Below are positions 1 through 64,000 of a stretch of DNA of 64,000 nucleotides, one piece after another. The DNA comes from Sphingobacterium daejeonense (GTDB lineage Bacteria; Bacteroidota; Bacteroidia; Sphingobacteriales; Sphingobacteriaceae): NCBI RefSeq assembly GCF_901472535.1, contig NZ_LR590470.1:1054001-1118000 (forward strand), given 5' to 3'. Under the pieces are notes generated by a model. It was not told where the DNA came from, ran no database searches, and worked only from the letters and a program-made list of their open reading frames with translations. Both the position numbers and the translations under genes were made by a program. Position 1 is the first letter of the stretch. The number at the start of each line of letters is the position of its first letter.

Positions 1-246
1 AAACAGAAAAATGCTTTGGACAATATCGAATATTTTTTCAGAAATGGTCAGTCACACGACAACGAACTTATCTATTCGGAAGCAGGAAATGTTAGTAAAG
101 GTGTTTGGAATTACAATCAAACCAAAACAGAAATATCAATTGACATCAACAATCAAAAGACAGACTTCGAAGTCGCAGATATTAAACAAGATTATTTAAA
201 GCTCAAATACAAAGGTTTAGATGACAGCCTAGAATTTGAAAGTTAG
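1..246 (+). CDS. C-terminal fragment of an unrecognised protein
   Basis: The frame is open from the first base of the window (reading K-Q-K-N-A-L-D-N) to the stop at 244-246, so this is the last ~81 codons of a gene that begins upstream. It is polar, with no membrane segment or motif I recognise. The alternating hydrophobic pattern near the end (T-E-I-S-I-D-I-N, L-K-L-K-Y-K-G-L) would fit a beta-rich, lipocalin-like fold, but that is only an impression. It is followed immediately by the first attC-like repeat, so it could be the body of a gene cassette. Confidence 0.5.
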   Translation, partial: KQKNALDNIEYFFRNGQSHDNELIYSEAGNVSKGVWNYNQTKTEISIDINNQKTDFEVADIKQDYLKLKYKGLDDSLEFES

Positions 247-261
247 CAACTATGTGCTATC

Positions 262-516
262 GCTTTTGGTAGCACATTTGCATTTTAGCCAACGCACAAA
301 GCCAAGAAAAAAGGCAAAAGAGCTACCAAGCTAACGCACCACGAAACGACCAAATGAATGAACAAACTACCCACGAACAAAAGGGCGAACAGCTAACAAG
401 GTATTGGCTGGTTAAGTGATTCGATTGAGCATTTTTGCAAGGTTCAATATTCGTTCTCCGATTGAACTTTTGTGCTAAAAATCCGCCACTACGCCAATAC
501 CCGAAAGGTTAATGGC
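262..516 (+). repeat. attC-like structured repeat, copy A
   Basis: Two hairpin-forming blocks. Block 1 (262-330) pairs CTTTTGGTAGC with GCTACCAAG. Block 2 (392-516) opens with GCTAACAAGGTATTGGC and closes with GCCAATACCCGAAAGGTTAA, i.e. an outer CTAAC/GTTA pair plus an inner TATTGGC/GCCAATA pair. The centre pairs a stretch containing AAGGTTCAAT with ATTGAACTT. This has the general layout of an integron attC site (R''-L''...L'-R'). A second copy lies at 891-1149 with compensatory changes. No integron integrase is visible in the window, so the attC reading is inference from shape. Confidence 0.55.
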
Positions 517-543
517 AACCTTAAACGAACAACGCTCAACGAA

Positions 544-824
544 ATGATATTACTATTAGATTTATACGGAACTTTGACGAACACTGCACACGAAAAATTC
601 AACCCATACAAGTATGGACTTGAAGAAACATATATGACAACTTAGTAAAATGAGTAAATGAAAAGTTAGGACACCTTGAAAGAGCCGAATATTTTTGCTG
701 CAAATGCAAATTTGAAACGACGGAAATAAGCAATGACATTTTTCAATGTTCAAATTGCAATGTGAAATATGACACAACAAAATACAAATTCAAAAAGACC
801 ACATATTCATTTAAAAAAAGCTAG
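544..824 (+). pseudogene. decayed cassette ORF: HAD-like N-terminus plus zinc-ribbon C-terminus
   Basis: An ATG at 544 opens a reading starting MILLLDLYGTLTNTAHEKF, which closely resembles the first motif (DxDGTLTxT) of HAD-family hydrolases, although the first motif residue pair reads D-L-Y-G rather than D-L-D-G. It stops after 33 codons. In another frame, 654-824 encodes a ~56-residue tail with a C-C-x-x-C / C-x-x-C pattern (YFCCKCKF ... FQCSNCNVKY), typical of a zinc ribbon. The two parts sit between the two attC-like repeats. I read this as a broken or composite small cassette; it might also be two unrelated remnants. Confidence 0.4.
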
Positions 825-890
825 AAAAACGACAGAGAGTAACGGGATTGACAATGAAAGCGATGACTTTTACTTTCCATTTTAACCAAC

Positions 891-1149
891 GCTTTTGGTG
901 GCACATTTGCTTTTTGTCGGCACACAAAGCCAAACAAAAATGCAAAAGAGCCACCAAGTCAACGTACCACGATAGACCAAATGAACGGACAAAAGACATA
1001 TATACAAACAGGGCGAACCGCTAACAAGGGTTTGCCAAAAGCGGGCTGAAGGGGTTTGATTGGACATTTGTGCAAGGTTCAACAGTAGTATTTCTATTGA
1101 ACATTTATGCTAAAAATCCCCCCCTTCTGCAAGTCCCAAACCGTTAGGC
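891..1149 (+). repeat. attC-like structured repeat, copy B
   Basis: Second copy of the element at 262-516. Block 1 (891-958) pairs CTTTTGGTGGC with GCCACCAAG; compared with copy A the G in GGTGGC and the C in GCCACC have changed together, a compensatory change that supports a real stem. Block 2 (1020-1149) starts GCTAACAAGGGTTTG and ends CCCAAACCGTTAGGC, matching the RYYYAAC...GTTRRRY core-site pattern of attC. The middle carries the same AAGGTTCAAC / TTGAACATTT pairing. It lies 54 bp upstream of the restriction-modification gene. Confidence 0.55.
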
Positions 1150-1203
1150 AACATGCTAAAAGACACCCGAACAACAATGCAAAATAAGTTATAAAAAGAG
1201 ATT

Positions 1204-4200
1204 ATGAGTAACATAACACAAAACATAAAAACTTATAAAGTTGTATATCCTCAGATATATTCCTACACTCTTCCTGAACTAAAGCCAAATGAAGGTTCAC
1301 AAAAAATCGGATATACTGAGCATAAAGATGTACGCAATAGAATATTACAGCAAATAAAAACAGCTGCTATTAGATTAAAATATGAATTGTTATGGAGTGC
1401 ACCTGCTTTTTTTAAGGACAGTGATGAGTCTTTTATTGACAAAGTATTCCACAGATTTCTTGAAAAGAAAGGCATTGAAAGAAAATGGGAACTAGGGCAA
1501 GAATGGTTCTACTTTAATGGAGAACCGCTCAAGTCAAAAGATTTATTTGATTTATTCCGTAAAGAAAAGTTTTCAGCTTTACAAAACGATAACGGTAAAA
1601 TTGATTACACCTTGCGTTTTGAACAAAATGAAGCTGTTGAAAAAGCTATTGACTATTTCCAGAAAACCGAAAAAGGAGAATTTCTATGGAATGCCAAGCC
1701 TCGATTTGGTAAAACCCTTGCAAGTTATGACTTAGCAAAACGACTAAGGGCTAACAAAGTGCTTATTGTAACCAACAGACCTGCCATCGCCAACTCTTGG
1801 TTTGATGATTTTGAAATGTTTGTTGACGGATATAGTTTTATTTCAGAGACCTCTTCTTTAAAAAATAGAACTACTATCACAAGAGAGCAGCATATTGCTA
1901 TAAAACCAATCAAACCACAGATTACATTTCTTTCTTTGCAAGATTTAAAAGGCTCTAAATACTTCGGAGGAAATTACGAGAAATTACGCTGGGTGGCTGA
2001 TTTGGAATGGGACTTATTAATTATTGACGAAGCACACGAAGGAGTAGATACAGGAAGAACAGATGCCGCTTTTGATGTTATTAAACGTAAAAATACCCTT
2101 CATCTATCGGGAACTCCGTTCAAAGCATTGGCTAATGAAAAATTCCCCAAAGAAGCCATTTACAATTGGACCTATCTTGATGAACAAAAGATTAAGCAAA
2201 TAGAAATTGAAGAAGGCGAAATTGGAGAGCATACAGATTTACCCGACCTAAAACTGTTTACTTATCGCATTTCCCAAATGATTACAGATGAGGTAAATGA
2301 GGGAATACAAATTGATAATGAAACTCGTGATTATGCTTTTGACCTGAATGAGTTTTTTAGAGCGAAAGACAAAAAGTTCATTCATGAGGGCGAGGTAAAG
2401 GAGTTTTTGAAGAACCTTTCCACAAATAAAAAATATCCATTTTCCACACCAGAACTAAGGGAAGAGTTAAAACATACATTTTGGTATGTGGGTAATAGAG
2501 TTGATTCTGTTAAGGCTTTAGAAAAACTGCTTAAGGAGGATCCTATTTTCAAAGATTATAAAGTAATTGTTGCAGCGGGTGACGGAAGAAGTTTTGAAGA
2601 AGAAGAAAATGATTTTAAAGGCAACGAGTCTTCTTTTTCAAAAAGTAAAAACTGCAATTGTTAAAAATGATAAAACCATCACTTTGTCATGCGGACAATT
2701 AACCACTGGGGTAACTGTTAAAGAATGGACAGCTGTTTTAATGCTTACCGACATTAAAACGCCTTCACTTTATATGCAAGCGGCTTTTCGAGCTCAAAAT
2801 CCTTTTCAAAGAATTAAGAAATGGCGAATTATACTTTAAAAAATCCGCTTATCTTTTTGATTTTGCTCCTACTCGAGTACTTGAAATTTACGACCAATTT
2901 GCAAATGGCTTAAATCCAAAAGCCGTAAAAGGTGAAATCACAGAAAAAGACAGAGAAGAAAACATCAAAGAACTTCTGAACTTCTTTCCGGTAATATCAG
3001 AAGATGTTAATGGGGAAATGATCGAGCTTGATGCCAATAAAGTGCTGACTTTCCCGAATGCACTGGCAGCAACAGAGATTGTGCAAGCTCGTTTTTATGA
3101 CCAATCTACTTTTTAATGATAGCTTAAAGGGTGTTTTCAATTTCCCTAAAGAGGTTGAGGACATCTTGGATAAAATGCAGGTTGAAAAGAATAAACGTGT
3201 TCAAAGATCAAGCAACACCCTTGATTTAAATGATGCCAAAGCTGTAAACAATAATAAAACCAAAGAAATAAATACCAACACAGAAATAATTCTTGGTGAA
3301 AAGATATTCAAAACAAACACTGAAAGGGTTGTTGACAATTTATTGGAATTGAATACTGAACAAATTCACGCTGAAGAATTAGTTCAAAAAGTTTCAGAGG
3401 TTGCCGAGCCACTCATAGCCAAGTATAAAGAAGTATATAAAGCAACCGTTGCAGAAACCAACGAGGTGACCAATCAAATAAAAGAAAAAGTAAAAGCTCT
3501 TGCCGAAGAATTTAATAATGCCGAGGTAAAAGACAGCGAGGCACTTAAACAAAAATTGATTGATACTATTGAATTGGATTTTGTTACGAATAAAGTCACT
3601 CAAAAGGAAGATGAAAAGGTAGAAAAAGTTCAGAAAACTAAGGAAGACGAAATAAGAGATAGATTGCGTTCTTTTACACGCACCATTCCGATGTTCATCA
3701 TGGCAAATGATTCGAAAGATGAAATTACCATTGATAATTTTGATTTAGAAATTGACGACAATGACTTCCTTGAATTGACAAGTATTACCAAAGAAGAATT
3801 CCACAAACTGCGAGATGGTTTTGATTACGAGGAAGACGGAGAAAGAAAAACCTTTCAAGGTGTATTTAACAAATATCGATTCAATGCGTCTATTGCAGAA
3901 TTTAGGCTTAAAAAAGACCAACTTGCCAACTATTTTACTGCTGAAGAAGATATTTTTGAGTTGTTACCTAACCAAAAAACAAATCAAATATTTACACCAA
4001 AAAAGGTGGTTCAGATGATGATTAACCAACTGGAAGAACATGACCCCAGTTTGTTTACCCGCATCGACTGTACCTTTATAGACTTGTACATGAAATCTGG
4101 CATGTACATAACCGAGATTGTAAAAAAACTGTTTACCAATACCCGAAAGCACTACAATAGTGACGATGATTGCTTGAAACACATCTTGGAAAACCAAGTA

Positions 4201-5400
4201 TATGGCTTAGCCCCAACACCAATTTTGCAAGGTATTACTCAATCATACATTTTTGGGTTTGATTTGGGGAGTAAAATTTCTCGCAAGAATTTTATTCAAC
4301 ATGATATTACACTCGAAGCCAAAGAAGGCAAAGCAAAAGAAAAATTACAAGAACTTTTAAATCTTACAGTAAATATGAAGTTTGATGCAGTAGTAGGCAA
4401 TCCACCTTACCAGGAGAGTAGAGATAATACTCGTGATGACGCTATTTATAACTATTTTTATGATTTAGCGGAACGAATCGCATCTAAGTATTGCTTAATT
4501 TCACCAGCTAGATTCCTTTTTAATGCAGGTAGTACTGATAAAAAATGGAATCAGAAAATGCTTCAAGATAAGCATATCAAAGTATTGTATTATCAACAAA
4601 ACTCATCTGTTGTTTTTCCTAATACAGATATTAAGGGTGGAGTAGCGATTTTATATCGTAATGCAACAAAAAATTTTGGTGCAATAAATACATTCACAAG
4701 CTTTGAAGAGTTGAATGCAATATCAATTAAAGTAAGTAAGTTTACTACCGAAACTCTTGATTCAATAATGTCAGGTCAGGGAATATATAGATTTACACCT
4801 AAAATGCATCATGAAAACCCACAAGTTAAAAGCATTTTATCAAAAAGTCACCCAAATGATGTTGGAACAGGAGTATTAGAAACTCTAGATGGAATATTGT
4901 TTTTTGAAACTATTCCAGATAACAATTACGAGTATTCCCAAATTTTGGGAAGATATAAAAATGGTAGAGTTTATCGATGGATTAGAAAAGACTATGTGAA
5001 TGAACCGTATGCACATTTTAAGTACCGTGTAGTATTACCAAAAGCAAACGGTTCTGGCGCAATAGGTGAAGTTCTGAGCACCCCCTTAATCGGGGAACCC
5101 TTAATCGGTTTTACTCAAACTTTTATTTCTATCGGGTCTTTCGATACAAGAGAAGAAGCAGAAAACTGTTTAAAATATGTGAAATCAAAGTTTGCTAGAA
5201 CAATGCTAGGTATTTTAAAAATTACACAAGACAATCCAAAGGACAAATGGCAAAAAGTTCCACTTCAAGATTTTACAAATAATTCAGATATTGACTGGTC
5301 AAAAACTATTTCAGAAATAGACCAACAGTTGTATAAAAAATATGGTTTATCGGCAGAGGAAATTACATTTATTGAAGAGAACGTTCAACCAATGGACTGA
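1204..5400 (+). pseudogene. GIY-YIG nuclease / SF2 helicase / N6-adenine methylase fusion (restriction-modification), frameshifted
   Basis: Read as one ~1400-residue polypeptide interrupted by three single-base frameshifts near 2640, 2820 and 3096. Residues ~15-105 resemble a T5orf172/GIY-YIG nuclease (IYSYTL ... KIGYTEHKDVRNRI ... HRFLEKKG ... EWFYF). Then come SF2 helicase motifs: NAKPRFGKT (Walker A), LLIIDEAH (DEAH), LHLSGTPF, and in a second frame LTTGVTVKEW and QAAFRAQNPF (motifs V/VI). A lysine/glutamate-rich linker follows, then the Eco57I-like methylase half from 3097: a degenerate motif I (FIDLYMKSGMYITEI), VYGLAPTPI and VVGNPPYQES (motif IV). The last ~300 residues probably recognise DNA. 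The role is likely self/non-self DNA modification and cleavage. The gene at 5413 is its partner. The indels lie at or near homopolymers and the protein resumes cleanly after each, so sequencing error is plausible. Confidence 0.75.
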
Positions 5401-5412
5401 ATGCGGTATTAA

Positions 5413-6339
5413 ATGAAAGAAGCAATTGATATATCAATTATAGACATTCGTGAAGATTATCTTTTAAAAAAAGACAATCTTCTGGAAATACTATTGCAAG
5501 ATAAAACCACTGGTAATAATATTTTATGGGCAACAGATTCTTATGATTCTAATGGGCACTTGTTTGCTCCTACTGCAAATATTACTACTGATTTAATAAC
5601 AGGTGCCTTAGGTAATTTAATACAACCAAGGGCTTTAAAGAGTAAAACAGAGCAAATTTACAGAACCAGAGATAAGGCAGAAGTTTTTACGCCACTTTCT
5701 ATGGTCAAACAAATGAATGATGCTTGCGATACCAAACGAGTTACTAAAAACAACTGGCAAGAGTATGTGGCTTTGCTCAAATTAGAAATTACTTGTGGCG
5801 AAGCACCTTTTATTGTATCTCGTTATGACCCAATTTCTGATAAACAGGAATTACTGCCTTTAGCAGAGCGTGTAGGATTTTTAGATAAAAAGTTGACTGT
5901 GGTTTCAAAATATTGCAACACAAAAGAAGAATGGATAAAGTGGTCAAAAATAGCTTTTCAAAGTTCTTACGGTTATGAATGGCAAGGCGATAGTTTGCTC
6001 ATCGCTAGAGAGAATTTGCTTTATACGTTTATTGATTATTATCAAGACAAATTTAAAGAAACGCCAAGCACAGAGCTTCAAAAAGAAATTGCTGAAATCG
6101 TTGTGTGGAACATCTTTCAATTGGACGGTTTGAAGTATGTGATTCCTATGAGTTGTAAAACAGAGGCCATTACTATCAAAGGCGTAGAAACGTTATTTGG
6201 CAAAGAGGATGACCAAATAATAGAAAAACCATGTGAAGGCTGTGAAAAAAAGACAGCTAAAAATCATAATGGGACTTATGTGCGAATCATGAACTGGAAG
6301 GAAGACAAAGTCATAAGGTTTGTAGACATTGTAAATTAA
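5413..6339 (+). CDS. restriction-modification partner protein ('restriction endonuclease subunit M'-like)
   Basis: 308 residues, starting 12 bp after the stop of the nuclease-helicase-methylase gene, so almost certainly the same operon. It carries the landmarks of the small partner found beside such helicase-methylases: DKAEVFTPLSMVKQMN near residue 87, EITCGEAPFIVSRYD near 126, YGYEWQGDSLLIARENLLYT near 185, and EIVVWNIFQLDGLKYVIP near 230. A C-x-x-C near the C-terminus (CEGCEKK) could bind metal. No methylase NPPY motif is present here; that is in the upstream protein. Its biochemical role is not established to my knowledge; assistance to modification or recognition is inference. The reading frame is intact, unlike its neighbour. 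Confidence 0.7.
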   Translation: MKEAIDISIIDIREDYLLKKDNLLEILLQDKTTGNNILWATDSYDSNGHLFAPTANITTDLITGALGNLIQPRALKSKTEQIYRTRDKAEVFTPLSMVKQMNDACDTKRVTKNNWQEYVALLKLEITCGEAPFIVSRYDPISDKQELLPLAERVGFLDKKLTVVSKYCNTKEEWIKWSKIAFQSSYGYEWQGDSLLIARENLLYTFIDYYQDKFKETPSTELQKEIAEIVVWNIFQLDGLKYVIPMSCKTEAITIKGVETLFGKEDDQIIEKPCEGCEKKTAKNHNGTYVRIMNWKEDKVIRFVDIVN

Positions 6340-6410
6340 GATATCTATGCAAAGCGGATATATACATTTGACAGAATACCAAAGTGTTCAAGTACTAAAC
6401 ACACATGAAA

Positions 6411-6461
6411 AGAAGCACGATTGCCTAACTAAGATTTTGCAAAAGGGGGGGGCGTGCTTCT
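6411..6461. other. inverted repeat with G8 tract at the end of the mobilization module
   Basis: AGAAGCACG at 6411-6419 is repeated inverted as CGTGCTTCT at 6453-6461, with a run of eight G immediately before the right arm. It lies between the restriction-modification operon and the 3' end of the mobilization genes, so it might mark an element boundary or act as a termination structure. The function is not known. A short ORF that crosses it overlaps the minus-strand gene and is probably not real. Confidence 0.35.
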
Positions 6462-6546
6462 ATGACAGTGAAGTGGTTAATCAAAATTTAGTGCTACGAA
6501 TTAAGTTTAGAGATATAAATCGCCACCTTCGCAAAGCCAAAAAACG

Positions 6547-7221
6547 TTATTCAGAATTGCTTAAGTTCTCAATCTCTTGGCGTTTTCGTTCGATGCTGTT
6601 TAATAATTTGTTTTCCTCTTCCCTTTTAATCACCAAAGCCTGGAATTTATCGGGGTCAAGAGAGTAGGTGGAATCGATATGCAATGTAACATTTGGCAAC
6701 TCCAATTCCATCATTCGGTAACGCATCTCGTATGATTTTCTATTATCCAGTTGCCTGTTTTTCTCATGTAGAGTTCCTAAGCCCAGTGAGGTAATGATCG
6801 ATAATAATATCATTACAATGATCACGGGCGTTGATTTTAGATCGATACCATAATGATGTTTTATATTGACCTGATCAGGGATTTCAGCGAGCTTTGAAGC
6901 AATCTCTTTTTCCTTGTCAACCAATCTGTTTACCTCTTGCCCTGTAGCATCGGCAATCTGAACAGCAAGATTCTGCAATGAACCATAATCCTTAACGATC
7001 CTTGACAGAACATCATTTTCACGCTTCATAAAAGTTTGTATCTGGCGTAACAGTTCCTGATCCTTCACGCGTGTATCATGAAATTCCTTCATATTCTTCT
7101 CGTTCTCGGAAAGCAGGGATAAAATTGTCGGCATGATCCGTACGATGTCCTGCGTAATAAGGTCTGTATTCTCCTCTAAAGTGTTTACCTGTTGCTGTAG
7201 GTTTTCTAATTCTGTTCGCAT
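6547..7221 (-). CDS. mobilization-associated coiled-coil membrane protein
   Basis: 224 residues, immediately downstream (4 bp) of the relaxase and in the same orientation. Residues 1-115 are rich in heptad-like leucine/glutamine/glutamate patterns (ENLQQQVNTLEENTDLI, IQTFMKRENDVLSRIV), consistent with a coiled coil. A single membrane segment follows at about 131-150 (STPVIIVMILLSIITSLGLG), then a second charged coil to the end (LVIKREEENKLLNSIERKRQ). Proteins with this layout sit third in Bacteroidota MobC-relaxase operons; their exact job is not known. A link between relaxosome and membrane or coupling protein is inference. Confidence 0.6.
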   Translation of the reverse strand: MRTELENLQQQVNTLEENTDLITQDIVRIMPTILSLLSENEKNMKEFHDTRVKDQELLRQIQTFMKRENDVLSRIVKDYGSLQNLAVQIADATGQEVNRLVDKEKEIASKLAEIPDQVNIKHHYGIDLKSTPVIIVMILLSIITSLGLGTLHEKNRQLDNRKSYEMRYRMMELELPNVTLHIDSTYSLDPDKFQALVIKREEENKLLNSIERKRQEIENLSNSE

Positions 7222-7225
7222 ATTC

Positions 7226-8137
7226 CTAACGTTTTAACCTGTAATTTTCTTTCTTTTTTCTCTTCTTGATAAACGGATCTTCCTGCTCCGGTGCAATTTC
7301 AGGGACCGAAAACAGAGCGGATGCTAAGTAACCGATAGTTTCCCCAATATTGGTATCCATAGACCGATCTGTCGAAACATTGCCTTCCATCCGATGGGTT
7401 CGTTCCATAGTATTATCGATCCCGTTTAAAGCCCTGTCGATCTGTCCATAGCTCAATGAGCGGTCAATGGCTGATCCCCGAAATGTCTGTCCGTTTTTGC
7501 TGAACGAAATGCCCTGAACCTCATTCGTTCCCGATCTGTATTTAAACTGCATTTCCACCCCTCTGTAGCGGATATAGTTCTTTAGTTCCGACCAGTTCCT
7601 GCTGTTACGGATTCCCGCCTTCACGGTATCGTAAATCTGGTATCTTGTCCTGTCATTGCCTTTGAGCCTTCCCCTGTTGACATTCTGCTTCCCCTCGGAT
7701 TGCTTGAAGCCATACATGGCGTTGAGTTCCTTACAGGCTTTAAAACTCTTGTACCGCCCATTGCTGTTGGAGATAGTCTTGCCATAATCGTTCACCCGAT
7801 TATAGATGATGTGGATATGATCATGTTTGCGGTCGTGATGTCTGACCATCAGGCACTGTGTATCCCTGATGCCCATTTTGGAAAGGTAGCGTTTAGCAGA
7901 TGATACCATGATGTCGTTGTTCAGCATATTCTTATCTGCCGTATTCCACGAGAGGATGATATGCCCTACCGCCTTTCCCAATCTGGGGTTCAGCATCCGC
8001 TGAAAATTAAAGTCCTGTACGATGGTCTTTGCCGAATCCGTCCGCAATCCATTTGCATGGATAATCTCACTGTCTTTCTTTAGCACGTACCCAACGCATC
8101 CCCCAAATGACCGCCCCTCAATTATCTTCGCTATCAT
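7226..8137 (-). CDS. mobB: MOBP-type relaxase (mobilization nuclease)
   Basis: Nicks and covalently binds oriT to start conjugative mobilization. I start it at the internal ATG at 8137 (MIAKIIEGRSFGGCVGYVLK), the usual start of this family, giving ~303 residues; a longer in-frame start at 8206 would add 23 atypical residues inside the upstream gene. The three-histidine metal site is clear: RHHDRKHDHIHIIYNRVN (HxDxxHxHxHxxxN). The start overlaps the end of the MobC-like gene by 20 bp, typical translational coupling in Bacteroidota mob cassettes. The C-terminus is basic (IKKRKKKENYRLKR). Such elements usually rely on a co-resident conjugative element; no type IV secretion genes are seen here. 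Confidence 0.88.
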   Translation of the reverse strand: MIAKIIEGRSFGGCVGYVLKKDSEIIHANGLRTDSAKTIVQDFNFQRMLNPRLGKAVGHIILSWNTADKNMLNNDIMVSSAKRYLSKMGIRDTQCLMVRHHDRKHDHIHIIYNRVNDYGKTISNSNGRYKSFKACKELNAMYGFKQSEGKQNVNRGRLKGNDRTRYQIYDTVKAGIRNSRNWSELKNYIRYRGVEMQFKYRSGTNEVQGISFSKNGQTFRGSAIDRSLSYGQIDRALNGIDNTMERTHRMEGNVSTDRSMDTNIGETIGYLASALFSVPEIAPEQEDPFIKKRKKKENYRLKR

Positions 8138-8507
8138 GGTGCAATAGTTTATCGATACAGTGGTTGATATGGCCGATCGTATTCCGGCATTCCTGTGCCA
8201 GCTCAAACAATCCGGTCTGGTGTGCTTTTTTCGTCAGCTGGTTAAGGTTGTTCGAAGCACCTGTGATTGCCCTGAACGCTTTGATCTGCTCTTCGTTAAA
8301 CCTCGGTACGACCTTTCGCAGGATCGCACTTTTGCGCACCCATTCCGATTTGCTCATACCTGCGGTCTCTGCGTTCTGCAGAACCCTTTTATGTTCCATT
8401 TCATCGAAGCGGACGTTGATCCTGAACTTCTTTTTATTTTCCAGTGCGGGTCTCCCGCCTTTCTTCTTGGAGTCTTTCATTTTATTGTTACTTTTAGCTG
8501 TGACCAT
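8118..8507 (-). CDS. mobA: MobC-like relaxosome accessory protein
   Basis: 129 residues, first gene of the mobilization operon. A basic N-terminus (SKKKGGRPALENKKKFRINVRFDEMEHKRV) is followed by a ribbon-helix-helix-like segment (GMSKSEWVRKSAI) and the conserved MobC stretch ASNNLNQLTKKAHQTGL near residue 87. Proteins of this family bind oriT and help the relaxase nick. It overlaps the relaxase by 20 bp, and the oriT-like hairpin lies directly upstream at 8521-8539. The acidic C-terminal end (HHDSEDN) is unremarkable. Confidence 0.82.
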   Translation of the reverse strand: MVTAKSNNKMKDSKKKGGRPALENKKKFRINVRFDEMEHKRVLQNAETAGMSKSEWVRKSAILRKVVPRFNEEQIKAFRAITGASNNLNQLTKKAHQTGLFELAQECRNTIGHINHCIDKLLHHDSEDN

Positions 8508-8520
8508 CGGGAGCTAATAG

Positions 8521-8539
8521 GTTTTGGGGTCACCAAAAC
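8521..8539. other. candidate oriT hairpin
   Basis: GTTTTGG / GGTCA / CCAAAAC is a perfect 7-bp inverted repeat with a 5-nt loop, 14 bp upstream of the MobC-like start. Outer bases AGGTT...AACCT extend the symmetry imperfectly. An inverted repeat just upstream of mobC/mobA is where oriT is found in related mobilizable elements; assignment here is by position and shape only. Confidence 0.5.
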
Positions 8540-8554
8540 ACAACCTTGCTCCTT

Positions 8555-8884
8555 TTATCTACGATCAATTTCCTGGGATAAACCACGACCTGAAGAGGTC
8601 TTTCTGTTGTAACCTTCCATGGATTCCAATACCTCCCTTTTTCTGAAATATACCCGCTTACCCATACGCATATAGGGGATGCGTCCATTTTTCATCCATT
8701 CGGTCAGGCTGACAAGTGAAATATCGAGTTCGTCCGCCATCTCCCTCTTGGTCAGGAGCCTTTCGGGCAATCCGTTTCTTTCAGTGTCAGAAAAGCCCCT
8801 TATCTTTGAAATAAAAGGCTGGAGTTCTTCCCTTATCGCATCCTTGATACATTCCCTAAGGGCTTTTTGATCAAATTGAATCAT
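8555..8884 (-). CDS. helix-turn-helix (excisionase/MerR-like) DNA-binding protein
   Basis: 109 residues, 47 bp upstream of the mobilization operon and in the same direction. A HTH_17-type domain spans about residues 43-90: LLTKREMADELDISLVSLTE, then WMKNGRIPYMRMGKRVYFRK, the signature of small excisionase-like proteins in Bacteroidota integrative elements. The N-terminal 40 residues are helical and charged. Likely roles are excision directionality factor for the tyrosine recombinase or a regulator of the mob genes; the sequence cannot decide between them. Confidence 0.75.
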   Translation of the reverse strand: MIQFDQKALRECIKDAIREELQPFISKIRGFSDTERNGLPERLLTKREMADELDISLVSLTEWMKNGRIPYMRMGKRVYFRKREVLESMEGYNRKTSSGRGLSQEIDRR

Positions 8885-8973
8885 ACTTTGTTCATGTTTG
8901 CACGTTTAACGGTCCGAAGTCGTGGCCACTTTCTTCGAGTGAATTAACATGGACAAATTTGGGAATTGAAGAA

Positions 8974-9016
8974 ATTAAAAATCCCCATGAACCTAAAGTG
9001 TATGGGGATTTTTAAT
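8974..9016. terminator. bidirectional intrinsic terminator
   Basis: ATTAAAAATCCCCAT and ATGGGGATTTTTAAT form a perfect 15-bp stem around a 13-nt loop, with A/T flanks giving a U-run in either direction. It sits between the HTH gene and guide-RNA candidate A, and would stop a minus-strand transcript coming through the 9.1-kb guide-RNA candidate about 75 bases after the presumed guide start. Confidence 0.75.
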
Positions 9017-9071
9017 TATGGATCTCAGAGGTAATTTTGCTGAGACAGCCATTAACTGTTGTGTTCGATCA

Positions 9072-9222
9072 ACTTTTCTCAGAGATAGATATATGTTAGG
9101 TCCAACCCGGTTCATTTACCAGCTCTAGGTTTCGATTTGATCAGTCTCTTTCTGGTCTTTATCTATTGCTCATTTAAATTGATTTTAGTTAGCTGTTAAA
9201 TATTGTCAGATATTATCCTGCC
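9072..9222 (-). ncRNA. candidate dCas12f guide RNA A (solitary copy)
   Basis: Minus-strand positions 9222-9092 match the tail following the Cas12f-like gene (26347-26217) with only two substitutions in 131 bases. Homology stops abruptly after GGACCTAACATA. The next 20 bases here read TATCTATCTCTGAGAAAAGT, unlike the other copy. A scaffold that is conserved up to a sharp edge and then becomes unique is what a guide RNA with its own guide looks like. The shared segment continues upstream into 129 bp of the gene's 3' end (9223-9351), so the RNA scaffold may begin inside the coding sequence, as omega-RNAs of TnpB do. A strong terminator follows at 8974-9016. RNA ends and guide length are not determined. 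Confidence 0.5.
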
Positions 9223-9351
9223 TCATTCGACGATTACGTTAATACCTGCCATGTTCGCCTTGTACCTGATCTTTTCGATCAGGCCATAGTAACCCCAGTT
9301 GCGCAACAGGAATCTGTCCTCTTTAGCGGCCTCTTCTTTATTGGATTGATT
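9223..9351 (-). pseudogene. 3' fragment of the Cas12f-like gene
   Basis: Encodes the last 42 residues of the protein at 26348-27442 (from NQSNKEEAAKEDRF through GINVIVE and the same stop), identical at the base level. Homology ends sharply at 9351, so the rest of the gene is absent. It may be a leftover of a second dCas12f locus or, more interestingly, may have been copied and kept because these bases form part of the guide-RNA scaffold. Confidence 0.75.
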
Positions 9352-9842
9352 ACGAACTTAAATTCAAAAGCCGAGTAATATATATCTGGTAAATAGGTTC
9401 TCTTAAATGCCAGCCATTTAGGTTGGCATTTAAATTTACAGAACGATACTATCTTAAGAGCCATAGCGCGGAATCTTCATATACCCAAAAAAGGCCTGAC
9501 AATAGAAGAAAATTAGCGCCTAAAGCGAGTTCCCATTTCTAACATTCAGAAATATCATTTAAAACTGAAATTCTCAATGGGAATTGATTTCCGACCCTTT
9601 CTGATCATCATGTCTGATAAAAAAAGTTAAATACCCCATGAAAGTTGTATCGACATTCACGGGCAGAGAATTGATCTTAAACCTGAAAATACATCAGGAA
9701 TCCGCAAAATGAAAGGCACAGGTGCTAAAAATTAATGGTGGTGCCTCATCTATAGCGTGATTTATATCCTTAAATCATACATGCTTAAAACAATATACCC
9801 AGGAAACAGATTAATGGAATAGGAATAATTCAATGATATTGT
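9352..9842. other. non-coding stretch with a short inverted repeat
   Basis: No convincing gene. It holds an inverted repeat at about 9403-9435 (TTAAATGCCA ... TGGCATTTAA) and otherwise AT-rich sequence leading to the topoisomerase gene. Nothing else recognised. Confidence 0.4.
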
Positions 9843-10851
9843 ATGGAAACAAAGAAACCTTTTAAATATGTAAACAGCAATTCAAAGGGATTCTCCAGGA
9901 TCCACAAAGGTGAGGTATTTGAATACCACGACAAAAAAAAGGTGAGGATCGTGGATCCAGCGGTCCTATCTCGGATCCATTCCCTTGTGATCCCTCCAAA
10001 TTGGACCGACGTATGGATCTGTCCACCATAAAAATGGTCATATCCAGGCTACGGGCTTGGACAATAGGCAGCGAAAGCAATATATCTACCATCCGCTCTG
10101 GACAGCTTTTCAGGACCGGGATAAATTCAGCAGATTATATCTGTTCGGAAAGAGCCTGCCAGTCTTGAAAAAACAGTTGGAAAAGGATATCAAAAGGGAC
10201 CTGTGTGACCAGAGATATGTCTGTGCACTGGCCATCATGATCATCCAGCACACCTCCATACGCCCAGGGAATACCATCTATAGAAATTCCAATGGTTCCT
10301 TTGGTCTTACCACGCTCCAGAATAGACATGTTAAATTACATCAAGGAAAGGTAATATTGAGATATAGGGGCAAGAAGGGCGTAAAGCAGGAGAAAACATT
10401 TAGGAACAAAAGGCTGTATGATAAGGTTGAAAAGATATTGCAACACTCTGGAAACCAGTTCCTCCAATACCTGGATGAAAGGAATATAAAAAGGGCCATA
10501 AAGCCATGCCATCTGAACAGCTATCTTTCTGAAATATATGGCGGGGAGGTGACCATTAAAACCATTAGAACGTGGAATGCATGTTTTTTGGCTCTGTTAC
10601 ATCTTTTGGAAACCTTTCCTGAAAACACCAAGAACAGGAACAAAAGTTGCAGGGAGCTTGTCAGTTATGTCGCGCACGTTTTGGGAAACACGCCATCGGT
10701 GGCACGAAAGAACTACATCTGTCCCGTTATCTTAAAAAAGTTCGCAGAGGGCGGTCTTGACGGCTGGATGAGGAGGTATGCAAACATTGCAAACAGGGAT
10801 AAGGATACCATTGTCCAAAAAAAGCTCCTGATGCTATTGAAAGAGTGTTAG
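9843..10851 (+). pseudogene. DNA topoisomerase IB (poxvirus-like), frameshifted
   Basis: Relaxes supercoils through a 3'-phosphotyrosine intermediate. The first 60 codons (9843-10031; KKKVRIVDPAVLSRIHSLVIPPNWTDVWICP) match the family N-terminus. One extra base near 10025 shifts the frame, and the rest continues in frame from about 10030 (KNGHIQATGLDNRQRKQYIYHP) to 10851. Catalytic landmarks are present: IRPGNTIY with the active-site Arg, a RGKKGV lysine loop, IKTIRTWNA, and the nucleophile Tyr in TPSVARKNYICPVI. Corrected length ~335 residues is normal for bacterial topoisomerase IB. Everything after the single indel is intact, so this may be a sequencing error. Confidence 0.8.
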
Positions 10852-10920
10852 ATAGACCATCTTTCTTTTTATCCTGAAAATCTGGGGAATTTGCTAAGGT
10901 GGAAAAACTTGCGTCACCGA

Positions 10921-11199
10921 TCAAACGAACCTGAGACCATGGTTTATTCCGTGATCTAGGGCCTCTTCGTACATATTCCAATAAACTGTGGAGCTAAGGG
11001 GGGGATGGTGATAATAGATTGATGAAGGTTCAAAAACCTGATAGGAAAACCTAAAGTCCCCCTCATCAACCTCCCGGAGCGTTACCAATACGATCACATC
11101 CTTATTTCTAAGCCACCTTTGGATATCTGTCGGGTCGGGATATCCGTCAAAACCTTTTTCTTTCGCATATTCAAGGATGTTCATATTATTGCTTTCCAT
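10921..11199 (-). CDS. small hypothetical protein
   Basis: 92 residues, convergent with the topoisomerase gene. Acidic/aromatic, no signal peptide or membrane segment (MNILEYAKEKGFDGYPDPTD ... YQVFEPSSIYYHHPPLSSTV). The start is probably the internal MNILEYAK (11184) or MESNNMN at 11199. I do not recognise a family. It has good codon structure and sits among stress genes. Confidence 0.5.
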   Translation of the reverse strand: MESNNMNILEYAKEKGFDGYPDPTDIQRWLRNKDVIVLVTLREVDEGDFRFSYQVFEPSSIYYHHPPLSSTVYWNMYEEALDHGINHGLRFV

Positions 11200-11485
11200 A
11201 GGGTGGTGGTGTAGATTTAGTGACCTTTAATACTAAAATATATAAATTCCATCCTTCGGAGAGAATTCTGGGGGAAATTGGATGATTTGATCAAAAAATT
11301 GTAGACAAGGAGCTACGGCCTATCGATTCTAGCCATTGTTGAGGACAAGATTTACAAAAGTAGGTGATCTTTTTTCCATGAAAAAAGTCGATTATAAAAT
11401 ATTTCAAGAAAATCCCTTAAAAAAATATAAAGTTGAACGGTCTTTGAAATAATATCTAAAAATAAATCAACTAAGGGAACTATTT

Positions 11486-11621
11486 ATGGAAAATTTTAAA
11501 AACAGCAGAAGAACTTGGTCTGGAAAAGGGATATTATCTATTACTGTTAGCTATCTTGGAAGAGAATGGTCAAGAGCATGGTTCTAAGGAAGATAGATGG
11601 AGTGGAAACATTCCCGGTTAA
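11486..11621 (+). pseudogene. very small hypothetical protein, probable single-base frameshift
   Basis: ATG at 11486 gives MENFKN..., which stops early. Removing one A from the A-run near 11500 gives a coherent ~44-residue product reading MENFKTAEELGLEKGYYLLL, then AILEENGQEHGSKEDRWSG, ending at the stop 11619-11621. The repaired version has helical, protein-like composition. No family known; low certainty that it is expressed. Confidence 0.3.
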
Positions 11622-11724
11622 TTAAATCTTTTGAGAATGTCGCCCTTCGAATTGCAGAAAGTTTGTTGGCTCTTATTTCTGAGTAGAGGGAGAGCCGTAT
11701 AATTCGAAAAAACCCAAAGAATGA

Positions 11725-11750
11725 AAAACGTCCATAAAAATGGACGTTTT
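11725..11750. terminator. intrinsic terminator
   Basis: AAAACGTCCAT and ATGGACGTTTT form an 11-bp stem with a 4-nt A loop and flanking A/T runs, about 40 bp downstream of the ferritin-like gene on the minus strand. It can work in both directions. Confidence 0.7.
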
Positions 11751-11788
11751 GTGATATTAGAGACTATGGATATGTTCCAAATGTACGC

Positions 11789-12385
11789 TTAATCCTCTTT
11801 TTCAGCTTCTGGATTTATATGGTTCTCTGCAATAAATGTCAGATCCTGATCTGTTTCTTCTTCTTCTTCAAGCGTTCTTTCCAAAAGATCCGCAATCTTA
11901 TCAAATCCCAGGGTAATTGCCAATTGGGCAAGCCCTCCATAGGTAGCGATCTCATAGTGCTCGACTTTTTGGGCCGCAATGATAAGACCTACGTCCCTAG
12001 TGGCCGAACCCTCGGGGGTATTCTTGATGATCTCCCTTGCCTCTTCTAGGATACCTTCTATTGCCTTGCACTCCTTGGCTTCCGCCTTTTCCTCCAATAT
12101 ACCGAATATCTTGTTGAGCCTGCTGACGTGCTTCTTGGTCAACAGATGATGATCTTCAAAGGCATCTTTAAGCTCCTCTGAAGAGGCTGCACCTTCCATC
12201 TCCAGGAGAGCTTCAACCAATTTGTTTTCAGCATAGAGAACATCCTTTAGGCCAGAAAGAAAAAAAACATATAACTGAGAGCCCTTTTGAGGAGATTGCT
12301 CAGCTTTTTTATCAGTTTCGTTTATTTGATCGGTATCCTGGGTACCTGTGGTCTGCCCTTCTTTGAGCGATTCTTTTTTTGCCAT
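11789..12385 (-). CDS. YciE/YciF-type ferritin-like protein (DUF892)
   Basis: 198 residues. After a ~38-residue charged, glutamine/lysine-rich leader (KKESLKEGQTTGTQDTDQ), the DUF892 core begins at LYVFFLSGLKDVLYAENKLV and includes the family hallmark AAQKVEHYEIATYGGLAQLA near residue 145 and LLERTLEEEEETDQDLT near 170, which supply the Glu/His ligands of a di-iron four-helix bundle. Homologues are stress-induced ferritin-like proteins. Its neighbours (KGG protein, topoisomerase IB) support a stress-response block. The C-terminal INPEAEKED tail is typical for Bacteroidota members. Confidence 0.85.
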   Translation of the reverse strand: MAKKESLKEGQTTGTQDTDQINETDKKAEQSPQKGSQLYVFFLSGLKDVLYAENKLVEALLEMEGAASSEELKDAFEDHHLLTKKHVSRLNKIFGILEEKAEAKECKAIEGILEEAREIIKNTPEGSATRDVGLIIAAQKVEHYEIATYGGLAQLAITLGFDKIADLLERTLEEEEETDQDLTFIAENHINPEAEKED

Positions 12386-12437
12386 AAGTATTTTTTTTTT
12401 CAGTGCCCTTAATAGGGCACCGAAAGGATGATATTAA

Positions 12438-13130
12438 TTAAGAATTCCTTCTGCCCCCGATTCCCGATCGGCCGGATGAGCGTCCTCCACCGTGGGATGC
12501 CTTGCCTCCCATACGGGCGATACGCGTACGTTCAGCCTTGCTCATCGATGCAAATCCGCGTTTTGAGCCTGAACCAGAATTGTTAGAGGAAGAATCCATA
12601 CTGGATGAGGAGTTCCCTGATCTCCCCCTGGAGCCCGAAGAACCTCTACCTGAACTGCTTGAGCTACTTCTTCCTGAATTTCCCGATCTTCCCCCGCCCG
12701 AGCTATTTGATCCACGGTTTGAGCTGCTGGATCCACGGTTCGAACTGCTGGATCCGCGGCGTGAACCACTTGAGCTCCGTCCCGAACTGCTTACTTTCCT
12801 TGAACCAGAGCTGGTTGAGGTAAACCTTCCATCGCTATCGCGGCGTCGGTTTGATGATCTTCCGCCCGAGGAGTCGTCATCATCCTCATCATCCTCCTCA
12901 TCATAATCATCCTCATCCTCATCGTAATCGTAGTCTTCGTCCTCGTTATCATAATCCTCGTCCTCATAGTCATCATATTCCTCTTCGTCGAATTCATCAT
13001 CATAATCTTCATCATTTGATGCGTCGCGGAATCCATGACTATACCCTAATTGGTAAATGTTTTCCAATGAATGTTCGTTATTGTCGGAAGATCCTCCTCT
13101 TGAGCTGTTGCCTGAATTATTTCTTTTCAT
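12438..13130 (-). CDS. low-complexity acidic / Ser-Gly-Arg-rich protein with KGG motif
   Basis: 230 residues in three blocks: an ordered-looking N-terminus (residues ~19-36, EHSLENIYQLGYSHGFRD); an almost purely Asp/Glu/Tyr block (~40-88); then ~110 residues of Ser/Gly/Arg/Asn repeats (GSSSSNRGSSSSNRG-type). It ends with FASMSKAERTRIARMGGKAS, the KGG/stress-induced motif seen in small stress and sporulation-like proteins. The acidic and basic halves suggest an intrinsically disordered, possibly self-associating protein. Function unknown. Adjacent to the YciE/YciF-type gene on the same strand (52 bp apart), so likely co-expressed under stress. The DNA is trinucleotide-repeat-like, so the length may vary between strains. 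Confidence 0.7.
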   Translation of the reverse strand: MKRNNSGNSSRGGSSDNNEHSLENIYQLGYSHGFRDASNDEDYDDEFDEEEYDDYEDEDYDNEDEDYDYDEDEDDYDEEDDEDDDDSSGGRSSNRRRDSDGRFTSTSSGSRKVSSSGRSSSGSRRGSSSSNRGSSSSNRGSNSSGGGRSGNSGRSSSSSSGRGSSGSRGRSGNSSSSMDSSSNNSGSGSKRGFASMSKAERTRIARMGGKASHGGGRSSGRSGIGGRRNS

Positions 13131-13376
13131 GATAAATTACTTAAATTAAACTGCTTTGAAACAGTGGTTTATAATAATAATTAACGAAACACTCTCTAGA
13201 ACCGGTTTCTTGAGATTGAACACGTGTAAATATAAAAGGTTCATAAATAGTGTAAATATTACAATATATTCTTAATCTGGGAGAATTGTCAATCTCCCCC
13301 AAAAAAGAGACTTTCCCTAAATTCCCTAAATTCCCTAAATTCACTAAATGGGCCCATTGGTCTGCTCTATAGTATT

Positions 13377-15101
13377 TCATTCCATTCCGTTAATCACCAA
13401 CGTCCTGACAATTCTCTCAGCCGCCGTATCGCAAAAATCGAGTCCAGAAAAATCTGGATTTATTCCACTGATAAATGGCACTGCCATAATGAAGAGTGCC
13501 GGATCTGCTACCCCGAACCTGTCCAGGGCCTGAAAGTTATCATTTATGGCCAGTCCCGTCACCCTCATAAAATACTTGCCCATGTCATCCCTGTAGACAT
13601 TCGCTGCACCTTCTTCAATAAGTTTTTTGGCATTTTCCTCTTCCTTGAAATATAGGAATCCGGAGGTGACCTTACCCTTCTTAAGTCCGTCAAAGGGAAG
13701 GTCGTTGAAGTGCATGGGCCTCTGCCCAATGGCATCTACAAAAATCTTATAGTTTTCTTCAAATCTGTTATCTTCGTCCTCGAAAGTAACCTTGCATCCG
13801 TTACCTGTTTCATTGGGAACGAACTCGCCTTTCTCACCAACGGCATATGTACGAAGCAGATCCTGTTCATACAGGGCAATGATTTCATGGTAGGAAGCTT
13901 GGGGGAGGGATGCGATCACAATTGAAATGAGCGGCATAAGCACTTTTTTGTGCCGGACCATATCTTCTGCACTGAAATGCTTTGCCGGATAGTTGACGGC
14001 ATAGCTAAAGGCAGACAGAGCTTCCTTCCAACTTATCGACTGCTTACGCTTTATGGACTTTTCAGCTTCCTTAAATTCTGCCATAAATAGCTTTATGGCA
14101 TCGATATCTTCCCGGAGTTGAAGCATTGTTTGGGTAAACTCCTCAATTTCAAGGCCTTTCACCGTAGCGTAGAAATCAGGGTCCCTCTGACTGAGGGGGA
14201 TCAGGAAGTTCCTTTCAAATATATGGTCGAGGTCCACGAATCCTCCGTGTTCCGCTTTATATTCAATGATTTCGTCCCTATCCATCGTCCACCCACTTGA
14301 AAATGACTTATCCTCCGAATGGAACCTCAGTGCGGGCAGGAACCCTCTAATGGAAAACAGGTCGATCCGAAAACCGACGCTCTCTTCGCTCAATTCGAAA
14401 TCATAACCACCCTGAGGTCTTTCCTTGAATTTTCCGTTTGCCCTGGCCAAAGTTTTTTATGGCATCAACTGCCGTAAGTGAGGCCCCGCGGATCGCTACC
14501 GGAAAATCTGCTTTCAAGGACAGCTTGGATGGCGGATAGGGAGAATCGTACCATGACTTGGTCTTCCCTTCATTTTTACGGGGCCAGACGTGACCCGTGC
14601 ACAAGATCACAGCGTGCGCCTCGATGATCCTTGGGTTGTCACGATCCTATATGGTAATCCTCCATTCCCGGGAATAATGTCCTCCACACATGTGTTCAGA
14701 CGTATATCTACGGAAATCCCCAAAGTCCTAGCCATTTCGATATAACTATGGAAAGAATGTTCCAGATAATCCCCCAATAATCTCCGGGGGATCACCTCAA
14801 AAGGATTTACTTTGTTTTCTTGAAAGAAAGAATCAAACCCCTTTGGCGGATATCTCTGAACGTATGATTCAAAATCCTCAGCAAGTAATGGAAGTTCATT
14901 TGCAGAAACATTTGCCAGGTGTTTTCCGTTCCCGCGCCCATTTTGCCGTAGGGCATACCCACCCCCAATCTGTCGAAACTTTCAAAAATGGTAAGCTTTT
15001 GAGGGGTGATTTTGCTTTCAACAAGGTGCTTGACAATAAAAAGTGCTGCTGGGCCGCCTCCCGACAATCGCAATATTTTCCTGTATCTTATTTGTGTCCA
15101 T
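13377..15101 (-). pseudogene. FAD/NAD(P)-binding oxidoreductase, multiply frameshifted
   Basis: Start at 15101 (MDTNKIQENIAIVG). The dinucleotide-binding glycine motif reads as GGGPAALFIVKHLVESK once an indel near 15065 is repaired, followed by LTIFESFDRLGVGMPYGKMG. Later fragments in other frames are RRLLGDYLEHSFHSYIEMAR, MILCTGHVWP and PVAIRGASLTAVDAIKNFGQ, then a 357-residue run to the stop at 13377. Together this is the NAD_binding_9 (pfam13454) layout of ~570 residues. At least four indels separate the pieces (near 15065, 14940, 14800/14640 and 14445). Either a decayed gene or a low-accuracy stretch. Substrate unknown. Confidence 0.65.
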
Positions 15102-15386
15102 GGATTTATTATAAATTAATTTGATATTAGCCAACTGCTAATCTTAGCGTCCCATGATTAGGGCGACTAACCTTAAACATAAACGGTATGGAAAAGTTAG
15201 ATGTAAATGCACTTTTAAAATGGCGATATCCTCTATTTCAGATATTTCCTTTAAAAAGCACATATTCCCGTTAATATTTTGATATCAGCGTGTTATTTAT
15301 ATATTTATATAAATGTTGCGCCAAGCTGAACAATGACCAATGAACTAAATCTTTTGAAATATAAAAAACAGTAGGGAAAATGAAGT

Positions 15387-15548
15387 ATGAGAGATTTTAT
15401 ACGGAGACTTAAGGAATACCTATGGGAGGCAGGATATGAAATAGATCATGAAGATAGGAGAATGAGATATTTTTTCTATTCCTATATCTTATTAACGGTA
15501 CTTTTCATGCTTAGTATGTTATATATCTTACTTAAAAGGCCATGGTAA
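15387..15548 (+). CDS. 53-residue single-pass membrane protein
   Basis: ATG at 15387 with an AGGG-type sequence 9 bp upstream. The product begins MRDFIRRLKEYLWEAGYEID, continues through EDRRMRYFFYS and a membrane helix (YILLTVLFMLSMLYILL), and ends with KRPW. Charged cytoplasmic N-terminus with a C-terminal anchor. The stop is followed within 15 bp by a GC-rich hairpin (CCCTGG ... CCAGG). No family recognised; the composition and flanking hairpin argue that it is a real gene. Confidence 0.5.
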   Translation: MRDFIRRLKEYLWEAGYEIDHEDRRMRYFFYSYILLTVLFMLSMLYILLKRPW

Positions 15549-15758
15549 ATTAATGGGGCCCTGGATCGGCGGCCCAGGACCCTATTAACCAAAACAATTA
15601 TTATCCTATAAATAAACTCATAATTATAAAGATAACATGACATAACTGATCATATTCACATTATTTAACTTTAATATTTAAAGATTTGGGAAGGTATTCG
15701 GGTTCAAACGGTAGGAAATATGAACTTGAAAATCATTATAAAATTATAGAAGTAAAAT

Positions 15759-17120
15759 CAGTACTGTCCTAAATAAATATTTTGGCATAAAAAATCCTTC
15801 TCCATTCGTGTTCAATTGAAGAATTCGGTTAATTACTGGCAAGTTATTCTGTGTTACTAAATGAGCGTATATTGTCCTTTTTTATCAGGTGGTTTTCCTG
15901 AAATGAACGGATCATCAGCCCATTTCCATAGATCAATTTTCACGAATATGTTCATCCTGATAAAGTTGACCAGATTCGAGAGGTTCCAATTGTATTTTGC
16001 CTTCTTCTGGATGTACTTAAAGAGCAGGATCCCGATAAGTGCAGTCCATATTTGGATGTACACTGCATTTTCAGATGTTCCCACAAAACTGGTTACCTTA
16101 AGCCGTTGTTTGAGGTGCTTGAAGAAGGTTTCAATCTCCCAACGTTCTTTATAGAGCGCTGCTACGGTGGCTGGTTTCCAGGAGAAATTATTGGTCCAGG
16201 AACTCGTATTCCACGTTTTTGGTGCTGTCCCAAACGCGAACCAAACGCATCTTCTTTCCTGCATACCTTTGATTGGCAAGTCCGTCAAGCTCAACAAGCT
16301 GATCTTCAAGGATCCCGCCAGTACGAAGCTCTTCGCTCTTTACCGTTTTCACTAGTGTGTATTTCATGTTGGATTTCGCTCGGGTGACAAAGAAACAGCC
16401 GGTGCTGTCCAAAACGTTCATCCAGGCATAATCCACATAGCCCCGGTCTACAATAACCACGCAACCTTTGGGAAATGACATCGACTTAGCAATTTTGGAT
16501 TCATGCTGTTTGCCATCTGTAATATGGACGAAACTTGGCATACAGCCATCGTAATCCAATACGGTGTGTAACTTCACCGCTCCCTTGGCACTACGGAACT
16601 TGGCCCAATCAAATACACTCAAGCACAATGGAATAACGGTAGCATCCATCAAAAAACACCTTACGTTGTAATCTTCGCAAGTCCGCCCTTTTATGAGTAT
16701 GCTGTTGCCATAGGTGATCCAAAAGCTTATAATACAGATCCCTGAAAAGACCGTGATCCCGATGAGCGTTCATATAGGAAAGATTGGACTTGCTCGGCGT
16801 TCTGGAGATACCCATATGGTTCATGTTGCCAGTAGTGCTGCGGAGTCCATTAGAAATGTCACGAACCGAATCTGCCGAAGAGAGATGGCAGAATAGCATG
16901 CTCACAAAATGCGTCCAACTGTTGATGCCCTTGTGATGTTTGTCAGATTGATGTTCGTGAACCATTTTTTTTTTTGAAAATGTTCCGATCTACGAGTCCC
17001 AAAATCTTAGAGAATACGTTTATATTTACCATGGCGATGGATCAATTTTGGCGAATTAAATATAGCATTCCCTGCTGTATAAATCCACCGCCATTTTTTC
17101 CCTCGTTTAGGACGCTACTG
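15759..17120. mobile_element. IS4-family-like insertion sequence, 1362 bp, with 9-bp target duplication
   Basis: Ends CAGTACTGTCCTAAATAA (left) and, reverse complemented, CAGTAGCGTCCTAAACGAG (right) share CAGTA..GTCCTAAA as terminal inverted repeats. The 9 bases AAGTAAAAT flank it on both sides (15750-15758 and 17121-17129), an exact target-site duplication that fixes the boundaries. It contains one transposase gene on the minus strand. Confidence 0.85.
15857..16965 (-). pseudogene. IS4-family transposase, frameshifted
   Basis: Reads from MVHEHQSDKHHKGINSWTHF (16965) with the N-terminal IS4 domain (HFVSMLFCHLSSADSVRDIS). It passes through the DDE domain (FDGCYRYSIVLE/MMDATVIPLCLSVFDWAK; GCVVIVDRGYVDYAWMN; the YxxRWxIETFFKHLK motif as YKERWEIETFFKHLKQRLKV) and ends GKPPDKKGQYTLI. 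Two frameshifts (near 16625 and 16200-16300) split it. Catalytic D (MDATV), D (VDRGY) and E (WEIETFF) are all present, so a repaired product of ~370 residues would look functional. The perfect target duplication suggests a recent insertion, at odds with heavy decay. Confidence 0.8.
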
Positions 17121-17369
17121 AAGTAAAATAATAAGAATTATTAGTAATTAAACAATAAAAAAAATATTTAATTTAATTTTAAGTAAATTATGTTGTATCA
17201 TATTTTTAAAAACCTTATTTAACCTTTATTTAATGTCAATAAAACCTTACATACAGCGTAAACTTGAGAATTCCTTGGAAGGCGTGGCCAGTTTCTTCAA
17301 TATACATCATCGTAAATCCGATCAAAATATGCAAATGGAAATGGGCATACCCTTAAATACAGATATTTT

Positions 17370-17396
17370 TATAGTTTGTTTATTAAACAAACTATA
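17370..17396. promoter_or_regulatory. 27-bp perfect palindrome upstream of the IS982/peroxidase block
   Basis: TATAGTTTGTTTA / T / TAAACAAACTATA is a perfect 13-bp inverted repeat, 5 bp from the left end of the first IS982 copy. It could be an operator or a terminator. The IS insertion may have separated it from the gene it served; the peroxidase genes now start 1.1 kb downstream. Confidence 0.35.
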
Positions 17397-17401
17397 TAAA
17401 T

Positions 17402-18376
17402 ACCCGTAGTGCATTATAAAAAAGGTTACTCATAATACGAAAATTTCGTATATTGTATTGACTACCAATCTAATACATTATGAATAACCTAGATGCAATT
17501 TACGATTTTATTTTAAAGGAATTAAGAAAATTAACCATCAAAGAAAATTTTTATTTCAAACCAATTAAACCAAAATTATCTGATTTAGAACTCATTGCAA
17601 TAAATATTTCTGCAGAATATTTATCGATAGATTCAGAATATCAGTTGTTTAGATACCTCTCTAATTCAAAACTAAAGGGAATGATTGAGAGAAGTGTGTT
17701 TAATCGCAGAAAAAGAAAGGTTTTCTTACACTTGGAAAATATAAGAAAACTTATGGTTGCTAAATTTAATGAGATGGAAACCACTTTTATTGTAGATTCG
17801 ATGCCTTTAGAAATCTGCAAAAACGCAAGAGCGAACCGCTTCTAAAATTTGTAAGGAAAATGAATTTTCGTTTCCCAGCAAAGGTTATTGCGCTTCTCAA
17901 TCGAGTTATTATTATGGTTACAAATTACATACAGTTTGTTCTGTTTCCGGAGTTTTCCAAAGTTTTGATATTTCTACAGCAAGCATTCATTATATTCATT
18001 TTTTGCAAGATATCAAGCATCAAATGAACAATTGTATGTTGATTGGAGACAGGGGTTATTTATCCACCCAAGTGCAAACAGATTTGTTCAATTATGCGAA
18101 TATAAAGCTGGATACACCCATGAGAAACAACCAAAAAAATTATCAAAAACAAAAATATATTTTCAGAAAATCCAGAAAAAGAATTGAGACTTTATTCTCT
18201 CAACTTTGCGACCAATTTAAAATCAGAAACAATTACGCAAAATCTTTTAACGGTTTTAAAACAAGGGTATTGAGCAAAATAACAGCATTAACTTTCATTC
18301 AGTTTGTAAATGTTTTTGTTTTCAATAGAAAATGAATAGATTTAAAATTGAATTAATTTAATAATGCACTACGAGT
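17402..18376 (+). mobile_element. IS982-family insertion sequence, copy 1
   Basis: Bounded by ACCCGTAGTGCATTAT on the left and its near-inverted form ATAATGCACTACGAGT on the right. 975 bp, one transposase gene. Nearly identical to the copy at 21686-22662, same orientation; the pair flanks the peroxidase/catalase genes. I see no clear target duplication around either copy. Confidence 0.8.
17480..18335 (+). pseudogene. IS982-family transposase, frameshifted (copy 1)
   Basis: Begins MNNLDAIYDFILKELRKLTI, with the typical N-terminal helical domain, then the first catalytic Asp in FIVDSMPLEICKNAR. An extra T in CGCTTCTAAA near 17841 (copy 2 has CGCTCTAAA) shifts the frame. The remainder is intact in another frame: LIGDRGYLSTQVQTDLFNYA contains the second Asp, and RKSRKRIETLFSQLCDQF the Glu. 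Repaired length ~290 residues is normal. Copy 2 is correct at this position but broken elsewhere, so each copy carries a private indel. Confidence 0.8.
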
Positions 18377-18544
18377 ATATTTAATATAAAAATAGGACCA
18401 ACTAAGAACTGAGCAATGTTAATTTAATTGAATTTTTTATTTCTATTCAATGAATAGTTTTAATAAATAATTTTAATTAAAAAATTAAATGATGGTTTAG
18501 TTTTTGATTTTAAGTAAATAATTATTAAAATAAATCTTTTTGTT

Positions 18545-19102
18545 ATGAGTTTCATCGACAATGTAAAATTAACAGCAGAGCTTATTAAAGCAAATTTTTC
18601 AGAAGGTATTGATGATGGATATGATCATTCCACAACTTCTGCAGGTAGAAAAGGATTACGATCAGGTCGGGTTTCTGAACTGACTGCAATGGCAGATTTG
18701 AAGCCCGGCGGCGCTGATAATCTCCGAAAAATTATGGAGATTGCAAATGGTAATTTGAAAGGTGCTACAAAAGTTGGAACCTTACACGATTTACGAATTG
18801 TTCTTTTTGATAATGATACTAAGATTTTGTTCTGTACAGCTTATGATGGGGATTGGGATGCTTATATCGATGATTTTGCAACCAAAATTCCCCAATTGAT
18901 GGATATTATTTTTGGAAATGTGGAAGGTTGGCCTGGAATTAAAGATCCAACAGTTAAAGATTTTATTCTTAGCAAACAGATTACTGCGACAGGTTGGTAT
19001 GTGGGAGTACCACATCTTACTGTAAACGACATTAGACGTAACGATAAGATTATTACTGGCTTAAATAAAGCCATTGACGATTCTAATAAAATTGAAAAAT
19101 AA
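18545..19102 (+). CDS. conserved hypothetical protein of the peroxidase cluster
   Basis: 185 residues, 17 bp upstream of the DyP peroxidase, same strand. The central part (GTLHDLRIVLFDNDTKILFC, TAYDGDWDAYIDDFATKIPQ, LMDIIFGNVEGWPGI) has the alternating pattern of a ferredoxin-like/dimeric alpha-beta barrel fold, the fold also used by DyP peroxidases. I recall similar proteins beside DyP/catalase genes in flavobacteria. No haem ligand is obvious. Probably works with the downstream peroxidases; the exact role is unknown. Confidence 0.55.
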   Translation: MSFIDNVKLTAELIKANFSEGIDDGYDHSTTSAGRKGLRSGRVSELTAMADLKPGGADNLRKIMEIANGNLKGATKVGTLHDLRIVLFDNDTKILFCTAYDGDWDAYIDDFATKIPQLMDIIFGNVEGWPGIKDPTVKDFILSKQITATGWYVGVPHLTVNDIRRNDKIITGLNKAIDDSNKIEK

Positions 19103-19119
19103 TTTTTAATAAATAAATT

Positions 19120-20478
19120 ATGGCATTTGATTTTATAAAAAGAATTTTCAATCCGGACAAAGTTAATATAGAGTTGAAGGAAATTCAATCTTTAATTTTG
19201 AGAAGTAGGCCAATTCCTTATTTTGGAACAGTGGCATTATTAGAAATCACGGATAAAGAAAGTGCGAAAAAGATGTTGAAAGATTTGATTCCATTAATTG
19301 ATTCTGCAGAGGAATGGAACAAAAACGAAGGAGCATCTGTATTTCTAACTTTTACCTATAAAGGTTTAGAAAAAATTGGTGTACCAAAAGAAAGTTTAGA
19401 TTCTTTTCCGGAATCTTTTAAAGAAGGAATGGCTAAAAGATCGTCTTATCTTTATGATATTGGCGTGAATGATCCCAAAAATTGGCAGAAAGAATTTAAA
19501 AATCCTAACATTCATATTGCTTCTGCAGTGATCTCCAATAATGAAGCCGATTGGAAAAGCAAATTGGAAGAATTTCGTACTAAAATTTCGGAAAACAATG
19601 GAGTTGAAGTTTTGGTGAGTGAAGATTTTGGTGCTACAGAAGAGGTGAAAAATGTTTTCGGTTTTCGCGATGGAATCAGTAATCCCGAAGTTGAAGGTAG
19701 TGGGATTGATGTACCTCAAGGTTTTGACCGCCCGATTGCAGCTGGCGAATTTATATTAGGTTATCCAGGAGAAGGTGATATTACAAAACCTTTTCCTCAG
19801 CCGGACATTTTAGGGAAGAATGGGTCTTTTATGATTTTTAGAAAATATCAAAGCCAGGTTGCAGAGTTTAACCAGTTCATTAAGGATAATAGTTCTTCTC
19901 CAGAAGAAGGCGAACTTTTGGCTGCGAAAATGGTAGGCAGATGGAGAAGCGGAGCTCCACTAGTTTTATCGCCAGAAAAAGATGATAAAGTGCTTGGAGA
20001 AAATCCTGAAAAAAATAATAATTTTTCATTTAAGAACGATGAGTTTGGAAAAAAATGTCCTTTCAGTTCTCACATCCGCAGGATGAATCCGCGAGATTCC
20101 AAAACTTTTGTCTTGGAAGATGAAAGGCTTCACCGCATTATACGTCGCAGCGTAACTTTTGGGGATATTGTTCCGCCGGAAGTGACAAAAAATGACGGTA
20201 AAGAACGCGGTCAATATTTTATGGGAATTAGCGCGAATGCAATGGGGACTTTGGAATTTTTGCAAAAACAATGGATTAATGATGGCAATTCACAAAATCT
20301 GGGTAGTGAAAAAGATCCTATGGTTGGTTTGCAAGATCAAAATAGTTTGTTCAGTATGCCTGCAGACCCGCTAATAAAAAGATACCGAGGTTTACAAACT
20401 TATAATATCGTGAAAGGTGGTGAATATTGCTTTATCCCAAGTCTTTCAGCTCTCAAATGGATCAGTGAATTAAATTAA
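19120..20478 (+). CDS. DyP-type haem peroxidase family protein
   Basis: 452 residues. The DyP fingerprint is present: FGFRDGISNPEVEGSG near residue 185 (GxxDG with the distal catalytic Asp), SHIRRMNPRDSKTF near 316 (proximal haem His region), and the conserved Arg in IIRRSVTFGDIVPP near 347. The second ferredoxin-like half ends YCFIPSLSALKWISELN. No signal peptide, so cytoplasmic. Uses hydrogen peroxide to oxidise diverse substrates. It lies in a same-strand cluster with the upstream 185-residue gene and the catalase-like gene, all between two IS982 copies. Confidence 0.88.
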   Translation: MAFDFIKRIFNPDKVNIELKEIQSLILRSRPIPYFGTVALLEITDKESAKKMLKDLIPLIDSAEEWNKNEGASVFLTFTYKGLEKIGVPKESLDSFPESFKEGMAKRSSYLYDIGVNDPKNWQKEFKNPNIHIASAVISNNEADWKSKLEEFRTKISENNGVEVLVSEDFGATEEVKNVFGFRDGISNPEVEGSGIDVPQGFDRPIAAGEFILGYPGEGDITKPFPQPDILGKNGSFMIFRKYQSQVAEFNQFIKDNSSSPEEGELLAAKMVGRWRSGAPLVLSPEKDDKVLGENPEKNNNFSFKNDEFGKKCPFSSHIRRMNPRDSKTFVLEDERLHRIIRRSVTFGDIVPPEVTKNDGKERGQYFMGISANAMGTLEFLQKQWINDGNSQNLGSEKDPMVGLQDQNSLFSMPADPLIKRYRGLQTYNIVKGGEYCFIPSLSALKWISELN

Positions 20479-20537
20479 TACTTATAAAAATTTAACTATT
20501 TTTTTTTAAAAAATCACTAACAAAAAAATCTAATTGC

Positions 20538-21672
20538 ATGGAATACGTTAAATATGATTATAAATTGGAAGAAATTCCTGAAAATTTCGAAGAGTATATC
20601 AATAAAATTAATAAGGATATTGTAGATTATATTCGAAACACGCCGCAACTAAGCCGCGCTCATAATTATACAAGAGATGCGCACGCCAATGGCTATGCAG
20701 CATTAAAGGCAGAGGTGGAAATTCTGCCTAATTTGCCTGAAGAATTGGCTCAAGGTATTTATAAAAATGCAGGAAAACACGAAGCGGTGGTTCGTTTTTC
20801 AAACGGATCCTCTCGTGTGTTGCCTGATAAACTAAGTGGAAATGCGCAAGGTTTTGCACTTAAAATTTTTGGAATTGAAGGCGAAAAAGTTGCTCCTGGT
20901 GAAGAGTCATCACCAAATGTGGATTTTCAACCTAATCAATAATCCGGTATTTTTTTGCAATACTGCGGAACATTATGTTTTCATCTCCAAACTGTTTCTT
21001 AAAATCACCGATTTTTTTGAAAAAGGTGCATTAGGAAAATTGGAATTTGCTTCAATCTGGGTTACAGAAAATAAAAAGCTTTCCCAAATTTCGAAGCATT
21101 AAAAGAATTAGCCGCACTAAAAACTTTTGAAAAAATCCCATCAATTAACAGTTTTTTATACGAGTATTACAGTATGGGCGCAGTTCGTCACGGAGATTAT
21201 ATGGCAAAAGTAAGAATTGAACCTACTGACGAAACGAAAAACTTAATTATTGATAAGGATATTGATATTGACAGCGAAGATTGGCCTTACAGAAAAGCTA
21301 TTATTAAAGAGATCGCAAAAAACGATCTTACATTCAATCTACAAATTCAATTATGTAACGATTTGAAAAAAATGCCAATTAATGATCTTACAGAAGAATG
21401 GTCTCAAGAACTATCGCCATTTCGCACGGTAGCTAAAATCAAAATATTTTAAACAAGAAGTTCCTGAAGATGGTAATTTTAATGTGATGGACAATCTTTC
21501 GTTTACGCCGTTTAGAACTCTAGAAGAAAATCGTCCCATAGGTAATTTGCAAAGTACGAGAAGATCGGCCTATGTAACCTCTTCAACGACCCGTCACGAA
21601 TTAAATAACAAAAAAAGAAAAGAGCCAAACAATTTGCAGGAGGCATTTGATGAGAAATTTTATCAGAAATAG
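20538..21672 (+). pseudogene. catalase-related haem protein, three frameshifts
   Basis: N-terminal part is clear: SRAHNYTRDAHANGYAALKA with the distal His, KHEAVVRFSNGSSRVLPDKL, and GNAQGFALKIFGIEG, as in small catalase-family proteins (~360 residues). The frame breaks near 20935, 21095 and 21450. The following pieces (INNPVFFCNTAEHYVFISKL; MGAVRHGDYMAKVRIEPTDE; NLSFTPFRTLEENRPIGNLQ) restore the expected order, including the proximal region and C-terminus (STTRHELNNKKRKEPN). Likely peroxide detoxification or peroxidase-like activity. Indels near homopolymers make errors likely. Confidence 0.72.
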
Positions 21673-21685
21673 TTTTTATATTTAC

Positions 21686-22662
21686 ACCCGTAGTGCATTA
21701 TAAAAAAGGTTACTCATAATACGAAAATTTCGTATATTGTATTGACTACCAATCTCATACATTATGAATAACCTAGATGCAATTTACGATTTTATTTTAA
21801 AGGAATTAAGAAAATTAACCATCAAAGAAAATTCTTATTTCAAACCAATTAAACCAAAATTATCTGATTTAGAACTCATTGCAATAAATATTTCTGCAGA
21901 ATATTTATCGATAGATTCAGAATATCAGTTGTTTAGATACCTCTCTAATTCAAAACTAAAGGGAATGATTGAGAGAAGTGTGTTTAATCGCAGAAAAAGA
22001 AAGCTTTTCTTACACTTGGAAAATATAAGAAAACTTATGGTTGCTAAATTTAATGAGATGGAAACCACTTTTATTGTAGATTCGATGCCTTTAGAAATCT
22101 GTAAAAACGCAAGAGCGAACCGCTCTAAAATTTGTAAGGAAAATGAATTTTCGTTTCCCAGCAAAGGTTATTGCGCTTCTCAATCGAGTTATTATTATGG
22201 TTACAAATTACATGCAGTTTGTTCTGTTTCCGGAGTTTTCCAAAGTTTTGATATTTCTACAGCAAGCATTCATGATATTCATTTTTTGCAAGATATCAAG
22301 CATCAAATGAACAATTGTACGTTGATTGGGAGACAGGGGTTATTTATCCACCCAAGTGCAAACAGATTTGTTCAATTATGCGAATATAAAGCTGGATACA
22401 CCCATTGAGAAACAACCAAAAAAATTATCAAAAACAAAAATATATTTTCAGAAAATCCAGAAAAAGAATTGAGACTTTATTCTCTCAACTTTGCGACCAA
22501 TTTAAAATCAGAAACAATTACGCAAAATCTTTTAACGGTTTTAAAACAAGGGTATTGAGCAAAATAACAGCATTAACTTTCATTCAGTTTGTAAATGTTT
22601 TTGTTTTCAATAGAAAAATGAATAGACTTAAAATTGAATTAATTTAATAATGCACTACGAGT
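21686..22662 (+). mobile_element. IS982-family insertion sequence, copy 2
   Basis: Same terminal repeats as copy 1 (ACCCGTAGTGCATTAT ... ATAATGCACTACGAGT), 977 bp, same orientation. It begins 14 bp after the stop of the catalase-like gene. With copy 1 it encloses a 3.3-kb segment, giving a composite-transposon-like arrangement. Confidence 0.8.
21764..22647 (+). pseudogene. IS982-family transposase, frameshifted (copy 2)
   Basis: Intact through the N-terminal domain and first catalytic Asp (FIVDSMPLEICKNARANRSK). An extra G in TTGGGAGAC near 22328 (copy 1: TTGGAGAC) then destroys LIGDRGYLS. The last third continues in another frame (QKQKYIFRKSRKRIETLFSQ ... FIQFVNVFVFNRKMNRLK). Comparing both copies reconstructs a complete ~295-residue transposase. 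Confidence 0.8.
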
Positions 22663-22830
22663 TAATTATTGTTCTGCCGGAGTTCTAATTTCAAAAACAG
22701 TAAAATAAGCCGTGGCGGGATATTTGATATTTTCACCTCAAGCCGCTTGAGTATTACAGCTTCGCCTAAACGTACTGAATATTACAGCAATTCAAAAAAT
22801 ACTTTTAGCAATAATAAATTTACGTTCTCT

Positions 22831-24060
22831 ATGGATCAATATCTGATTATTTTAGTAATACTCGGCGCTGCCATTTTCAGTGTGTGCATGGATGCCCAAA
22901 ATTTTCAAAAAAAACTGGCATCTCGTACTCTATTTTTTATGTAGCAACAGGGTTTGCCCTTTATCTACTGGCTCCCGATCTTCTGCCAAACCCAATGCCT
23001 CAAAAAAATGAAAATCTGACGCTTCATTTAACCGAGTTGATTGTTATTATTTCGCTTATGGGTACTGGGATCAAGATCGACCGAAAATTTTCTTTTAAAA
23101 CCTGGTCTTCCCCGTTGAAACTTGTAAGTTTTACCATGTTATTGTGTATTGGTGCAGCAGCGGTAATGGGCTATTATTTTTTAGGTTTCAGTCTTGCTTC
23201 AGCAGTACTTCTTGGTGCTGTTCTTGCTCCGACGGATCCTGTCCTCGCATCGGATGTACAGGTGGGACCTCCAAATGAGGGAATGAAATCAGAGACCAAA
23301 TTTGCGCTCACGTCAGAGGCTGGACTCAATGACGGAGTCGCTTTCCCATTTACCTGGCTTGCCATTACTATTGGTCTTATGTTCACAGGCAAAGAAAGCA
23401 GCTTTTTAGATTGGTTTGCTCTTGATGTTATCTACCGAATAGTTGCCGGTATTGTGATCGGATTTCTATCAGGCAAAGGTTTTGGCATTTTGTTATTCAG
23501 AGTGGTCCAAAAAATATGAGATCCTAAGAACCAGAGATGGTCTGGTGGCAGTTGCTGCTACTTTACTAGTGTATGGTATAACAGAAATTGTTCATGGTTA
23601 TGGATTTATTGCAGTTTTTATCTGTGCAATCACACTAAGGCATTTTGAGAAAGATCACCAGTATCACGATACACTTCATTCTTTCACCGATCAGATAGAA
23701 AGGCTGCTAGTCTGCCTGCTACTGATTATTTTCGGAGGAGCATTAGCAATGGGTATTCTAGAACCCATAACTTTGAAAATGGTTGTGTTTTCGGTAACTT
23801 TCCTGCTAATAGTAAGACCTGTCTTTGGATGGCTGGCATTGAGTTCCTCAAAAATGAAAAACAAAGAAAGGCTGGCGATCGGATTTTTTGGCATCCGTGG
23901 GATGGGTTCGATATTCTATCTTGCATTTGCTTTCAGCAAATATAATTTTGAACATCAGGATGAATTGTGGGCTGCTGTTTCTTTAACGATCCTCTTTTCA
24001 ATTTTGATTCATGGCCTTACGGCGACGCGTGTCATGGAATATCTTAAAAGAGAAGCATAG
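22831..24060 (+). pseudogene. Na+/H+ (CPA1-type) antiporter, two frameshifts
   Basis: Start at ATG 22831 (MDQYLIILVILGAAIFSV). One indel near 22895 and another near 23510 split a ~410-residue protein with about 12 hydrophobic segments. Key family stretches: TELIVIISLMGTGIKIDR, LLGAVLAPTDPVLASDVQVG (the TDP ion-site motif), LTSEAGLNDGVAFPFTWLA (ND motif), FFGIRGMGSIFYLAF and the terminal HGLTATRVMEYLK. Located in the inner membrane; exports sodium or potassium for pH/salt homeostasis. The junctions occur next to A-runs, again suggesting base-calling errors. It starts 169 bp after the second IS982 copy, and the DNA just upstream is odd, so the promoter may have been disrupted. Confidence 0.8.
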
Positions 24061-24166
24061 GATCAGTAATACAGGGTTCTACAGAAAAAAACCTCAAATT
24101 TTAAGAAAATATATTGTTCCTGACCGCAGTAACGTATCCTTAGCGTATTGATGGCCTTGAATTCAA

Positions 24167-24542
24167 TTATAATGATTTTGAATCTACATAATAAATTCTC
24201 TGTAATACTAAATGATATATTAGCGCACCTGAAAAGTAGCAGATAATATCTATAAAATCAGCTGTATATCTTGCTGATAGTAACGGACATATAATTTCAA
24301 ATACAATGGTCAGATTAAGTGCAGCTCCCAGCAAAAACTTCAGATCCGGTCTCCAATCCGGATAATAGGTGAGCTTCATGATTTTCATTATCGTATAAAC
24401 TGAACATAGGGACACTATATAGATCAGTCAAATGATCATTGATTAGAGGTATGAGTATTCCATTCCTTCTCAAAAATGCGATAATTCCCCAAATGATAAG
24501 CCCTCCAATAAACCAATATGAAATATTTAATTCTTTAAACAT
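24167..24542 (-). pseudogene. small membrane protein, frameshifted
   Basis: From 24542: MFKELNISYWFIGGLIIWGI, then a second frame from about 24405 with KFLLGAALNLTIVFEIICPL and IDIICYFSGALIYHLVLQRI. Joined, this makes a ~125-residue protein with three hydrophobic segments. No family recognised. It is convergent with the antiporter. The break is near 24400. Confidence 0.45.
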
Positions 24543-24591
24543 GCATTGCGCCTAAGATGATGCTCTATAAGACTAACCTAACACAATATAA

Positions 24592-25038
24592 ATGGATAAA
24601 AAACTCTACAACTTACAAAGGTTTTTACTTCTTCAAACGAAAATATATCCGCAAACAACAAATGCAATTCCTGACGCTTATGCTTATGCTTGGTATGAGG
24701 AATGCTATCCAATGTTTGATGAGGGAGTACATCAAGAGTATGAAAATAATTTCAAAATTTCTAGAAAGCAAATTGAAATCATCTCGGCTTATGCAGACAG
24801 TGAATGGCTTGCGAAAAGATATTATACCTTCTATCAATATGAAGATCACTTTGCAGTTAGGAATGGAAATTCAAACGGAATAGACCGGATTTCTTTGACA
24901 CGTGCCTTCAGATATATGTTTTTAAATAACCTTTTTGATAACCAATTTTGGGATACACTTCTAAAACCTACGGAACATCCAACGGAAGCCAGTGGAATAA
25001 CAAGAGGTTTTAACCTATCTGATATTTATCTAGTCTAA
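24592..25038 (+). CDS. hypothetical protein
   Basis: 148 residues, acidic and aromatic-rich, no signal or membrane segment (MDKKLYNLQRFLLLQTKIYP ... YAYAWYEECYPMFDEGVHQE ... GIDRISLTRAFRYMFLNNLF). The intact frame in a region full of broken ones suggests a real gene. No family recognised; there is no informative neighbour. Confidence 0.5.
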   Translation: MDKKLYNLQRFLLLQTKIYPQTTNAIPDAYAYAWYEECYPMFDEGVHQEYENNFKISRKQIEIISAYADSEWLAKRYYTFYQYEDHFAVRNGNSNGIDRISLTRAFRYMFLNNLFDNQFWDTLLKPTEHPTEASGITRGFNLSDIYLV

Positions 25039-25191
25039 CAATCTTCTCATTGCAAAGATTTAAGATTTTAAGAACATATAAAAACTGCAAGTTTTAATAG
25101 CTAGCTTTCGGTCTAAATTTGGCGCTGTCTCACAAAACAAATGTTTCGAAAGTGGATCAATTAGTAGAGATCTTACAAAGTGTTCTTATAA

Positions 25192-25904
25192 ATGCGTGAA
25201 GTTTCGCACCACGGATGGTATTTTAAAGAAATTAGTTTACGAATAATGGCAGATTCCGAAATTATCGCATGTAAACACTGTGGAAATATCTCCAAAATGT
25301 ATATTGAGGGAGATACATGTGTAAATGAGACCCGTCACAGCTCGGATGATGATTATCATCCAGTGTCAGGAACTCATTATGAGGTGTTGCGTTGTCCAGC
25401 ATGCAATAAGATTAGTATCGTATCATATTTTGGCACGAATATATGGACGAAGAGGATTACAACGAATATACATTCCTATATCCTGAAAAGCCAGAGTATC
25501 CAAAAGGACTTCCAGATCATATTTTGTCGTCTTTTATAACAGCTGAAAGAGTAAAATCTATCGATGTAAATGCTTGTGCAATGTCGATGAGAAGATTTTT
25601 AGAGCAAGTTTGTATTGATAGATCAGCTAAAAAAGGTTCATTGGCGCAGATGCTGGCTGACCTGGCTAATAAAGGTGAAATTCCTACAAAACTTGTAAAG
25701 GTTGCAGAGGGTTAAAAAAACTTTGGCTATATAGGGGCTCACGCAGATAGTGGTGACTTAAGCCAATACGAATTACCAATTGTTTATGCCCTGACAAATG
25801 CAATCTTAGATTACGTATACAGTGCTCCACATTTAGTAATGATTGCAGAGGAAAAATTACGTGAAATAAAAGCTAAAAAATCTAATAATGCCACAAACTT
25901 ATAA
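25192..25904 (+). pseudogene. DUF4145-domain protein with zinc-ribbon start, frameshift and nonsense codon
   Basis: An internal ATG at 25246 (MADSEIIACKHCGN) is the likelier start. Two C-x-x-C pairs (CKHCGN, CPACNK) make an N-terminal zinc ribbon. After a frameshift near 25440 the DUF4145 body follows: ITAERVKSIDVNACAMSMRR, FLEQVCIDRSAKKGSLAQML. A TAA at 25713 replaces the expected Leu (VAEG-stop-KNFGYIGAHAD), and the frame then continues to NNATNL. DUF4145 proteins often accompany restriction or defence genes; no cleavage motif is visible. Confidence 0.6.
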
Positions 25905-26196
25905 TTCAGTAGATTGTCGAGCGGGTAAACGTTAGACGATTTCGGATATCTATTCCGTAAATCTCGTCCAAATTCATCTGATTAAAAAATTATTAATCCC
26001 CTTCAGGATTTTCGAATTTATGATCTATCGTAGACGGTCTGTCTCAAAAAACGAACGTATATTGAAGATACTTTTGATCAAATTGGATTATCTCAAAACG
26101 AACCTACTTTTAGGTTTTTGATGAGAGAAGATATTGCTGGGGATCACATAATCATCAAAGAGGCGGCTAAAGATCAACATAATAGATTAACGCTTT
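25905..26196. other. non-coding stretch beyond guide candidate B
   Basis: No gene supported. Contains short IS-end-like runs (GTCTGTCTCAAAAAACGAAC, repeated loosely as TTATCTCAAAACGAACC) and a weak stem AACCTA/TAGGTT at about 26099-26115. A plus-strand reading frame at 26118-26324 crosses the repeat shared with 9.1 kb and is not credible. Confidence 0.35.
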
Positions 26197-26347
26197 TTCT
26201 TATCCCGAACTCACGTTATGTTAGGTCCAACCCGGTTCATTTACCAGCTCTAGGTTTCGATTTGATCAGTCTCGTTCTGGTCTTTATCTATTGCTCATTT
26301 AATTTGATTTTAGTTAGCTGTTAAATATTGTCAGATATTATCCTGCC
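26197..26347 (-). ncRNA. candidate dCas12f guide RNA B (locus copy)
   Basis: Directly downstream of the Cas12f-like stop on the same strand. Positions 26347-26217 form the segment shared with 9222-9092 (two substitutions in 131 bases, in an A/U-rich part). The end of the shared part contains short complementary runs (CCTAGAGCTGG, AATGAACCGGGTTGGACC) that can form small hairpins. Right after GGACCTAACATA the copies diverge; here the next 20 bases are ACGTGAGTTCGGGATAAGAA, the presumed guide. No perfect second occurrence of that guide was noticed in this window. Exact 5' and 3' ends are unknown, and the scaffold may extend into the gene's last ~129 bp. Confidence 0.55.
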
Positions 26348-27442
26348 TCATTCGACGATTACGTTAATACCTGCCATGTTCGCCTTGTACCTGATCTTTT
26401 CGATCAGGCCATAGTAACCCCAGTTGCGCAACAGGAATCTGTCCTCTTTAGCGGCCTCTTCTTTATTGGATTGATTCACCAAAAGCAGCGTGCCAGCACC
26501 TGAATTGACGCAGACATCTATCAAACGGCGGCTATAGAGATGGAGTTTGCTATCGACATAGCGCTTTTCCCTTTCGGTAAAATGCTCCAAGCTTTTCAAC
26601 TTCTTCCTGCGTCCATGTCCCCCCCTGTTGAATGCCACAGCTTTTTGTATACGGTGCCTTGCGGCCTGGATGGCCAATCTCCGGTATAGGAACTCCTCTT
26701 TGTTCCCTATCTGAAAATTGTCCCTGTCTATGGAAACGGTGATGGGATGTTCGACCGAAAGCGAGGCTTCCGCAATGATGTGTTCTTTGAGGTCATGTTG
26801 CTTCTTAGGGAGTTCCAGTGCCAGTAAAAGGAATATTTTGCCCTTCACCATCTTGATGGAACTGGTGCATATCTTGATCTGTCCCACCAAGCATCTCTGT
26901 AACAGGATCCTTTTATCGGACCGATCTTTCCCTAGGTAAGTGCGGAAAGGGATCTTGAATAGCGTGAACCTGAAATCCCGTCCTTTCTCGTCATTGCCCA
27001 GCTTCAACTGATCTCCACCGAAGGGAATGGGCATGTCTTTCCTATAATTGCGCAACGACTTTTCACCCTTCCAATAAGATGATCGGTCAGTGCTATATGC
27101 CCTGTTCAACGTCATGTTCATGGCCGAGATAATTTTTGAAGGCAGCTTACCTTTAAAGTACAGCGATAGTATACGATAGGTGGTATTCATTTTCGAAGAA
27201 TTGAATATACCTTCGGGATCCTTTTTGAAGTCTGCCAGCTTTACCTTCACATCATCGCGCAGATAGATCAGGTCCTTTATCTGTTCCTGTACAAATTGAT
27301 GTGTCATTACCATATTGGCGCCACGATAGACCATGTCCTGCCACTCGAAGAGCTGCTTGAAATATGCCGAGCGCTGCCCTTTGTCGTCGCAGTCCAGATA
27401 TATCTGTACTTTCCGTGTGAGAATGATGCTTTCCTTTTCCAT
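26348..27442 (-). CDS. nuclease-dead Cas12f-like protein (dCas12f), RNA-guided transcription factor candidate
   Basis: 364 residues. The order of segments follows Cas12f1/TnpB: N-terminal strand LTRKVQIYL, a mid-protein MPIPFGGDQLKLGN, KGKIFLLLALELPKK before RuvC-I, and RuvC-I as ITVSIDRDNF (Asp239 kept). A bridge-helix-like FNRGGHGRRKKLKSLEHFTE at ~271-290 closely matches the GHGxxNKLK...LTEK segment of Cas12f1. At RuvC-II the usual V-x-x-E-N-L reads TLLLVNQSNK (Asn323 where Glu is expected). The protein then has NWGYYGLIEKIRYKANMAGI and stops after NVIVE, lacking the CxxC zinc finger and RuvC-III Asp. Cleavage is therefore very unlikely; RNA-guided DNA binding is inferred. It starts 11 bp after the sigma gene on the same strand, so sigma and dCas12f form an operon, matching nuclease-dead Cas12f/sigma-E systems of Bacteroidota. 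Confidence 0.85.
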   Translation of the reverse strand: MEKESIILTRKVQIYLDCDDKGQRSAYFKQLFEWQDMVYRGANMVMTHQFVQEQIKDLIYLRDDVKVKLADFKKDPEGIFNSSKMNTTYRILSLYFKGKLPSKIISAMNMTLNRAYSTDRSSYWKGEKSLRNYRKDMPIPFGGDQLKLGNDEKGRDFRFTLFKIPFRTYLGKDRSDKRILLQRCLVGQIKICTSSIKMVKGKIFLLLALELPKKQHDLKEHIIAEASLSVEHPITVSIDRDNFQIGNKEEFLYRRLAIQAARHRIQKAVAFNRGGHGRRKKLKSLEHFTEREKRYVDSKLHLYSRRLIDVCVNSGAGTLLLVNQSNKEEAAKEDRFLLRNWGYYGLIEKIRYKANMAGINVIVE

Positions 27443-27453
27443 ATTTTCTATAT

Positions 27454-28282
27454 TTATGTTCTCTGTGCTGTCCTTATCTTGGTGTGCGCCTGTACAAAAA
27501 TCTTCCTGACCGTGGATGGATCAAGATGCAGTGCTTCTGAGATCTGATCGAATGACAACTGCAACTGGTAGCGCATGTGAAAGATCTCTGCCTGTTGTTC
27601 ATCAAGTTCCCCCTGCGCCACGATCTTGCTCGACCTGTTCATCTGCTCCATTTTTTGCGAACTATTGAATATAGAACGTAGGGTATCGATCGTTTTTCTC
27701 TACCTGTAGACTGACCTGGTAATCCGAGATCCCGCCAAGGTAATAGGCTATACGTTCATAGTTGAAGCTGTATTTCAGACAGAGTTTGATGAACATTTGC
27801 TGCTGGCCGTTCAGGCTTGGCATTAAATTATCAAGTTGTATCAGGCGTTGCTGTTTTTCTTGATCTAATCTTTCGAGATACACTATGTCCATTTCTTCCT
27901 CTTCTTCCATTTCATGGCCGAGAAGGAATTCCTGATAATCCTCGATGGAATCCAACCGGAGCAGACTTCTATGGAACCTATTCCGTGTCTTATTATAATA
28001 GGCATTGATTGAGGACCTGACCTGTGCCTTTAAGAAAGCCTGGATATCTTCAGCATCTTTTAGCTGCTTTCTGAAAAGCCATAGACGCAATAAGGCTTCC
28101 TGGGCGATGCTTTTTGCTGCACAGTCGTCTTGTGTTGCACGGAATGCCCTTGCGAAGATATATCCGTAAAAACGCCGGTAGAAAAAGTTCAGCCCTTTCT
28201 CATCTCCCTTTCGGAGCAGAGCGATATGCCTATCTGTTTCCTGTTGCCTTAAAGTTTCGTTCATGATGGATCTATTGGTCAT
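27454..28282 (-). pseudogene. ECF-like sigma factor of the dCas12f operon (one frameshift; two region-4-like HTHs)
   Basis: Start 28282 (MTNRSIMNETLRQQETDRHI; a second ATG at 28264). Region 2 is clear: IALLRKGDEKGLNFFYRRFY, then AKSIAQEALLRLWLFRKQLK and IQAFLKAQVRSSINAYYNK. A Glu-rich linker (HEMEEEEEMDIVYLE) follows, then a first region-4-like HTH (FNYERIAYYLGGISDYQVSL). A 5-T run at 27693-27697 (A5 in the mRNA) carries one base too many; repairing it continues QVEKTIDTLRSIFNSSQKME and joins a second region-4-like HTH (LSFDQISEALHLDPSTVRKI) ending TKIRTAQRT. Repaired length ~275 residues, longer than a standard ECF factor. It likely recruits RNA polymerase to sites bound by the dCas12f-guide complex. 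The repair in one homopolymer gives a continuous sensible protein, so I suspect a base-calling error. Confidence 0.8.
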
Positions 28283-28391
28283 GTACCTACCCAGGTCCCG
28301 GCCGGCCCTAACGGATTTTCTGGAAAACCGAGATCATGTGATAGGTTTATAGTAAAAGTGAATGATACAATGATGTTATCTGTATGGAAGG

Positions 28392-28408
28392 ATTTGATCT
28401 GATCAAAT
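28392..28408. promoter_or_regulatory. palindrome upstream of the sigma/dCas12f operon
   Basis: ATTTGATC-T-GATCAAAT is a perfect 8-bp inverted repeat about 110 bp upstream of the sigma start. Size and placement fit an operator for a dimeric regulator, such as the XRE protein encoded at 29732, but nothing links them directly. Confidence 0.35.
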
Positions 28409-28730
28409 ATTCTTTAAACAAAAGCGTTGGTTTTTAATCAAGCGTCATGTTTTATATAAATTTTTTTGATCTGAAAAATAAAAGGGGAGCAAGGGTCAAT
28501 TTTGTATAGGTCACTATAAAATTCGATCAAAAAGAACCGACCTTATGGTGTATTCTAATCATAGCCTTCCATATATCAATATACCTGAAAAGGCGATGGT
28601 AATTCTATGACCTGAACTCTATTTAGATTTACAGCAGACCTAGCTGCGTATAATATCAATGGGTCTACAGCAAGGCCCACTCTTTGTTCATACCGATGCA
28701 TTAAACCACCGTCTGTTGCATATAATTAGT

Positions 28731-28783
28731 ATTTAGTGAGTGAAATTTTCCTCACCCTGTGGCCTCACAAGCGGCCTCAATAT
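28731..28783 (-). repeat. structured ~53-bp repeat, unit 1 of 3
   Basis: Minus-strand reading ends with ...TTCACTCACTAAAT, sharply conserved in all three units. Two stems are visible: GGCC..GGCC (GAGGCCGCTTGTGAGGCC) and GTGAG..CTCAC. Spaced ~375 bp from unit 2. All three units lie upstream of the sigma/dCas12f operon in the same orientation. Confidence 0.6.
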
Positions 28784-29022
28784 CATTCAATTTTTATGAT
28801 TTTATAGCTTCCTCCTGGACAAACATATTTACTTAAAAAATAATAGGATGAGCAGAAGCCCACTAAAATTATCCCATCGGTTAGAAATAACGCAAGAGGT
28901 TCATAAAAAAAGTTTTTTAGATAATCTATTCCAAAACTTACGGACGTACCACCGATTTCAGTCCTATGCGATAAGAAGGATTCAATAGAATTTTCCCTGT
29001 TTTCAATGTCAGAAAGAACCAA
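28783..29022 (-). CDS. possible small membrane protein between repeat units
   Basis: 79 residues beginning MVLSDIENRENSIESFLSHR, with one hydrophobic segment (PLALFLTDGIILVGFCSSYY). Its stop abuts repeat unit 1. No family recognised and the codon pattern is not decisive; it may be a chance frame in AT-rich DNA. Confidence 0.25.
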   Translation of the reverse strand: MVLSDIENRENSIESFLSHRTEIGGTSVSFGIDYLKNFFYEPLALFLTDGIILVGFCSSYYFLSKYVCPGGSYKIIKIE

Positions 29023-29105
29023 TTTATTTTTCCCTATATGCTATCGGTTGAGACCATAAATTTATTTGTGGTACCGTCTAGAACGTTGTGTTTTTCTATA
29101 GAAGA

Positions 29106-29159
29106 ATTTAGTGAGTGAACATTGTCCTCACTCTGCGGCTCCACAAGAAGCCTCCTTAT
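29106..29159 (-). repeat. structured ~53-bp repeat, unit 2 of 3
   Basis: Same element as 28731-28783. In the first stem GGCT pairs with AGCC where unit 1 has GGCC/GGCC, a compensatory change supporting an RNA or DNA hairpin. It ends TTCACTCACTAAAT on the minus strand, followed by unique sequence. Confidence 0.6.
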
Positions 29160-29460
29160 TATATTTTCTCGATCAAAATCAGGTTTCGTTAAAACTGCTC
29201 TAAAACAACTCTATAGATGATCGTAAATATCCAATATAGGCTGTTATCTGGATACCATGAATTAACCTATTCTAAGTTGATTTAAGGACAATCATCGAAG
29301 TCGGTATAGTCCTTTATCCATTTTTACGATATCATCTAAATTATTTTTAGATGATCGCAGTATTCAACAGGCCGTTGTGCATAGATAAATAGTCTAAATC
29401 TCTATATGTTTACGGTTTATCGGGAAACCGCTAAGTAACATTGCAAAATATGATAATATT

Positions 29461-29513
29461 ATTTAGTGAGTGAAATCTGTCCTCACCCTACGGCGTCACA
29501 AGCAGCCTCAATA
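29461..29513 (-). repeat. structured ~53-bp repeat, unit 3 of 3
   Basis: Third unit, 355 bp from unit 2. The first stem reads GGC...GCC, the second GTGAG...CTCAC. The stretch 28283-29731 containing the three units has no other convincing gene. Confidence 0.6.
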
Positions 29514-29731
29514 TATACATTTTTATAAATACAAGCTAAAATACCTTTCAATACCAATAAGTCAAAGAAAATCCAGCTATTGCTGTTCGTTACAATAATG
29601 CGTAACTTTAGACCAAAGTTATTCCATTACATGTTATTTTCAGGTATGGTATCCTACCGATTTACCGGTAAAAAACCAGTCCATAAATTTGCTTGATCAT
29701 GAATGCTATTTTTAGAGAAAAAAACGAAAAC

Positions 29732-30160
29732 ATGCACATCGGCCATAATATAAAACGTATCCGTGAAATCCAGGGGATCAAGCAGGAAGCTTTCGGTCAG
29801 CTCTGTCGAAATAGGTATTCACAACAACGGATTTCTGACTTTGAAAATATGGTCGCCCTGGACGAACCTCTTTTAAACGAGTTGGCTTCTGCTTTGGGGG
29901 TTACTCCCGAATTCGTTAAATCTTTCAAAGAGGAAAATGTAATTTATAATATCCAACATTCACATACCTTCAACGATCACTCGACCAATTCTAGTCAACA
30001 TACTCAACCAACCTTTAACAGTGATGGATCGGACAAGCTTGTTGCACTGCTCGAAAGATTTATCGAAGAAGATCGTGCGAAAACCCGATCCATTGCCGAA
30101 TTGAGCAAAGCTGTGTTGGATCTCACAAATGAGGTAAAGAAAATAAAGGAAGGTAAATAA
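29732..30160 (+). CDS. XRE-family helix-turn-helix regulator
   Basis: 142 residues from the ATG at 29732 (MHIGHNIKRIREIQGIKQEA); an in-frame ATG at 29693 would add 13 residues less typical of the family. HTH_3 domain at 1-65 (FGQLCRNRYSQQRISDFENM, LNELASALGVTPEFVKSFKE). A polar His/Asn/Ser/Thr-rich linker follows, then a C-terminal coiled coil (LVALLERFIEEDRAKTRSIA) for oligomerisation. Common in Bacteroidota mobile elements. It points away from the sigma/dCas12f operon across the repeat-containing spacer. Confidence 0.8.
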   Translation: MHIGHNIKRIREIQGIKQEAFGQLCRNRYSQQRISDFENMVALDEPLLNELASALGVTPEFVKSFKEENVIYNIQHSHTFNDHSTNSSQHTQPTFNSDGSDKLVALLERFIEEDRAKTRSIAELSKAVLDLTNEVKKIKEGK

Positions 30161-30279
30161 AATCTTATGTATTCCTATTATCTAGAATTTGCAATGATTG
30201 AAGTATTTTAATCTATGCTTATGTCAAATAATAAAAACTCTAAAAAAGCAAAGATATTTTAATTTAAGACGAGATTATA

Positions 30280-31185
30280 CTAAATGTAATGACGCTTGGA
30301 CTCCTTGATATGGAAATACTTTTCCCTGTTCCGGGATTTGATAAGTTCGGTGCCGCTCCTGGCCAAGAAATAATCCCTTATGCTGTTCCAGTTGATATTC
30401 CGGTCGATCTTGTCCTTGGGGATGTTGTTTTCGCCATATTCGAAGTAATTGGAAAGCAGTGATGCCCATGTGTCTGGACTTCCCTGAAGATAATTTCTTC
30501 TGGTCGACGGATTTTCTAGATCTTTGATCTGGAGCAGAAGATCTAGCAAGGGTTTGTGATCACCGCTAACGATCTGGATCTTTGTCATGGGCGCTACGGA
30601 CTTGTGCTTTTTCTTCAGTTCGTTCATTTCGGAGATTTTATCATCCAGTTCAGCTTTTAGGCGGTCTCTTTCTTCGATGATGTTTTTGTACTCAATGAAA
30701 AACCTGTCCGAACCAACTTCATCAAATAGCAGTTTGGAAAGGACGGTCTTGGTGTCGTTTATGTTTTGCCAATCCATCATTTCCTGCACGTAGGAAACAG
30801 ATTTTTTAATCCGATCCTCGTTTGTTAAGGTAAGTTCCCATCTGTCGACCTGTTTTAACGCTTGCCTAAATTTTGTGAGTTTGTATATTCTTGTTTTGGT
30901 TATTCTTTTGTAATAATGCAATGTTTCTCTTGACCTGATGTCCTTATCAACGTACCCGATAACTTTGGTTAGAAATGTTTGCTCATTGCCGAAAGGATTG
31001 TTTTCAAAGTAATATTGTAGGTGGTAATTGTAAAAGGGCAGGTATTCGTTCTCTTTAAGGCTAAAAATGCACATCACTAAATAACCGGGAATATGGAAAG
31101 GGTCATTTTTAAAAAATCCACCCAAATCAAATTTGTTCTCCCGGAGCTTCCAGGTTCTTCTCAACTTAAAAAAATTTTCTTCCAT
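30280..31185 (-). CDS. integrase-linked conserved hypothetical protein
   Basis: 301 residues, 4 bp downstream of the tyrosine recombinase on the same strand, so co-transcribed. N-terminal half is aromatic-rich (FHIPGYLVMCIFSLKENEYL), the centre has a short coiled coil (EERDRLKAELDDKISEMNEL), and the C-terminal third (KPLLDLLLQIKDLENPSTRR, NWNSIRDYF) is the part I recall from proteins beside integrases in Bacteroidota islands. Possibly an accessory to integration or excision. No catalytic motif seen. Confidence 0.55.
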   Translation of the reverse strand: MEENFFKLRRTWKLRENKFDLGGFFKNDPFHIPGYLVMCIFSLKENEYLPFYNYHLQYYFENNPFGNEQTFLTKVIGYVDKDIRSRETLHYYKRITKTRIYKLTKFRQALKQVDRWELTLTNEDRIKKSVSYVQEMMDWQNINDTKTVLSKLLFDEVGSDRFFIEYKNIIEERDRLKAELDDKISEMNELKKKHKSVAPMTKIQIVSGDHKPLLDLLLQIKDLENPSTRRNYLQGSPDTWASLLSNYFEYGENNIPKDKIDRNINWNSIRDYFLARSGTELIKSRNREKYFHIKESKRHYI

Positions 31186-31189
31186 AGTT

Positions 31190-32521
31190 TTAAAATTTAT
31201 TCAGTGCATCGATTAACGAATCAGTACTTGCCGATTCATACTTCATTAAAGTCCGTATATCGGAATGCGCCGTCAGTTTCTGTACAAGGGTGATAGGCAC
31301 GTTCCTATTCAATAGATTTGTGACCATTGACCTTCTACCGACATGGCTGGATAGAAAATCGTACTTCCTTTTTTCTATCACTATCTTTTCCTTGCCCGAG
31401 TACCTCGTTATCTTGATTCTCTCGTCCAGTCCTGCGAGTTTTCCGACCGTTTTTATGTATTGATTGAACTTCTGGTTGGATATCTTGGGTATGCTGTAAC
31501 CGATACGCTCCAGAATATCCTTTGCAGGGGAGATATACCCCTCAAAAGGTATGATCACCCTTTTTTTGACCTTTACCGAGATAAAGTCCCAGGCATTGTT
31601 CTTTATGTCATTTGGATCAAAGTTGATCAGATCATCAAATCTTTGTCCAGTGTAGCACAATAGACAGAAAAGATCCCTTACTCTTGCCAGACTGGGCTTG
31701 CCTGAAAGATCAAGGTTCATTATCTTCTCGATTTCCTTTTCAGACAGTGCAATTATTTCGTTATATGCTTTCTTTTTAAAATTTGTTTTCTGTGCCTTAA
31801 AAACATCGGCATGGACCAAATAGTCATTATCGTTGCACCACTTTAGAAATACCTTTAGCGTGGATATATACTTGTGTATGGTATCATTCAACAAGCCTGT
31901 CTTATCCTCATCGTTCGCGTTCTTTTTCTTGCTCAGGAATACCTCAAAGCGATCTAGAAATTTCCCGTCCATTTCCCTCAGGACAAGATTTAGGTTCTCC
32001 TGTTTTTCAAAGTCTTCCAATCCTTTAAATACTGTCCTGTACTCTTTTAAGGTTCCTTCTTTGACAAAATTGGATTTATGGGACAGGAATTTTGTTTTTA
32101 GGTGAGAAATGGATATTACTTTACCTGTTGCATTGTCCCTGTCGATACAGTCCTGTAAGACCTGCTTATAATCTTCCTTCGATAGAAATTGGTTTCTGTC
32201 CTTTTTGGTGATTGCTTCCCGGATGCAGAGATTGGCAAGGTTGTTCAGTTCTACGTTGAATTCCAATGCCCCGTTGGCACTTGGTTTAAGCCTTTCCTTT
32301 TCAAAATCCCAACTTTTGGGCAGTACCTTAAAGTTAGTCCTATATTTTATCCTACTGGACTTATCCGGTGAAAAGAATAGGTACAGAGCAGTGGGAGATG
32401 GATTCCAAAATTTCTGTGCAAGGTTTTTCTTTTTCCCTCCGACCTTGACCAGTTCCTGTTTGACCTTTTCGGTTGCAATATCGGGATTATAGGGCTTGTC
32501 TAAATAAAAATTCACTTTCAT
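31190..32521 (-). CDS. tyrosine recombinase (integrase) of a genomic island
   Basis: 443 residues. N-terminal arm-binding domain (MKVNFYLDKPYNPDIATEKV), a SAM-like core-binding domain at ~130-245, and the catalytic domain from ~265. Catalytic residues: Arg in CYTGQRFDDLINF, the H-x-x-R pair in LSSHVGRRSMVTNLL, His in KLTAHSDIRTLMKYE and the Tyr of MKYE. It is the Bacteroidota-type long integrase. Its start lies ~140 bp from a tRNA-3'-end-like sequence (32663-32690), the expected attachment site. It probably integrated the island that includes the mobilization genes at 6.5-8.9 kb. Confidence 0.88.
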   Translation of the reverse strand: MKVNFYLDKPYNPDIATEKVKQELVKVGGKKKNLAQKFWNPSPTALYLFFSPDKSSRIKYRTNFKVLPKSWDFEKERLKPSANGALEFNVELNNLANLCIREAITKKDRNQFLSKEDYKQVLQDCIDRDNATGKVISISHLKTKFLSHKSNFVKEGTLKEYRTVFKGLEDFEKQENLNLVLREMDGKFLDRFEVFLSKKKNANDEDKTGLLNDTIHKYISTLKVFLKWCNDNDYLVHADVFKAQKTNFKKKAYNEIIALSEKEIEKIMNLDLSGKPSLARVRDLFCLLCYTGQRFDDLINFDPNDIKNNAWDFISVKVKKRVIIPFEGYISPAKDILERIGYSIPKISNQKFNQYIKTVGKLAGLDERIKITRYSGKEKIVIEKRKYDFLSSHVGRRSMVTNLLNRNVPITLVQKLTAHSDIRTLMKYESASTDSLIDALNKF

Positions 32522-32668
32522 ATATATCGGACATATTTCGGACAGAAATGGTTAATATTACCATATTCTATCTTTCCAAAGAAAGATAAAGTTAAGTATT
32601 AAATTTTATAAATATTTAATAATCAGCATAAAATAAGAAAAGTAAAATTAGGGTAAGATAACAGTTCG

Positions 32669-32697
32669 AATCCTGCCACCCCGACACAATAAAGCTC
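32669..32697 (+). repeat. 29-bp direct repeat, copy 1
   Basis: AATCCTGCCACCCCGACACA followed by ATAAAGCTC; exactly repeated at 32801-32829. A degenerate third copy is at 32919-32936 (AATCCTGACACCCCGACC) and a fourth at 35734-35746. Confidence 0.8.
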
Positions 32698-32719
32698 GAC
32701 TTTCGGTCGAGCTTTTTTT
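32691..32719 (+). terminator. intrinsic terminator
   Basis: AAAGCTCGAC / TTTCG / GTCGAGCTTTTTTT, a strong GC stem with a U-run. It follows the tRNA-end-like sequence as a tRNA terminator would. Confidence 0.8.
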
Positions 32720-32763
32720 GTGTCCGGGTGTGGCAGATTCGAACCGTGGTTCGATCCGTAGGA

Positions 32764-32829
32764 GGCTCAGGGCTGTGTTGGGGGATGGAGGGGCTGAGCC
32801 AATCCTGCCACCCCGACACAATAAAGCTC
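32764..32829 (+). repeat. hairpin repeat with tRNA-end-like tail, copy a (contains direct repeat copy 2)
   Basis: GGCTCAG ... CTGAGCC stem (32764-32800) followed by AATCCTGCCACCCCGACACA and ATAAAGCTC (32801-32829). Related copies at 32879-32936 (stem GGCTGCG/CGCAGCC) and 35698-35746 (stem CTCAGG/CCTGAG) conserve the tail and co-vary in the stem. Confidence 0.6.
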
Positions 32830-32878
32830 ACTTTAGTGAAAAGCTTCGATTTTGTTTAAGTCCACCCAACACCAGGAT

Positions 32879-32936
32879 GGCTGCGGCCAAGAGTGCGGGG
32901 ATTAGAGCGACGCAGCCAATCCTGACACCCCGACCA
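32879..32936 (+). repeat. hairpin repeat with tRNA-end-like tail, copy b
   Basis: Stem GGCTGCG/CGCAGCC with tail AATCCTGACACCCCGACC. Stem bases differ from copy a at paired positions, i.e. compensatory. Confidence 0.55.
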
Positions 32937-32954
32937 AGAAGCCTGAAGGCGGTC

Positions 32955-32988
32955 AAAACCCTCTAATCGTGTGATCAGAGGAGTTTTT
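32955..32988 (+). terminator. intrinsic terminator
   Basis: CCTCTAATC / GTGT / GATCAGAGG with a following TTTTT; downstream of hairpin copy b. Confidence 0.65.
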
Positions 32989-33394
32989 CTTTTTTTTCTT
33001 ACCGCAAATTGTCAAGTAATAGCAAACCAAATGGGACTTATTCGGTAACCCATTTTCTATTCCTAATTTTGGATAACCAGAAATGGTTCAAATATCTAAA
33101 AATCAGTTTGTTGTAGTTGTTTGTTCTGGAGCTATTTGTAGCTGTTTGATACAAGGTTTTTCCAATAGGTGATCCCTTTTTATATCAAGTCTGAACAAAT
33201 AGGGCCAGAATACGGATATGCAACCATTAAAGTAAGATATGTGATATGGCAATCTTTTAGGTTGTAAAGCAGCTGAATAGAATGAGTTCTAATAATGTGA
33301 ATAATTTTTTCCATTTTCATATAATTTTATGTTTATAAGATAGCGAAGCGGTGGAGTAATCAATAACAAGATTGGTTGAATCAGAAGTTTTAAA

Positions 33395-34332
33395 TGGCGC
33401 GCACGGGTCGGATGCCCTGAGCACGTTCACCTCCAGCTATGACAGGCTGGACCGTCTGACCAACCGGGACGAGCAGCGGTGCCCGGGTGATGAGCGAGGT
33501 TCAGGGCTACGATGACATGGGAATATAAAAAGCTTGAACCGGGACAGTCGGGCTACAGCATATGGCTACCTGAACTCGGGCCGGAGCAACCGTCTGGACA
33601 AGCTGACGGGAGGCTTTGTCGGCAGCACGCCAAAGAGTTACAGCTATGACCCGAACGGGAATGCGACATTGGGACCGGACGGGTACTGCCTTTGCCTATA
33701 ACCACCTGAACTTGCCCAAGACGGCCAGCAGGGCAGGGGTTTCGGTATCCCACCGGTACGATGCCCTGGGCATCAAGCTCCAGAAGTACTCGAAGGTCGG
33801 CGATATCGAGACGACCCGCGACTACGTAGGGGGCATAGAATACAAGAAGGAGGGAACGGGCCCCCTGGCCATCGACTGTAATTCACCTTATGATTACAAT
33901 ACAAATAACGGTGGGGCTCGAATATGTTGCTTATAGTAAATACAAAAGGCATTGATGTAAAAGTTAAAAAAGGTTTTGATAATCTATCTGACGGTAAGGA
34001 TGTGGTTTGGTGGAATCCGAATACTGCCTCTGAAGTAAAGACAAATACTGGCGAAAATGTTACATTATCACCAGCAACTTTATTGGAACACGAATTCGAT
34101 CATTAAATTGCTAAACAGACTGATCCTGAGGAGCACAAAGAAAGGGTGGAGACAAGTGATCCAAATTATAATAATTTGGAAGAAAAAAAGGGTAATTAAA
34201 GGTTCGGAAGCTACGACTGGACACAATAATGGCGAATTAAAAAATGGACTGCATAAAGCAGGCCACAATAAGGAAACTTTAATTAGGCATATAAGAGTAT
34301 CTGATCCTACATCAAACAAAGAATCTAAATAA
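33395..34332 (+). pseudogene. RHS/YD-repeat protein 3' remnant with metalloprotease-like tip
   Basis: A visibly GC-rich block (33395-33880) encodes fragments of YD repeats in shifting frames: YDRLDRLTN, GYLNSGRSNRLDKLTGGF, KSYSYDPNGNATLGPDG, FAYNHLNLPKTASRAG, and YVGGIEYKKEGTGPLAI at the core boundary. After a switch to AT-rich DNA the variable tip reads GIDVKVKKGFDNLSDGKDVV ... LSPATLLEHEFDH, an HExxH zinc-protease motif, then a stop and, in the next frames, IAKQTDPEEHKERVETSDPN and GSEATTGHNNGELKNGLHK. This is the usual RHS design of conserved GC-rich core and exchangeable toxic tip. No start or upstream core is present, so it is a displaced 3' end. Confidence 0.6.
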
Positions 34333-34333
34333 T

Positions 34334-34845
34334 ATGAAATTAATATATTTTTTTATTTTATAATTCTACTTCTTTCCGGATCATGGTTCTTATGCTCATG
34401 TAAATCCCCGAAAAAGGAAATTTTAATATATTTTCAAAATAATAATTTTGATGATGGACCTTTGACTTGGCCAGAATTTAATATGTATGAAGATCTACCT
34501 GATGAAGCAATAAGAAATCTAGATGATATTTTGTTAGATACCGAAGATTTTAATTATTTAGAAAAGAAATTACTTAACATAACTGAAAAACCCATTGTCT
34601 CAAAAGTTGAAAATAGCATTAATGGTTATGATGAAAATATTTACATAATTATCAATCAAAAAGACAGTATATACTTTAACAAGAACAATAAGTTTTTTTC
34701 AAAGAACGATTTATTTATTTGTAAGAATGAAAAAATTGCTAAATATATTAGAACTATAATTAGATATGGAAGTTATTTTTCTGAAGAAAAAAAAGTGAGT
34801 TCCATTTATTCTAAAGTAACGATAAAATCAGAGTCTTTATTTTAA
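34334..34845 (+). pseudogene. putative immunity lipoprotein for the RHS tip, frameshifted start
   Basis: Begins one base after the RHS tip's stop. ATG 34334 reads MKLIYFFIL, then, after an indel near 34362, a lipobox-like stretch LLLSGSWFLCSCKSPKK, and from 34462 an intact acidic body (FDDGPLTWPEFNMYEDLPDE ... SINGYDENIYIIINQKDSIY). Small, AT-rich and acidic immediately behind an RHS tip is the classic position of an immunity gene. Immunity role is inferred from position only. Confidence 0.45.
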
Positions 34846-34920
34846 ACGCAATGGTGTTACTAATTATAAGAGATTGGGCAGAAAAGTTTCACCTTTCACG
34901 TACTAAAAAATGTGTTGAAT

Positions 34921-35481
34921 ATGAATATGATTAAGACATTTCTGTTTGTTATATTGGTTATGTTGTTTACTACTAATACTACATTCGGACAGATCAGTTG
35001 TATCTGTGGAATCTCTTAAAAATCACGGAGATACAACTGAAAAAAAGCTAATTGAAAGAAAGAAATGGCATAGCTTTTTATGAGAATATTCGCAACAAGT
35101 TAATTGCTCAGGATAGCTTGAATTTTATCGGCCTATGCGATACCAGAATAGTCCGAAGGGAGAGGGAGATAAATTTCTCTTATTTATGGAAAAGGAGCTT
35201 TTCCCATTTATTAAAAAAAATATTCGGTATCAGATATTCGATCCATAGGAGGTAATTCAAGAGGTGGACTCCTGGTAATGTATTCCTTTCTTATAAACCA
35301 AATCTGTTTTAAGGCCGATTTTGCTTTCATTATTACTCAACTTAATCACCAACCCGCAATATTATACATGGAAAATGGTCGTGTTAAATCATGTCAGATT
35401 TTTGATGTAATAGAAAACAAAATACACCGTATTGAATCCATTATCGATTTTAAAAAAAAACTTGAAAAATTATATCAATAA
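34921..35481 (+). pseudogene. secreted hypothetical protein, multiply frameshifted
   Basis: Starts with a good signal peptide (MNMIKTFLFVILVMLFTTNT, cleaved near TFGQ). At least three indels (near 34993, 35080, 35210) break the rest; readable pieces are SVESLKNHGDTTEKKLIERK, NIRNKLIAQDSLNFIGLCDT, SDIRSIGGNSRGGLLVMYSF and FIITQLNHQPAILYMENGRV. Repaired, it would be about 185 residues. No family recognised. Confidence 0.4.
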
Positions 35482-35851
35482 TTGATCAAGTCCAGCAAGT
35501 TGGGGTTTGTTTGATCAATAAATTGCTATATACTATCTGTCCTTAAAAATGATTCGACCCTTTGTTGTCCTGAAAATTGTTTGCGGTTTTACTGCTTCTA
35601 GGAATTTATTATTTTCACGAGTCGGTCGCGTTATATAACAGTTGTTTATTTTTTAGCCAGAATAAAGCAGATTGGAACCGAGGTTCGATTCACAGGAGAC
35701 TCAGGGCCGTGTTGTGGGATGTAGGCCTGAGCCAATCCTGACACCCAATTGAAAGTATTTAGTATTTAGTATTTAGACTTCCCCTTCGCTCAAATCCCCT
35801 TTATCAAAAATTATTATAGCTAAAGCAATTAAGTTATATTCTCAAATCAAA
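35482..35851. other. non-coding stretch with hairpin repeat copy c
   Basis: Contains hairpin copy c (35698-35746: stem CTCAGG/CCTGAG, tail AATCCTGACACCC; with 35675-35697 it matches 32735-32763 at most positions) and a short TATTTAG triplication at about 35757-35778. No gene seen. Confidence 0.5.
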
Positions 35852-36233
35852 TTAAAAATCCTGCCACATATTCTCTTGGTTATATGGAACTCGGTTCTTT
35901 TCTATTTCATTCCATGATTTATACTTATAGTTCCTACTAATAGAAATATAGTAAGACCATCTCCAAAAACACAGGGGATTAATTTTATAAAGACGATATA
36001 CTTGTTTATTTTCATTGGAAGGGTGAGTTTCTTCAATGAAACGATTTATTGACCAGTATGTCAAGTAAGGATCTTTAAATGCAAATGACTCTTGTTGTAA
36101 AAGATGCGTTCGAATTAGAATATTTAAATGGATTGTTTCCATCCATCATCAATAAAACGTTCTTATTAACAATTGGTAAGTTTACAATGATGACGATGAT
36201 GACTATGGTTACTAAAATAAATTTCCATTTCAT
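35852..36233 (-). pseudogene. membrane-anchored hypothetical protein, frameshifted
   Basis: ATG at 36233 reads MKWKFILVTIVIIVIIVNLP, a signal anchor, then NKNVLLMMDGNNPFKYSNSN. After an indel near 36105 the protein continues in a second frame: FAFKDPYLTYWSINRFIEET ... YKINPLCFWRWSYYISISRN ... NRVPYNQENMWQDF. Repaired length ~125 residues. No family known. Typical of small periplasmic-facing proteins near RHS loci, but no function is implied. Confidence 0.45.
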
Positions 36234-36622
36234 ACTTTATTAATTACATCTTGTACTAACACACTGGTATTTCCACTTTTTCATTGATCATCTCAGGATT
36301 TGTATAGACCAGCTGTTATTGTAAATCCTATATTGCAATTTAGTTCATTTAACCTATTGGTGTATTATTTGGTGAATCAAATAATTCAATAGCAAATTCC
36401 GTACAATTAAAATTATTCAGACCATAATATTTAAAGCCAATGGTCTTGGATAAATTTTAGACAAACACAAGGTAAATACTTAGATTAACATTTTTTCTCA
36501 TAATTGATTATAATTTGTGCCAAAGAAATTTATTATTCTCTCAAAAAAAACACATTTCTCATCTATTTATATTAATGATATTATTTTTACTTTTACGAAT
36601 AAAATAATAACACATATTCCAA
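36234..36622. other. AT-rich intergenic region
   Basis: No gene, repeat or clear hairpin seen. The last ~100 bases before the gene at 36623 are rich in T/A runs and may hold its promoter. Confidence 0.35.
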
Positions 36623-37072
36623 ATGACCATTTCAAAGTTTAACTTGCCAACCATTTTAATCATAGCATCAGTTTTATTCCTATCATTTCCTAGCAATGCC
36701 CAAACTACAAACCCCGACCAATTCAATCATCATTTGGAAATTTCAAAGATAAAATCAAAACAAGCAAAAAGGCTACTCATCATTGGCGGCTCAGGGATCG
36801 TTGTTGGAACTTCCGCAGTAGTCTTACACTCAGCAGGGGCTTTGTCGCCAAAACGTGAAAATGCAACTGGAGAAGTCTATTCCACACTAGGTGCTATGAC
36901 GGTTTCATTTATAGGAATAGGTGGAGGTGCCATTGGTTCTCTGATCAGCATTCCAAAGTTTATTAGCGCAAATCGTCACAAGAAAAAAGCAGCTCAATTT
37001 GCTCCAATTGTTCAATCTGTAAATATCTCAGGTATCTATGTGAACACTTACGGAATTCAACTAACATTTTAA
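36623..37072 (+). CDS. secreted/membrane hypothetical protein
   Basis: 149 residues with a clear signal peptide (TILIIASVLFLSFPSNAQ). Two glycine-rich hydrophobic segments follow (LLIIGGSGIVVGTSAVVLHS; AMTVSFIGIGGGAIGSLISI), then a basic RHKKKA and a beta-like C-terminus (IVQSVNISGIYVNTYGIQLT). This signal peptide plus two-TM glycine-rich layout is frequent in Bacteroidota proteins of unknown function. Intact frame. Confidence 0.6.
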   Translation: MTISKFNLPTILIIASVLFLSFPSNAQTTNPDQFNHHLEISKIKSKQAKRLLIIGGSGIVVGTSAVVLHSAGALSPKRENATGEVYSTLGAMTVSFIGIGGGAIGSLISIPKFISANRHKKKAAQFAPIVQSVNISGIYVNTYGIQLTF

Positions 37073-37152
37073 CTCATCTCTAAAATCGTTCTCTTTCTTC
37101 GGCTTGTTTCACAGACTTACCATTTTTCAATGTTTGGTTCTTAAAGGAATGC

Positions 37153-37752
37153 GTGGAATGGATAGATGATCCGCGTAAAATGCTGGATAGGCTTGATTCC
37201 CTTTCTTTGTATGATATAGCAATTTTGGATGTCATGCTGCCTCATATGAATGGGTTTAAGCTAGCAGAATTGTTCTTTTCATCACATCCCAAACTTTCTA
37301 TCCTTTTTCTAACAGCCAAAGATCAAAAAATCGATAAGTTAACAGGCTTAAAGATCGGAGCCGATGATTATATGACCAAGCCCTGCGATCCAGAAGAGCT
37401 GACCTTACGTCTCCACAATATTATAAAAAGAACAAAAATCCAACCGGCATTGCATCAGATCATTTCTATAGGTACTTATACTTTTGACCAAGAAAAAATG
37501 CTATTAATACACCCTCAAAGCGGTACGGTCCAACTAACTGAAAGAGAAAACAAATTGCTTTCTTATCTTATTCAGCACAAAAACCAACTGATTGCAAGAG
37601 ATGATATATTAAGGGAAGTATGGCAAAGCAATGACTTCTTTGCAGGTAGAAGCATGGATGTGTTTATTTCTCGACTGAGGAAGTATTTGCAGAAAGATGA
37701 TAAATTAAGTATTCAATCAATAAGAGGAATAGGCTTTAAAGTGAGGTTTTGA
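37153..37752 (+). CDS. OmpR-family response regulator, N-terminally truncated
   Basis: 199 residues. The receiver domain lacks its first ~30 residues: there is no acidic pair before the phosphorylation site, which itself is present (AILDVMLPHMNGFKLAELF). The rest of the receiver (FLTAKDQKIDKLTGLKIGAD, MTKPCDPEELTLRLHNII with the conserved Lys) and the winged-helix DNA-binding domain (VQLTERENKLLSYLIQHKNQ, GRSMDVFISRLRKYL, IQSIRGIGFKVRF) are complete. No in-frame start upstream supplies the missing part and no histidine kinase is nearby, so this is probably a 5'-deleted relic or damaged by an indel further upstream. Confidence 0.75.
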   Translation: MEWIDDPRKMLDRLDSLSLYDIAILDVMLPHMNGFKLAELFFSSHPKLSILFLTAKDQKIDKLTGLKIGADDYMTKPCDPEELTLRLHNIIKRTKIQPALHQIISIGTYTFDQEKMLLIHPQSGTVQLTERENKLLSYLIQHKNQLIARDDILREVWQSNDFFAGRSMDVFISRLRKYLQKDDKLSIQSIRGIGFKVRF

Positions 37753-37868
37753 AAAGCTATTTTAATCTTTCTTGCTTTCTCACTAAAAACATTCTTGTCC
37801 CTAAATAAAAGCTTTCCCTTTAAACGTATATTTGACACGCTTAATTATTCAATATTACCAGCGGCTCA

Positions 37869-40011
37869 ATGTCTCGTTTTAGATTCATATTTATATTATT
37901 TATTATACTTTCAATTCCAGCTATGGCTATTTCCAAGGAAGAGCTTAATAACTTTGACTTTTCTGTCTTGAAGATTTTTATTGCTTCAAATGTTGATCAG
38001 GAAAGTCAAAAAATAACAAATGAATTCGTTGGCCAAATAAAATAGAAGAAAAACCGAGAAGAGTAAGTTAGTTATTGCTAGGTCCACAACAGAATCACAC
38101 CTTGATTCCGAAAATACCATCTATTTTGAGATATCCCCCGAAATGTCTTCGGATTATGAAATCAGAAATAAAAGAGGCAGCCTTTCTATCATTGCGAAAA
38201 ATAAGGAAACTTTGAAATGGTTGGGATATAATTTAATCTCAATTCTTGGAGATTACCATTTTTTGGAGAATTCTGATTTACCTCCTTCTTACCTTAATTT
38301 CCATACAGTTCATTTTGATTTTCACATGAAATATCGAGAACCGCATCTCTTGCCTAACACAGATGTCAAAATAACGGAAGTATTGCACACTCATAGTGTA
38401 GACAAAGATTGGGGGATTTGGGGACATAATTTAGAAAAGGTATTTGTTGATGGCGTTCCTTTGAAGGCTCGCGCACTCACTCCAAATGGTAGAAACAAAA
38501 ATCAACTATGCTTTTCATCTGAAGAAACTTACAGAGCAGTCGAGACCTTTATAAAAAATCATTATGGAGAAGTAGAAGAGAAAAGGTTTATGATAGCACC
38601 TAATGACAACAAAGTAGTCTGTACATGTGCTAGTTGCAAAAAAAATGGGAACACAAACGAATCTGCTACTCCTGCGGTCTCAAAATTATTAAACAAATTA
38701 GCGAAGACGTTTCCTAAGCATCATTTTTTTACCATTGCATATCATACAACTATTGAAGCTCCAAAAATAAAAATGGAACCTAATACAGGTGTTTTTATCA
38801 GTACGATCAATTTTCCAAAGACAGTGCATATTGACCGCAAAAATCAATCTGTACAAGATTTTTCAAGATTGGTTAAGCAATGGAATAACAAGGTAAATAA
38901 TATTTATATCTGGGAATATATTTCAAATTTTGACGATTATTTATCCCCCTTTCCAGTTTTAGCAAGATTCAAAAATCAACAAAAGTATTTCCATTCCTTA
39001 GTGGTATCCGGATTTTTCTTAAATGGTAGTGGATATGATTATTCTCCATTTGATGATATTAAAACCTTTGTGTTGAGTGCTTTAATGATAAACCCGTCTT
39101 TATCAGTCCAAAAATTGATAAAATCTTATTGTAATAAATTCTACCCTGTTACAGGATCTTTAATTAGTGAATATATCATTGGTCTCGAACAGCAGAATAT
39201 TTCATCAAATAATAACATCAATGTGTATGCTTCCTTTAGGGAAGTTACTACAAGTTACTTAGATCAAGATAGATTTCTATTGTTTTATGAAAAACTAAAC
39301 CAACTGAGGGATAAAGCAAAAGACCAAGAACTGAAAAGCATCGATAAACTATTGACAGCATTAAGCTATACTCGATTGCAGATGTTCTATCATAATGGTC
39401 ATCTGAGTAATGGTTTCTTTAATCTCGTTAATGGCAATTTGGAGGTTTCCAACAAAGTTGAACCCATACTCAACAGATTAAAAGAATATCCAAGATTTGA
39501 ACATTTTGAAAAATATAAAGAGGATGGAGGCTACCTCAATACTTATTTATCAGAATGGGACAGCTTAAAATCAAAACCTCTTATTTCCAATCTGATCCTA
39601 AAAACACAGGTAAGAGAAATAAGTTCGGGACAATTTTTAAAAGAAAGTGTCTTATTATCAGATAATATCCCGGGTTTCACATCAGATTTCCATCAAGGCT
39701 GGCTAATTTTGGGAGAAAATCTGAACATAGAATGCATTTTGAAAATGTACTCTAAATCTTCATCAACAATTGAAATGAAGTTCCTGATCAATGAAAGATT
39801 CAGGATGCTTCATCCTCAAAAAATTGAAATAATCCTTAATGGAAAAGTGATGGAAACTTTTTCAGAAAAGGATTTGACTCAATCAGGGAATACAATGTTG
39901 TTAAAGAAAAAACTAAAAGTAAATAACAAACAAAAACTAGAGGTTAGAATTTATAAAAACTCGACATCTACCAGAGCTTTAATCGCCTGTGATGAGATAC
40001 TTTTATACTAG
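37869..40011 (+). pseudogene. DUF4838-domain glycan-active protein, frameshifted near the N-terminus
   Basis: Begins MSRFRFIFILFIILSIPAMA, a signal peptide. A frameshift near 38045 leads into the long 622-residue frame (38143-40011). The body has the family pattern of GH115/alpha-glucuronidase-like N-terminal fold followed by DUF4838 (pfam16126): LKWLGYNLISILGDYHFL, YHTTIEAPKIKMEPNTGVFI, YIWEYISNFDDYLSPFPVLA, SGFFLNGSGYDYSPFDDIKT. A C-x-x-C pair (VCTCASCKKNG) is notable. It is expected in the periplasm acting on polysaccharide-derived glycans; catalytic activity of DUF4838 proteins is not established. Context (SusCD, oxidoreductase, sulfatases) supports a glycan role. Confidence 0.65.
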
Positions 40012-40050
40012 CCTTTAATTAACCATTATATTAAATTAATTATTTGCCTC

Positions 40051-40224
40051 GTGAAATATCCAGAGTCGACTAAATTAGAAGCAGTTGTTTCTATAGTTTC
40101 CGGTGAATTATACCTGGAAGAAGCAATGTCAAAGTATAATATAAAAGATAAAAGAACAGTGATTATGTGGATGAAAAAATTACTTCCACAAGCACGTAGT
40201 TCTATTTCTTCGTTAAAATCGTAG
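40051..40224 (+). CDS. 57-residue helix-turn-helix (transposase-OrfA-like) protein
   Basis: GTG start at 40051: (V/M)KYPESTKLEAVVSIVSGELY, LEEAMSKYNIKDKRTVIMWM, ending ARSSISSLKS. The pattern (K-x-E-A-V...G...EEAxxKYxIxxxxTVxxWMKK) is that of small HTH proteins related to IS3 OrfA, widespread in Sphingobacteriaceae. It may be a domesticated or residual regulator. It is too short to be a full transposase. Confidence 0.45.
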   Translation: MKYPESTKLEAVVSIVSGELYLEEAMSKYNIKDKRTVIMWMKKLLPQARSSISSLKS

Positions 40225-40402
40225 TTATATATTTAACTTAAGATCCATTATTACCTTCCTAATACCTTTCTAGCTATTTCAATTTCATAGCTATACTCTT
40301 CACCTAACCCCTTATAATTCATATTAACTGCCGTTAACTTAATAAAAACTTAACCACATGTTAATTTTAAAAATATCAAATTTACTATAGTTTTTACCCC
40401 CT

Positions 40403-40801
40403 ATGAATTATAAACTGAAATCTGATATTGAGATATGGCAAGCCTGCAAGCAGGATGATGTAAATGCGTATAATGAATTGTTTGATAGATATGCCAAGAT
40501 TCTTTATCGGCAGGCTGTATCCTATGTGAAAAGTGAAACCGCTGCTGAAAACCTGGTCATAAATCTTCTGTTGCAAATTTGGGAAGACAGAAATAACTCA
40601 AATCTTAGTATGGGTAAAAATGTTAGAGCTTACCTCATGCTGTCAATGAGAAACCAAATTATCGATTATATCCAAAATCATATTTCCGGTTTAAAAATAA
40701 TAGACTTCAGCGAAGAAAATATCAAGATTGAATCAAATAGAACTGATTATAGGATTAATGAGGTAGGAATGGAAAGTTTTTATAAGTGGTTATATAGTTA
40801 G
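40403..40801 (+). CDS. ECF sigma factor, truncated after region 2
   Basis: 132 residues. Region 2 is good: DIEIWQACKQDDVNAYNELF, FDRYAKILYRQAVSYVKSET, AENLVINLLLQIWEDRNN, and RAYLMLSMRNQIIDYI. After ~110 residues it diverges and stops (ESFYKWLYS) with no region 4, so it cannot bind a -35 element in the normal way. It is followed immediately by a FecR-like N-terminal remnant. It probably once formed an ECF/FecR pair regulating a TonB receptor. Confidence 0.65.
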   Translation: MNYKLKSDIEIWQACKQDDVNAYNELFDRYAKILYRQAVSYVKSETAAENLVINLLLQIWEDRNNSNLSMGKNVRAYLMLSMRNQIIDYIQNHISGLKIIDFSEENIKIESNRTDYRINEVGMESFYKWLYS

Positions 40802-40809
40802 TTTTTTAA

Positions 40810-41092
40810 ATGGAAACCCAAAAAAAGACATCTTTTAAAGCGATTTTTAGATGGGCAATGTTCCATTTTGGAGGAACTTCAGGTCGATAGATTGCTTGGA
40901 ACAGAAGAAGGAAGATCTTTTTTCAGAGGATATATGTTAGAGCTTGATTTGGAAGCAGGCTTATATAAGATGAAAGGCATTAATGAAAAAGATCTTGACA
41001 ATAGAGTTCTTCAGTGGAAATCAAAACTCAATGAAGCTATTAATCCCAAAAAAAGACCAAATCGTCAGAACCCAATTAATAGGTTTCCTTAA
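40810..41092 (+). pseudogene. FecR-like anti-sigma N-terminal remnant, frameshifted
   Basis: ATG at 40810; dropping one A from the A-run at ~40819 gives METQKRHLLKRFLDGQCSIL, then EELQVDRLLGTEEGRSFF and WKSKLNEAINPKKRPNRQN, the cytoplasmic three-helix part of FecR-type anti-sigma factors (R-x-L-x-G-x-x-x-x-E-E). It stops at 41092 without membrane segment or periplasmic domain. Together with the truncated sigma this is a dead or minimal regulatory pair. Confidence 0.45.
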
Positions 41093-41223
41093 AAAAAGTA
41101 AGGCGCTGGACCCAATCCCTTATGAGGAAATTCGCTGCAAGGTAGTGGACTTAATTTATTTTTTTGCTGAATTCTTAAGCAATTTTGGTAAATTAACTTC
41201 ATAACCTAAAACAGCCATTATAA

Positions 41224-42507
41224 ATGAAAAGAAAAGATTTCTTGAAGAGTGCTGCAGTTCTAGCGGGCTCATCCATTTTATTTCGTGCGGAAGCATTTGC
41301 AAATCAAAATTCACCATTGAAAATCGGCTTGATTGGCGCCAATGGAATGGGTTGGTCAAATCTGAATGCTATTTTGAAATTAGATAATGTGACCTGTACA
41401 GCACTTTGTGATGTTGATGAAAATGTGCTCAACAAAAGAACTGCTGAACTAGAACAAAAAAATATCAAAACGAAAAAATATATAGATTATAAGGATCTTC
41501 TAAAAGATAAAAATGTTGATGCTGTTATCATAGGGACGCCAGATCATTGGCATTGTATGATAATGGTTGATGCTGTCAAGGCCGGAAAGCACGTTTATGT
41601 AGAGAAGCCGTTAGGTAATTCCATCAAAGAATGTGAGATTATGTTGGCGGCAGACAAAAAATATAACAAAGTTGTACAGGTTGGCCAATGGCAACGCAGT
41701 CAACAGCATTTTAGAGATGCAATGGACTTTGTACACAGTGGGAAATTAGGCAAAATCAGATCGGTTAAAGCTTGGGCGTACCAAGGATGGATGAAAAGCA
41801 TTCCTGTAAAACCAGATTCTGCAGCTCCAGCAGGTGTTCATTATGATAAATGGTTAGGACCCGCAACAACAAGACCATTTAATCCAAATCGTTTCCATTT
41901 TGATTTCAGATGGTTCTGGGATTATGCTGGCGGATTAATGACTGACTGGGGCGTCCATATGTTAGATTTCGCGCTTATAGGTATGAAGGTGTCTGACCCG
42001 GTATCTATTATGGCAACGGGAGGAAAATTCGCTTATCCCGAGGATGCTGCCGAAACCCCAGATTCATTGACAACCGTTTTTGCATTTGATGATTTTTATC
42101 TCCAATGGGAACAAGCTACTGGAATTGATCTAGGACCTTATGGCAAAGATCACGGTGTGTCTTTCATCGGAAACAATGGAACATTGGTAGTCAATAGAGG
42201 TGGTTGGGAAGTAATCCCTGAAAAGGGGAGGATGGAAGCCGTAGCACATCAACCCTCAAAAGACGATGGTCTATTCAAACATATGGAAAACTTTGTGTCT
42301 GCTATCAGAACCAATGACAAAAGTAAATTAAATGCCCCAGTTGAAGCTGGAGCACATATCGCTATCCTCTCGCAAATGGGTAACATTGCATACCGAACTG
42401 GAAAGAAAATTTATTGGGACAAGAATAAAAAGCAATTTACAGATGAAGAAGCTAATACTTATCTGGCCGCCAAATACAATAATGGTTATAAATTGCCAAC
42501 CGTTTAA
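41224..42507 (+). CDS. Gfo/Idh/MocA-family oxidoreductase, exported
   Basis: 427 residues. A Tat-like leader (MKRKDFLKSAAVLAGSSILF) precedes the Rossmann domain: LKIGLIGANGMGWSN (NAD(P)-binding), ALCDVDEN, and the EKP motif VYVEKPLGNSIKE with its catalytic Lys. The C-terminal sugar-binding domain (WLGPATTRPFNPNRFHFDFR, WDYAGGLMTDWGVHMLDFAL) follows. This subfamily is common in glycan-utilisation loci and typically oxidises or reduces sugar or inositol derivatives in the periplasm. Intact; a terminator follows at 42518. Confidence 0.88.
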   Translation: MKRKDFLKSAAVLAGSSILFRAEAFANQNSPLKIGLIGANGMGWSNLNAILKLDNVTCTALCDVDENVLNKRTAELEQKNIKTKKYIDYKDLLKDKNVDAVIIGTPDHWHCMIMVDAVKAGKHVYVEKPLGNSIKECEIMLAADKKYNKVVQVGQWQRSQQHFRDAMDFVHSGKLGKIRSVKAWAYQGWMKSIPVKPDSAAPAGVHYDKWLGPATTRPFNPNRFHFDFRWFWDYAGGLMTDWGVHMLDFALIGMKVSDPVSIMATGGKFAYPEDAAETPDSLTTVFAFDDFYLQWEQATGIDLGPYGKDHGVSFIGNNGTLVVNRGGWEVIPEKGRMEAVAHQPSKDDGLFKHMENFVSAIRTNDKSKLNAPVEAGAHIAILSQMGNIAYRTGKKIYWDKNKKQFTDEEANTYLAAKYNNGYKLPTV

Positions 42508-42517
42508 TCAAGAAAAT

Positions 42518-42555
42518 AAGAAGCCCCAAAAATCATTTGGGGCTTCTTATTTTTA
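42518..42555. terminator. bidirectional intrinsic terminator
   Basis: AAGAAGCCCCAAA / AATCA / TTTGGGGCTTCTT plus a T-rich tail, between the convergent oxidoreductase and permease genes. Confidence 0.85.
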
Positions 42556-44955
42556 TTCTTCTCTTATTTTTTCTATTGGATTAAAACGCGTTGTTCTGAC
42601 TAAAATCAGAAACATCAAAACACTTAATAGGAAAGTCAATAATATGACCGGACCTAGAAATGTAAATACGGAGAGGTCTACTCTAAACTCATAATTCTCT
42701 AACCATATTTTCATTAACAAATAACTAATTGGAACAGCGAACAAAATTGAACAGATAAAAATTATATAGTATTCTTTGGAGAATAAAACCAATAGATCAT
42801 AAAGGGTAGCTCCCAATATTTTCCTCATTCCTACCTCCTTGTTGCGAGATTTTATTGCCAAAGAAACTAAGCCAGAAATCCCCAGACAAACAATCAACAA
42901 TGAAATAAAAGTTGCTGAAATTGAAGCCTTCTGTAACTTGAGTTCCGTTTCATACATCTTCCTGATGCTGTCGTCGATGAATTGATATTGAAATGGTGAA
43001 TCAGGCATCAACTCTTTCCAACGTTTCTCCAATTTATCAACTGAATTAGCAATAGAACCAGCTTCTAGTCGGATATTAAAGTATCTAAAGATAGTATTAT
43101 GTGAAACATTCGTCCAGATAATAGGAGTATTCGCTGAATGCATAGAGTTAGCTATGAAATTTTCTGTAACTCCAGTAACTATCGCCGGTTCATCGTTGTC
43201 TAGAAATATATTTTTCCCAATTATTTCATCTACAGATTTGAAACCTAAACTCTGAACTGCCTGTCTATTCAAAACTATTTCTTTCAACCTATTACTGTCT
43301 ACAATATTATTGCTGAAAAATTTGCCAGCTACCATTGGAATTTCATAAGTTATTCCATATTGCGAATCTGAAGTAATCATTTGCGATGCAATTGGATTTT
43401 GATTGCCGCTGGTTGAAGAAATAGTAGTTCTTCCTACAATATTATTAGGAGTTTCATAAGAAAGACTAATATTTTTGATCTCATTAAGCTCTGTCAATTC
43501 CTTCTGAATGGTCTGCATTTTTTGAACACCTTCAACAGACCAATCTCTAGGAACTTGAACGGTTAGTAAATAGTCTTTTTTGTATCCCATATCTCCATTG
43601 ATAAATAAATTGATCTGCTTGGAGATAATAAGGGTAGAAGTTAAGATGATGATAGCAACGCTAAACTGAATAAATAATAGTACTTTCCTAACCTCATTTT
43701 TCTTGTTGACTCTGTTCAGTTGTAACTTCACTGAATTTAGAATTCCATTTTTTGATAATTTCAGTGCAGGATAAATTCCAGATAGTATACCTATCAAAAA
43801 AGTCAAAATAAATAGGGCACCATAGAAATATACAGGCAATTCATTTAAATTAGGTAGGTTCCGCATGAAAATATTTTCAAATACTGGTTTGACCAACATA
43901 TAAACCGGAAGACAAAATAAAATGACAACAAACACCAAAACGATATATTCAATCAATAACTGTTTGGCAATTTGTGAAGACTGTGCACCCATGATTTTCC
44001 GGACTCCAATTTCTTTGAGTCGACTTATATTCTGACCTATACTGAAATTTATAAAATTGATAATTGCCATCAAAAGGATAAATCCCGATATATAAATCAA
44101 TATCTTGATCATTTTCTTAACAGCAGCATTATTGTCATCCAGATAATAGGAAGATAAAGGATTGATTTGCGGGCCATAGTTTTTTGAAAACTCAGGATCC
44201 ATATTTTTATTTACCAATTCATTAATGGGATTAATTAATTGACCGGGTTTTACACCTTCTCTTAATTCCAAAAACCCAGCAATATAGATGTTCTCCCAAC
44301 TATCGATGTTTCTTCCGAAATATTTTTCAGAAGCAATGGGTAAAAATATATCACTTTGCATAGCAGGAGTAAGTTCAAGTACCGAATTCTGCAACTGAGG
44401 CTTGATGACCCCAGTAACAACAAAATCATGTCTATCCCCCCTGAAATTGCTGATTTTAATATTTTTTCCCAGTACGTGTGTATTCCCAAAATACTTAAGG
44501 GCAGCCTTCTCAGTTAATACCACACTGAAAGGATCTTCTAAGGCAGTTTTAGGATTTCCTTCATAAAGATCAAATCCAAACATAGATAATAGGGTAGGGT
44601 CTCCTAATGATACACCTTCCTCAAAATTATCTGAACCATTTGAAATAATGCATGTAAGGCCATCTAGACGGTAATAATTGGCTACTAATTGTGGATATTC
44701 TTCATGCAAAGCTTTTGGCAAAGCTCCAATAGTGGTCAGTGGTAAACCAATGCCTTCAGTTTTATAGGTGCTTTGTAGGATGTATTGCTGGTCTTTGTTT
44801 CTCAATTGCGTGTTTACTTGATAGGCATCCCAAATGAATGCTCCTACCAACATAATAAACGTCACTCCACAGACCAACCCAATGAGGTTAATGGTGTTCT
44901 GAAGCTTTCTCTTAGAAATGTTTCTCCATGCAATTTTGAAATAATGCCAGTTCAT
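42553..44955 (-). CDS. FtsX/MacB-type ABC transporter permease
   Basis: 800 residues, intact. TM1 at ~20-42 (NTINLIGLVCGVTFIMLVGA), a large periplasmic MacB-like domain, three TMs at ~285-420 (FTS: LLIEYIVLVFVVILFCLPVY), the typical junction RKVLLFIQFSVAIIILTSTL, a second periplasmic domain, and three C-terminal TMs (SLLIVCLGISGLVSLAIKSR ... KEVGMRKILGATLYDLLVLF). This is the duplicated FtsX architecture found throughout Bacteroidota. No ATPase gene is adjacent, so it must pair with one elsewhere. Its substrate is unknown. Confidence 0.88.
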   Translation of the reverse strand: MNWHYFKIAWRNISKRKLQNTINLIGLVCGVTFIMLVGAFIWDAYQVNTQLRNKDQQYILQSTYKTEGIGLPLTTIGALPKALHEEYPQLVANYYRLDGLTCIISNGSDNFEEGVSLGDPTLLSMFGFDLYEGNPKTALEDPFSVVLTEKAALKYFGNTHVLGKNIKISNFRGDRHDFVVTGVIKPQLQNSVLELTPAMQSDIFLPIASEKYFGRNIDSWENIYIAGFLELREGVKPGQLINPINELVNKNMDPEFSKNYGPQINPLSSYYLDDNNAAVKKMIKILIYISGFILLMAIINFINFSIGQNISRLKEIGVRKIMGAQSSQIAKQLLIEYIVLVFVVILFCLPVYMLVKPVFENIFMRNLPNLNELPVYFYGALFILTFLIGILSGIYPALKLSKNGILNSVKLQLNRVNKKNEVRKVLLFIQFSVAIIILTSTLIISKQINLFINGDMGYKKDYLLTVQVPRDWSVEGVQKMQTIQKELTELNEIKNISLSYETPNNIVGRTTISSTSGNQNPIASQMITSDSQYGITYEIPMVAGKFFSNNIVDSNRLKEIVLNRQAVQSLGFKSVDEIIGKNIFLDNDEPAIVTGVTENFIANSMHSANTPIIWTNVSHNTIFRYFNIRLEAGSIANSVDKLEKRWKELMPDSPFQYQFIDDSIRKMYETELKLQKASISATFISLLIVCLGISGLVSLAIKSRNKEVGMRKILGATLYDLLVLFSKEYYIIFICSILFAVPISYLLMKIWLENYEFRVDLSVFTFLGPVILLTFLLSVLMFLILVRTTRFNPIEKIREE

Positions 44956-45066
44956 TGAATTATCTATATGGACCTAAATTTTGAATTAAATTTCTATATG
45001 CAATTTATTCGCCGAATATTTAAGCCGTTGATGTTAAATTAGTTGTGAGTTTTTAAATTCCGAACA

Positions 45067-45103
45067 TGTCCATTAACGAACATTTGTTGTCCGAAAATGG
45101 ACA
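45067..45103. other. short inverted repeat upstream of terminator
   Basis: TGTCCATT ... AATGGACA, an 8-bp inverted repeat with a 21-nt loop that itself contains AACGAACATTTGTTGTCC. It adjoins the terminator at 45105. Role unknown. Confidence 0.4.
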
Positions 45104-45104
45104 T

Positions 45105-45133
45105 AAAAAAACCGGCATTAGCCGGCTTTTTTT
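45105..45133. terminator. intrinsic terminator after susD
   Basis: AAAAAAACCGGC / ATTA / GCCGGCTTTTTTT; works in both directions, 10 bp beyond the SusD stop. Confidence 0.85.
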
Positions 45134-45142
45134 ATCCTTTTT

Positions 45143-46777
45143 TTACAACTTTTTATTTTCAACATCCCACCATAATCTAGTTCCGCCATTATCAGGGCCT
45201 CCTAACATCTTAACAGCGTCATTGACTGCTGTGCTATTGCTGTTATATTCTCTTTCTGGGTATGGCATTCTCCTGATTCCAGGAACCGTTGGAATCGTGT
45301 TATTACTGTAATTCACTACCACAGGGAATACCAATGGATAACCTGATCTACGATATTCTGCCCAGGCTTCATCACCATCAGGAAACATAGAAATCCATTT
45401 TTGTGTAATTATCCTTTCCAATTTACGGTCCTTGCTGTCAGCCTCATTCCACTGAATAGTAATCGTGCTCAATAGGGGAGATCCTTCCTTAATATCATTT
45501 TGACCTGCTTTTACAGCTTTGGGGTCAATATAAGGTTTCGGTTTTCGAGTAGAATTGCTCTTGTAAGCACTTGACTGAGCCCCCAAACCGTACATCTCAA
45601 AAGAACGGTCGATTCCATTCTCATAATTTGTTTTTGCATCTCCGGCATTTGTCCAACCCCGAAGTGCAGCCTCCGCTTTTAAGAACCAAGCTTCTGATGA
45701 AACCATTAACTGCATCTTATTTGGTAATGGAAGTAATTTGGAATAATTGTCATACCTGCTCTTGGCATCAATCTCAATTCCTGAACGTATACCTTTAAAT
45801 TGTCCCTGCACTGCTTCATCTGTTGCTTTAGCAAAAAGTTTTCCAAGCCGCGGATCTTCATATCCACCTAAGATAGATTCAATATTAGCATGCATTCTTG
45901 TATCGCTCCATGTCGTGGTTATGATGTTCAATGGATGGTCTGTGCTTAATTTAATAAAACAATTATCACCCACTGTTTCCATTAAACCTCCATTTGCAGG
46001 ATTTAAAGCTTTTTCTCCCTCTGCTTTTGCCAAAGTGGGATCTTTATAAACAATTCGCAATGCTAATCTTAATCGCAAGGTATTGGCAAATTTCAACCAT
46101 TGATCATAATTGTTCGATGCATAAGCCAGATCTGATTTTTTCATTGCAGCAGAAACTTCCTTGCCCTTTAAAGATTTGAATACAGTTGTTGCACTGTCAA
46201 GGTCTTTAAAGAAATTTTTATAAGCATCTTCTTGAGAATCATATAGAATTTGATCATTCTCATCTGGAGCATTGTATTTACTATAGATAATTGGTCCTAC
46301 CTTATCAGAGGTTCTGTGCATGGCCGAAACTTTCAGAACTTTGGCAAAGGCAAAAATATCCTGCATTTTTTCATCAGCCCTAGTCAGTGTTTCAACCCTA
46401 TATAATGGGTTCATCGCGCGGATATAACGATCCACCCATAATGAAGAATACCACCCCGGAACTAAGGCATACGTTAGGTTGTTTGCATTGCCAACAAAAG
46501 GTGCTTCCGCTGCCAAATATCCACCATATGCATCACTCGTCAAGTTTATAGATGCTTGGTATTCACCAACATTTTCAGGAAGAATAGCGCGTTGTGCCTG
46601 TGCCAAAAATGAGGCAACTAGAGCAAAATCTCCCATTGCCTCTTCGTCAGTTACTCCTGCTGGATTCGTATTTAATTCTGTGAAATCTTTTGTACAACTA
46701 ATGGTCAAGAAAAATGCACTTAACAAGATTCCCGACAAGGTATAATAGGTTTTAAATTTTTTCATCTTCATTCTCAA
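45143..46777 (-). CDS. SusD/RagB-like outer-membrane lipoprotein
   Basis: 544 residues; the real start is either 46777 or the internal ATG at 46765 (MKKFKTYYTLSGILLSAFFL). Lipobox TISC with Cys ~28, then KDFTELNTNPAGVTDEEAMG, the hallmark opening of the SusD-like 2 family. Family features include SAMHRTSDKVGPIIYSKYNA, WLKFANTLRLRLALRIV, SSEAWFLKAEAALRGWTNAG, IITQKWISMFPDGDEAWAEY and GYPLVFP. It binds a glycan (or peptide) and caps the SusC transporter. It follows the SusC gene on the same strand by a few bases. Confidence 0.92.
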   Translation of the reverse strand: MRMKMKKFKTYYTLSGILLSAFFLTISCTKDFTELNTNPAGVTDEEAMGDFALVASFLAQAQRAILPENVGEYQASINLTSDAYGGYLAAEAPFVGNANNLTYALVPGWYSSLWVDRYIRAMNPLYRVETLTRADEKMQDIFAFAKVLKVSAMHRTSDKVGPIIYSKYNAPDENDQILYDSQEDAYKNFFKDLDSATTVFKSLKGKEVSAAMKKSDLAYASNNYDQWLKFANTLRLRLALRIVYKDPTLAKAEGEKALNPANGGLMETVGDNCFIKLSTDHPLNIITTTWSDTRMHANIESILGGYEDPRLGKLFAKATDEAVQGQFKGIRSGIEIDAKSRYDNYSKLLPLPNKMQLMVSSEAWFLKAEAALRGWTNAGDAKTNYENGIDRSFEMYGLGAQSSAYKSNSTRKPKPYIDPKAVKAGQNDIKEGSPLLSTITIQWNEADSKDRKLERIITQKWISMFPDGDEAWAEYRRSGYPLVFPVVVNYSNNTIPTVPGIRRMPYPEREYNSNSTAVNDAVKMLGGPDNGGTRLWWDVENKKL

Positions 46778-49700
46778 TTAAAAGGATACTTTTAGGTTTA
46801 AACCATAACTACGGGTTGCTGGTAAAGCAAAAACTATCATAACCTTGCGCACCAACTCCGGTTGTCGTATTCAACTCCGGGTCATAGGGGAGCATCATTT
46901 CGGAAGAAAAATAGATTTCTTCCCGTTAATGAAATAGAAGCCACTCTTAACACCTTTCCATTGGATTGGAAGCCCATAGGTTAATGAAATTTCTCGCATA
47001 CGGATATTGGTCGCATCATAAACCTGACCTTCGATTATACCATCCCGATTACCTACAGCACTGTAATATGCCTGCGCAGGAATCTTCCCTTCCCAAGGTG
47101 TTCCATCCATCTTTACAGCTGGGATATCCAATCCGCCAGCATCTCTCGCAGCAGCACTTTCTTCACTAACTCCAAAAGAATTTAAATATCCGTCCGTCAC
47201 ACTGATAACCTGTCCACCAAACCTTGCATCAATAGTGAAACTTAAACCGAATTTTCCGTAGTTGAACGTATTATTCCACCCGATAATGGATTTCGGATTG
47301 TTATTGCCAACATAGCCTTCAGGTCCAATCTGAGGCCTACCCGTATCATCTACCACCATTACACCATTCTCATCACGTAAAAATGTCCTTGCCCAAAAAT
47401 CCCCAAACGATCCATTTAATCTCAACACATTAAAGTTTCCACCAATAGAATATCGCTCACCTAATTTTGGCGCCAATTCTAAAATCTTATTTCTGTTAGC
47501 AGTGAAATTCACCGAAGTATTCCAGCTGAAATTGTCTTTCTTTATGGCGTCAATCCCTAATGCTGCCTCGATGCCTTTATTTTCAACATTGCCGGCATTT
47601 AAGAAAACCGTGGTGAAAACTTGGCCAACAGGGGCTTGATATGAGAAATATTGATCCTTGGTATTTGTTTTATACAATGCCAGGTCGAAATTAATCCGGT
47701 CATTCCAAAACCTACCTTCATAACCCACTTCAAAACTTCTACTGATCTCTGGTCGTAGTGGCAAACCTTGGTAAGGGCCCGAAACATTAGCATTCAATAT
47801 CCCGGTAGCCAAAGTGTTCGTTGGGATGGTACTATAGATCCCGACATCGTTTCCAACTTCTGCCATAGTCAACCTCAACTTACTGTATGTAATAAATGCA
47901 GGCATCTTTACCATATCTGATAACACCGCTGATAGTCCTGCTGACCAATAGAAATATCCCTTTTTCATCTCGGGGGTATTAGCCAAGGTCGATGACCAGT
48001 CATTCCGAGCAGTCAAGTCCAAGAAGATTTTGTCCTTAAATCCTAAGTTTGCAGATGCAAACAAGGATTGCAATTGCCTTCTGCTGATCGATTCATTCAG
48101 TACATTTATCGGAGCATCTCTATAGATATTGCTCATTAAAAATTTATTGGCAACAGCCAATTTCAATTGGTCAAGATTCCATCCATTGGATTTGGTGTCA
48201 TTAATGGATGTTCCCGCTGTAAAGTTTAAATCCCAATCCTCAGCAAAGGTTTTATTACCGATTAATAATAAGTCGCCATATAAGGCTGTACTTTCGGTCT
48301 CATCACGGATGAAACGACCATTATCCTGGAGAACGCCTTCGATAACTTCTCCTGATAAAACACCTTGAGTTCCGGCGTAAACATGACGCTCAAATTTATC
48401 CCAACGCTTGTTCAAAGTTCCCCTAGCACTAACAGATAGCCAATCATTAATCGTATATTTTAATTGGCCCTGTGCAATGATATTGTCTCGAACCTGAAAC
48501 GTAGGATTACGATTTAAAACCCAAAACGGATTTTGGGAATGATGAGTTCCAGTTAACCCAGCATCTGCATTGATATTCCACCAATCCTGAAGGTTAAGAT
48601 TTCGACTAGTGGATAAATATTCAAAATTCTTGTATTTGTCAAAATCCAGACCTCTCGGGAAAAGATATAATCCGGCAATAGGACTGAAATATAAGCCTGA
48701 AGTTGGGCGATTATGAATGTCCTGCCTAGAATACATCATGCTCCCATCGAAACTGAGTTTGTTGTCAAAGAAATTAGTAGAGTTCCTGAAAGTTGCTGAA
48801 TGTTGATTAAATGAATTAGTAGGCAAAATCCCTTTATTGCTGGTATTACCATAAGAGAAATAGTTTTGCATTTTTTCTGTACCACCACTCAAGGAAATCG
48901 TATTGATTAATGTGGTACCTGTATTATAAAAATCCTTGACAGGATCATTGAATGACCCTTTCTCGCCCCAGCTTTCCTCACTTCCTTCTGTTGTTTGAGC
49001 ATATCTGTATTGTAGCTTTGGTAAATAGAAAGCCTGATCAGCTGTGATGCTTGAAGAAACATCGATTTTGAGGTTTCCTTCAGCTCCTTTTTTTGTCGTA
49101 ATCATAATCGCTCCATTTGCTCCTTGGCTACCATAAAGGGCGGAAGCAGATGCTCCTTTCAATACATTGATGTTTAAAATATCGTCTGCATTTAAGGTGC
49201 TTAAGATATCTCCTCGATCAGGCGCACCGCCAAAAGCTCCTTCAGATCCACTACCACCTGTGTTTGTAATAGGGAGTCCGTCGATTACATAAAGTGGCTG
49301 ATTGTTGCGGTTTGATTTAAACCCGCGAAGGATAATGTTGACTGATCCTCCAATTCCGGATGAACTACGGTTGATTTGCATCCCTGAAACTTTACCAGTC
49401 AGGTTATTCATCGGGTTGGCATCCTTTACCTTCGTCAATTCCTCGCCTTTCACGGTTTGTGTAGAATAGGAGAGACTTTTTGCCTTTCGCTGAACACCCA
49501 TAGCAGTCACCACAACATCATCAATTTTATTGGCTTGTGCTGCTGCCAAACTGATGGTTATGGCTGTGTCAGCAGGAGTGATACTCTGATTGACCTGGTT
49601 ATAGCCCATAGTACTGACATTGACTCCTGTGGTACCGGCAGGAACTTCTATCGTAAAATTTCCGGAATCGTCAGTCGCCGTAGCTTTATTGTTTGGAATC

Positions 49701-49834
49701 AGTTTTACGGTCGCTCCAGCAATGGGAGCCTTTGATTGTTCATCAACAACGGTACCTTTCAATATCCGCTCTTGAGCATAAATTAATTGAATGGCTGTGA
49801 GCCATAGCATTAGGAAGGTTAGTGTTTTCCGCAT
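46778..49834 (-). pseudogene. SusC/RagA TonB-dependent receptor, C-terminus broken by three indels
   Basis: The main frame gives 979 residues: signal peptide (TFLMLWLTAIQLIYAQ), carboxypeptidase-like CNA-B domain (LKGTVVDEQSKAPIAGATVK), plug (DDVVVTAMGVQRKAKSLSYS, GASASALYGSQGANGAIMIT) and most of the beta-barrel. It stops early at 46895. Beyond the stop, three indels within ~100 bp (near 46908, 46877, 46826) lead back to a canonical end: RNDAP, YDPELNTTTGVGAQGYDSF, and ALPATRSYGLNLKVSF with the stop at 46778. The repaired end is right for the family, so I extend the gene to 46778. No STN domain, so not controlled through FecR. Imports the SusD-bound ligand across the outer membrane. Confidence 0.85.
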
Positions 49835-50123
49835 AATGTAAGTTCAAATGATAATCTATTAGTTATTGTAACGGTAATGATACAATTGATAAGAAAACGA
49901 ACTTATTTTGATTATATTTTATATTAAATCCTGATTTGAGGCCATTTTGTGATTAGATAGGTTTTGGTAAAGCATGTATTCTATTGATTAATAAATGTTT
50001 ATATAACTGTTATTTTACGTGTTTTTATTTTAAAAAAAATGTGATAAACAATAGCTTTAAGAAAAAATCCTCATCTTAAAACTTTGAATTATAACAGTTG
50101 TTTTAAGCTATAAAACCCTTAAT

Positions 50124-50482
50124 ATGTTAACAGCAGTATGCCCAAAACTCCCAATGCGAGTTAAGACCATCACTAGAGAATTTTATGTCAATCAATTAGG
50201 TTTTCAAGAAGACGGATTTGAAACCTATGAAAGCTATATGATCTTAAAAAAGGATAATCTAGAACTTCATTTCTTTATCTTTTTGGATTGATCCCTGAAG
50301 AAAATTATGGTCAAGTATATTTCCGAACAGATAACATAGACTTACTTTATCAAAATCTGATCAATGATGGCGTTACAATACATCCTAACGGAAGCTTAGC
50401 TGTCAAGCCATGGGGAATGAAAGAGTTTTCTATATTAGATCCAGATAACAATTTGATCACTTTCGGACAATACGGTAATTAA
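50124..50482 (+). pseudogene. VOC (glyoxalase/bleomycin-resistance-like) protein, frameshifted
   Basis: MLTAVCPKLPMRVKTITREF opens the first beta-alpha-beta unit (YVNQLGFQEDGFETYESYMI, LELHFFIF). A single-base shift near 50282 leads to the second half (PEENYGQVYFRTDNIDLLYQ, GVTIHPNGSLAVKPWGMKEF, ILDPDNNLITFGQYGN). Repaired ~119 residues, normal for a bleomycin-resistance-type VOC protein. The Glu of FSILDPDNN-type metal sites is absent; sequestration of an antibiotic is more likely than catalysis. The indel sits at a T-run. Confidence 0.75.
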
Positions 50483-50559
50483 TATTAATTATTTACCATT
50501 TGGTAATTGAGAAATCTTTGTTGTTCAGGTACTTTGTGATGTACAAATTATTAAAGGCT

Positions 50560-51588
50560 ATGAACAACAAAGAAATATTACTAACTGGAATCACTGGATT
50601 TTTAGGTTCTCATACAGCAATTGAGCTATTGAACAGAGGGTATAAAGTTACAGGTACACTCAGGGATTTAAATAGAATAGATTCAATACGATCCATAATC
50701 TCAAATCATACCGATAACATCGATAATCTTAGTTTTTTTCAAGCTGAGCTATTAGATAAAGAGGTTTGGAAAAAAGCTACTGCTAATAAGGATTATGTAA
50801 TCCATGCCGCATCTCCATTTCCTAGGGAATTGCCAAAAGATGAAAATGAATTAATTATTCCTGCCAAAGAAGGTACATTAAATGTGTTAGCTGCCGCTAA
50901 GTCAAATAAGGTCAAAAGGGTGGTTATCGTTTCATCCATATCAACAGTAGTTTATGGTAAAAAGAAAGCTGAGCTGGAGAACGTTTTTACCGAGGAAACT
51001 TGGACGGATACGGCGAATAGAGTAGATACAAAACCATATATAAGAAGTAAAACCATAGCGGAAAAAGCTGCCTGGGATTTTATTAAGAAGGATAGTGATG
51101 GCATGGAGATGGTGAGCGTATTGCCCGGAGCAATGCTCGGTCCAGTATTAGAAGAAGATTTTGGTACTTCGGCGAATATCGTGATCAAAGCTTTGGATGG
51201 AAAGATGCCGGCAATGCCTAAAATTGCATTTGAAATAGTGGATGTCCGTTCTGTTGCTCAATTGCTGGTAGATGTCATGGAAAAACCTCAAGCAGCCGGA
51301 AATAGATTTATGGCCTCTGCTGGTCATATGACAATGAAGCAGTTAGCAAATGTTCTTAAGTCCAATTTCCCAGATAAAAAAATCAGTACCTCAGAATTAC
51401 CTAATTTTATGTCGAGATTTATAGCTCTATTTGAACCCTCCTTGAAACCAATCTTGTTGGATTTAGGAATTACAAGAAAAATAGATGCTACTAAGGCAAA
51501 GCGAGTATTGGGCTGGAAACCAATCTCAAAGGAAGATGCAATATTGGCTTGTGCCAAAAGTGTTTTGAAAATTGGAATCGTCAAATAA
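50560..51588 (+). CDS. extended short-chain dehydrogenase/reductase (NAD-dependent epimerase / dihydroflavonol-reductase-like)
   Basis: I start at ATG 50560 (MNNKEILLTGITGFLGSHTA), which puts the GxxGxxG motif at the N-terminus; a longer frame from 50500 adds 20 unlikely residues. 342 residues. NAD(P) motif TGITGFLGSH, active-site YIRSK (Tyr-x-x-x-Lys), and VIHAASPFPRELP and VVIVSSISTVVYGKKKAELE as in dihydroflavonol/cinnamyl-type reductases. The stop is immediately followed by the ATG of a Crp-family regulator, so the two are translationally coupled. Confidence 0.82.
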   Translation: MNNKEILLTGITGFLGSHTAIELLNRGYKVTGTLRDLNRIDSIRSIISNHTDNIDNLSFFQAELLDKEVWKKATANKDYVIHAASPFPRELPKDENELIIPAKEGTLNVLAAAKSNKVKRVVIVSSISTVVYGKKKAELENVFTEETWTDTANRVDTKPYIRSKTIAEKAAWDFIKKDSDGMEMVSVLPGAMLGPVLEEDFGTSANIVIKALDGKMPAMPKIAFEIVDVRSVAQLLVDVMEKPQAAGNRFMASAGHMTMKQLANVLKSNFPDKKISTSELPNFMSRFIALFEPSLKPILLDLGITRKIDATKAKRVLGWKPISKEDAILACAKSVLKIGIVK

Positions 51589-52161
51589 ATGGAAAAACTA
51601 AAATCAATCCTAAGATTTGGGGCTATCTTATCAGAATCAGATATCGAAGAGATAGCCTCAAATTTTAAAGCTAAAAGTCTAAGTGCAACCGAGCATGTTT
51701 TAGAAGTTGGTCAGATTGCTCATGAAATCGCTTTTATAGAATCTGGAATTGTCAGAATCTATAAACCTGATGGTGATGGCAATGAAGTCACAAAATACTT
51801 CTTTAAAGAAAATCAATTTTTCGTTGATCTCGAAAGCTATTACTCAGAACGGCAGCAAGTGAAGCATTCCAAGCAGTTGTAGATTCTCAACTCTATACTA
51901 TCCATAAATTGAAAATCGACAAGCTCTGTGAAAATATCCCAAACTTCTTTATTTTTTTGAAGTCCATTACTGAGGCCACACTTTTAAATAAAATTAAAGA
52001 CAATGATTTTTCTCAACTTTGGTAGCTCTAAAACTAAATATCTGGAATTTATAAAGCGTTACCCGAAGTTAGCTTTGCAAGTCCCACAACAATACATAGC
52101 TTCTTATCTAAAGGTAACGCCACAGTCTTTGAGCCGAATCCGAAGGGAGTTGACTAAATAA
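51589..52161 (+). pseudogene. Crp/Fnr-family regulator, two frameshifts
   Basis: Starts on the base after the reductase stop. Cyclic-nucleotide-binding-like beta roll (EHVLEVGQIAHEIAFIESGI, VRIYKPDGDGNEVTKYFFKE, FFVDLESYY), then after an indel near 51855 FQAVVDSQLYTIHKLKIDKL, and after a second in the 5-T run near 52010 LNFGSSKTKYLEFIKRYPKL. It ends VPQQYIASYLKVTPQSLSRI and RRELTK, the HTH. Repaired ~190 residues, the normal size of the short Bacteroidota Crp-like regulators. Probably controls the adjacent reductase. Confidence 0.8.
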
Positions 52162-52171
52162 TCCTTGAAAT

Positions 52172-53494
52172 CTATTTCTTAATCACTGACCAAATTATAT
52201 TTGCAGCGTCATCAGTAACCAACATATAGTTCTTTGTAAAGGCTACAGAAACAGGTCTTCCATATACCTCATTATTTCCTTTATTTGCAATAAAGCCTGT
52301 CAGAAAATCCGTCGGTTCACCAGAAGGTTTCCCACTTGAGAAAGGAACAAAAATAACCTTATACCCTGAGAATTCTGATCGGTTCCAGGAACCATGTTGC
52401 CCTACAAATGCGCCTTCAGGGAAACCCGCAGCCTTATTGAAAGCCAATCCTAAAGAAGCCGTATGAGATCCGACGGCGTAATCAGGTCTGATAGCATCTG
52501 GAATATTATTAGGGATGCTGTCTTTCCACCGGGGATCAACATTGTTCCCCCAATAATAGTATGGCCAACCATAAAATCCCCCTAATTTCACTTCTGTGAT
52601 ATAATCTGGGACGATTTCATCGCCCAATTCATCGCGTTCATTTACAGCAGTCCATAAGATTCCGGTTTGAGGATTTAAGTCCATGCCCACAGGATTACGA
52701 AGACCTGAAGCATAAATTCGCTCGCCAGAACCATCAGGATTGACCTCTAAAATCGCCGCACGGCGTTCCTCATATTCCATCCCGTTTTCTCCAACATTAC
52801 TCCCTGAGCCTACTGAAATAAAAATTTTATCACCCGCCTTATTGCTGATCAAGTTTCTAGTCCAGTGGTTATTATATCCGCCAGCAGGAAGTGTCAGGAT
52901 TTGCTCCCCCTGTGGTGAAACCAAAGTGCCATCTTCGGGATTGTATCCATAGCGAATAAGACCATCTGTATTTGCTACATAAAAGAATTTGCCTAAAACG
53001 AGCATCCCAAACGGTTGCTTTAAATCCTTCAAGATTACCTGTTGGCTATCATGCTTGCCATCATTGTCGGTATCTTTAAATAAAATTATTTCATTAGGAC
53101 TTTTATCCCTGAACGCGTTTCTGCTATCAATTTTTTCTGCATCTTCACCTTCTTTTTCTGTTCTAGCCTGAGCCACAAATATATCTCCATTGGGAGCTAC
53201 ATAAACGTGCCTAGGGCTGTTTAAACTGTCAGCAAATCTCACTACTTCAAATCCATCGGGAGCAGTAGGTGCCTGGTCAGGACCCCAACCCAAGATTTTA
53301 GAAAATTTATTCTTTGGTTCCGTGCTGAATGGCTCCGCTAAACGTTCCAAACTCCCATATTCACCGTAATGACTGGAATCAGTTGAAGTCGTATCACTAG
53401 AATTATTCTGTTTGTTCGATGAGTTACAAGAAGTAAAAGTCATCGATATGATAGTAAAAGAGGCAAAGAGTATAATAAAGTGATTTCTTTTCAT
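52172..53494 (-). CDS. PQQ-dependent sugar dehydrogenase-like (sorbosone dehydrogenase family) lipoprotein
   Basis: 440 residues. Lipoprotein signal (FASFTIISMTFTSC, Cys ~23), a low-complexity Ser/Asn/Thr linker, then the six-bladed propeller: RFADSLNSPRHVYVAPNGDI, FKDTDNDGKHDSQQVILKDL, YNNHWTRNLISNKAGDKIFI, ASGLRNPVGMDLNPQTGILW, ERDELGDEIVPDYITEVKLG, GFYGWPYYYWG, GQHGSWNRSEFSGYKVIFVP. These are GdhB/sorbosone dehydrogenase signatures. Likely a periplasmic or cell-surface sugar oxidase, depending on PQQ or acting as a binding propeller. Divergent from the sulfatase operon. Confidence 0.85.
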   Translation of the reverse strand: MKRNHFIILFASFTIISMTFTSCNSSNKQNNSSDTTSTDSSHYGEYGSLERLAEPFSTEPKNKFSKILGWGPDQAPTAPDGFEVVRFADSLNSPRHVYVAPNGDIFVAQARTEKEGEDAEKIDSRNAFRDKSPNEIILFKDTDNDGKHDSQQVILKDLKQPFGMLVLGKFFYVANTDGLIRYGYNPEDGTLVSPQGEQILTLPAGGYNNHWTRNLISNKAGDKIFISVGSGSNVGENGMEYEERRAAILEVNPDGSGERIYASGLRNPVGMDLNPQTGILWTAVNERDELGDEIVPDYITEVKLGGFYGWPYYYWGNNVDPRWKDSIPNNIPDAIRPDYAVGSHTASLGLAFNKAAGFPEGAFVGQHGSWNRSEFSGYKVIFVPFSSGKPSGEPTDFLTGFIANKGNNEVYGRPVSVAFTKNYMLVTDDAANIIWSVIKK

Positions 53495-53658
53495 AATTCT
53501 ATTTTTTTAATAGAACCATTAACTAGTTAAATGGTTTAGATAAATTGTAAACTATAAAGTCAAGGAAATACGATATAGTTAATTTGTTACAAATATTGCT
53601 TGGCATAAATAGCTTAGCAATTACAATCAACTATTTGAAACACAATAAAATTCCATCG

Positions 53659-53690
53659 TTTGGGTAGTGATTAAATAAATTTTATATTTA
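53659..53690 (+). promoter_or_regulatory. Bacteroidota-type promoter of the sulfatase operon
   Basis: TTTG at 53659-53662, 20-bp spacer, then TATATTTA at 53683-53690, close to the TTTG-N19-21-TAnnTTTG consensus. It lies 34 bp upstream of the first sulfatase start; I see no other promoter before the second and third sulfatases. Confidence 0.6.
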
Positions 53691-53724
53691 TATAAGTAAA
53701 CCTGGAAAACCAAATTCATTTCTT

Positions 53725-55344
53725 ATGAAAACTCCCTTCTACCTCCATTGCTTTGCCTTACTTTTTTTGTATTTGCCTTTAAATTTATTTTCTCAATCCA
53801 AGCCGAATATTGTAGCTGTTCTGGTGGATGATATGGGATATTCGGATTTAGGTTGTTACGGTGGTGAAATACCAACTCCTAATATTGATCAACTCGCAAA
53901 AGATGGATTAAGATTTACTAATTTTTATAATGCTGCTAGATGTTGTCCATCTCGTGCGGCTTTACTTACGGGTGTATACCCTCACCAAGCAGGTATAGGT
54001 CATATGATGGAAGACAAAGGCGAAGAGCACCCAGCTTATAGAGGGCACTTGAATAAACAGACTGTCACCATTGCTGAGCTGTTGAAGTCAGCTGGTTATT
54101 TTACTATCATGACCGGGAAATGGCATGTTGGCCAACCTAAAGGTGTAACACCTGCTAACAGAGGCTTTGACAGATCATTGAATGCTCCTGCGGGAGGATT
54201 CTATTATGGTGACCATCAGAACGCACGATTATTTTTAAACGGAAAAAGAATTCAAAATGATTCTCCAGAACTTCCCAAGAATTGGTATTCCACGGATTTA
54301 TGGACAGCGTTTGGACTTAAGTTCATTGACCAAGCTGTTGAAGAGAAAAAACCCTTCTTACTATATCTAGCACACAATGCTCCGCATTTTCCTTTGCAGG
54401 CACCATTGGAAGAAATTGAAAAATTCAGAGGTAAATACAGAGAAGGCTGGGAAAAGTTCAGGGAAAGAAGATATCAAAAACAGATTGAATTAGGATTAAT
54501 TGATCCTTCATGGAAATTGCCGCCATTTAATCCCAATGTTCCTAAATGGGATAGTCTTTCTGAACAAGAAAAGGATAAATACGACCATTTGATGGCAATA
54601 TATGCCGCGGTGGTTTCTCGCCTGGATAAAAGCATTGGTGATTTAGTCAAAGGCCTTAAAGAAAAAGGAGTCTATGATAATACGGTTATCCTTTTTGTGT
54701 CTGATAATGGAGGCAATCCTGAACCAAGTGCAGAAGGGAGATACCAAGGAGAAAATCCAGGAGATTCTAAATCTAGCATTTTCTTAGGACAAGGATGGGC
54801 AGAGGTAGGTTGTACGCCATTTTGGTCGTATAAACATCATACCCATGAAGGCGGAATTTCTACAGCGGGAATCGTGTCATGGCCAAATGGAATAAAACCC
54901 GACAAGAAAGGTACTTTTATCAATGAAACCGCACATATTACAGATATACTCGCTACTGTGGCCGACTTTGCCGGAGCGAAATATCCAGAAACTTACAATG
55001 AAAATAAAATTACTCCAACTGTAGGTGTCAGCTTAAAACCATTAATCGAAGGTAAAAAACTAAACCGTACAAAACCTGTTTATTGGGAGCACGAAGGAAA
55101 CAAGGCCATTCTACTCGATGAATGGAAATTGGTTGCTGAGAACAAAGAAAATTGGCAATTATATAACTTGAAAAACGACCGTACAGAACTGAAAAATGTA
55201 ATTGAAGATAATCCAAAAATAGCCAATAAATTAAAAGACCTTTACCAAGATTGGTATAAAAAAATAAATGCTGAACCTTGGGAAGGAAACCCAGTTTGGT
55301 TTTATGACTATGAAAAAGCAAAGGAGGAAAATGCTCGGAATTAA
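53725..55344 (+). CDS. arylsulfatase-family sulfatase 1
   Basis: 539 residues with signal peptide (FALLFLYLPLNLFSQ). N-terminal VAVLVDDMGYSDLGCYGGEI supplies the Asp-Asp metal ligands. The formylglycine signature is RCCPSRAALLTG (C-x-P-S-R), so activation needs an anSME or FGE enzyme. Other motifs: GYFTIMTGKWHVGQ, LYLAHNAPHFPLQAP, VILFVSDNGGNPE. Family S1, choline-sulfatase/arylsulfatase A type. First gene of a three-sulfatase operon under the promoter at 53659; probably periplasmic removal of sulfate esters from a glycan. Confidence 0.92.
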   Translation: MKTPFYLHCFALLFLYLPLNLFSQSKPNIVAVLVDDMGYSDLGCYGGEIPTPNIDQLAKDGLRFTNFYNAARCCPSRAALLTGVYPHQAGIGHMMEDKGEEHPAYRGHLNKQTVTIAELLKSAGYFTIMTGKWHVGQPKGVTPANRGFDRSLNAPAGGFYYGDHQNARLFLNGKRIQNDSPELPKNWYSTDLWTAFGLKFIDQAVEEKKPFLLYLAHNAPHFPLQAPLEEIEKFRGKYREGWEKFRERRYQKQIELGLIDPSWKLPPFNPNVPKWDSLSEQEKDKYDHLMAIYAAVVSRLDKSIGDLVKGLKEKGVYDNTVILFVSDNGGNPEPSAEGRYQGENPGDSKSSIFLGQGWAEVGCTPFWSYKHHTHEGGISTAGIVSWPNGIKPDKKGTFINETAHITDILATVADFAGAKYPETYNENKITPTVGVSLKPLIEGKKLNRTKPVYWEHEGNKAILLDEWKLVAENKENWQLYNLKNDRTELKNVIEDNPKIANKLKDLYQDWYKKINAEPWEGNPVWFYDYEKAKEENARN

Positions 55345-56722
55345 AAAATCAAAATTGTTTTTAGGATGGTTAATCATCCAATTATTGACAATGCAATTCG
55401 TAATTGCTCAACAACCTGCCAATTCAGAAAAGCCAAATATCCTCGTTATTATGGCAGATGATTTAGACAGTCACCAGCTGAGTTGTTATGGCGGAGAGAA
55501 TATTCAGACAACACATATTGATGGTTTGGCAAAAGAAGGGTTGAAATTCAACAATATGATTGCTTCTGAAGCGATGTGTGTGCCAACACGAGCATCACTT
55601 TTTACCGGTTTATATCCTGCTAGGCATGGAGCTTATCAAAACCATAAACCCGTTAAACCTAATTTGAAAAGCGTAGCACATTACCTCAAAGATGCTGGAT
55701 ACAGAGTCGGACTTACAGGGAAAAACCATGTTACTAAACCTACCAGCATTTTTCCTTTTCAGATTATTCCGGGATTCGAAGAAGATTGTGTAGCTTCTCA
55801 TGATGAATATTCTCTGGATAGCATTTCCAAATTTGTGGACAACAAAGCGGACCCTTTTTGTTTATTTGTGATGAGCATAGATCCGCATATCCCTTGGAAT
55901 GTTGGAGATCCGACTGAATTCAATGCCAATGAACTCAAACTTCCAGCTCATTGGGTCGATACCAAACAAACAAGAGAAGACTTTAGGAATTATTTGGCAG
56001 AAATCAGAAGATTGGACAACCAAGTAGGCGATGTAATGAAGATGCTCAAAGAGAAAAATCTATTAGAAAATACCATTGTTATTTTCTTAGGAGAACAGGG
56101 ACCGCAATTCCCGGGCGGTAAATGGACGCTTTATGATAATGGTCAGAAAAGTTCAATGATTATTCGATGGCCAAAAGAAATTAAAGGAAATTCCCAAACA
56201 GATGCCATCGTCCAATATGAAGATATATTACCCACGTTGATCGAAATTGCAGGAGGAAAAAATGTGGACTCATTGGATGGGAAAAGCTTCTATCAGGTAT
56301 TGCATAACCATAAAAAACAACATCGGGATTTTGCCTTCGGAATTCATAATAATATCCCAGAAGGACCTGCTTATCCAATTCGAAGCATTAGAGACAAGAA
56401 ATATAAATTAATCCTGAATCTTACTCCTGAAAATGATTATTACATCAAATATATGATGAACCTGAACGACAAAAATCTTGCTTATACAACTTGGATGGAG
56501 AAAGCCAAAACGGATAAAAATGCCAAATTTTTGACGGATAGAATTTACAGGCATCCTGCCGTGGAATTATATGATATTCAGTCTGATCCTGATGAATTGA
56601 TTAACTTGGCTGAGGAACCAAAATACAAAGCTAAAGTAAGTGAGATGAAATCAACTTTGGAAGAATGGATGCTTCAGCAAGGAGATACCGGAATAAGTAT
56701 GGATGTGCCAATTAAAAAATAA
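55331..56722 (+). CDS. sulfatase 2
   Basis: 463 residues from ATG 55331, which follows a strong AAGGAGG and overlaps the previous stop by 14 bp; a longer frame from 55268 lies within the preceding gene and would bury the signal peptide. Signal (LGWLIIQLLTMQFVIAQ), metal site NILVIMADDLDSHQLSCYGG, formylglycine motif MCVPTRASLFTG (C-x-P-T-R), and GYRVGLTGKNHVTKP. The usual S-D-N-G is replaced by FLGEQGPQFPGGKWTLYDNG. Family S1 subclass acting on glycans. The overlap and SD sequence indicate translational coupling. Confidence 0.9.
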   Translation: MLGIKKSKLFLGWLIIQLLTMQFVIAQQPANSEKPNILVIMADDLDSHQLSCYGGENIQTTHIDGLAKEGLKFNNMIASEAMCVPTRASLFTGLYPARHGAYQNHKPVKPNLKSVAHYLKDAGYRVGLTGKNHVTKPTSIFPFQIIPGFEEDCVASHDEYSLDSISKFVDNKADPFCLFVMSIDPHIPWNVGDPTEFNANELKLPAHWVDTKQTREDFRNYLAEIRRLDNQVGDVMKMLKEKNLLENTIVIFLGEQGPQFPGGKWTLYDNGQKSSMIIRWPKEIKGNSQTDAIVQYEDILPTLIEIAGGKNVDSLDGKSFYQVLHNHKKQHRDFAFGIHNNIPEGPAYPIRSIRDKKYKLILNLTPENDYYIKYMMNLNDKNLAYTTWMEKAKTDKNAKFLTDRIYRHPAVELYDIQSDPDELINLAEEPKYKAKVSEMKSTLEEWMLQQGDTGISMDVPIKK

Positions 56723-56740
56723 ATTAATCCTTCAAAAGAC

Positions 56741-58096
56741 ATGAATACTAACTTATATATAAAATTAATTTTATCGTTATTGTTTTCTTTTGCCTTGTCA
56801 TTTGTTTCTGCTCAAGATTCTAAGAAACCCAACATTATCCTGATTCTATCAGATGATTTAGGAATCGGTGACTTGAGTGCCTATTTTAATAAATATGAAA
56901 CACCAAATCTAGATAAGTTAGGTCAAGAAGGTATTAGATTTACAAATTATTACAGCGCTTCTCCAATTTGTTCACCTTCCAGAGCCGGTCTGTTGACAGG
57001 GCAGCAGCCAGCCAAACTGCATTTTACGACATTCTTAAACACGCGAGCAGATAATAGGAAGAAAAATCAAGTAGATTATTTAGATCCAAATGTCCAAACG
57101 ATGGCCAAAGTTTTAAAAAACAACGGTTATAAAACTGCACATTTTGGGAAATGGCATTTAGGTGGGGGAAGAGATGTTCAGGACGCACCGAATTTTGATA
57201 AATATGGGTTTGATGCTTGGTCGGGAACTTATGAAAGTCCAGACCCCGATCCTGCATTAACAGCTACCGATTGGATATGGTCTGATCAGGATAGCGTCAA
57301 ACGTTGGAATAGAACCAAGTATTTTGTTGATAAAACCTTGAACTTCCTAAAGGAACACAAAGGTGAGCCTTGTTTTATCAATGTTTGGACGGATGATGTC
57401 CATACTCCATGGGTAGCTGGAGATGATGAAACCGGAAAATATCCCGGTAAACCCAATGAAGAAAAAAGCTTCCAAAATATCTTGAAGGAATATGATAAAC
57501 AAATCGGTCGTTTAATGGACGGATTGAAAGAACTCGGTGTCGATGATAATACTATTGTGATTTTTATTAGCGATAACGGTCCATTACCAAACTTTAGACA
57601 AGATCGATCCGCAGGATATAGAGGTAGCAAATTATCATTGTATGAAGGCGGAATCAGATTGCCATTATTAATCCGTTGGCCGGCAAAAATAAAACCAGGG
57701 CAGGTAGATTCTACAACGATTGTATCTGCTTTGGACTTCTTGCCTAGTTTTGCAAAAATTACAGATTCTAAAATTCCAAAAAGAAAGGTCTTGGATGGTC
57801 AGGACATCAGCAAAGCTTGGCTGGGCTCTGCGGTCAAAAGAAACAAACCTGTAATCTGGGAATATGGACGTAATGACACGACTGCCTTTAGCTTCCCAAA
57901 AAAGATCAATAAAAGCCCAGCACTAGCGGTTCGGGATGGCGACTGGAAGTTCATGATGAACAGCGACCAAACAGCAATGGAACTTTATAACTTAAAAACT
58001 GACCCTAAAGAACAAAACAATCTGATTAAAGATCAACCTACGCTGGTGAAAAAATATTCAAAAATCCTTAGTGACTGGTGGGGCAAAACTCCCTGA
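56741..58096 (+). CDS. sulfatase 3
   Basis: 451 residues, 18 bp after sulfatase 2. Signal peptide (LILSLLFSFALSFVSAQ), IILILSDDLGIGDLSAYFNK metal site, formylglycine motif ICSPSRAGLLTG (C-x-P-S-R), YKTAHFGKWHLGGGRDV, VNVWTDDVHTPW-like FINVWTDDVHTPWV, and VIFISDNGPLPNFRQD. A typical S1 sulfatase. Three adjacent, non-identical sulfatases suggest stepwise desulfation of one heterogeneous substrate. Confidence 0.92.
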   Translation: MNTNLYIKLILSLLFSFALSFVSAQDSKKPNIILILSDDLGIGDLSAYFNKYETPNLDKLGQEGIRFTNYYSASPICSPSRAGLLTGQQPAKLHFTTFLNTRADNRKKNQVDYLDPNVQTMAKVLKNNGYKTAHFGKWHLGGGRDVQDAPNFDKYGFDAWSGTYESPDPDPALTATDWIWSDQDSVKRWNRTKYFVDKTLNFLKEHKGEPCFINVWTDDVHTPWVAGDDETGKYPGKPNEEKSFQNILKEYDKQIGRLMDGLKELGVDDNTIVIFISDNGPLPNFRQDRSAGYRGSKLSLYEGGIRLPLLIRWPAKIKPGQVDSTTIVSALDFLPSFAKITDSKIPKRKVLDGQDISKAWLGSAVKRNKPVIWEYGRNDTTAFSFPKKINKSPALAVRDGDWKFMMNSDQTAMELYNLKTDPKEQNNLIKDQPTLVKKYSKILSDWWGKTP

Positions 58097-58146
58097 GTTT
58101 CCAAAAGGATAAGGTCATTTATTTTATAAAAAAAGAACTTGTCTTC

Positions 58147-58320
58147 TCTAGAATAGTTACACCCCTACAGGGTTGCATAGCGTTGTGTTATCATTTTCTA
58201 TAATAGTTACACCCTTACAGGGTTTTATAGCTTCTTATAATCCTTTCTATAATAGTTACACCCCTACAGGGTTTTATAGCGTCTTATAATCCTTTCTATA
58301 ATAGTTTCACCCCTACAGGC
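58147..58320. repeat. 49-50-bp tandem repeat, four units
   Basis: Units begin AATAGTTACACCCCTACAGG at 58152, 58202, 58251 and 58300 (the last degenerate and truncated), each with an ACCC-CTAC-AGGGT mini-palindrome and a TTTATAGCGTCTTATAATCC-type tail. It lies after the sulfatase operon. Together with 58400-58510 it fills most of the gene-free 58097-58985 stretch. Confidence 0.8.
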
Positions 58321-58399
58321 AATGTCATTAAGTTAAGAAAATAAAAAGGCCATTGGCATTTTTTCAGTGGCAGGTGGGGACACCTGCCACGGCGAGAAA

Positions 58400-58510
58400 A
58401 CCCCATCGGGGTTAAATGCCGTAGGCATGAAATATCTCTTAAATGCCATCGGCATGCAATATCTATAGAAATGATGTCACCTCAAACACCAACGCCATAG
58501 GTGTGGCATG
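58400..58510. repeat. short REP-like palindromic repeats
   Basis: CCCCATCGGGG followed by two units TTAAATGCC-N4-GGCATGNAATATCT (58413 and 58440) and a degenerate AACGCCATAGGTGTGGCAT. Each unit contains a GCC...GGC palindrome. Function unknown. Confidence 0.6.
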
Positions 58511-58611
58511 TTTGTTAAATTATTATGTCGTAATGCCAATTCTAATGTCTTAAAAGATTGGGGTGGTGAATTCAACCCAACAATGGAATAGTATATAGTC
58601 CTATTTTACAG

Positions 58612-58638
58612 AAAGCTCCCAATTGGGAGCTTTTTTTT
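58612..58638. terminator. intrinsic terminator
   Basis: AAAGCTCCCA / ATTGGGAGCTTTTTTTT, a compact perfect stem with U8. It has no obvious gene directly upstream other than the repeat region. Confidence 0.75.
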
Positions 58639-58724
58639 GTCAATTTTTTCAACTTCCTGTATCAATTCCTGCCATTCTGAAACCGCTCTTGTTATACTCT
58701 CTTTCGTCTCTTGTTCGCAGCTCC

Positions 58725-58785
58725 TTCGGACCTTGTTCGGACCTCGTTCGGAAAACATCCGAATGAGGTCCGAACAAGGTCCGAA
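58725..58785. repeat. 28-bp inverted repeat made of internal GTTCGGACCT repeats
   Basis: Left arm 58725-58752 contains TTCGGACCTTGTTCGGACCT; right arm 58758-58785 is its reverse complement with one mismatch; loop AAACA. Each arm is itself a ~10-bp tandem repeat. An extremely stable cruciform/hairpin. Confidence 0.85.
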
Positions 58786-58985
58786 CGAAAGAGGATGGAG
58801 AGTGGAACAAGGTACCTATCAGACCTAAGTCAATCGACCTTAGAAAGATGAATATTAAATGGAAAATAATATTTAAGTCTTGGTGTGTTAGTTAATAATT
58901 TATACGAAGTGTCTTGAAAATGCTTAATGCGTTCATTTCTAGTGAATTTATTTTGCACTTGGATTAATTCTTAGTAGATTTAGTC

Positions 58986-59276
58986 ATGCCCATAGAATTA
59001 AAACACCTTTGGCAATTTTATAAGCCTATACTGTTCATTAATCTAGTGTTGTCAATTGCGCTAAGTAGGGGTTATTTTGAATATTATCCATTTGTATTTA
59101 TGACTGTCGGCTATCTATGTTCTGCTGGCATTGTCCGTTTTTTCGAGGGAAATACTAATTTTCTCTTTTACAATCTTGGTTTAAGCAGAAAGGATCTATT
59201 GGTCTATACTTTTCTTGCCAATCTAGTTATATCGATAATTCTAATCTTGATTGTGCATTATGGAATTAAAAGATAA
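58986..59276 (+). CDS. small ABC transporter membrane subunit
   Basis: 96 residues with three hydrophobic segments (YKPILFINLVLSIALSRGYF; PFVFMTVGYLCSAGIVRFF; YTFLANLVISIILILIVHYG). The stop overlaps the ATPase start by 17 bp, tight coupling typical of ABC pairs. Similar small partners accompany single ATPases in Bacteroidota. No sequence motif beyond the membrane topology; assigned by context. Confidence 0.6.
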   Translation: MPIELKHLWQFYKPILFINLVLSIALSRGYFEYYPFVFMTVGYLCSAGIVRFFEGNTNFLFYNLGLSRKDLLVYTFLANLVISIILILIVHYGIKR

Positions 59277-59956
59277 AGAGTTATTTGTGGACTCCGTTCA
59301 ATTCAGTTTATACCAGCGACAAACAATTGCTGACTGGAGGGTATTTGGTACTAAAAGTCGGAGATGTAATAGGACTTTTGGGACGAAATGGAACTGGGAA
59401 AACAACATTGATGAAAATAATTTTTGGTGCTCTTAAAGCTCAAAATGCTTATATCCGAGTGAATGGCAAAAAAGTAAGGACCGCATTTTCAACCCGTGAG
59501 GTATGCTATTTGCCCCAAGACAGTTTTCTTCCTACTGCTTTTACTGTTAAAAAATCCATTGAATTTATGCTTTCTAACAAAGAAAGAATAAGAAAAGTGG
59601 AAGAAGATGAAATCATCAAAACTATTCTTAATACCAAAATAGCGGATATTTCTGGCGGTGAACTACGTTATCTCGAAATTATACTTCTGATCGAGCAAGA
59701 GGCAACATTTATCCTATTGGACGAGCCCTTTTCTGGACTATCACCTCTGTTGAAAGAGAATATACAGGAGGTAATTGTCTCCAAATCAAAAGAAAAAGGA
59801 TTTCTGATCTCTGACCATGATTATATGAATGTTTTGGATATCTCTAATCAATTGATGTTGTTGGAAAATGGAGGTTGCCGGAAAATTAACAGAAGAGAAG
59901 AGTTGGAACAGTTCTATGTTCCTATTGGTACTTTTGATAATGACAGAAACCATTGA
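59260..59956 (+). pseudogene. ABC transporter ATP-binding protein, one frameshift
   Basis: Starts at ATG 59260 (MELKDKELFVDSVQFSLYQR) inside the end of the membrane gene. One extra base near 59330 shifts the frame, then the ATPase runs intact: Walker A GRNGTGKTTLM, Q-loop YLPQDSF, signature ISGGELRYLE, Walker B FILLDEPFSGL, H-loop LISDHDYMNVLD. Repaired ~231 residues. ATP-driven transport together with the 96-residue membrane protein; substrate unknown. Confidence 0.8.
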
Positions 59957-60016
59957 TATCACTGTTTTCTCTTCTAAAAACACCCTTGTAATCAGGGAAT
60001 GCCCCTTCAATTTTAG

Positions 60017-60024
60017 TATATTTG
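60017..60024 (+). promoter_or_regulatory. possible -7 box upstream of dihydroorotase
   Basis: TATATTTG fits the Bacteroidota TAnnTTTG -7 element exactly and lies 28 bp upstream of the ATG at 60053. I do not see a good TTTG at the expected -33 distance. Confidence 0.35.
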
Positions 60025-60052
60025 CTAACCGTAACCATAAAAGATAAATTAC

Positions 60053-61388
60053 ATGTCTACAATATTGATAAAGAATGCCCAGGTTGTTAATGAAGGAACA
60101 ATTCAGGTGCAGGATCTTTTTATTAAAAATGGTCGTATCGAGAAGATTTCCACATCTTTGGATATGGACGCTGACCAAGTAATCAACGCAGAGGGCCTGC
60201 ATCTATTTCCAGGATTAATTGATGATCAAGTTCATTTCCGTGAGCCTGGTTTAACCCACAAAGCAAATATTTTCACTGAAAGCAGGGCTGCTGTAGCCGG
60301 AGGTACCACCTCTTTTATGGAAATGCCCAATACCGTTCCCAATACGCTCACTCAAAAATTATTGCAGGACAAATATGATATAGCTCAAGATAGTTCATTG
60401 GCAAACTACTCCTTTTTTATGGGTGCTGCAAACGATAACTTGGATGAGGTTTTAAAAACAAATCCTCGCGATGTCTGTGGGATCAAGGTTTTTATGGGGT
60501 CATCAACTGGGAATATGCTGGTTGATAATGAGGCTGCCTTAGAAGCTATTTTCAGCCAAGCGCCAACATTGATAGCTACTCATTGTGAAGATGAACTGAC
60601 CATCCAAGAGAACCTTGCTAATTATAAGGAAAAATATGGCGATGATGTTACCATTGAAATGCATCCATTGATTAGATCAGCAGAAGCGTGTTATCTGTCG
60701 TCGTCTAAAGCAGTGGAGTTGGCAAAAAAGAATAATACCAGATTACATATTTTACATATTTCAACTGCTAAAGAGACAGGTTTATTTGAGAATGATATTC
60801 CATTAGAACAAAAGAGAATTACAGCTGAGGCATGTATTCATCATCTTTGGTTCTCAGATGCAGATTATAAAACTAAAGGAAATTTCATAAAATGGAATCC
60901 AGCAGTTAAGACTGCGAACGATAGAGATTCAATCCTTAAGGCTGTGTTGGATGGTCACATCGATGTGATAGCAACAGACCATGCGCCGCATACCTTAGAA
61001 GAAAAGTCTCAAGCTTATCTTCAAGCTCCATCAGGAGGACCGTTGGTTCAACATGCGTTACAAGCTCTATTGGATATGGTAAAACAAGGTAAATTGACCT
61101 TAGAGCAGATGGTTCAAAAGACTGCGCATAATTACTGCCATATTATTTCAAATAGAGCAAAGAGGTTTTATTCGTGAAGGTTATTGGGCAGATTTGGTAT
61201 TAGTTGATTTGAATAAACCCTATAAAGTGACTAAGGAGAATATACTATCTAAATGTGGATGGTCTCCTTTTGAAAATCATACATTTACATCTACTATTGA
61301 ACATACCCTAGTTTCTGGATTATTGGCATATACCAATGGTCAGATTCAGGAGGTAGGTTCAGGACATCGTTTACTTTTCAATCGTTAA
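60053..61388 (+). pseudogene. pyrC: dihydroorotase, one frameshift near the C-terminus
   Basis: Third step of pyrimidine synthesis, cyclising carbamoyl-aspartate. Metal ligands: LIDDQVHFREPGLTHK (H-x-H-type site reading QVHFREPG; the first His position is Gln), carbamylated-Lys region GIKVFMGSSTG, RLHILHIST, and DVIATDHAPHTLEEK with the catalytic Asp. At ~61135 an indel gives the wrong NYCHIISNRAKRFYS; the correct end continues in another frame (GYWADLVLVDLNKPYKVTKE ... YTNGQIQEVGSGHRLLFNR). Repaired ~445 residues, the normal size of the type I family. The gene is likely essential, so the frameshift is most probably a sequence error. It is followed by 2 bp and the LD-carboxypeptidase gene. 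Confidence 0.85.
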
Positions 61389-61390
61389 CA

Positions 61391-62439
61391 ATGAATAAAC
61401 GTTCATTTATTAAATCTTTGGGAGTAGGATTGGCTGCTATCCCTATGTTTGGAAAATCTGAAGCATTGGCGATGGCCAATCAAATCCAACCCCTATTAAA
61501 AGGGAATGTCTTGAAAGCTGGTGATACCATTGGTATCATTGCTCCGGCAAGTGCAGTAACTGGAGAAGACTCCATTACCCTGACGAAGGAAGTTTTGGAA
61601 TACTTTGGATTTAAGGTTAAGGAAGGTAAATATATTCGCGAGCGATATGGAAATCTTGCCGGAACGGATGACCAACGATTGGAGGACTTGCATGCTATGT
61701 TTTCAGACAAATCTGTTGCTGGCATATTATGCGTCCGCGGAGGAGCAGGCGCATCTAGGTTATTGCAGCGCATCGATTATGATATGATTGCCAAAAATCC
61801 CAAAAGCTTTGATCGGATACAGTGATATCACTGCTTTGATAATGGCATTTCAGGCTAAGATTGGCTTGGTTACATTCCATGGGCCAGTAGGCACGGAGTA
61901 CTTGGAGCAATTATGTTGCGAAGACCTTTACGGATCAATTTATGGAAAATAAATTGGCAACCTATAGCAACCCAGATAAAAAAGGCGATGATATCGTGCA
62001 ATATAAGGATAGAATTACGACCATCAATCCAGGTGTTGCTGAAGGGAAATTGTTGGGTGGTAACTTGACGTTGATTTCAGGTCTTTGTGGCTCGCCATTC
62101 TTGCCGGATTTTACAGGCAGCATTTTGTTTTTGGAGGAGATCAACGAGTCTCCGGAAAAAGTAGACCGTATGTTCTGTCAACTCATGAACGCAGGCATCC
62201 TTTCAAAAATCAAAGGCTTTGTTTTCGGTAAATGTACAGATTGTTCACCTTCAGGTGGTTATGGTTCCTTGAATTTAGACCAGATCCTGAATGATTTTAT
62301 AAAACCATTGAACATTCCTTCTTACTCTGGTGCGGTTATTGGTCATATTAATAATCAATTTTTGTTGCCGGTAGGGGTAAGAGCGAAAATTGATGCCAAT
62401 AAGGGTACAATAGAAATTTTAGAGAAAGCGTTGGTATAA
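61391..62439 (+). pseudogene. LD-carboxypeptidase (family S66), two frameshifts
   Basis: Releases D-Ala from muropeptide tetrapeptides during peptidoglycan recycling. Leader MNKRSFIKSLGVGLAAIPMF looks Tat/Sec-like. AGDTIGIIAPASAVTGEDSI and ILCVRGGAGASRLLQRIDYD are classical. An indel near 61803 interrupts LIGYSDITALIMAFQ, which carries the nucleophile Ser, and another near 61910 precedes FTDQFMENKLATYSNP. The catalytic Glu (ILFLEEINE) and His (GAVIGHINNQFLLPVG) are present in the third part. Repaired ~350 residues. Upstream dihydroorotase and downstream carboxypeptidase abut, suggesting one transcript. Confidence 0.82.
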
Positions 62440-62440
62440 T

Positions 62441-63949
62441 ATGAAGTTATTTGTCCTTTCCTTAGGTCTTCTGGCCGCAACAACTTGTAGTAATCCATTT
62501 TCAGGGTCTTCCTCTGCCGATATTCCAGGATATAAACTGGACACTGCACAGATGAATAAAATTTATGAAACATACAAAGAACCTGCTTTAGTTTCCAGAA
62601 GGTTTAAACATAAAGACATTGATTCTTTATTGCAGCTGCATAAAAAAACAGATGTGTTCAAGATTACTCAAATTGGCAAATCCGTCGAAGGCCGTTCTAT
62701 CAATGAACTGGAATACGGAAATGGCGAAAAGAAGGTCATGCTATGGTCTCAGATGCATGGGGATGAACCCACTGCAACGATGGCCTTATTTGATCTGTTC
62801 AATTTTCTGGAAGGAAAGGATGATGGATTTGATAGTGTCAGGAATATCCTGAAGAATAATTTGAACATTCATTTTATTCCGATGTTAAATCCAGATGGTG
62901 CAGAGCGTTTTTTGAGACGCAATGCTCAAAGTATTGATTTAAATCGAGATGCTCGAGCTAATCAGACTGTTGAAGGTGCTTTGTTGAAATCTAGGGCTAA
63001 AGAGATTAAGCCTCGTTATGGTTTCAATCTCCATGATCAAAATATATATTATAATGTTCCTGGAACAAAGAATCCAGTTACGATTTCCTTATTGGCACCG
63101 GCTTACAATACAGAACGGGAGATCAATGATGTAAGAGAGGGCGCGATGCAGATCATTGTTGGAATGAACAATATCTTGCAGCAATATGTTCCTGATGCGG
63201 TCGCTAAATATGATGATACGTATACACCAAGAGGATTTGGAGATAATTTTCAATCCTGGGGCGCAAGTACTGTTCTTATTGAATCTGGTGGATTAAAAGG
63301 AGATCCGGAGAAACAGCAGATTAGAAAATTGAATTTTATCATTATTCTAAACGCCTTAATGGAAATCGCTCAAGGAACGTATGAAAATTACGATGCCCAA
63401 GGATATGAAGATATCCCATTTAATGCAAGCAATATGCATGATGTTGTAATTCGTGGATTGGAATTTGGTTCTGATTCAATTCCTTTGAAAAGCGATATTG
63501 GATTGAGACGAGGGGAAGTGACGGATGGCAGAGATTTCTATGTGCGTGGCAGGGTAGAGGATATTGGTGATTTACCGGAATCGTTTGGCTATGATGAGGT
63601 ACAAGGCGAAGGGCTGAAGTTTATCCAGGGAAAAATCGCAGAAAAACCTGTTCCATCCTTTGAATCGATAACTCCTGAAATCGCCTATGATCTGTTGAAA
63701 AAAGGCTATATGGGTGTTCAAGTACAAACTTTAAAACCTGAGCAAGCCAACATGTTCCATAATCTGCCTATCCATGTATTTACCGGAACATCCTTTGCAA
63801 CAACCCCAATGATAGACCTTGGAGGTACTGCAAACTTCTATATCGGCGACTCCAACGGCAACCTCAAATACGCCATCCTCAATGGCTATTTAATTGACCT
63901 CAGCAAACCGCTGAGCGAAGTAGGACTGTTGAAGAATAGGGTATTGTAG
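62441..63949 (+). CDS. M14-family zinc carboxypeptidase, lipoprotein-like
   Basis: 502 residues, starting 2 bp after the LD-carboxypeptidase stop. Lipobox-like LLAATTC (Cys ~16). Zinc ligands: MWSQMHGDEPT-type (QMHGDEPT, His and Glu) and GFNLHDQNIYY (second His); substrate-binding ERFLRRNAQSIDLNRDA (N-x-R) and the catalytic Glu in STVLIESGG. A ~150-residue C-terminal beta domain (FNASNMHDVVIRGLEFGSDS ... TPMIDLGGTANFYI) follows, usual in Bacteroidota members. Peptidase acting at the periplasm or cell surface. Complete frame. Confidence 0.88.
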   Translation: MKLFVLSLGLLAATTCSNPFSGSSSADIPGYKLDTAQMNKIYETYKEPALVSRRFKHKDIDSLLQLHKKTDVFKITQIGKSVEGRSINELEYGNGEKKVMLWSQMHGDEPTATMALFDLFNFLEGKDDGFDSVRNILKNNLNIHFIPMLNPDGAERFLRRNAQSIDLNRDARANQTVEGALLKSRAKEIKPRYGFNLHDQNIYYNVPGTKNPVTISLLAPAYNTEREINDVREGAMQIIVGMNNILQQYVPDAVAKYDDTYTPRGFGDNFQSWGASTVLIESGGLKGDPEKQQIRKLNFIIILNALMEIAQGTYENYDAQGYEDIPFNASNMHDVVIRGLEFGSDSIPLKSDIGLRRGEVTDGRDFYVRGRVEDIGDLPESFGYDEVQGEGLKFIQGKIAEKPVPSFESITPEIAYDLLKKGYMGVQVQTLKPEQANMFHNLPIHVFTGTSFATTPMIDLGGTANFYIGDSNGNLKYAILNGYLIDLSKPLSEVGLLKNRVL

Positions 63950-63972
63950 ATGTGAGATGTGAGATATGAGAT
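63946..63972. repeat. short GTGAGATAT-type tandem repeat
   Basis: Just after the carboxypeptidase stop: ATGTGAGATGTGAGATATGAG, iterations of a ~9-bp GAGATRTGA motif running toward the window end; probably continues as a simple repeat. Confidence 0.5.
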
Positions 63973-64000
63973 TTGCGATAGGAAGGGTATTAGAGATTGG

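Follow-up and report, generated by a model that had tools for sequence, protein, structure and literature searches.

What does a Cas12f-like protein without catalytic residues do beside a sigma factor gene? The question is raised by a locus of Sphingobacterium daejeonense that lies in the window, i.e. the whole stretch of 64,000 nucleotides analysed here, which spans G000:C1:1054001-1118000. RNA-guided transcription with a 5'-G motif has reportedly been described for pairs of nuclease-dead Cas12f (dCas12f) and sigmaE in Bacteroidota, and the names of the PDB entries matched in this work, together with the entry 9n9q that both proteins share, agree with this description. Judged from its sequence, the locus likely belongs to this dCas12f–sigmaE class; it comprises a dCas12f, a sigma factor of the ECF type and what are likely three guide-RNA units, which probably work together as an RNA-guided transcription activator.

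The 364-aa dCas12f (Table 1) was compared with the PDB by phmmer and matched 9n9c, an entry named ‘Nuclease-deactivated Cas12f’, with residues 3–363 aligned and an E value of 8.6e-116; 9n9q is also among the dCas12f entries matched, and the next matches after 9n9c are entries named Cas12f effector or nuclease, with a best E value of 6.6e-41. An AlphaFold2 model of 363 residues (without Met1) has a mean pLDDT of 80.4 and a pTM of 0.59. Full-length relatives within the genus show 53–90% identity, and the named relatives are Sphingobacterium species and one Parapedobacter record. The initial annotation had taken the Asp of SIDRDN for a retained RuvC-I residue, but this is Asp239, which is off the catalytic position and not conserved; in the alignment, GVDLG of the Cas12f 9nzo stands opposite AEASLS, which puts Ser227 at the true position. 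The same annotation was right that the RuvC-II Glu is lost, the Glu of 9nzo being aligned with Val/Asn of LLLVNQ (residues 319–324), and that the zinc finger and RuvC-III are missing, since the chain stops before both. Its 5' coordinate of 26197 overshoots the dCas12f ORF by 151 bp. Across an alignment of 31 rows, four of them duplicates, the RuvC-II Glu occurs in none, although an Asp adjoins its position in L018, L024 and L038, and an acidic residue (Asp) is found at the RuvC-I position only in L019.

Some observations concern the DNA around the 3' end of this gene. A 260-bp direct repeat (99.2%), at 9092-9351 and 26217-26476 of the window, holds the 3' end of dCas12f and the DNA behind it, and flanks about 17 kb in a pattern like that left by a recent insertion or duplication. 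The proposed placement of the locus in an integrative island rests on a tyrosine recombinase and a relaxase, both present in the window. Isolated fragments of the dCas12f C-terminus, about 21 to 40 residues long, occur at L025, L026, L027 and L022 (genomes G015, G017, G026 and G018), in G018 without any other dCas12f match in the genome. The idea that such fragments are extra guide genes was ruled out by comparing 3' ends, the scaffold being a separate element.

Upstream of dCas12f, the sigma gene had been annotated as a single piece ending 11 bp before the Cas12f-like gene. The spacing holds, with 11 bp between the dCas12f ORF and the last sigma ORF (which ends at 27454), whereas the single piece does not, the window having two ORFs, of which the 65-aa one corresponds to the C-terminal part of the sigma factor that relatives encode in one ORF. 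Sequence comparison relates both proteins of the operon to the 9n9q complex. Thirty-one loci were examined, 27 of which are distinct (L003, L004, L015 and L018 duplicate L034, L035, L037 and L038). A single sigma ORF of 266–282 aa lies 3–27 bp before dCas12f in 24 of the 27. The exceptions are the split window copy, L017 and L038; the latter two lack a sigma ORF of the usual size immediately before dCas12f and do have the tracrRNA-like element described below. The window genome also has a second locus at about 1.46 Mb (L023), with a dCas12f that is 85% identical (G000:C1:1464207-1465298), a one-ORF sigma and its own guide units.

Stops lie inside 10 of the 60 SusC profile hits in the window genome assembly, which may reflect sequencing indels left in the assembly or a large number of pseudogenes, and a sequencing error at the sigma frame of the window is possible for this reason. 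Just before the sigma gene, at about 28290-28345 on the (-) strand, there is a GC-rich inverted repeat, similar to ones in L044 (second locus) and L223; by eye, changes fall on both arms among the three loci, and control by a leader RNA is possible.

Table 1. Positions of the operon and of the guide-RNA features in the window.
Feature	Position	Strand	Evidence or remark
dCas12f ORF, 364 aa	26348..27442	(-)	Homology to PDB 9n9c; RuvC catalytic positions lost, RuvC-III and zinc finger absent
Sigma factor, rest: region 4, 65-aa ORF in another frame	27454..27651	(-)	PF08281, E 2.6e-8
Sigma factor, first 206 aa: region 2 and following part	27662..28282	(-)	9n9q chain C RpoE, E 4e-20
Guide 1d, AAGGTCGGTTCTTTTTG	28528..28544	(-)	17/17 match at G000:C1:236280-236296, 5' G
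Guide 1c	28623..28642	(-)	
Guide 1b	28663..28682	(-)	Related guide in second locus
Guide 1a	28695..28714	(-)	Related guides in second locus, S. wenxiniae and S. alkalisoli
tracrRNA-like scaffold, copy 1	28730..28778	(-)	Motif search, covariation across relatives
Guide 2a	29065..29084	(-)	Related guide in second locus
tracrRNA-like scaffold, copy 2	29106..29154	(-)	Joined directly to short hairpin and guide (single-guide form)
Guide 3b	29354..29373	(-)	Behind degenerate repeat end
Guide 3a	29420..29439	(-)	
tracrRNA-like scaffold, copy 3	29461..29509	(-)	Motif search, covariation across relatives

The initial annotation did not include the guide-RNA gene region of the window (28528-29509), in which a 54-nt motif occurs three times upstream of the operon and on its strand. 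The tracr-like element is found near 23 of the 27 distinct loci on the operon strand, upstream in 22 and behind dCas12f only in L019, and near none of the 27 on the opposite strand. The loci without it are L007, L009, L010 and L013, for which just 1.5 kb of flank was covered, and L009 has a copy cut by the edge. Two hairpins are common to the 39 unique copies of the element, and the second hairpin covaries, with changes on both sides at columns 32/43 (GC, CG, AU), 33/42 (GC, AU) and 34/41 (CG, GC and UA, with some rows unpaired). Rfam gave no match at gathering scores. Between 28200 and 29700, promoter-like sites number seven compared with 7.1 in shuffles, and terminator-like sites two compared with 0.8 expected.

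The units of the window are compact or degenerate: copy 2 passes directly into a short hairpin and guide 2a, whereas guides 1a–1d and 3a–3b lie behind degenerate repeat ends at copies 1 and 3, all guide borders having been inferred by reading. Guide 1d has a candidate target in the leader of an uptake operon (L131:881), 155 bp before a TlpA-like ORF with SusC and SusD-like ORFs behind it; at this 236 kb operon TlpA and SusD score under the family cut-offs. Taken alone, the 17/17 match has a genome-wide E value of 1.35, and guide 1d is the only one of the seven window guides with a 5'-G leader match. No targets were found for the other six (1a, 1b, 1c, 2a, 3a and 3b), and guide 1a, with up to three mismatches allowed in 20, matches nothing beyond its own locus. 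We discarded a match of guide 2a to a SusC gene in the window (49645, three mismatches in 18, 5' A), since two of the three hits obtained were guide genes and a control with the reversed pattern gave as many hits. A scan of 25 guides against 50 SusC-flank loci (219 kb), taken from 60 profile hits of which some are pieces of one gene, yielded near matches at the level of shuffled guides, with 4 versus 4.4 at 20 letters, 41 versus 44.8 at 16 and 131 versus 126.4 at 13.

Guide IIb of the second locus matches the same leader as guide 1d, with 12/12 letters at L131:380 and a 5' G. Two 5'-G prefix matches in one locus were seen in 0 of 200 shuffled guide sets for at least 12 letters, in 1 of 200 for 11 letters and in 13 of 200 for 10 letters. 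The form GRAGGTCGGTTYTT was sought in six genomes and matched in four, viz. the 236 kb leader of the window genome, S. alkalisoli, S. wenxiniae and G019, with no match in the other two and none for the reversed pattern. The S. alkalisoli site lies 234 bp upstream of an ORF scored as SusC (TIGR04057 over cut-off; the ORF is cut by the locus end), and this species has a related guide, L031f (14 of the first 15 letters; 5' G), which gives it the guide–target pair seen in the window genome. The match in G019 is within its own array, and that in S. wenxiniae is inside a terminator-like hairpin and was read as chance. A search with the 236 kb leader gave conserved leader pieces, which were compared with the arrays of their own genomes, mostly giving no long match above the reversed control; the clear exception is a 31-letter array match in L153, which is S. 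pedocola p1, discussed below.

The copy in the window may be a duplicate in decay, with a dead sigma and relic guides, the work falling entirely to the second locus at 1.46 Mb. The split sigma ORF would fit this, as would the degenerate repeat ends, the intact second locus with its own guide units, and the repetition of 260 bp from the 3' end of dCas12f at a distance of 17 kb. We nevertheless regard it as rather unlikely, as the dCas12f frame is open and conserved, the scaffold hairpins of the window are intact, guide 1d still matches 17/17, and the stops in 10 of 60 SusC profile hits make sequencing indels possible. If the break in the window sigma is real, the window guides would work with the intact sigma and dCas12f encoded at the second locus.

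CRISPR-like arrays lie behind the element in S. alkalisoli, S. olei, S. lumbrici and S. pedocola, among others; in these arrays a 36-nt repeat ending GAAAGGTATACACAAC alternates with 30-nt spacers at a period of 66. The stretch behind the element (AUACCUUU and variants) is able to pair with the array repeat; over 11 hand-chosen systems, cognate anti-repeat/repeat pairs reach -7.0 kcal/mol versus -5.8 kcal/mol for swapped pairs (permutation p 0.003). Cas1 (PF01867) had no match in the window genome and is absent from nine of the ten genomes searched, S. olei being the sole carrier. Interspersed repeats that recur in many parts of the S. pedocola genome break up its arrays (L039:3700-7000), as does, by eye, a toxin–antitoxin-like stretch.

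When this S. pedocola stretch was searched against its own genome, many hits were to the interspersed repeat sitting inside the array, and 40 of 80 first-look candidates were scored. Four of the 16 spacers read in the array match on the sense strand, three of them ahead of SusC ORFs and one ahead of a TlpA-like ORF. Spacer p1 matches 30/30 letters 826 bp before the ORF (5' G, E 1e-7), p2 26/30 at 92 bp (5' A, E 0.095), p5 27/30 at 49 bp (5' G, E 1e-4) and p9 27/29 at 522 bp (5' G, E 6e-4). The 5' base is thus G in three and A in one, and the distances to the ORF are uneven, from 49 to 826 bp. The genes behind the p1, p2 and p9 targets score as SusC (TIGR04056), that of p9 under the cut-off in an ORF cut by the locus end, and in the gene behind p5 a stretch resembling TlpA/ResA scores below the cut-off of the family. 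For the other 12 spacers no such target was found. Spacer L033j of S. alkalisoli also matches the p9 leader, with two mismatches in 24 and a 5' G. For the array stretches of S. alkalisoli, G015 and S. olei, a search of the respective genome gave no clear protospacer; one spacer of S. alkalisoli has a match in S. olei at 33/37 letters, including adjoining repeat letters, with a 5' T and not before a SusC gene.

This last match, to a mobile-looking region, would suit a worn-out CRISPR–Cas12f immune locus with arrays that record past invaders, as would the Cas1 of S. olei and the presence of repeat–spacer arrays with a tracr-like RNA in relatives. This reading of the locus is very improbable when set against the loss of the catalytic positions in nearly all 31 rows, the absence of Cas1 from nine of ten genomes, the guide starts common to different species, and the fact that all four S. 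pedocola self-matches are on the sense strand before SusC/TlpA genes. The system is like type V-F CRISPR–Cas12f immunity in its Cas12f fold (by homology), its tracr-like RNA and the arrays of relatives, and differs in having no intact RuvC nuclease, in the same scarcity of Cas1, in self-matching spacers before uptake genes and in the degenerate array of the window.

The alternative named in the initial annotation was a TldR-like RNA-guided repressor, in which dCas12f would block RNA polymerase at its target and the sigma gene would be a chance neighbour. TldR, according to PMC13418256, is a nuclease-dead TnpB-type RNA-guided repressor, and the resemblance lies in a nuclease-dead RuvC relative that regulates a host gene by guide RNA. 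A guide-bearing, nuclease-dead TnpB/Cas12f relative with some leader targets near the ORF (49 and 92 bp) is what this alternative has in its favour. It is nonetheless quite improbable, given the one-ORF sigma directly upstream in 24 of 27 distinct loci, the relation of this sigma to the RpoE of the PDB entry shared with the dCas12f homologue, and a score of 60.8 bits for the NCBIfam TnpB model on the window protein versus a cut-off of 100. Compared with TldR, the protein here is closest to Cas12f and has a sigma partner, each locus has several guides, the targets are SusC/TlpA leaders, and the predicted effect is activation. RNA-guided transcription, as first proposed for this locus, fits better than a TldR-like repressor because dCas12f and RpoE homologues occur together in 9n9q, guide-RNA genes are present and some guides match SusC/TlpA leaders.

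We propose a mechanism in which dCas12f would be led by its guide RNA to a site flanked by G within a leader of the SusC/TlpA-type uptake operons; once bound there, it would recruit the sigma factor and RNA polymerase, with transcription starting downstream. We infer that the RNAs are made, that dCas12f binds them and that this binding activates the operon. The dCas12f–sigmaE systems represented by PDB 9n9c, 9n9m, 9n9o and 9n9q are alike in their homologous proteins, adjacent genes and a guide RNA with sense-strand targets. The targets seen here are mostly behind a 5' G, and a G motif is reported for those systems. A possible difference is that the guides of the window come from several tracr-like units and those of relatives from repeat–spacer arrays; the sigma frame of the window is also broken. 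Control of SusCD by ECF sigma and anti-sigma factors is known, and the present system shares with it an ECF-type sigma and SusC/SusD targets, whereas the choice of target appears to be set by a guide RNA and no anti-sigma factor was noticed in the operon.

Considering how such guides may have arisen, an idea that we hold in even balance with its negation is that Sphingobacterium turned a whole CRISPR–Cas12f locus, with tracrRNA and arrays, into a multiplex gene-activation program. The self-matching spacers of the Cas1-less arrays would each select a SusC/TlpA operon, and in the course of the lineage the arrays would erode into compact natural single-guide RNAs such as those of the window. If this is true, the CRISPR array becomes a regulatory table in which each spacer names an operon to be switched on. 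The origin of guides for a non-cutting Cas protein without Cas1 would then be open to test, as would the co-evolution of guides and leaders and the purpose that part of the large set of ECF sigma factors and SusCD pairs serves in Bacteroidota. Compact multiplex gene activation would also be able to draw on natural single-guide RNAs and on guides coded in arrays.

A further observation concerns the putative target proteins. The ORFs in L185, L187, L191, L089 and L221 have an unusual N-terminus, MRKLRK, before a signal-like segment, and this N-terminus is common to SusC and TlpA-like target proteins.
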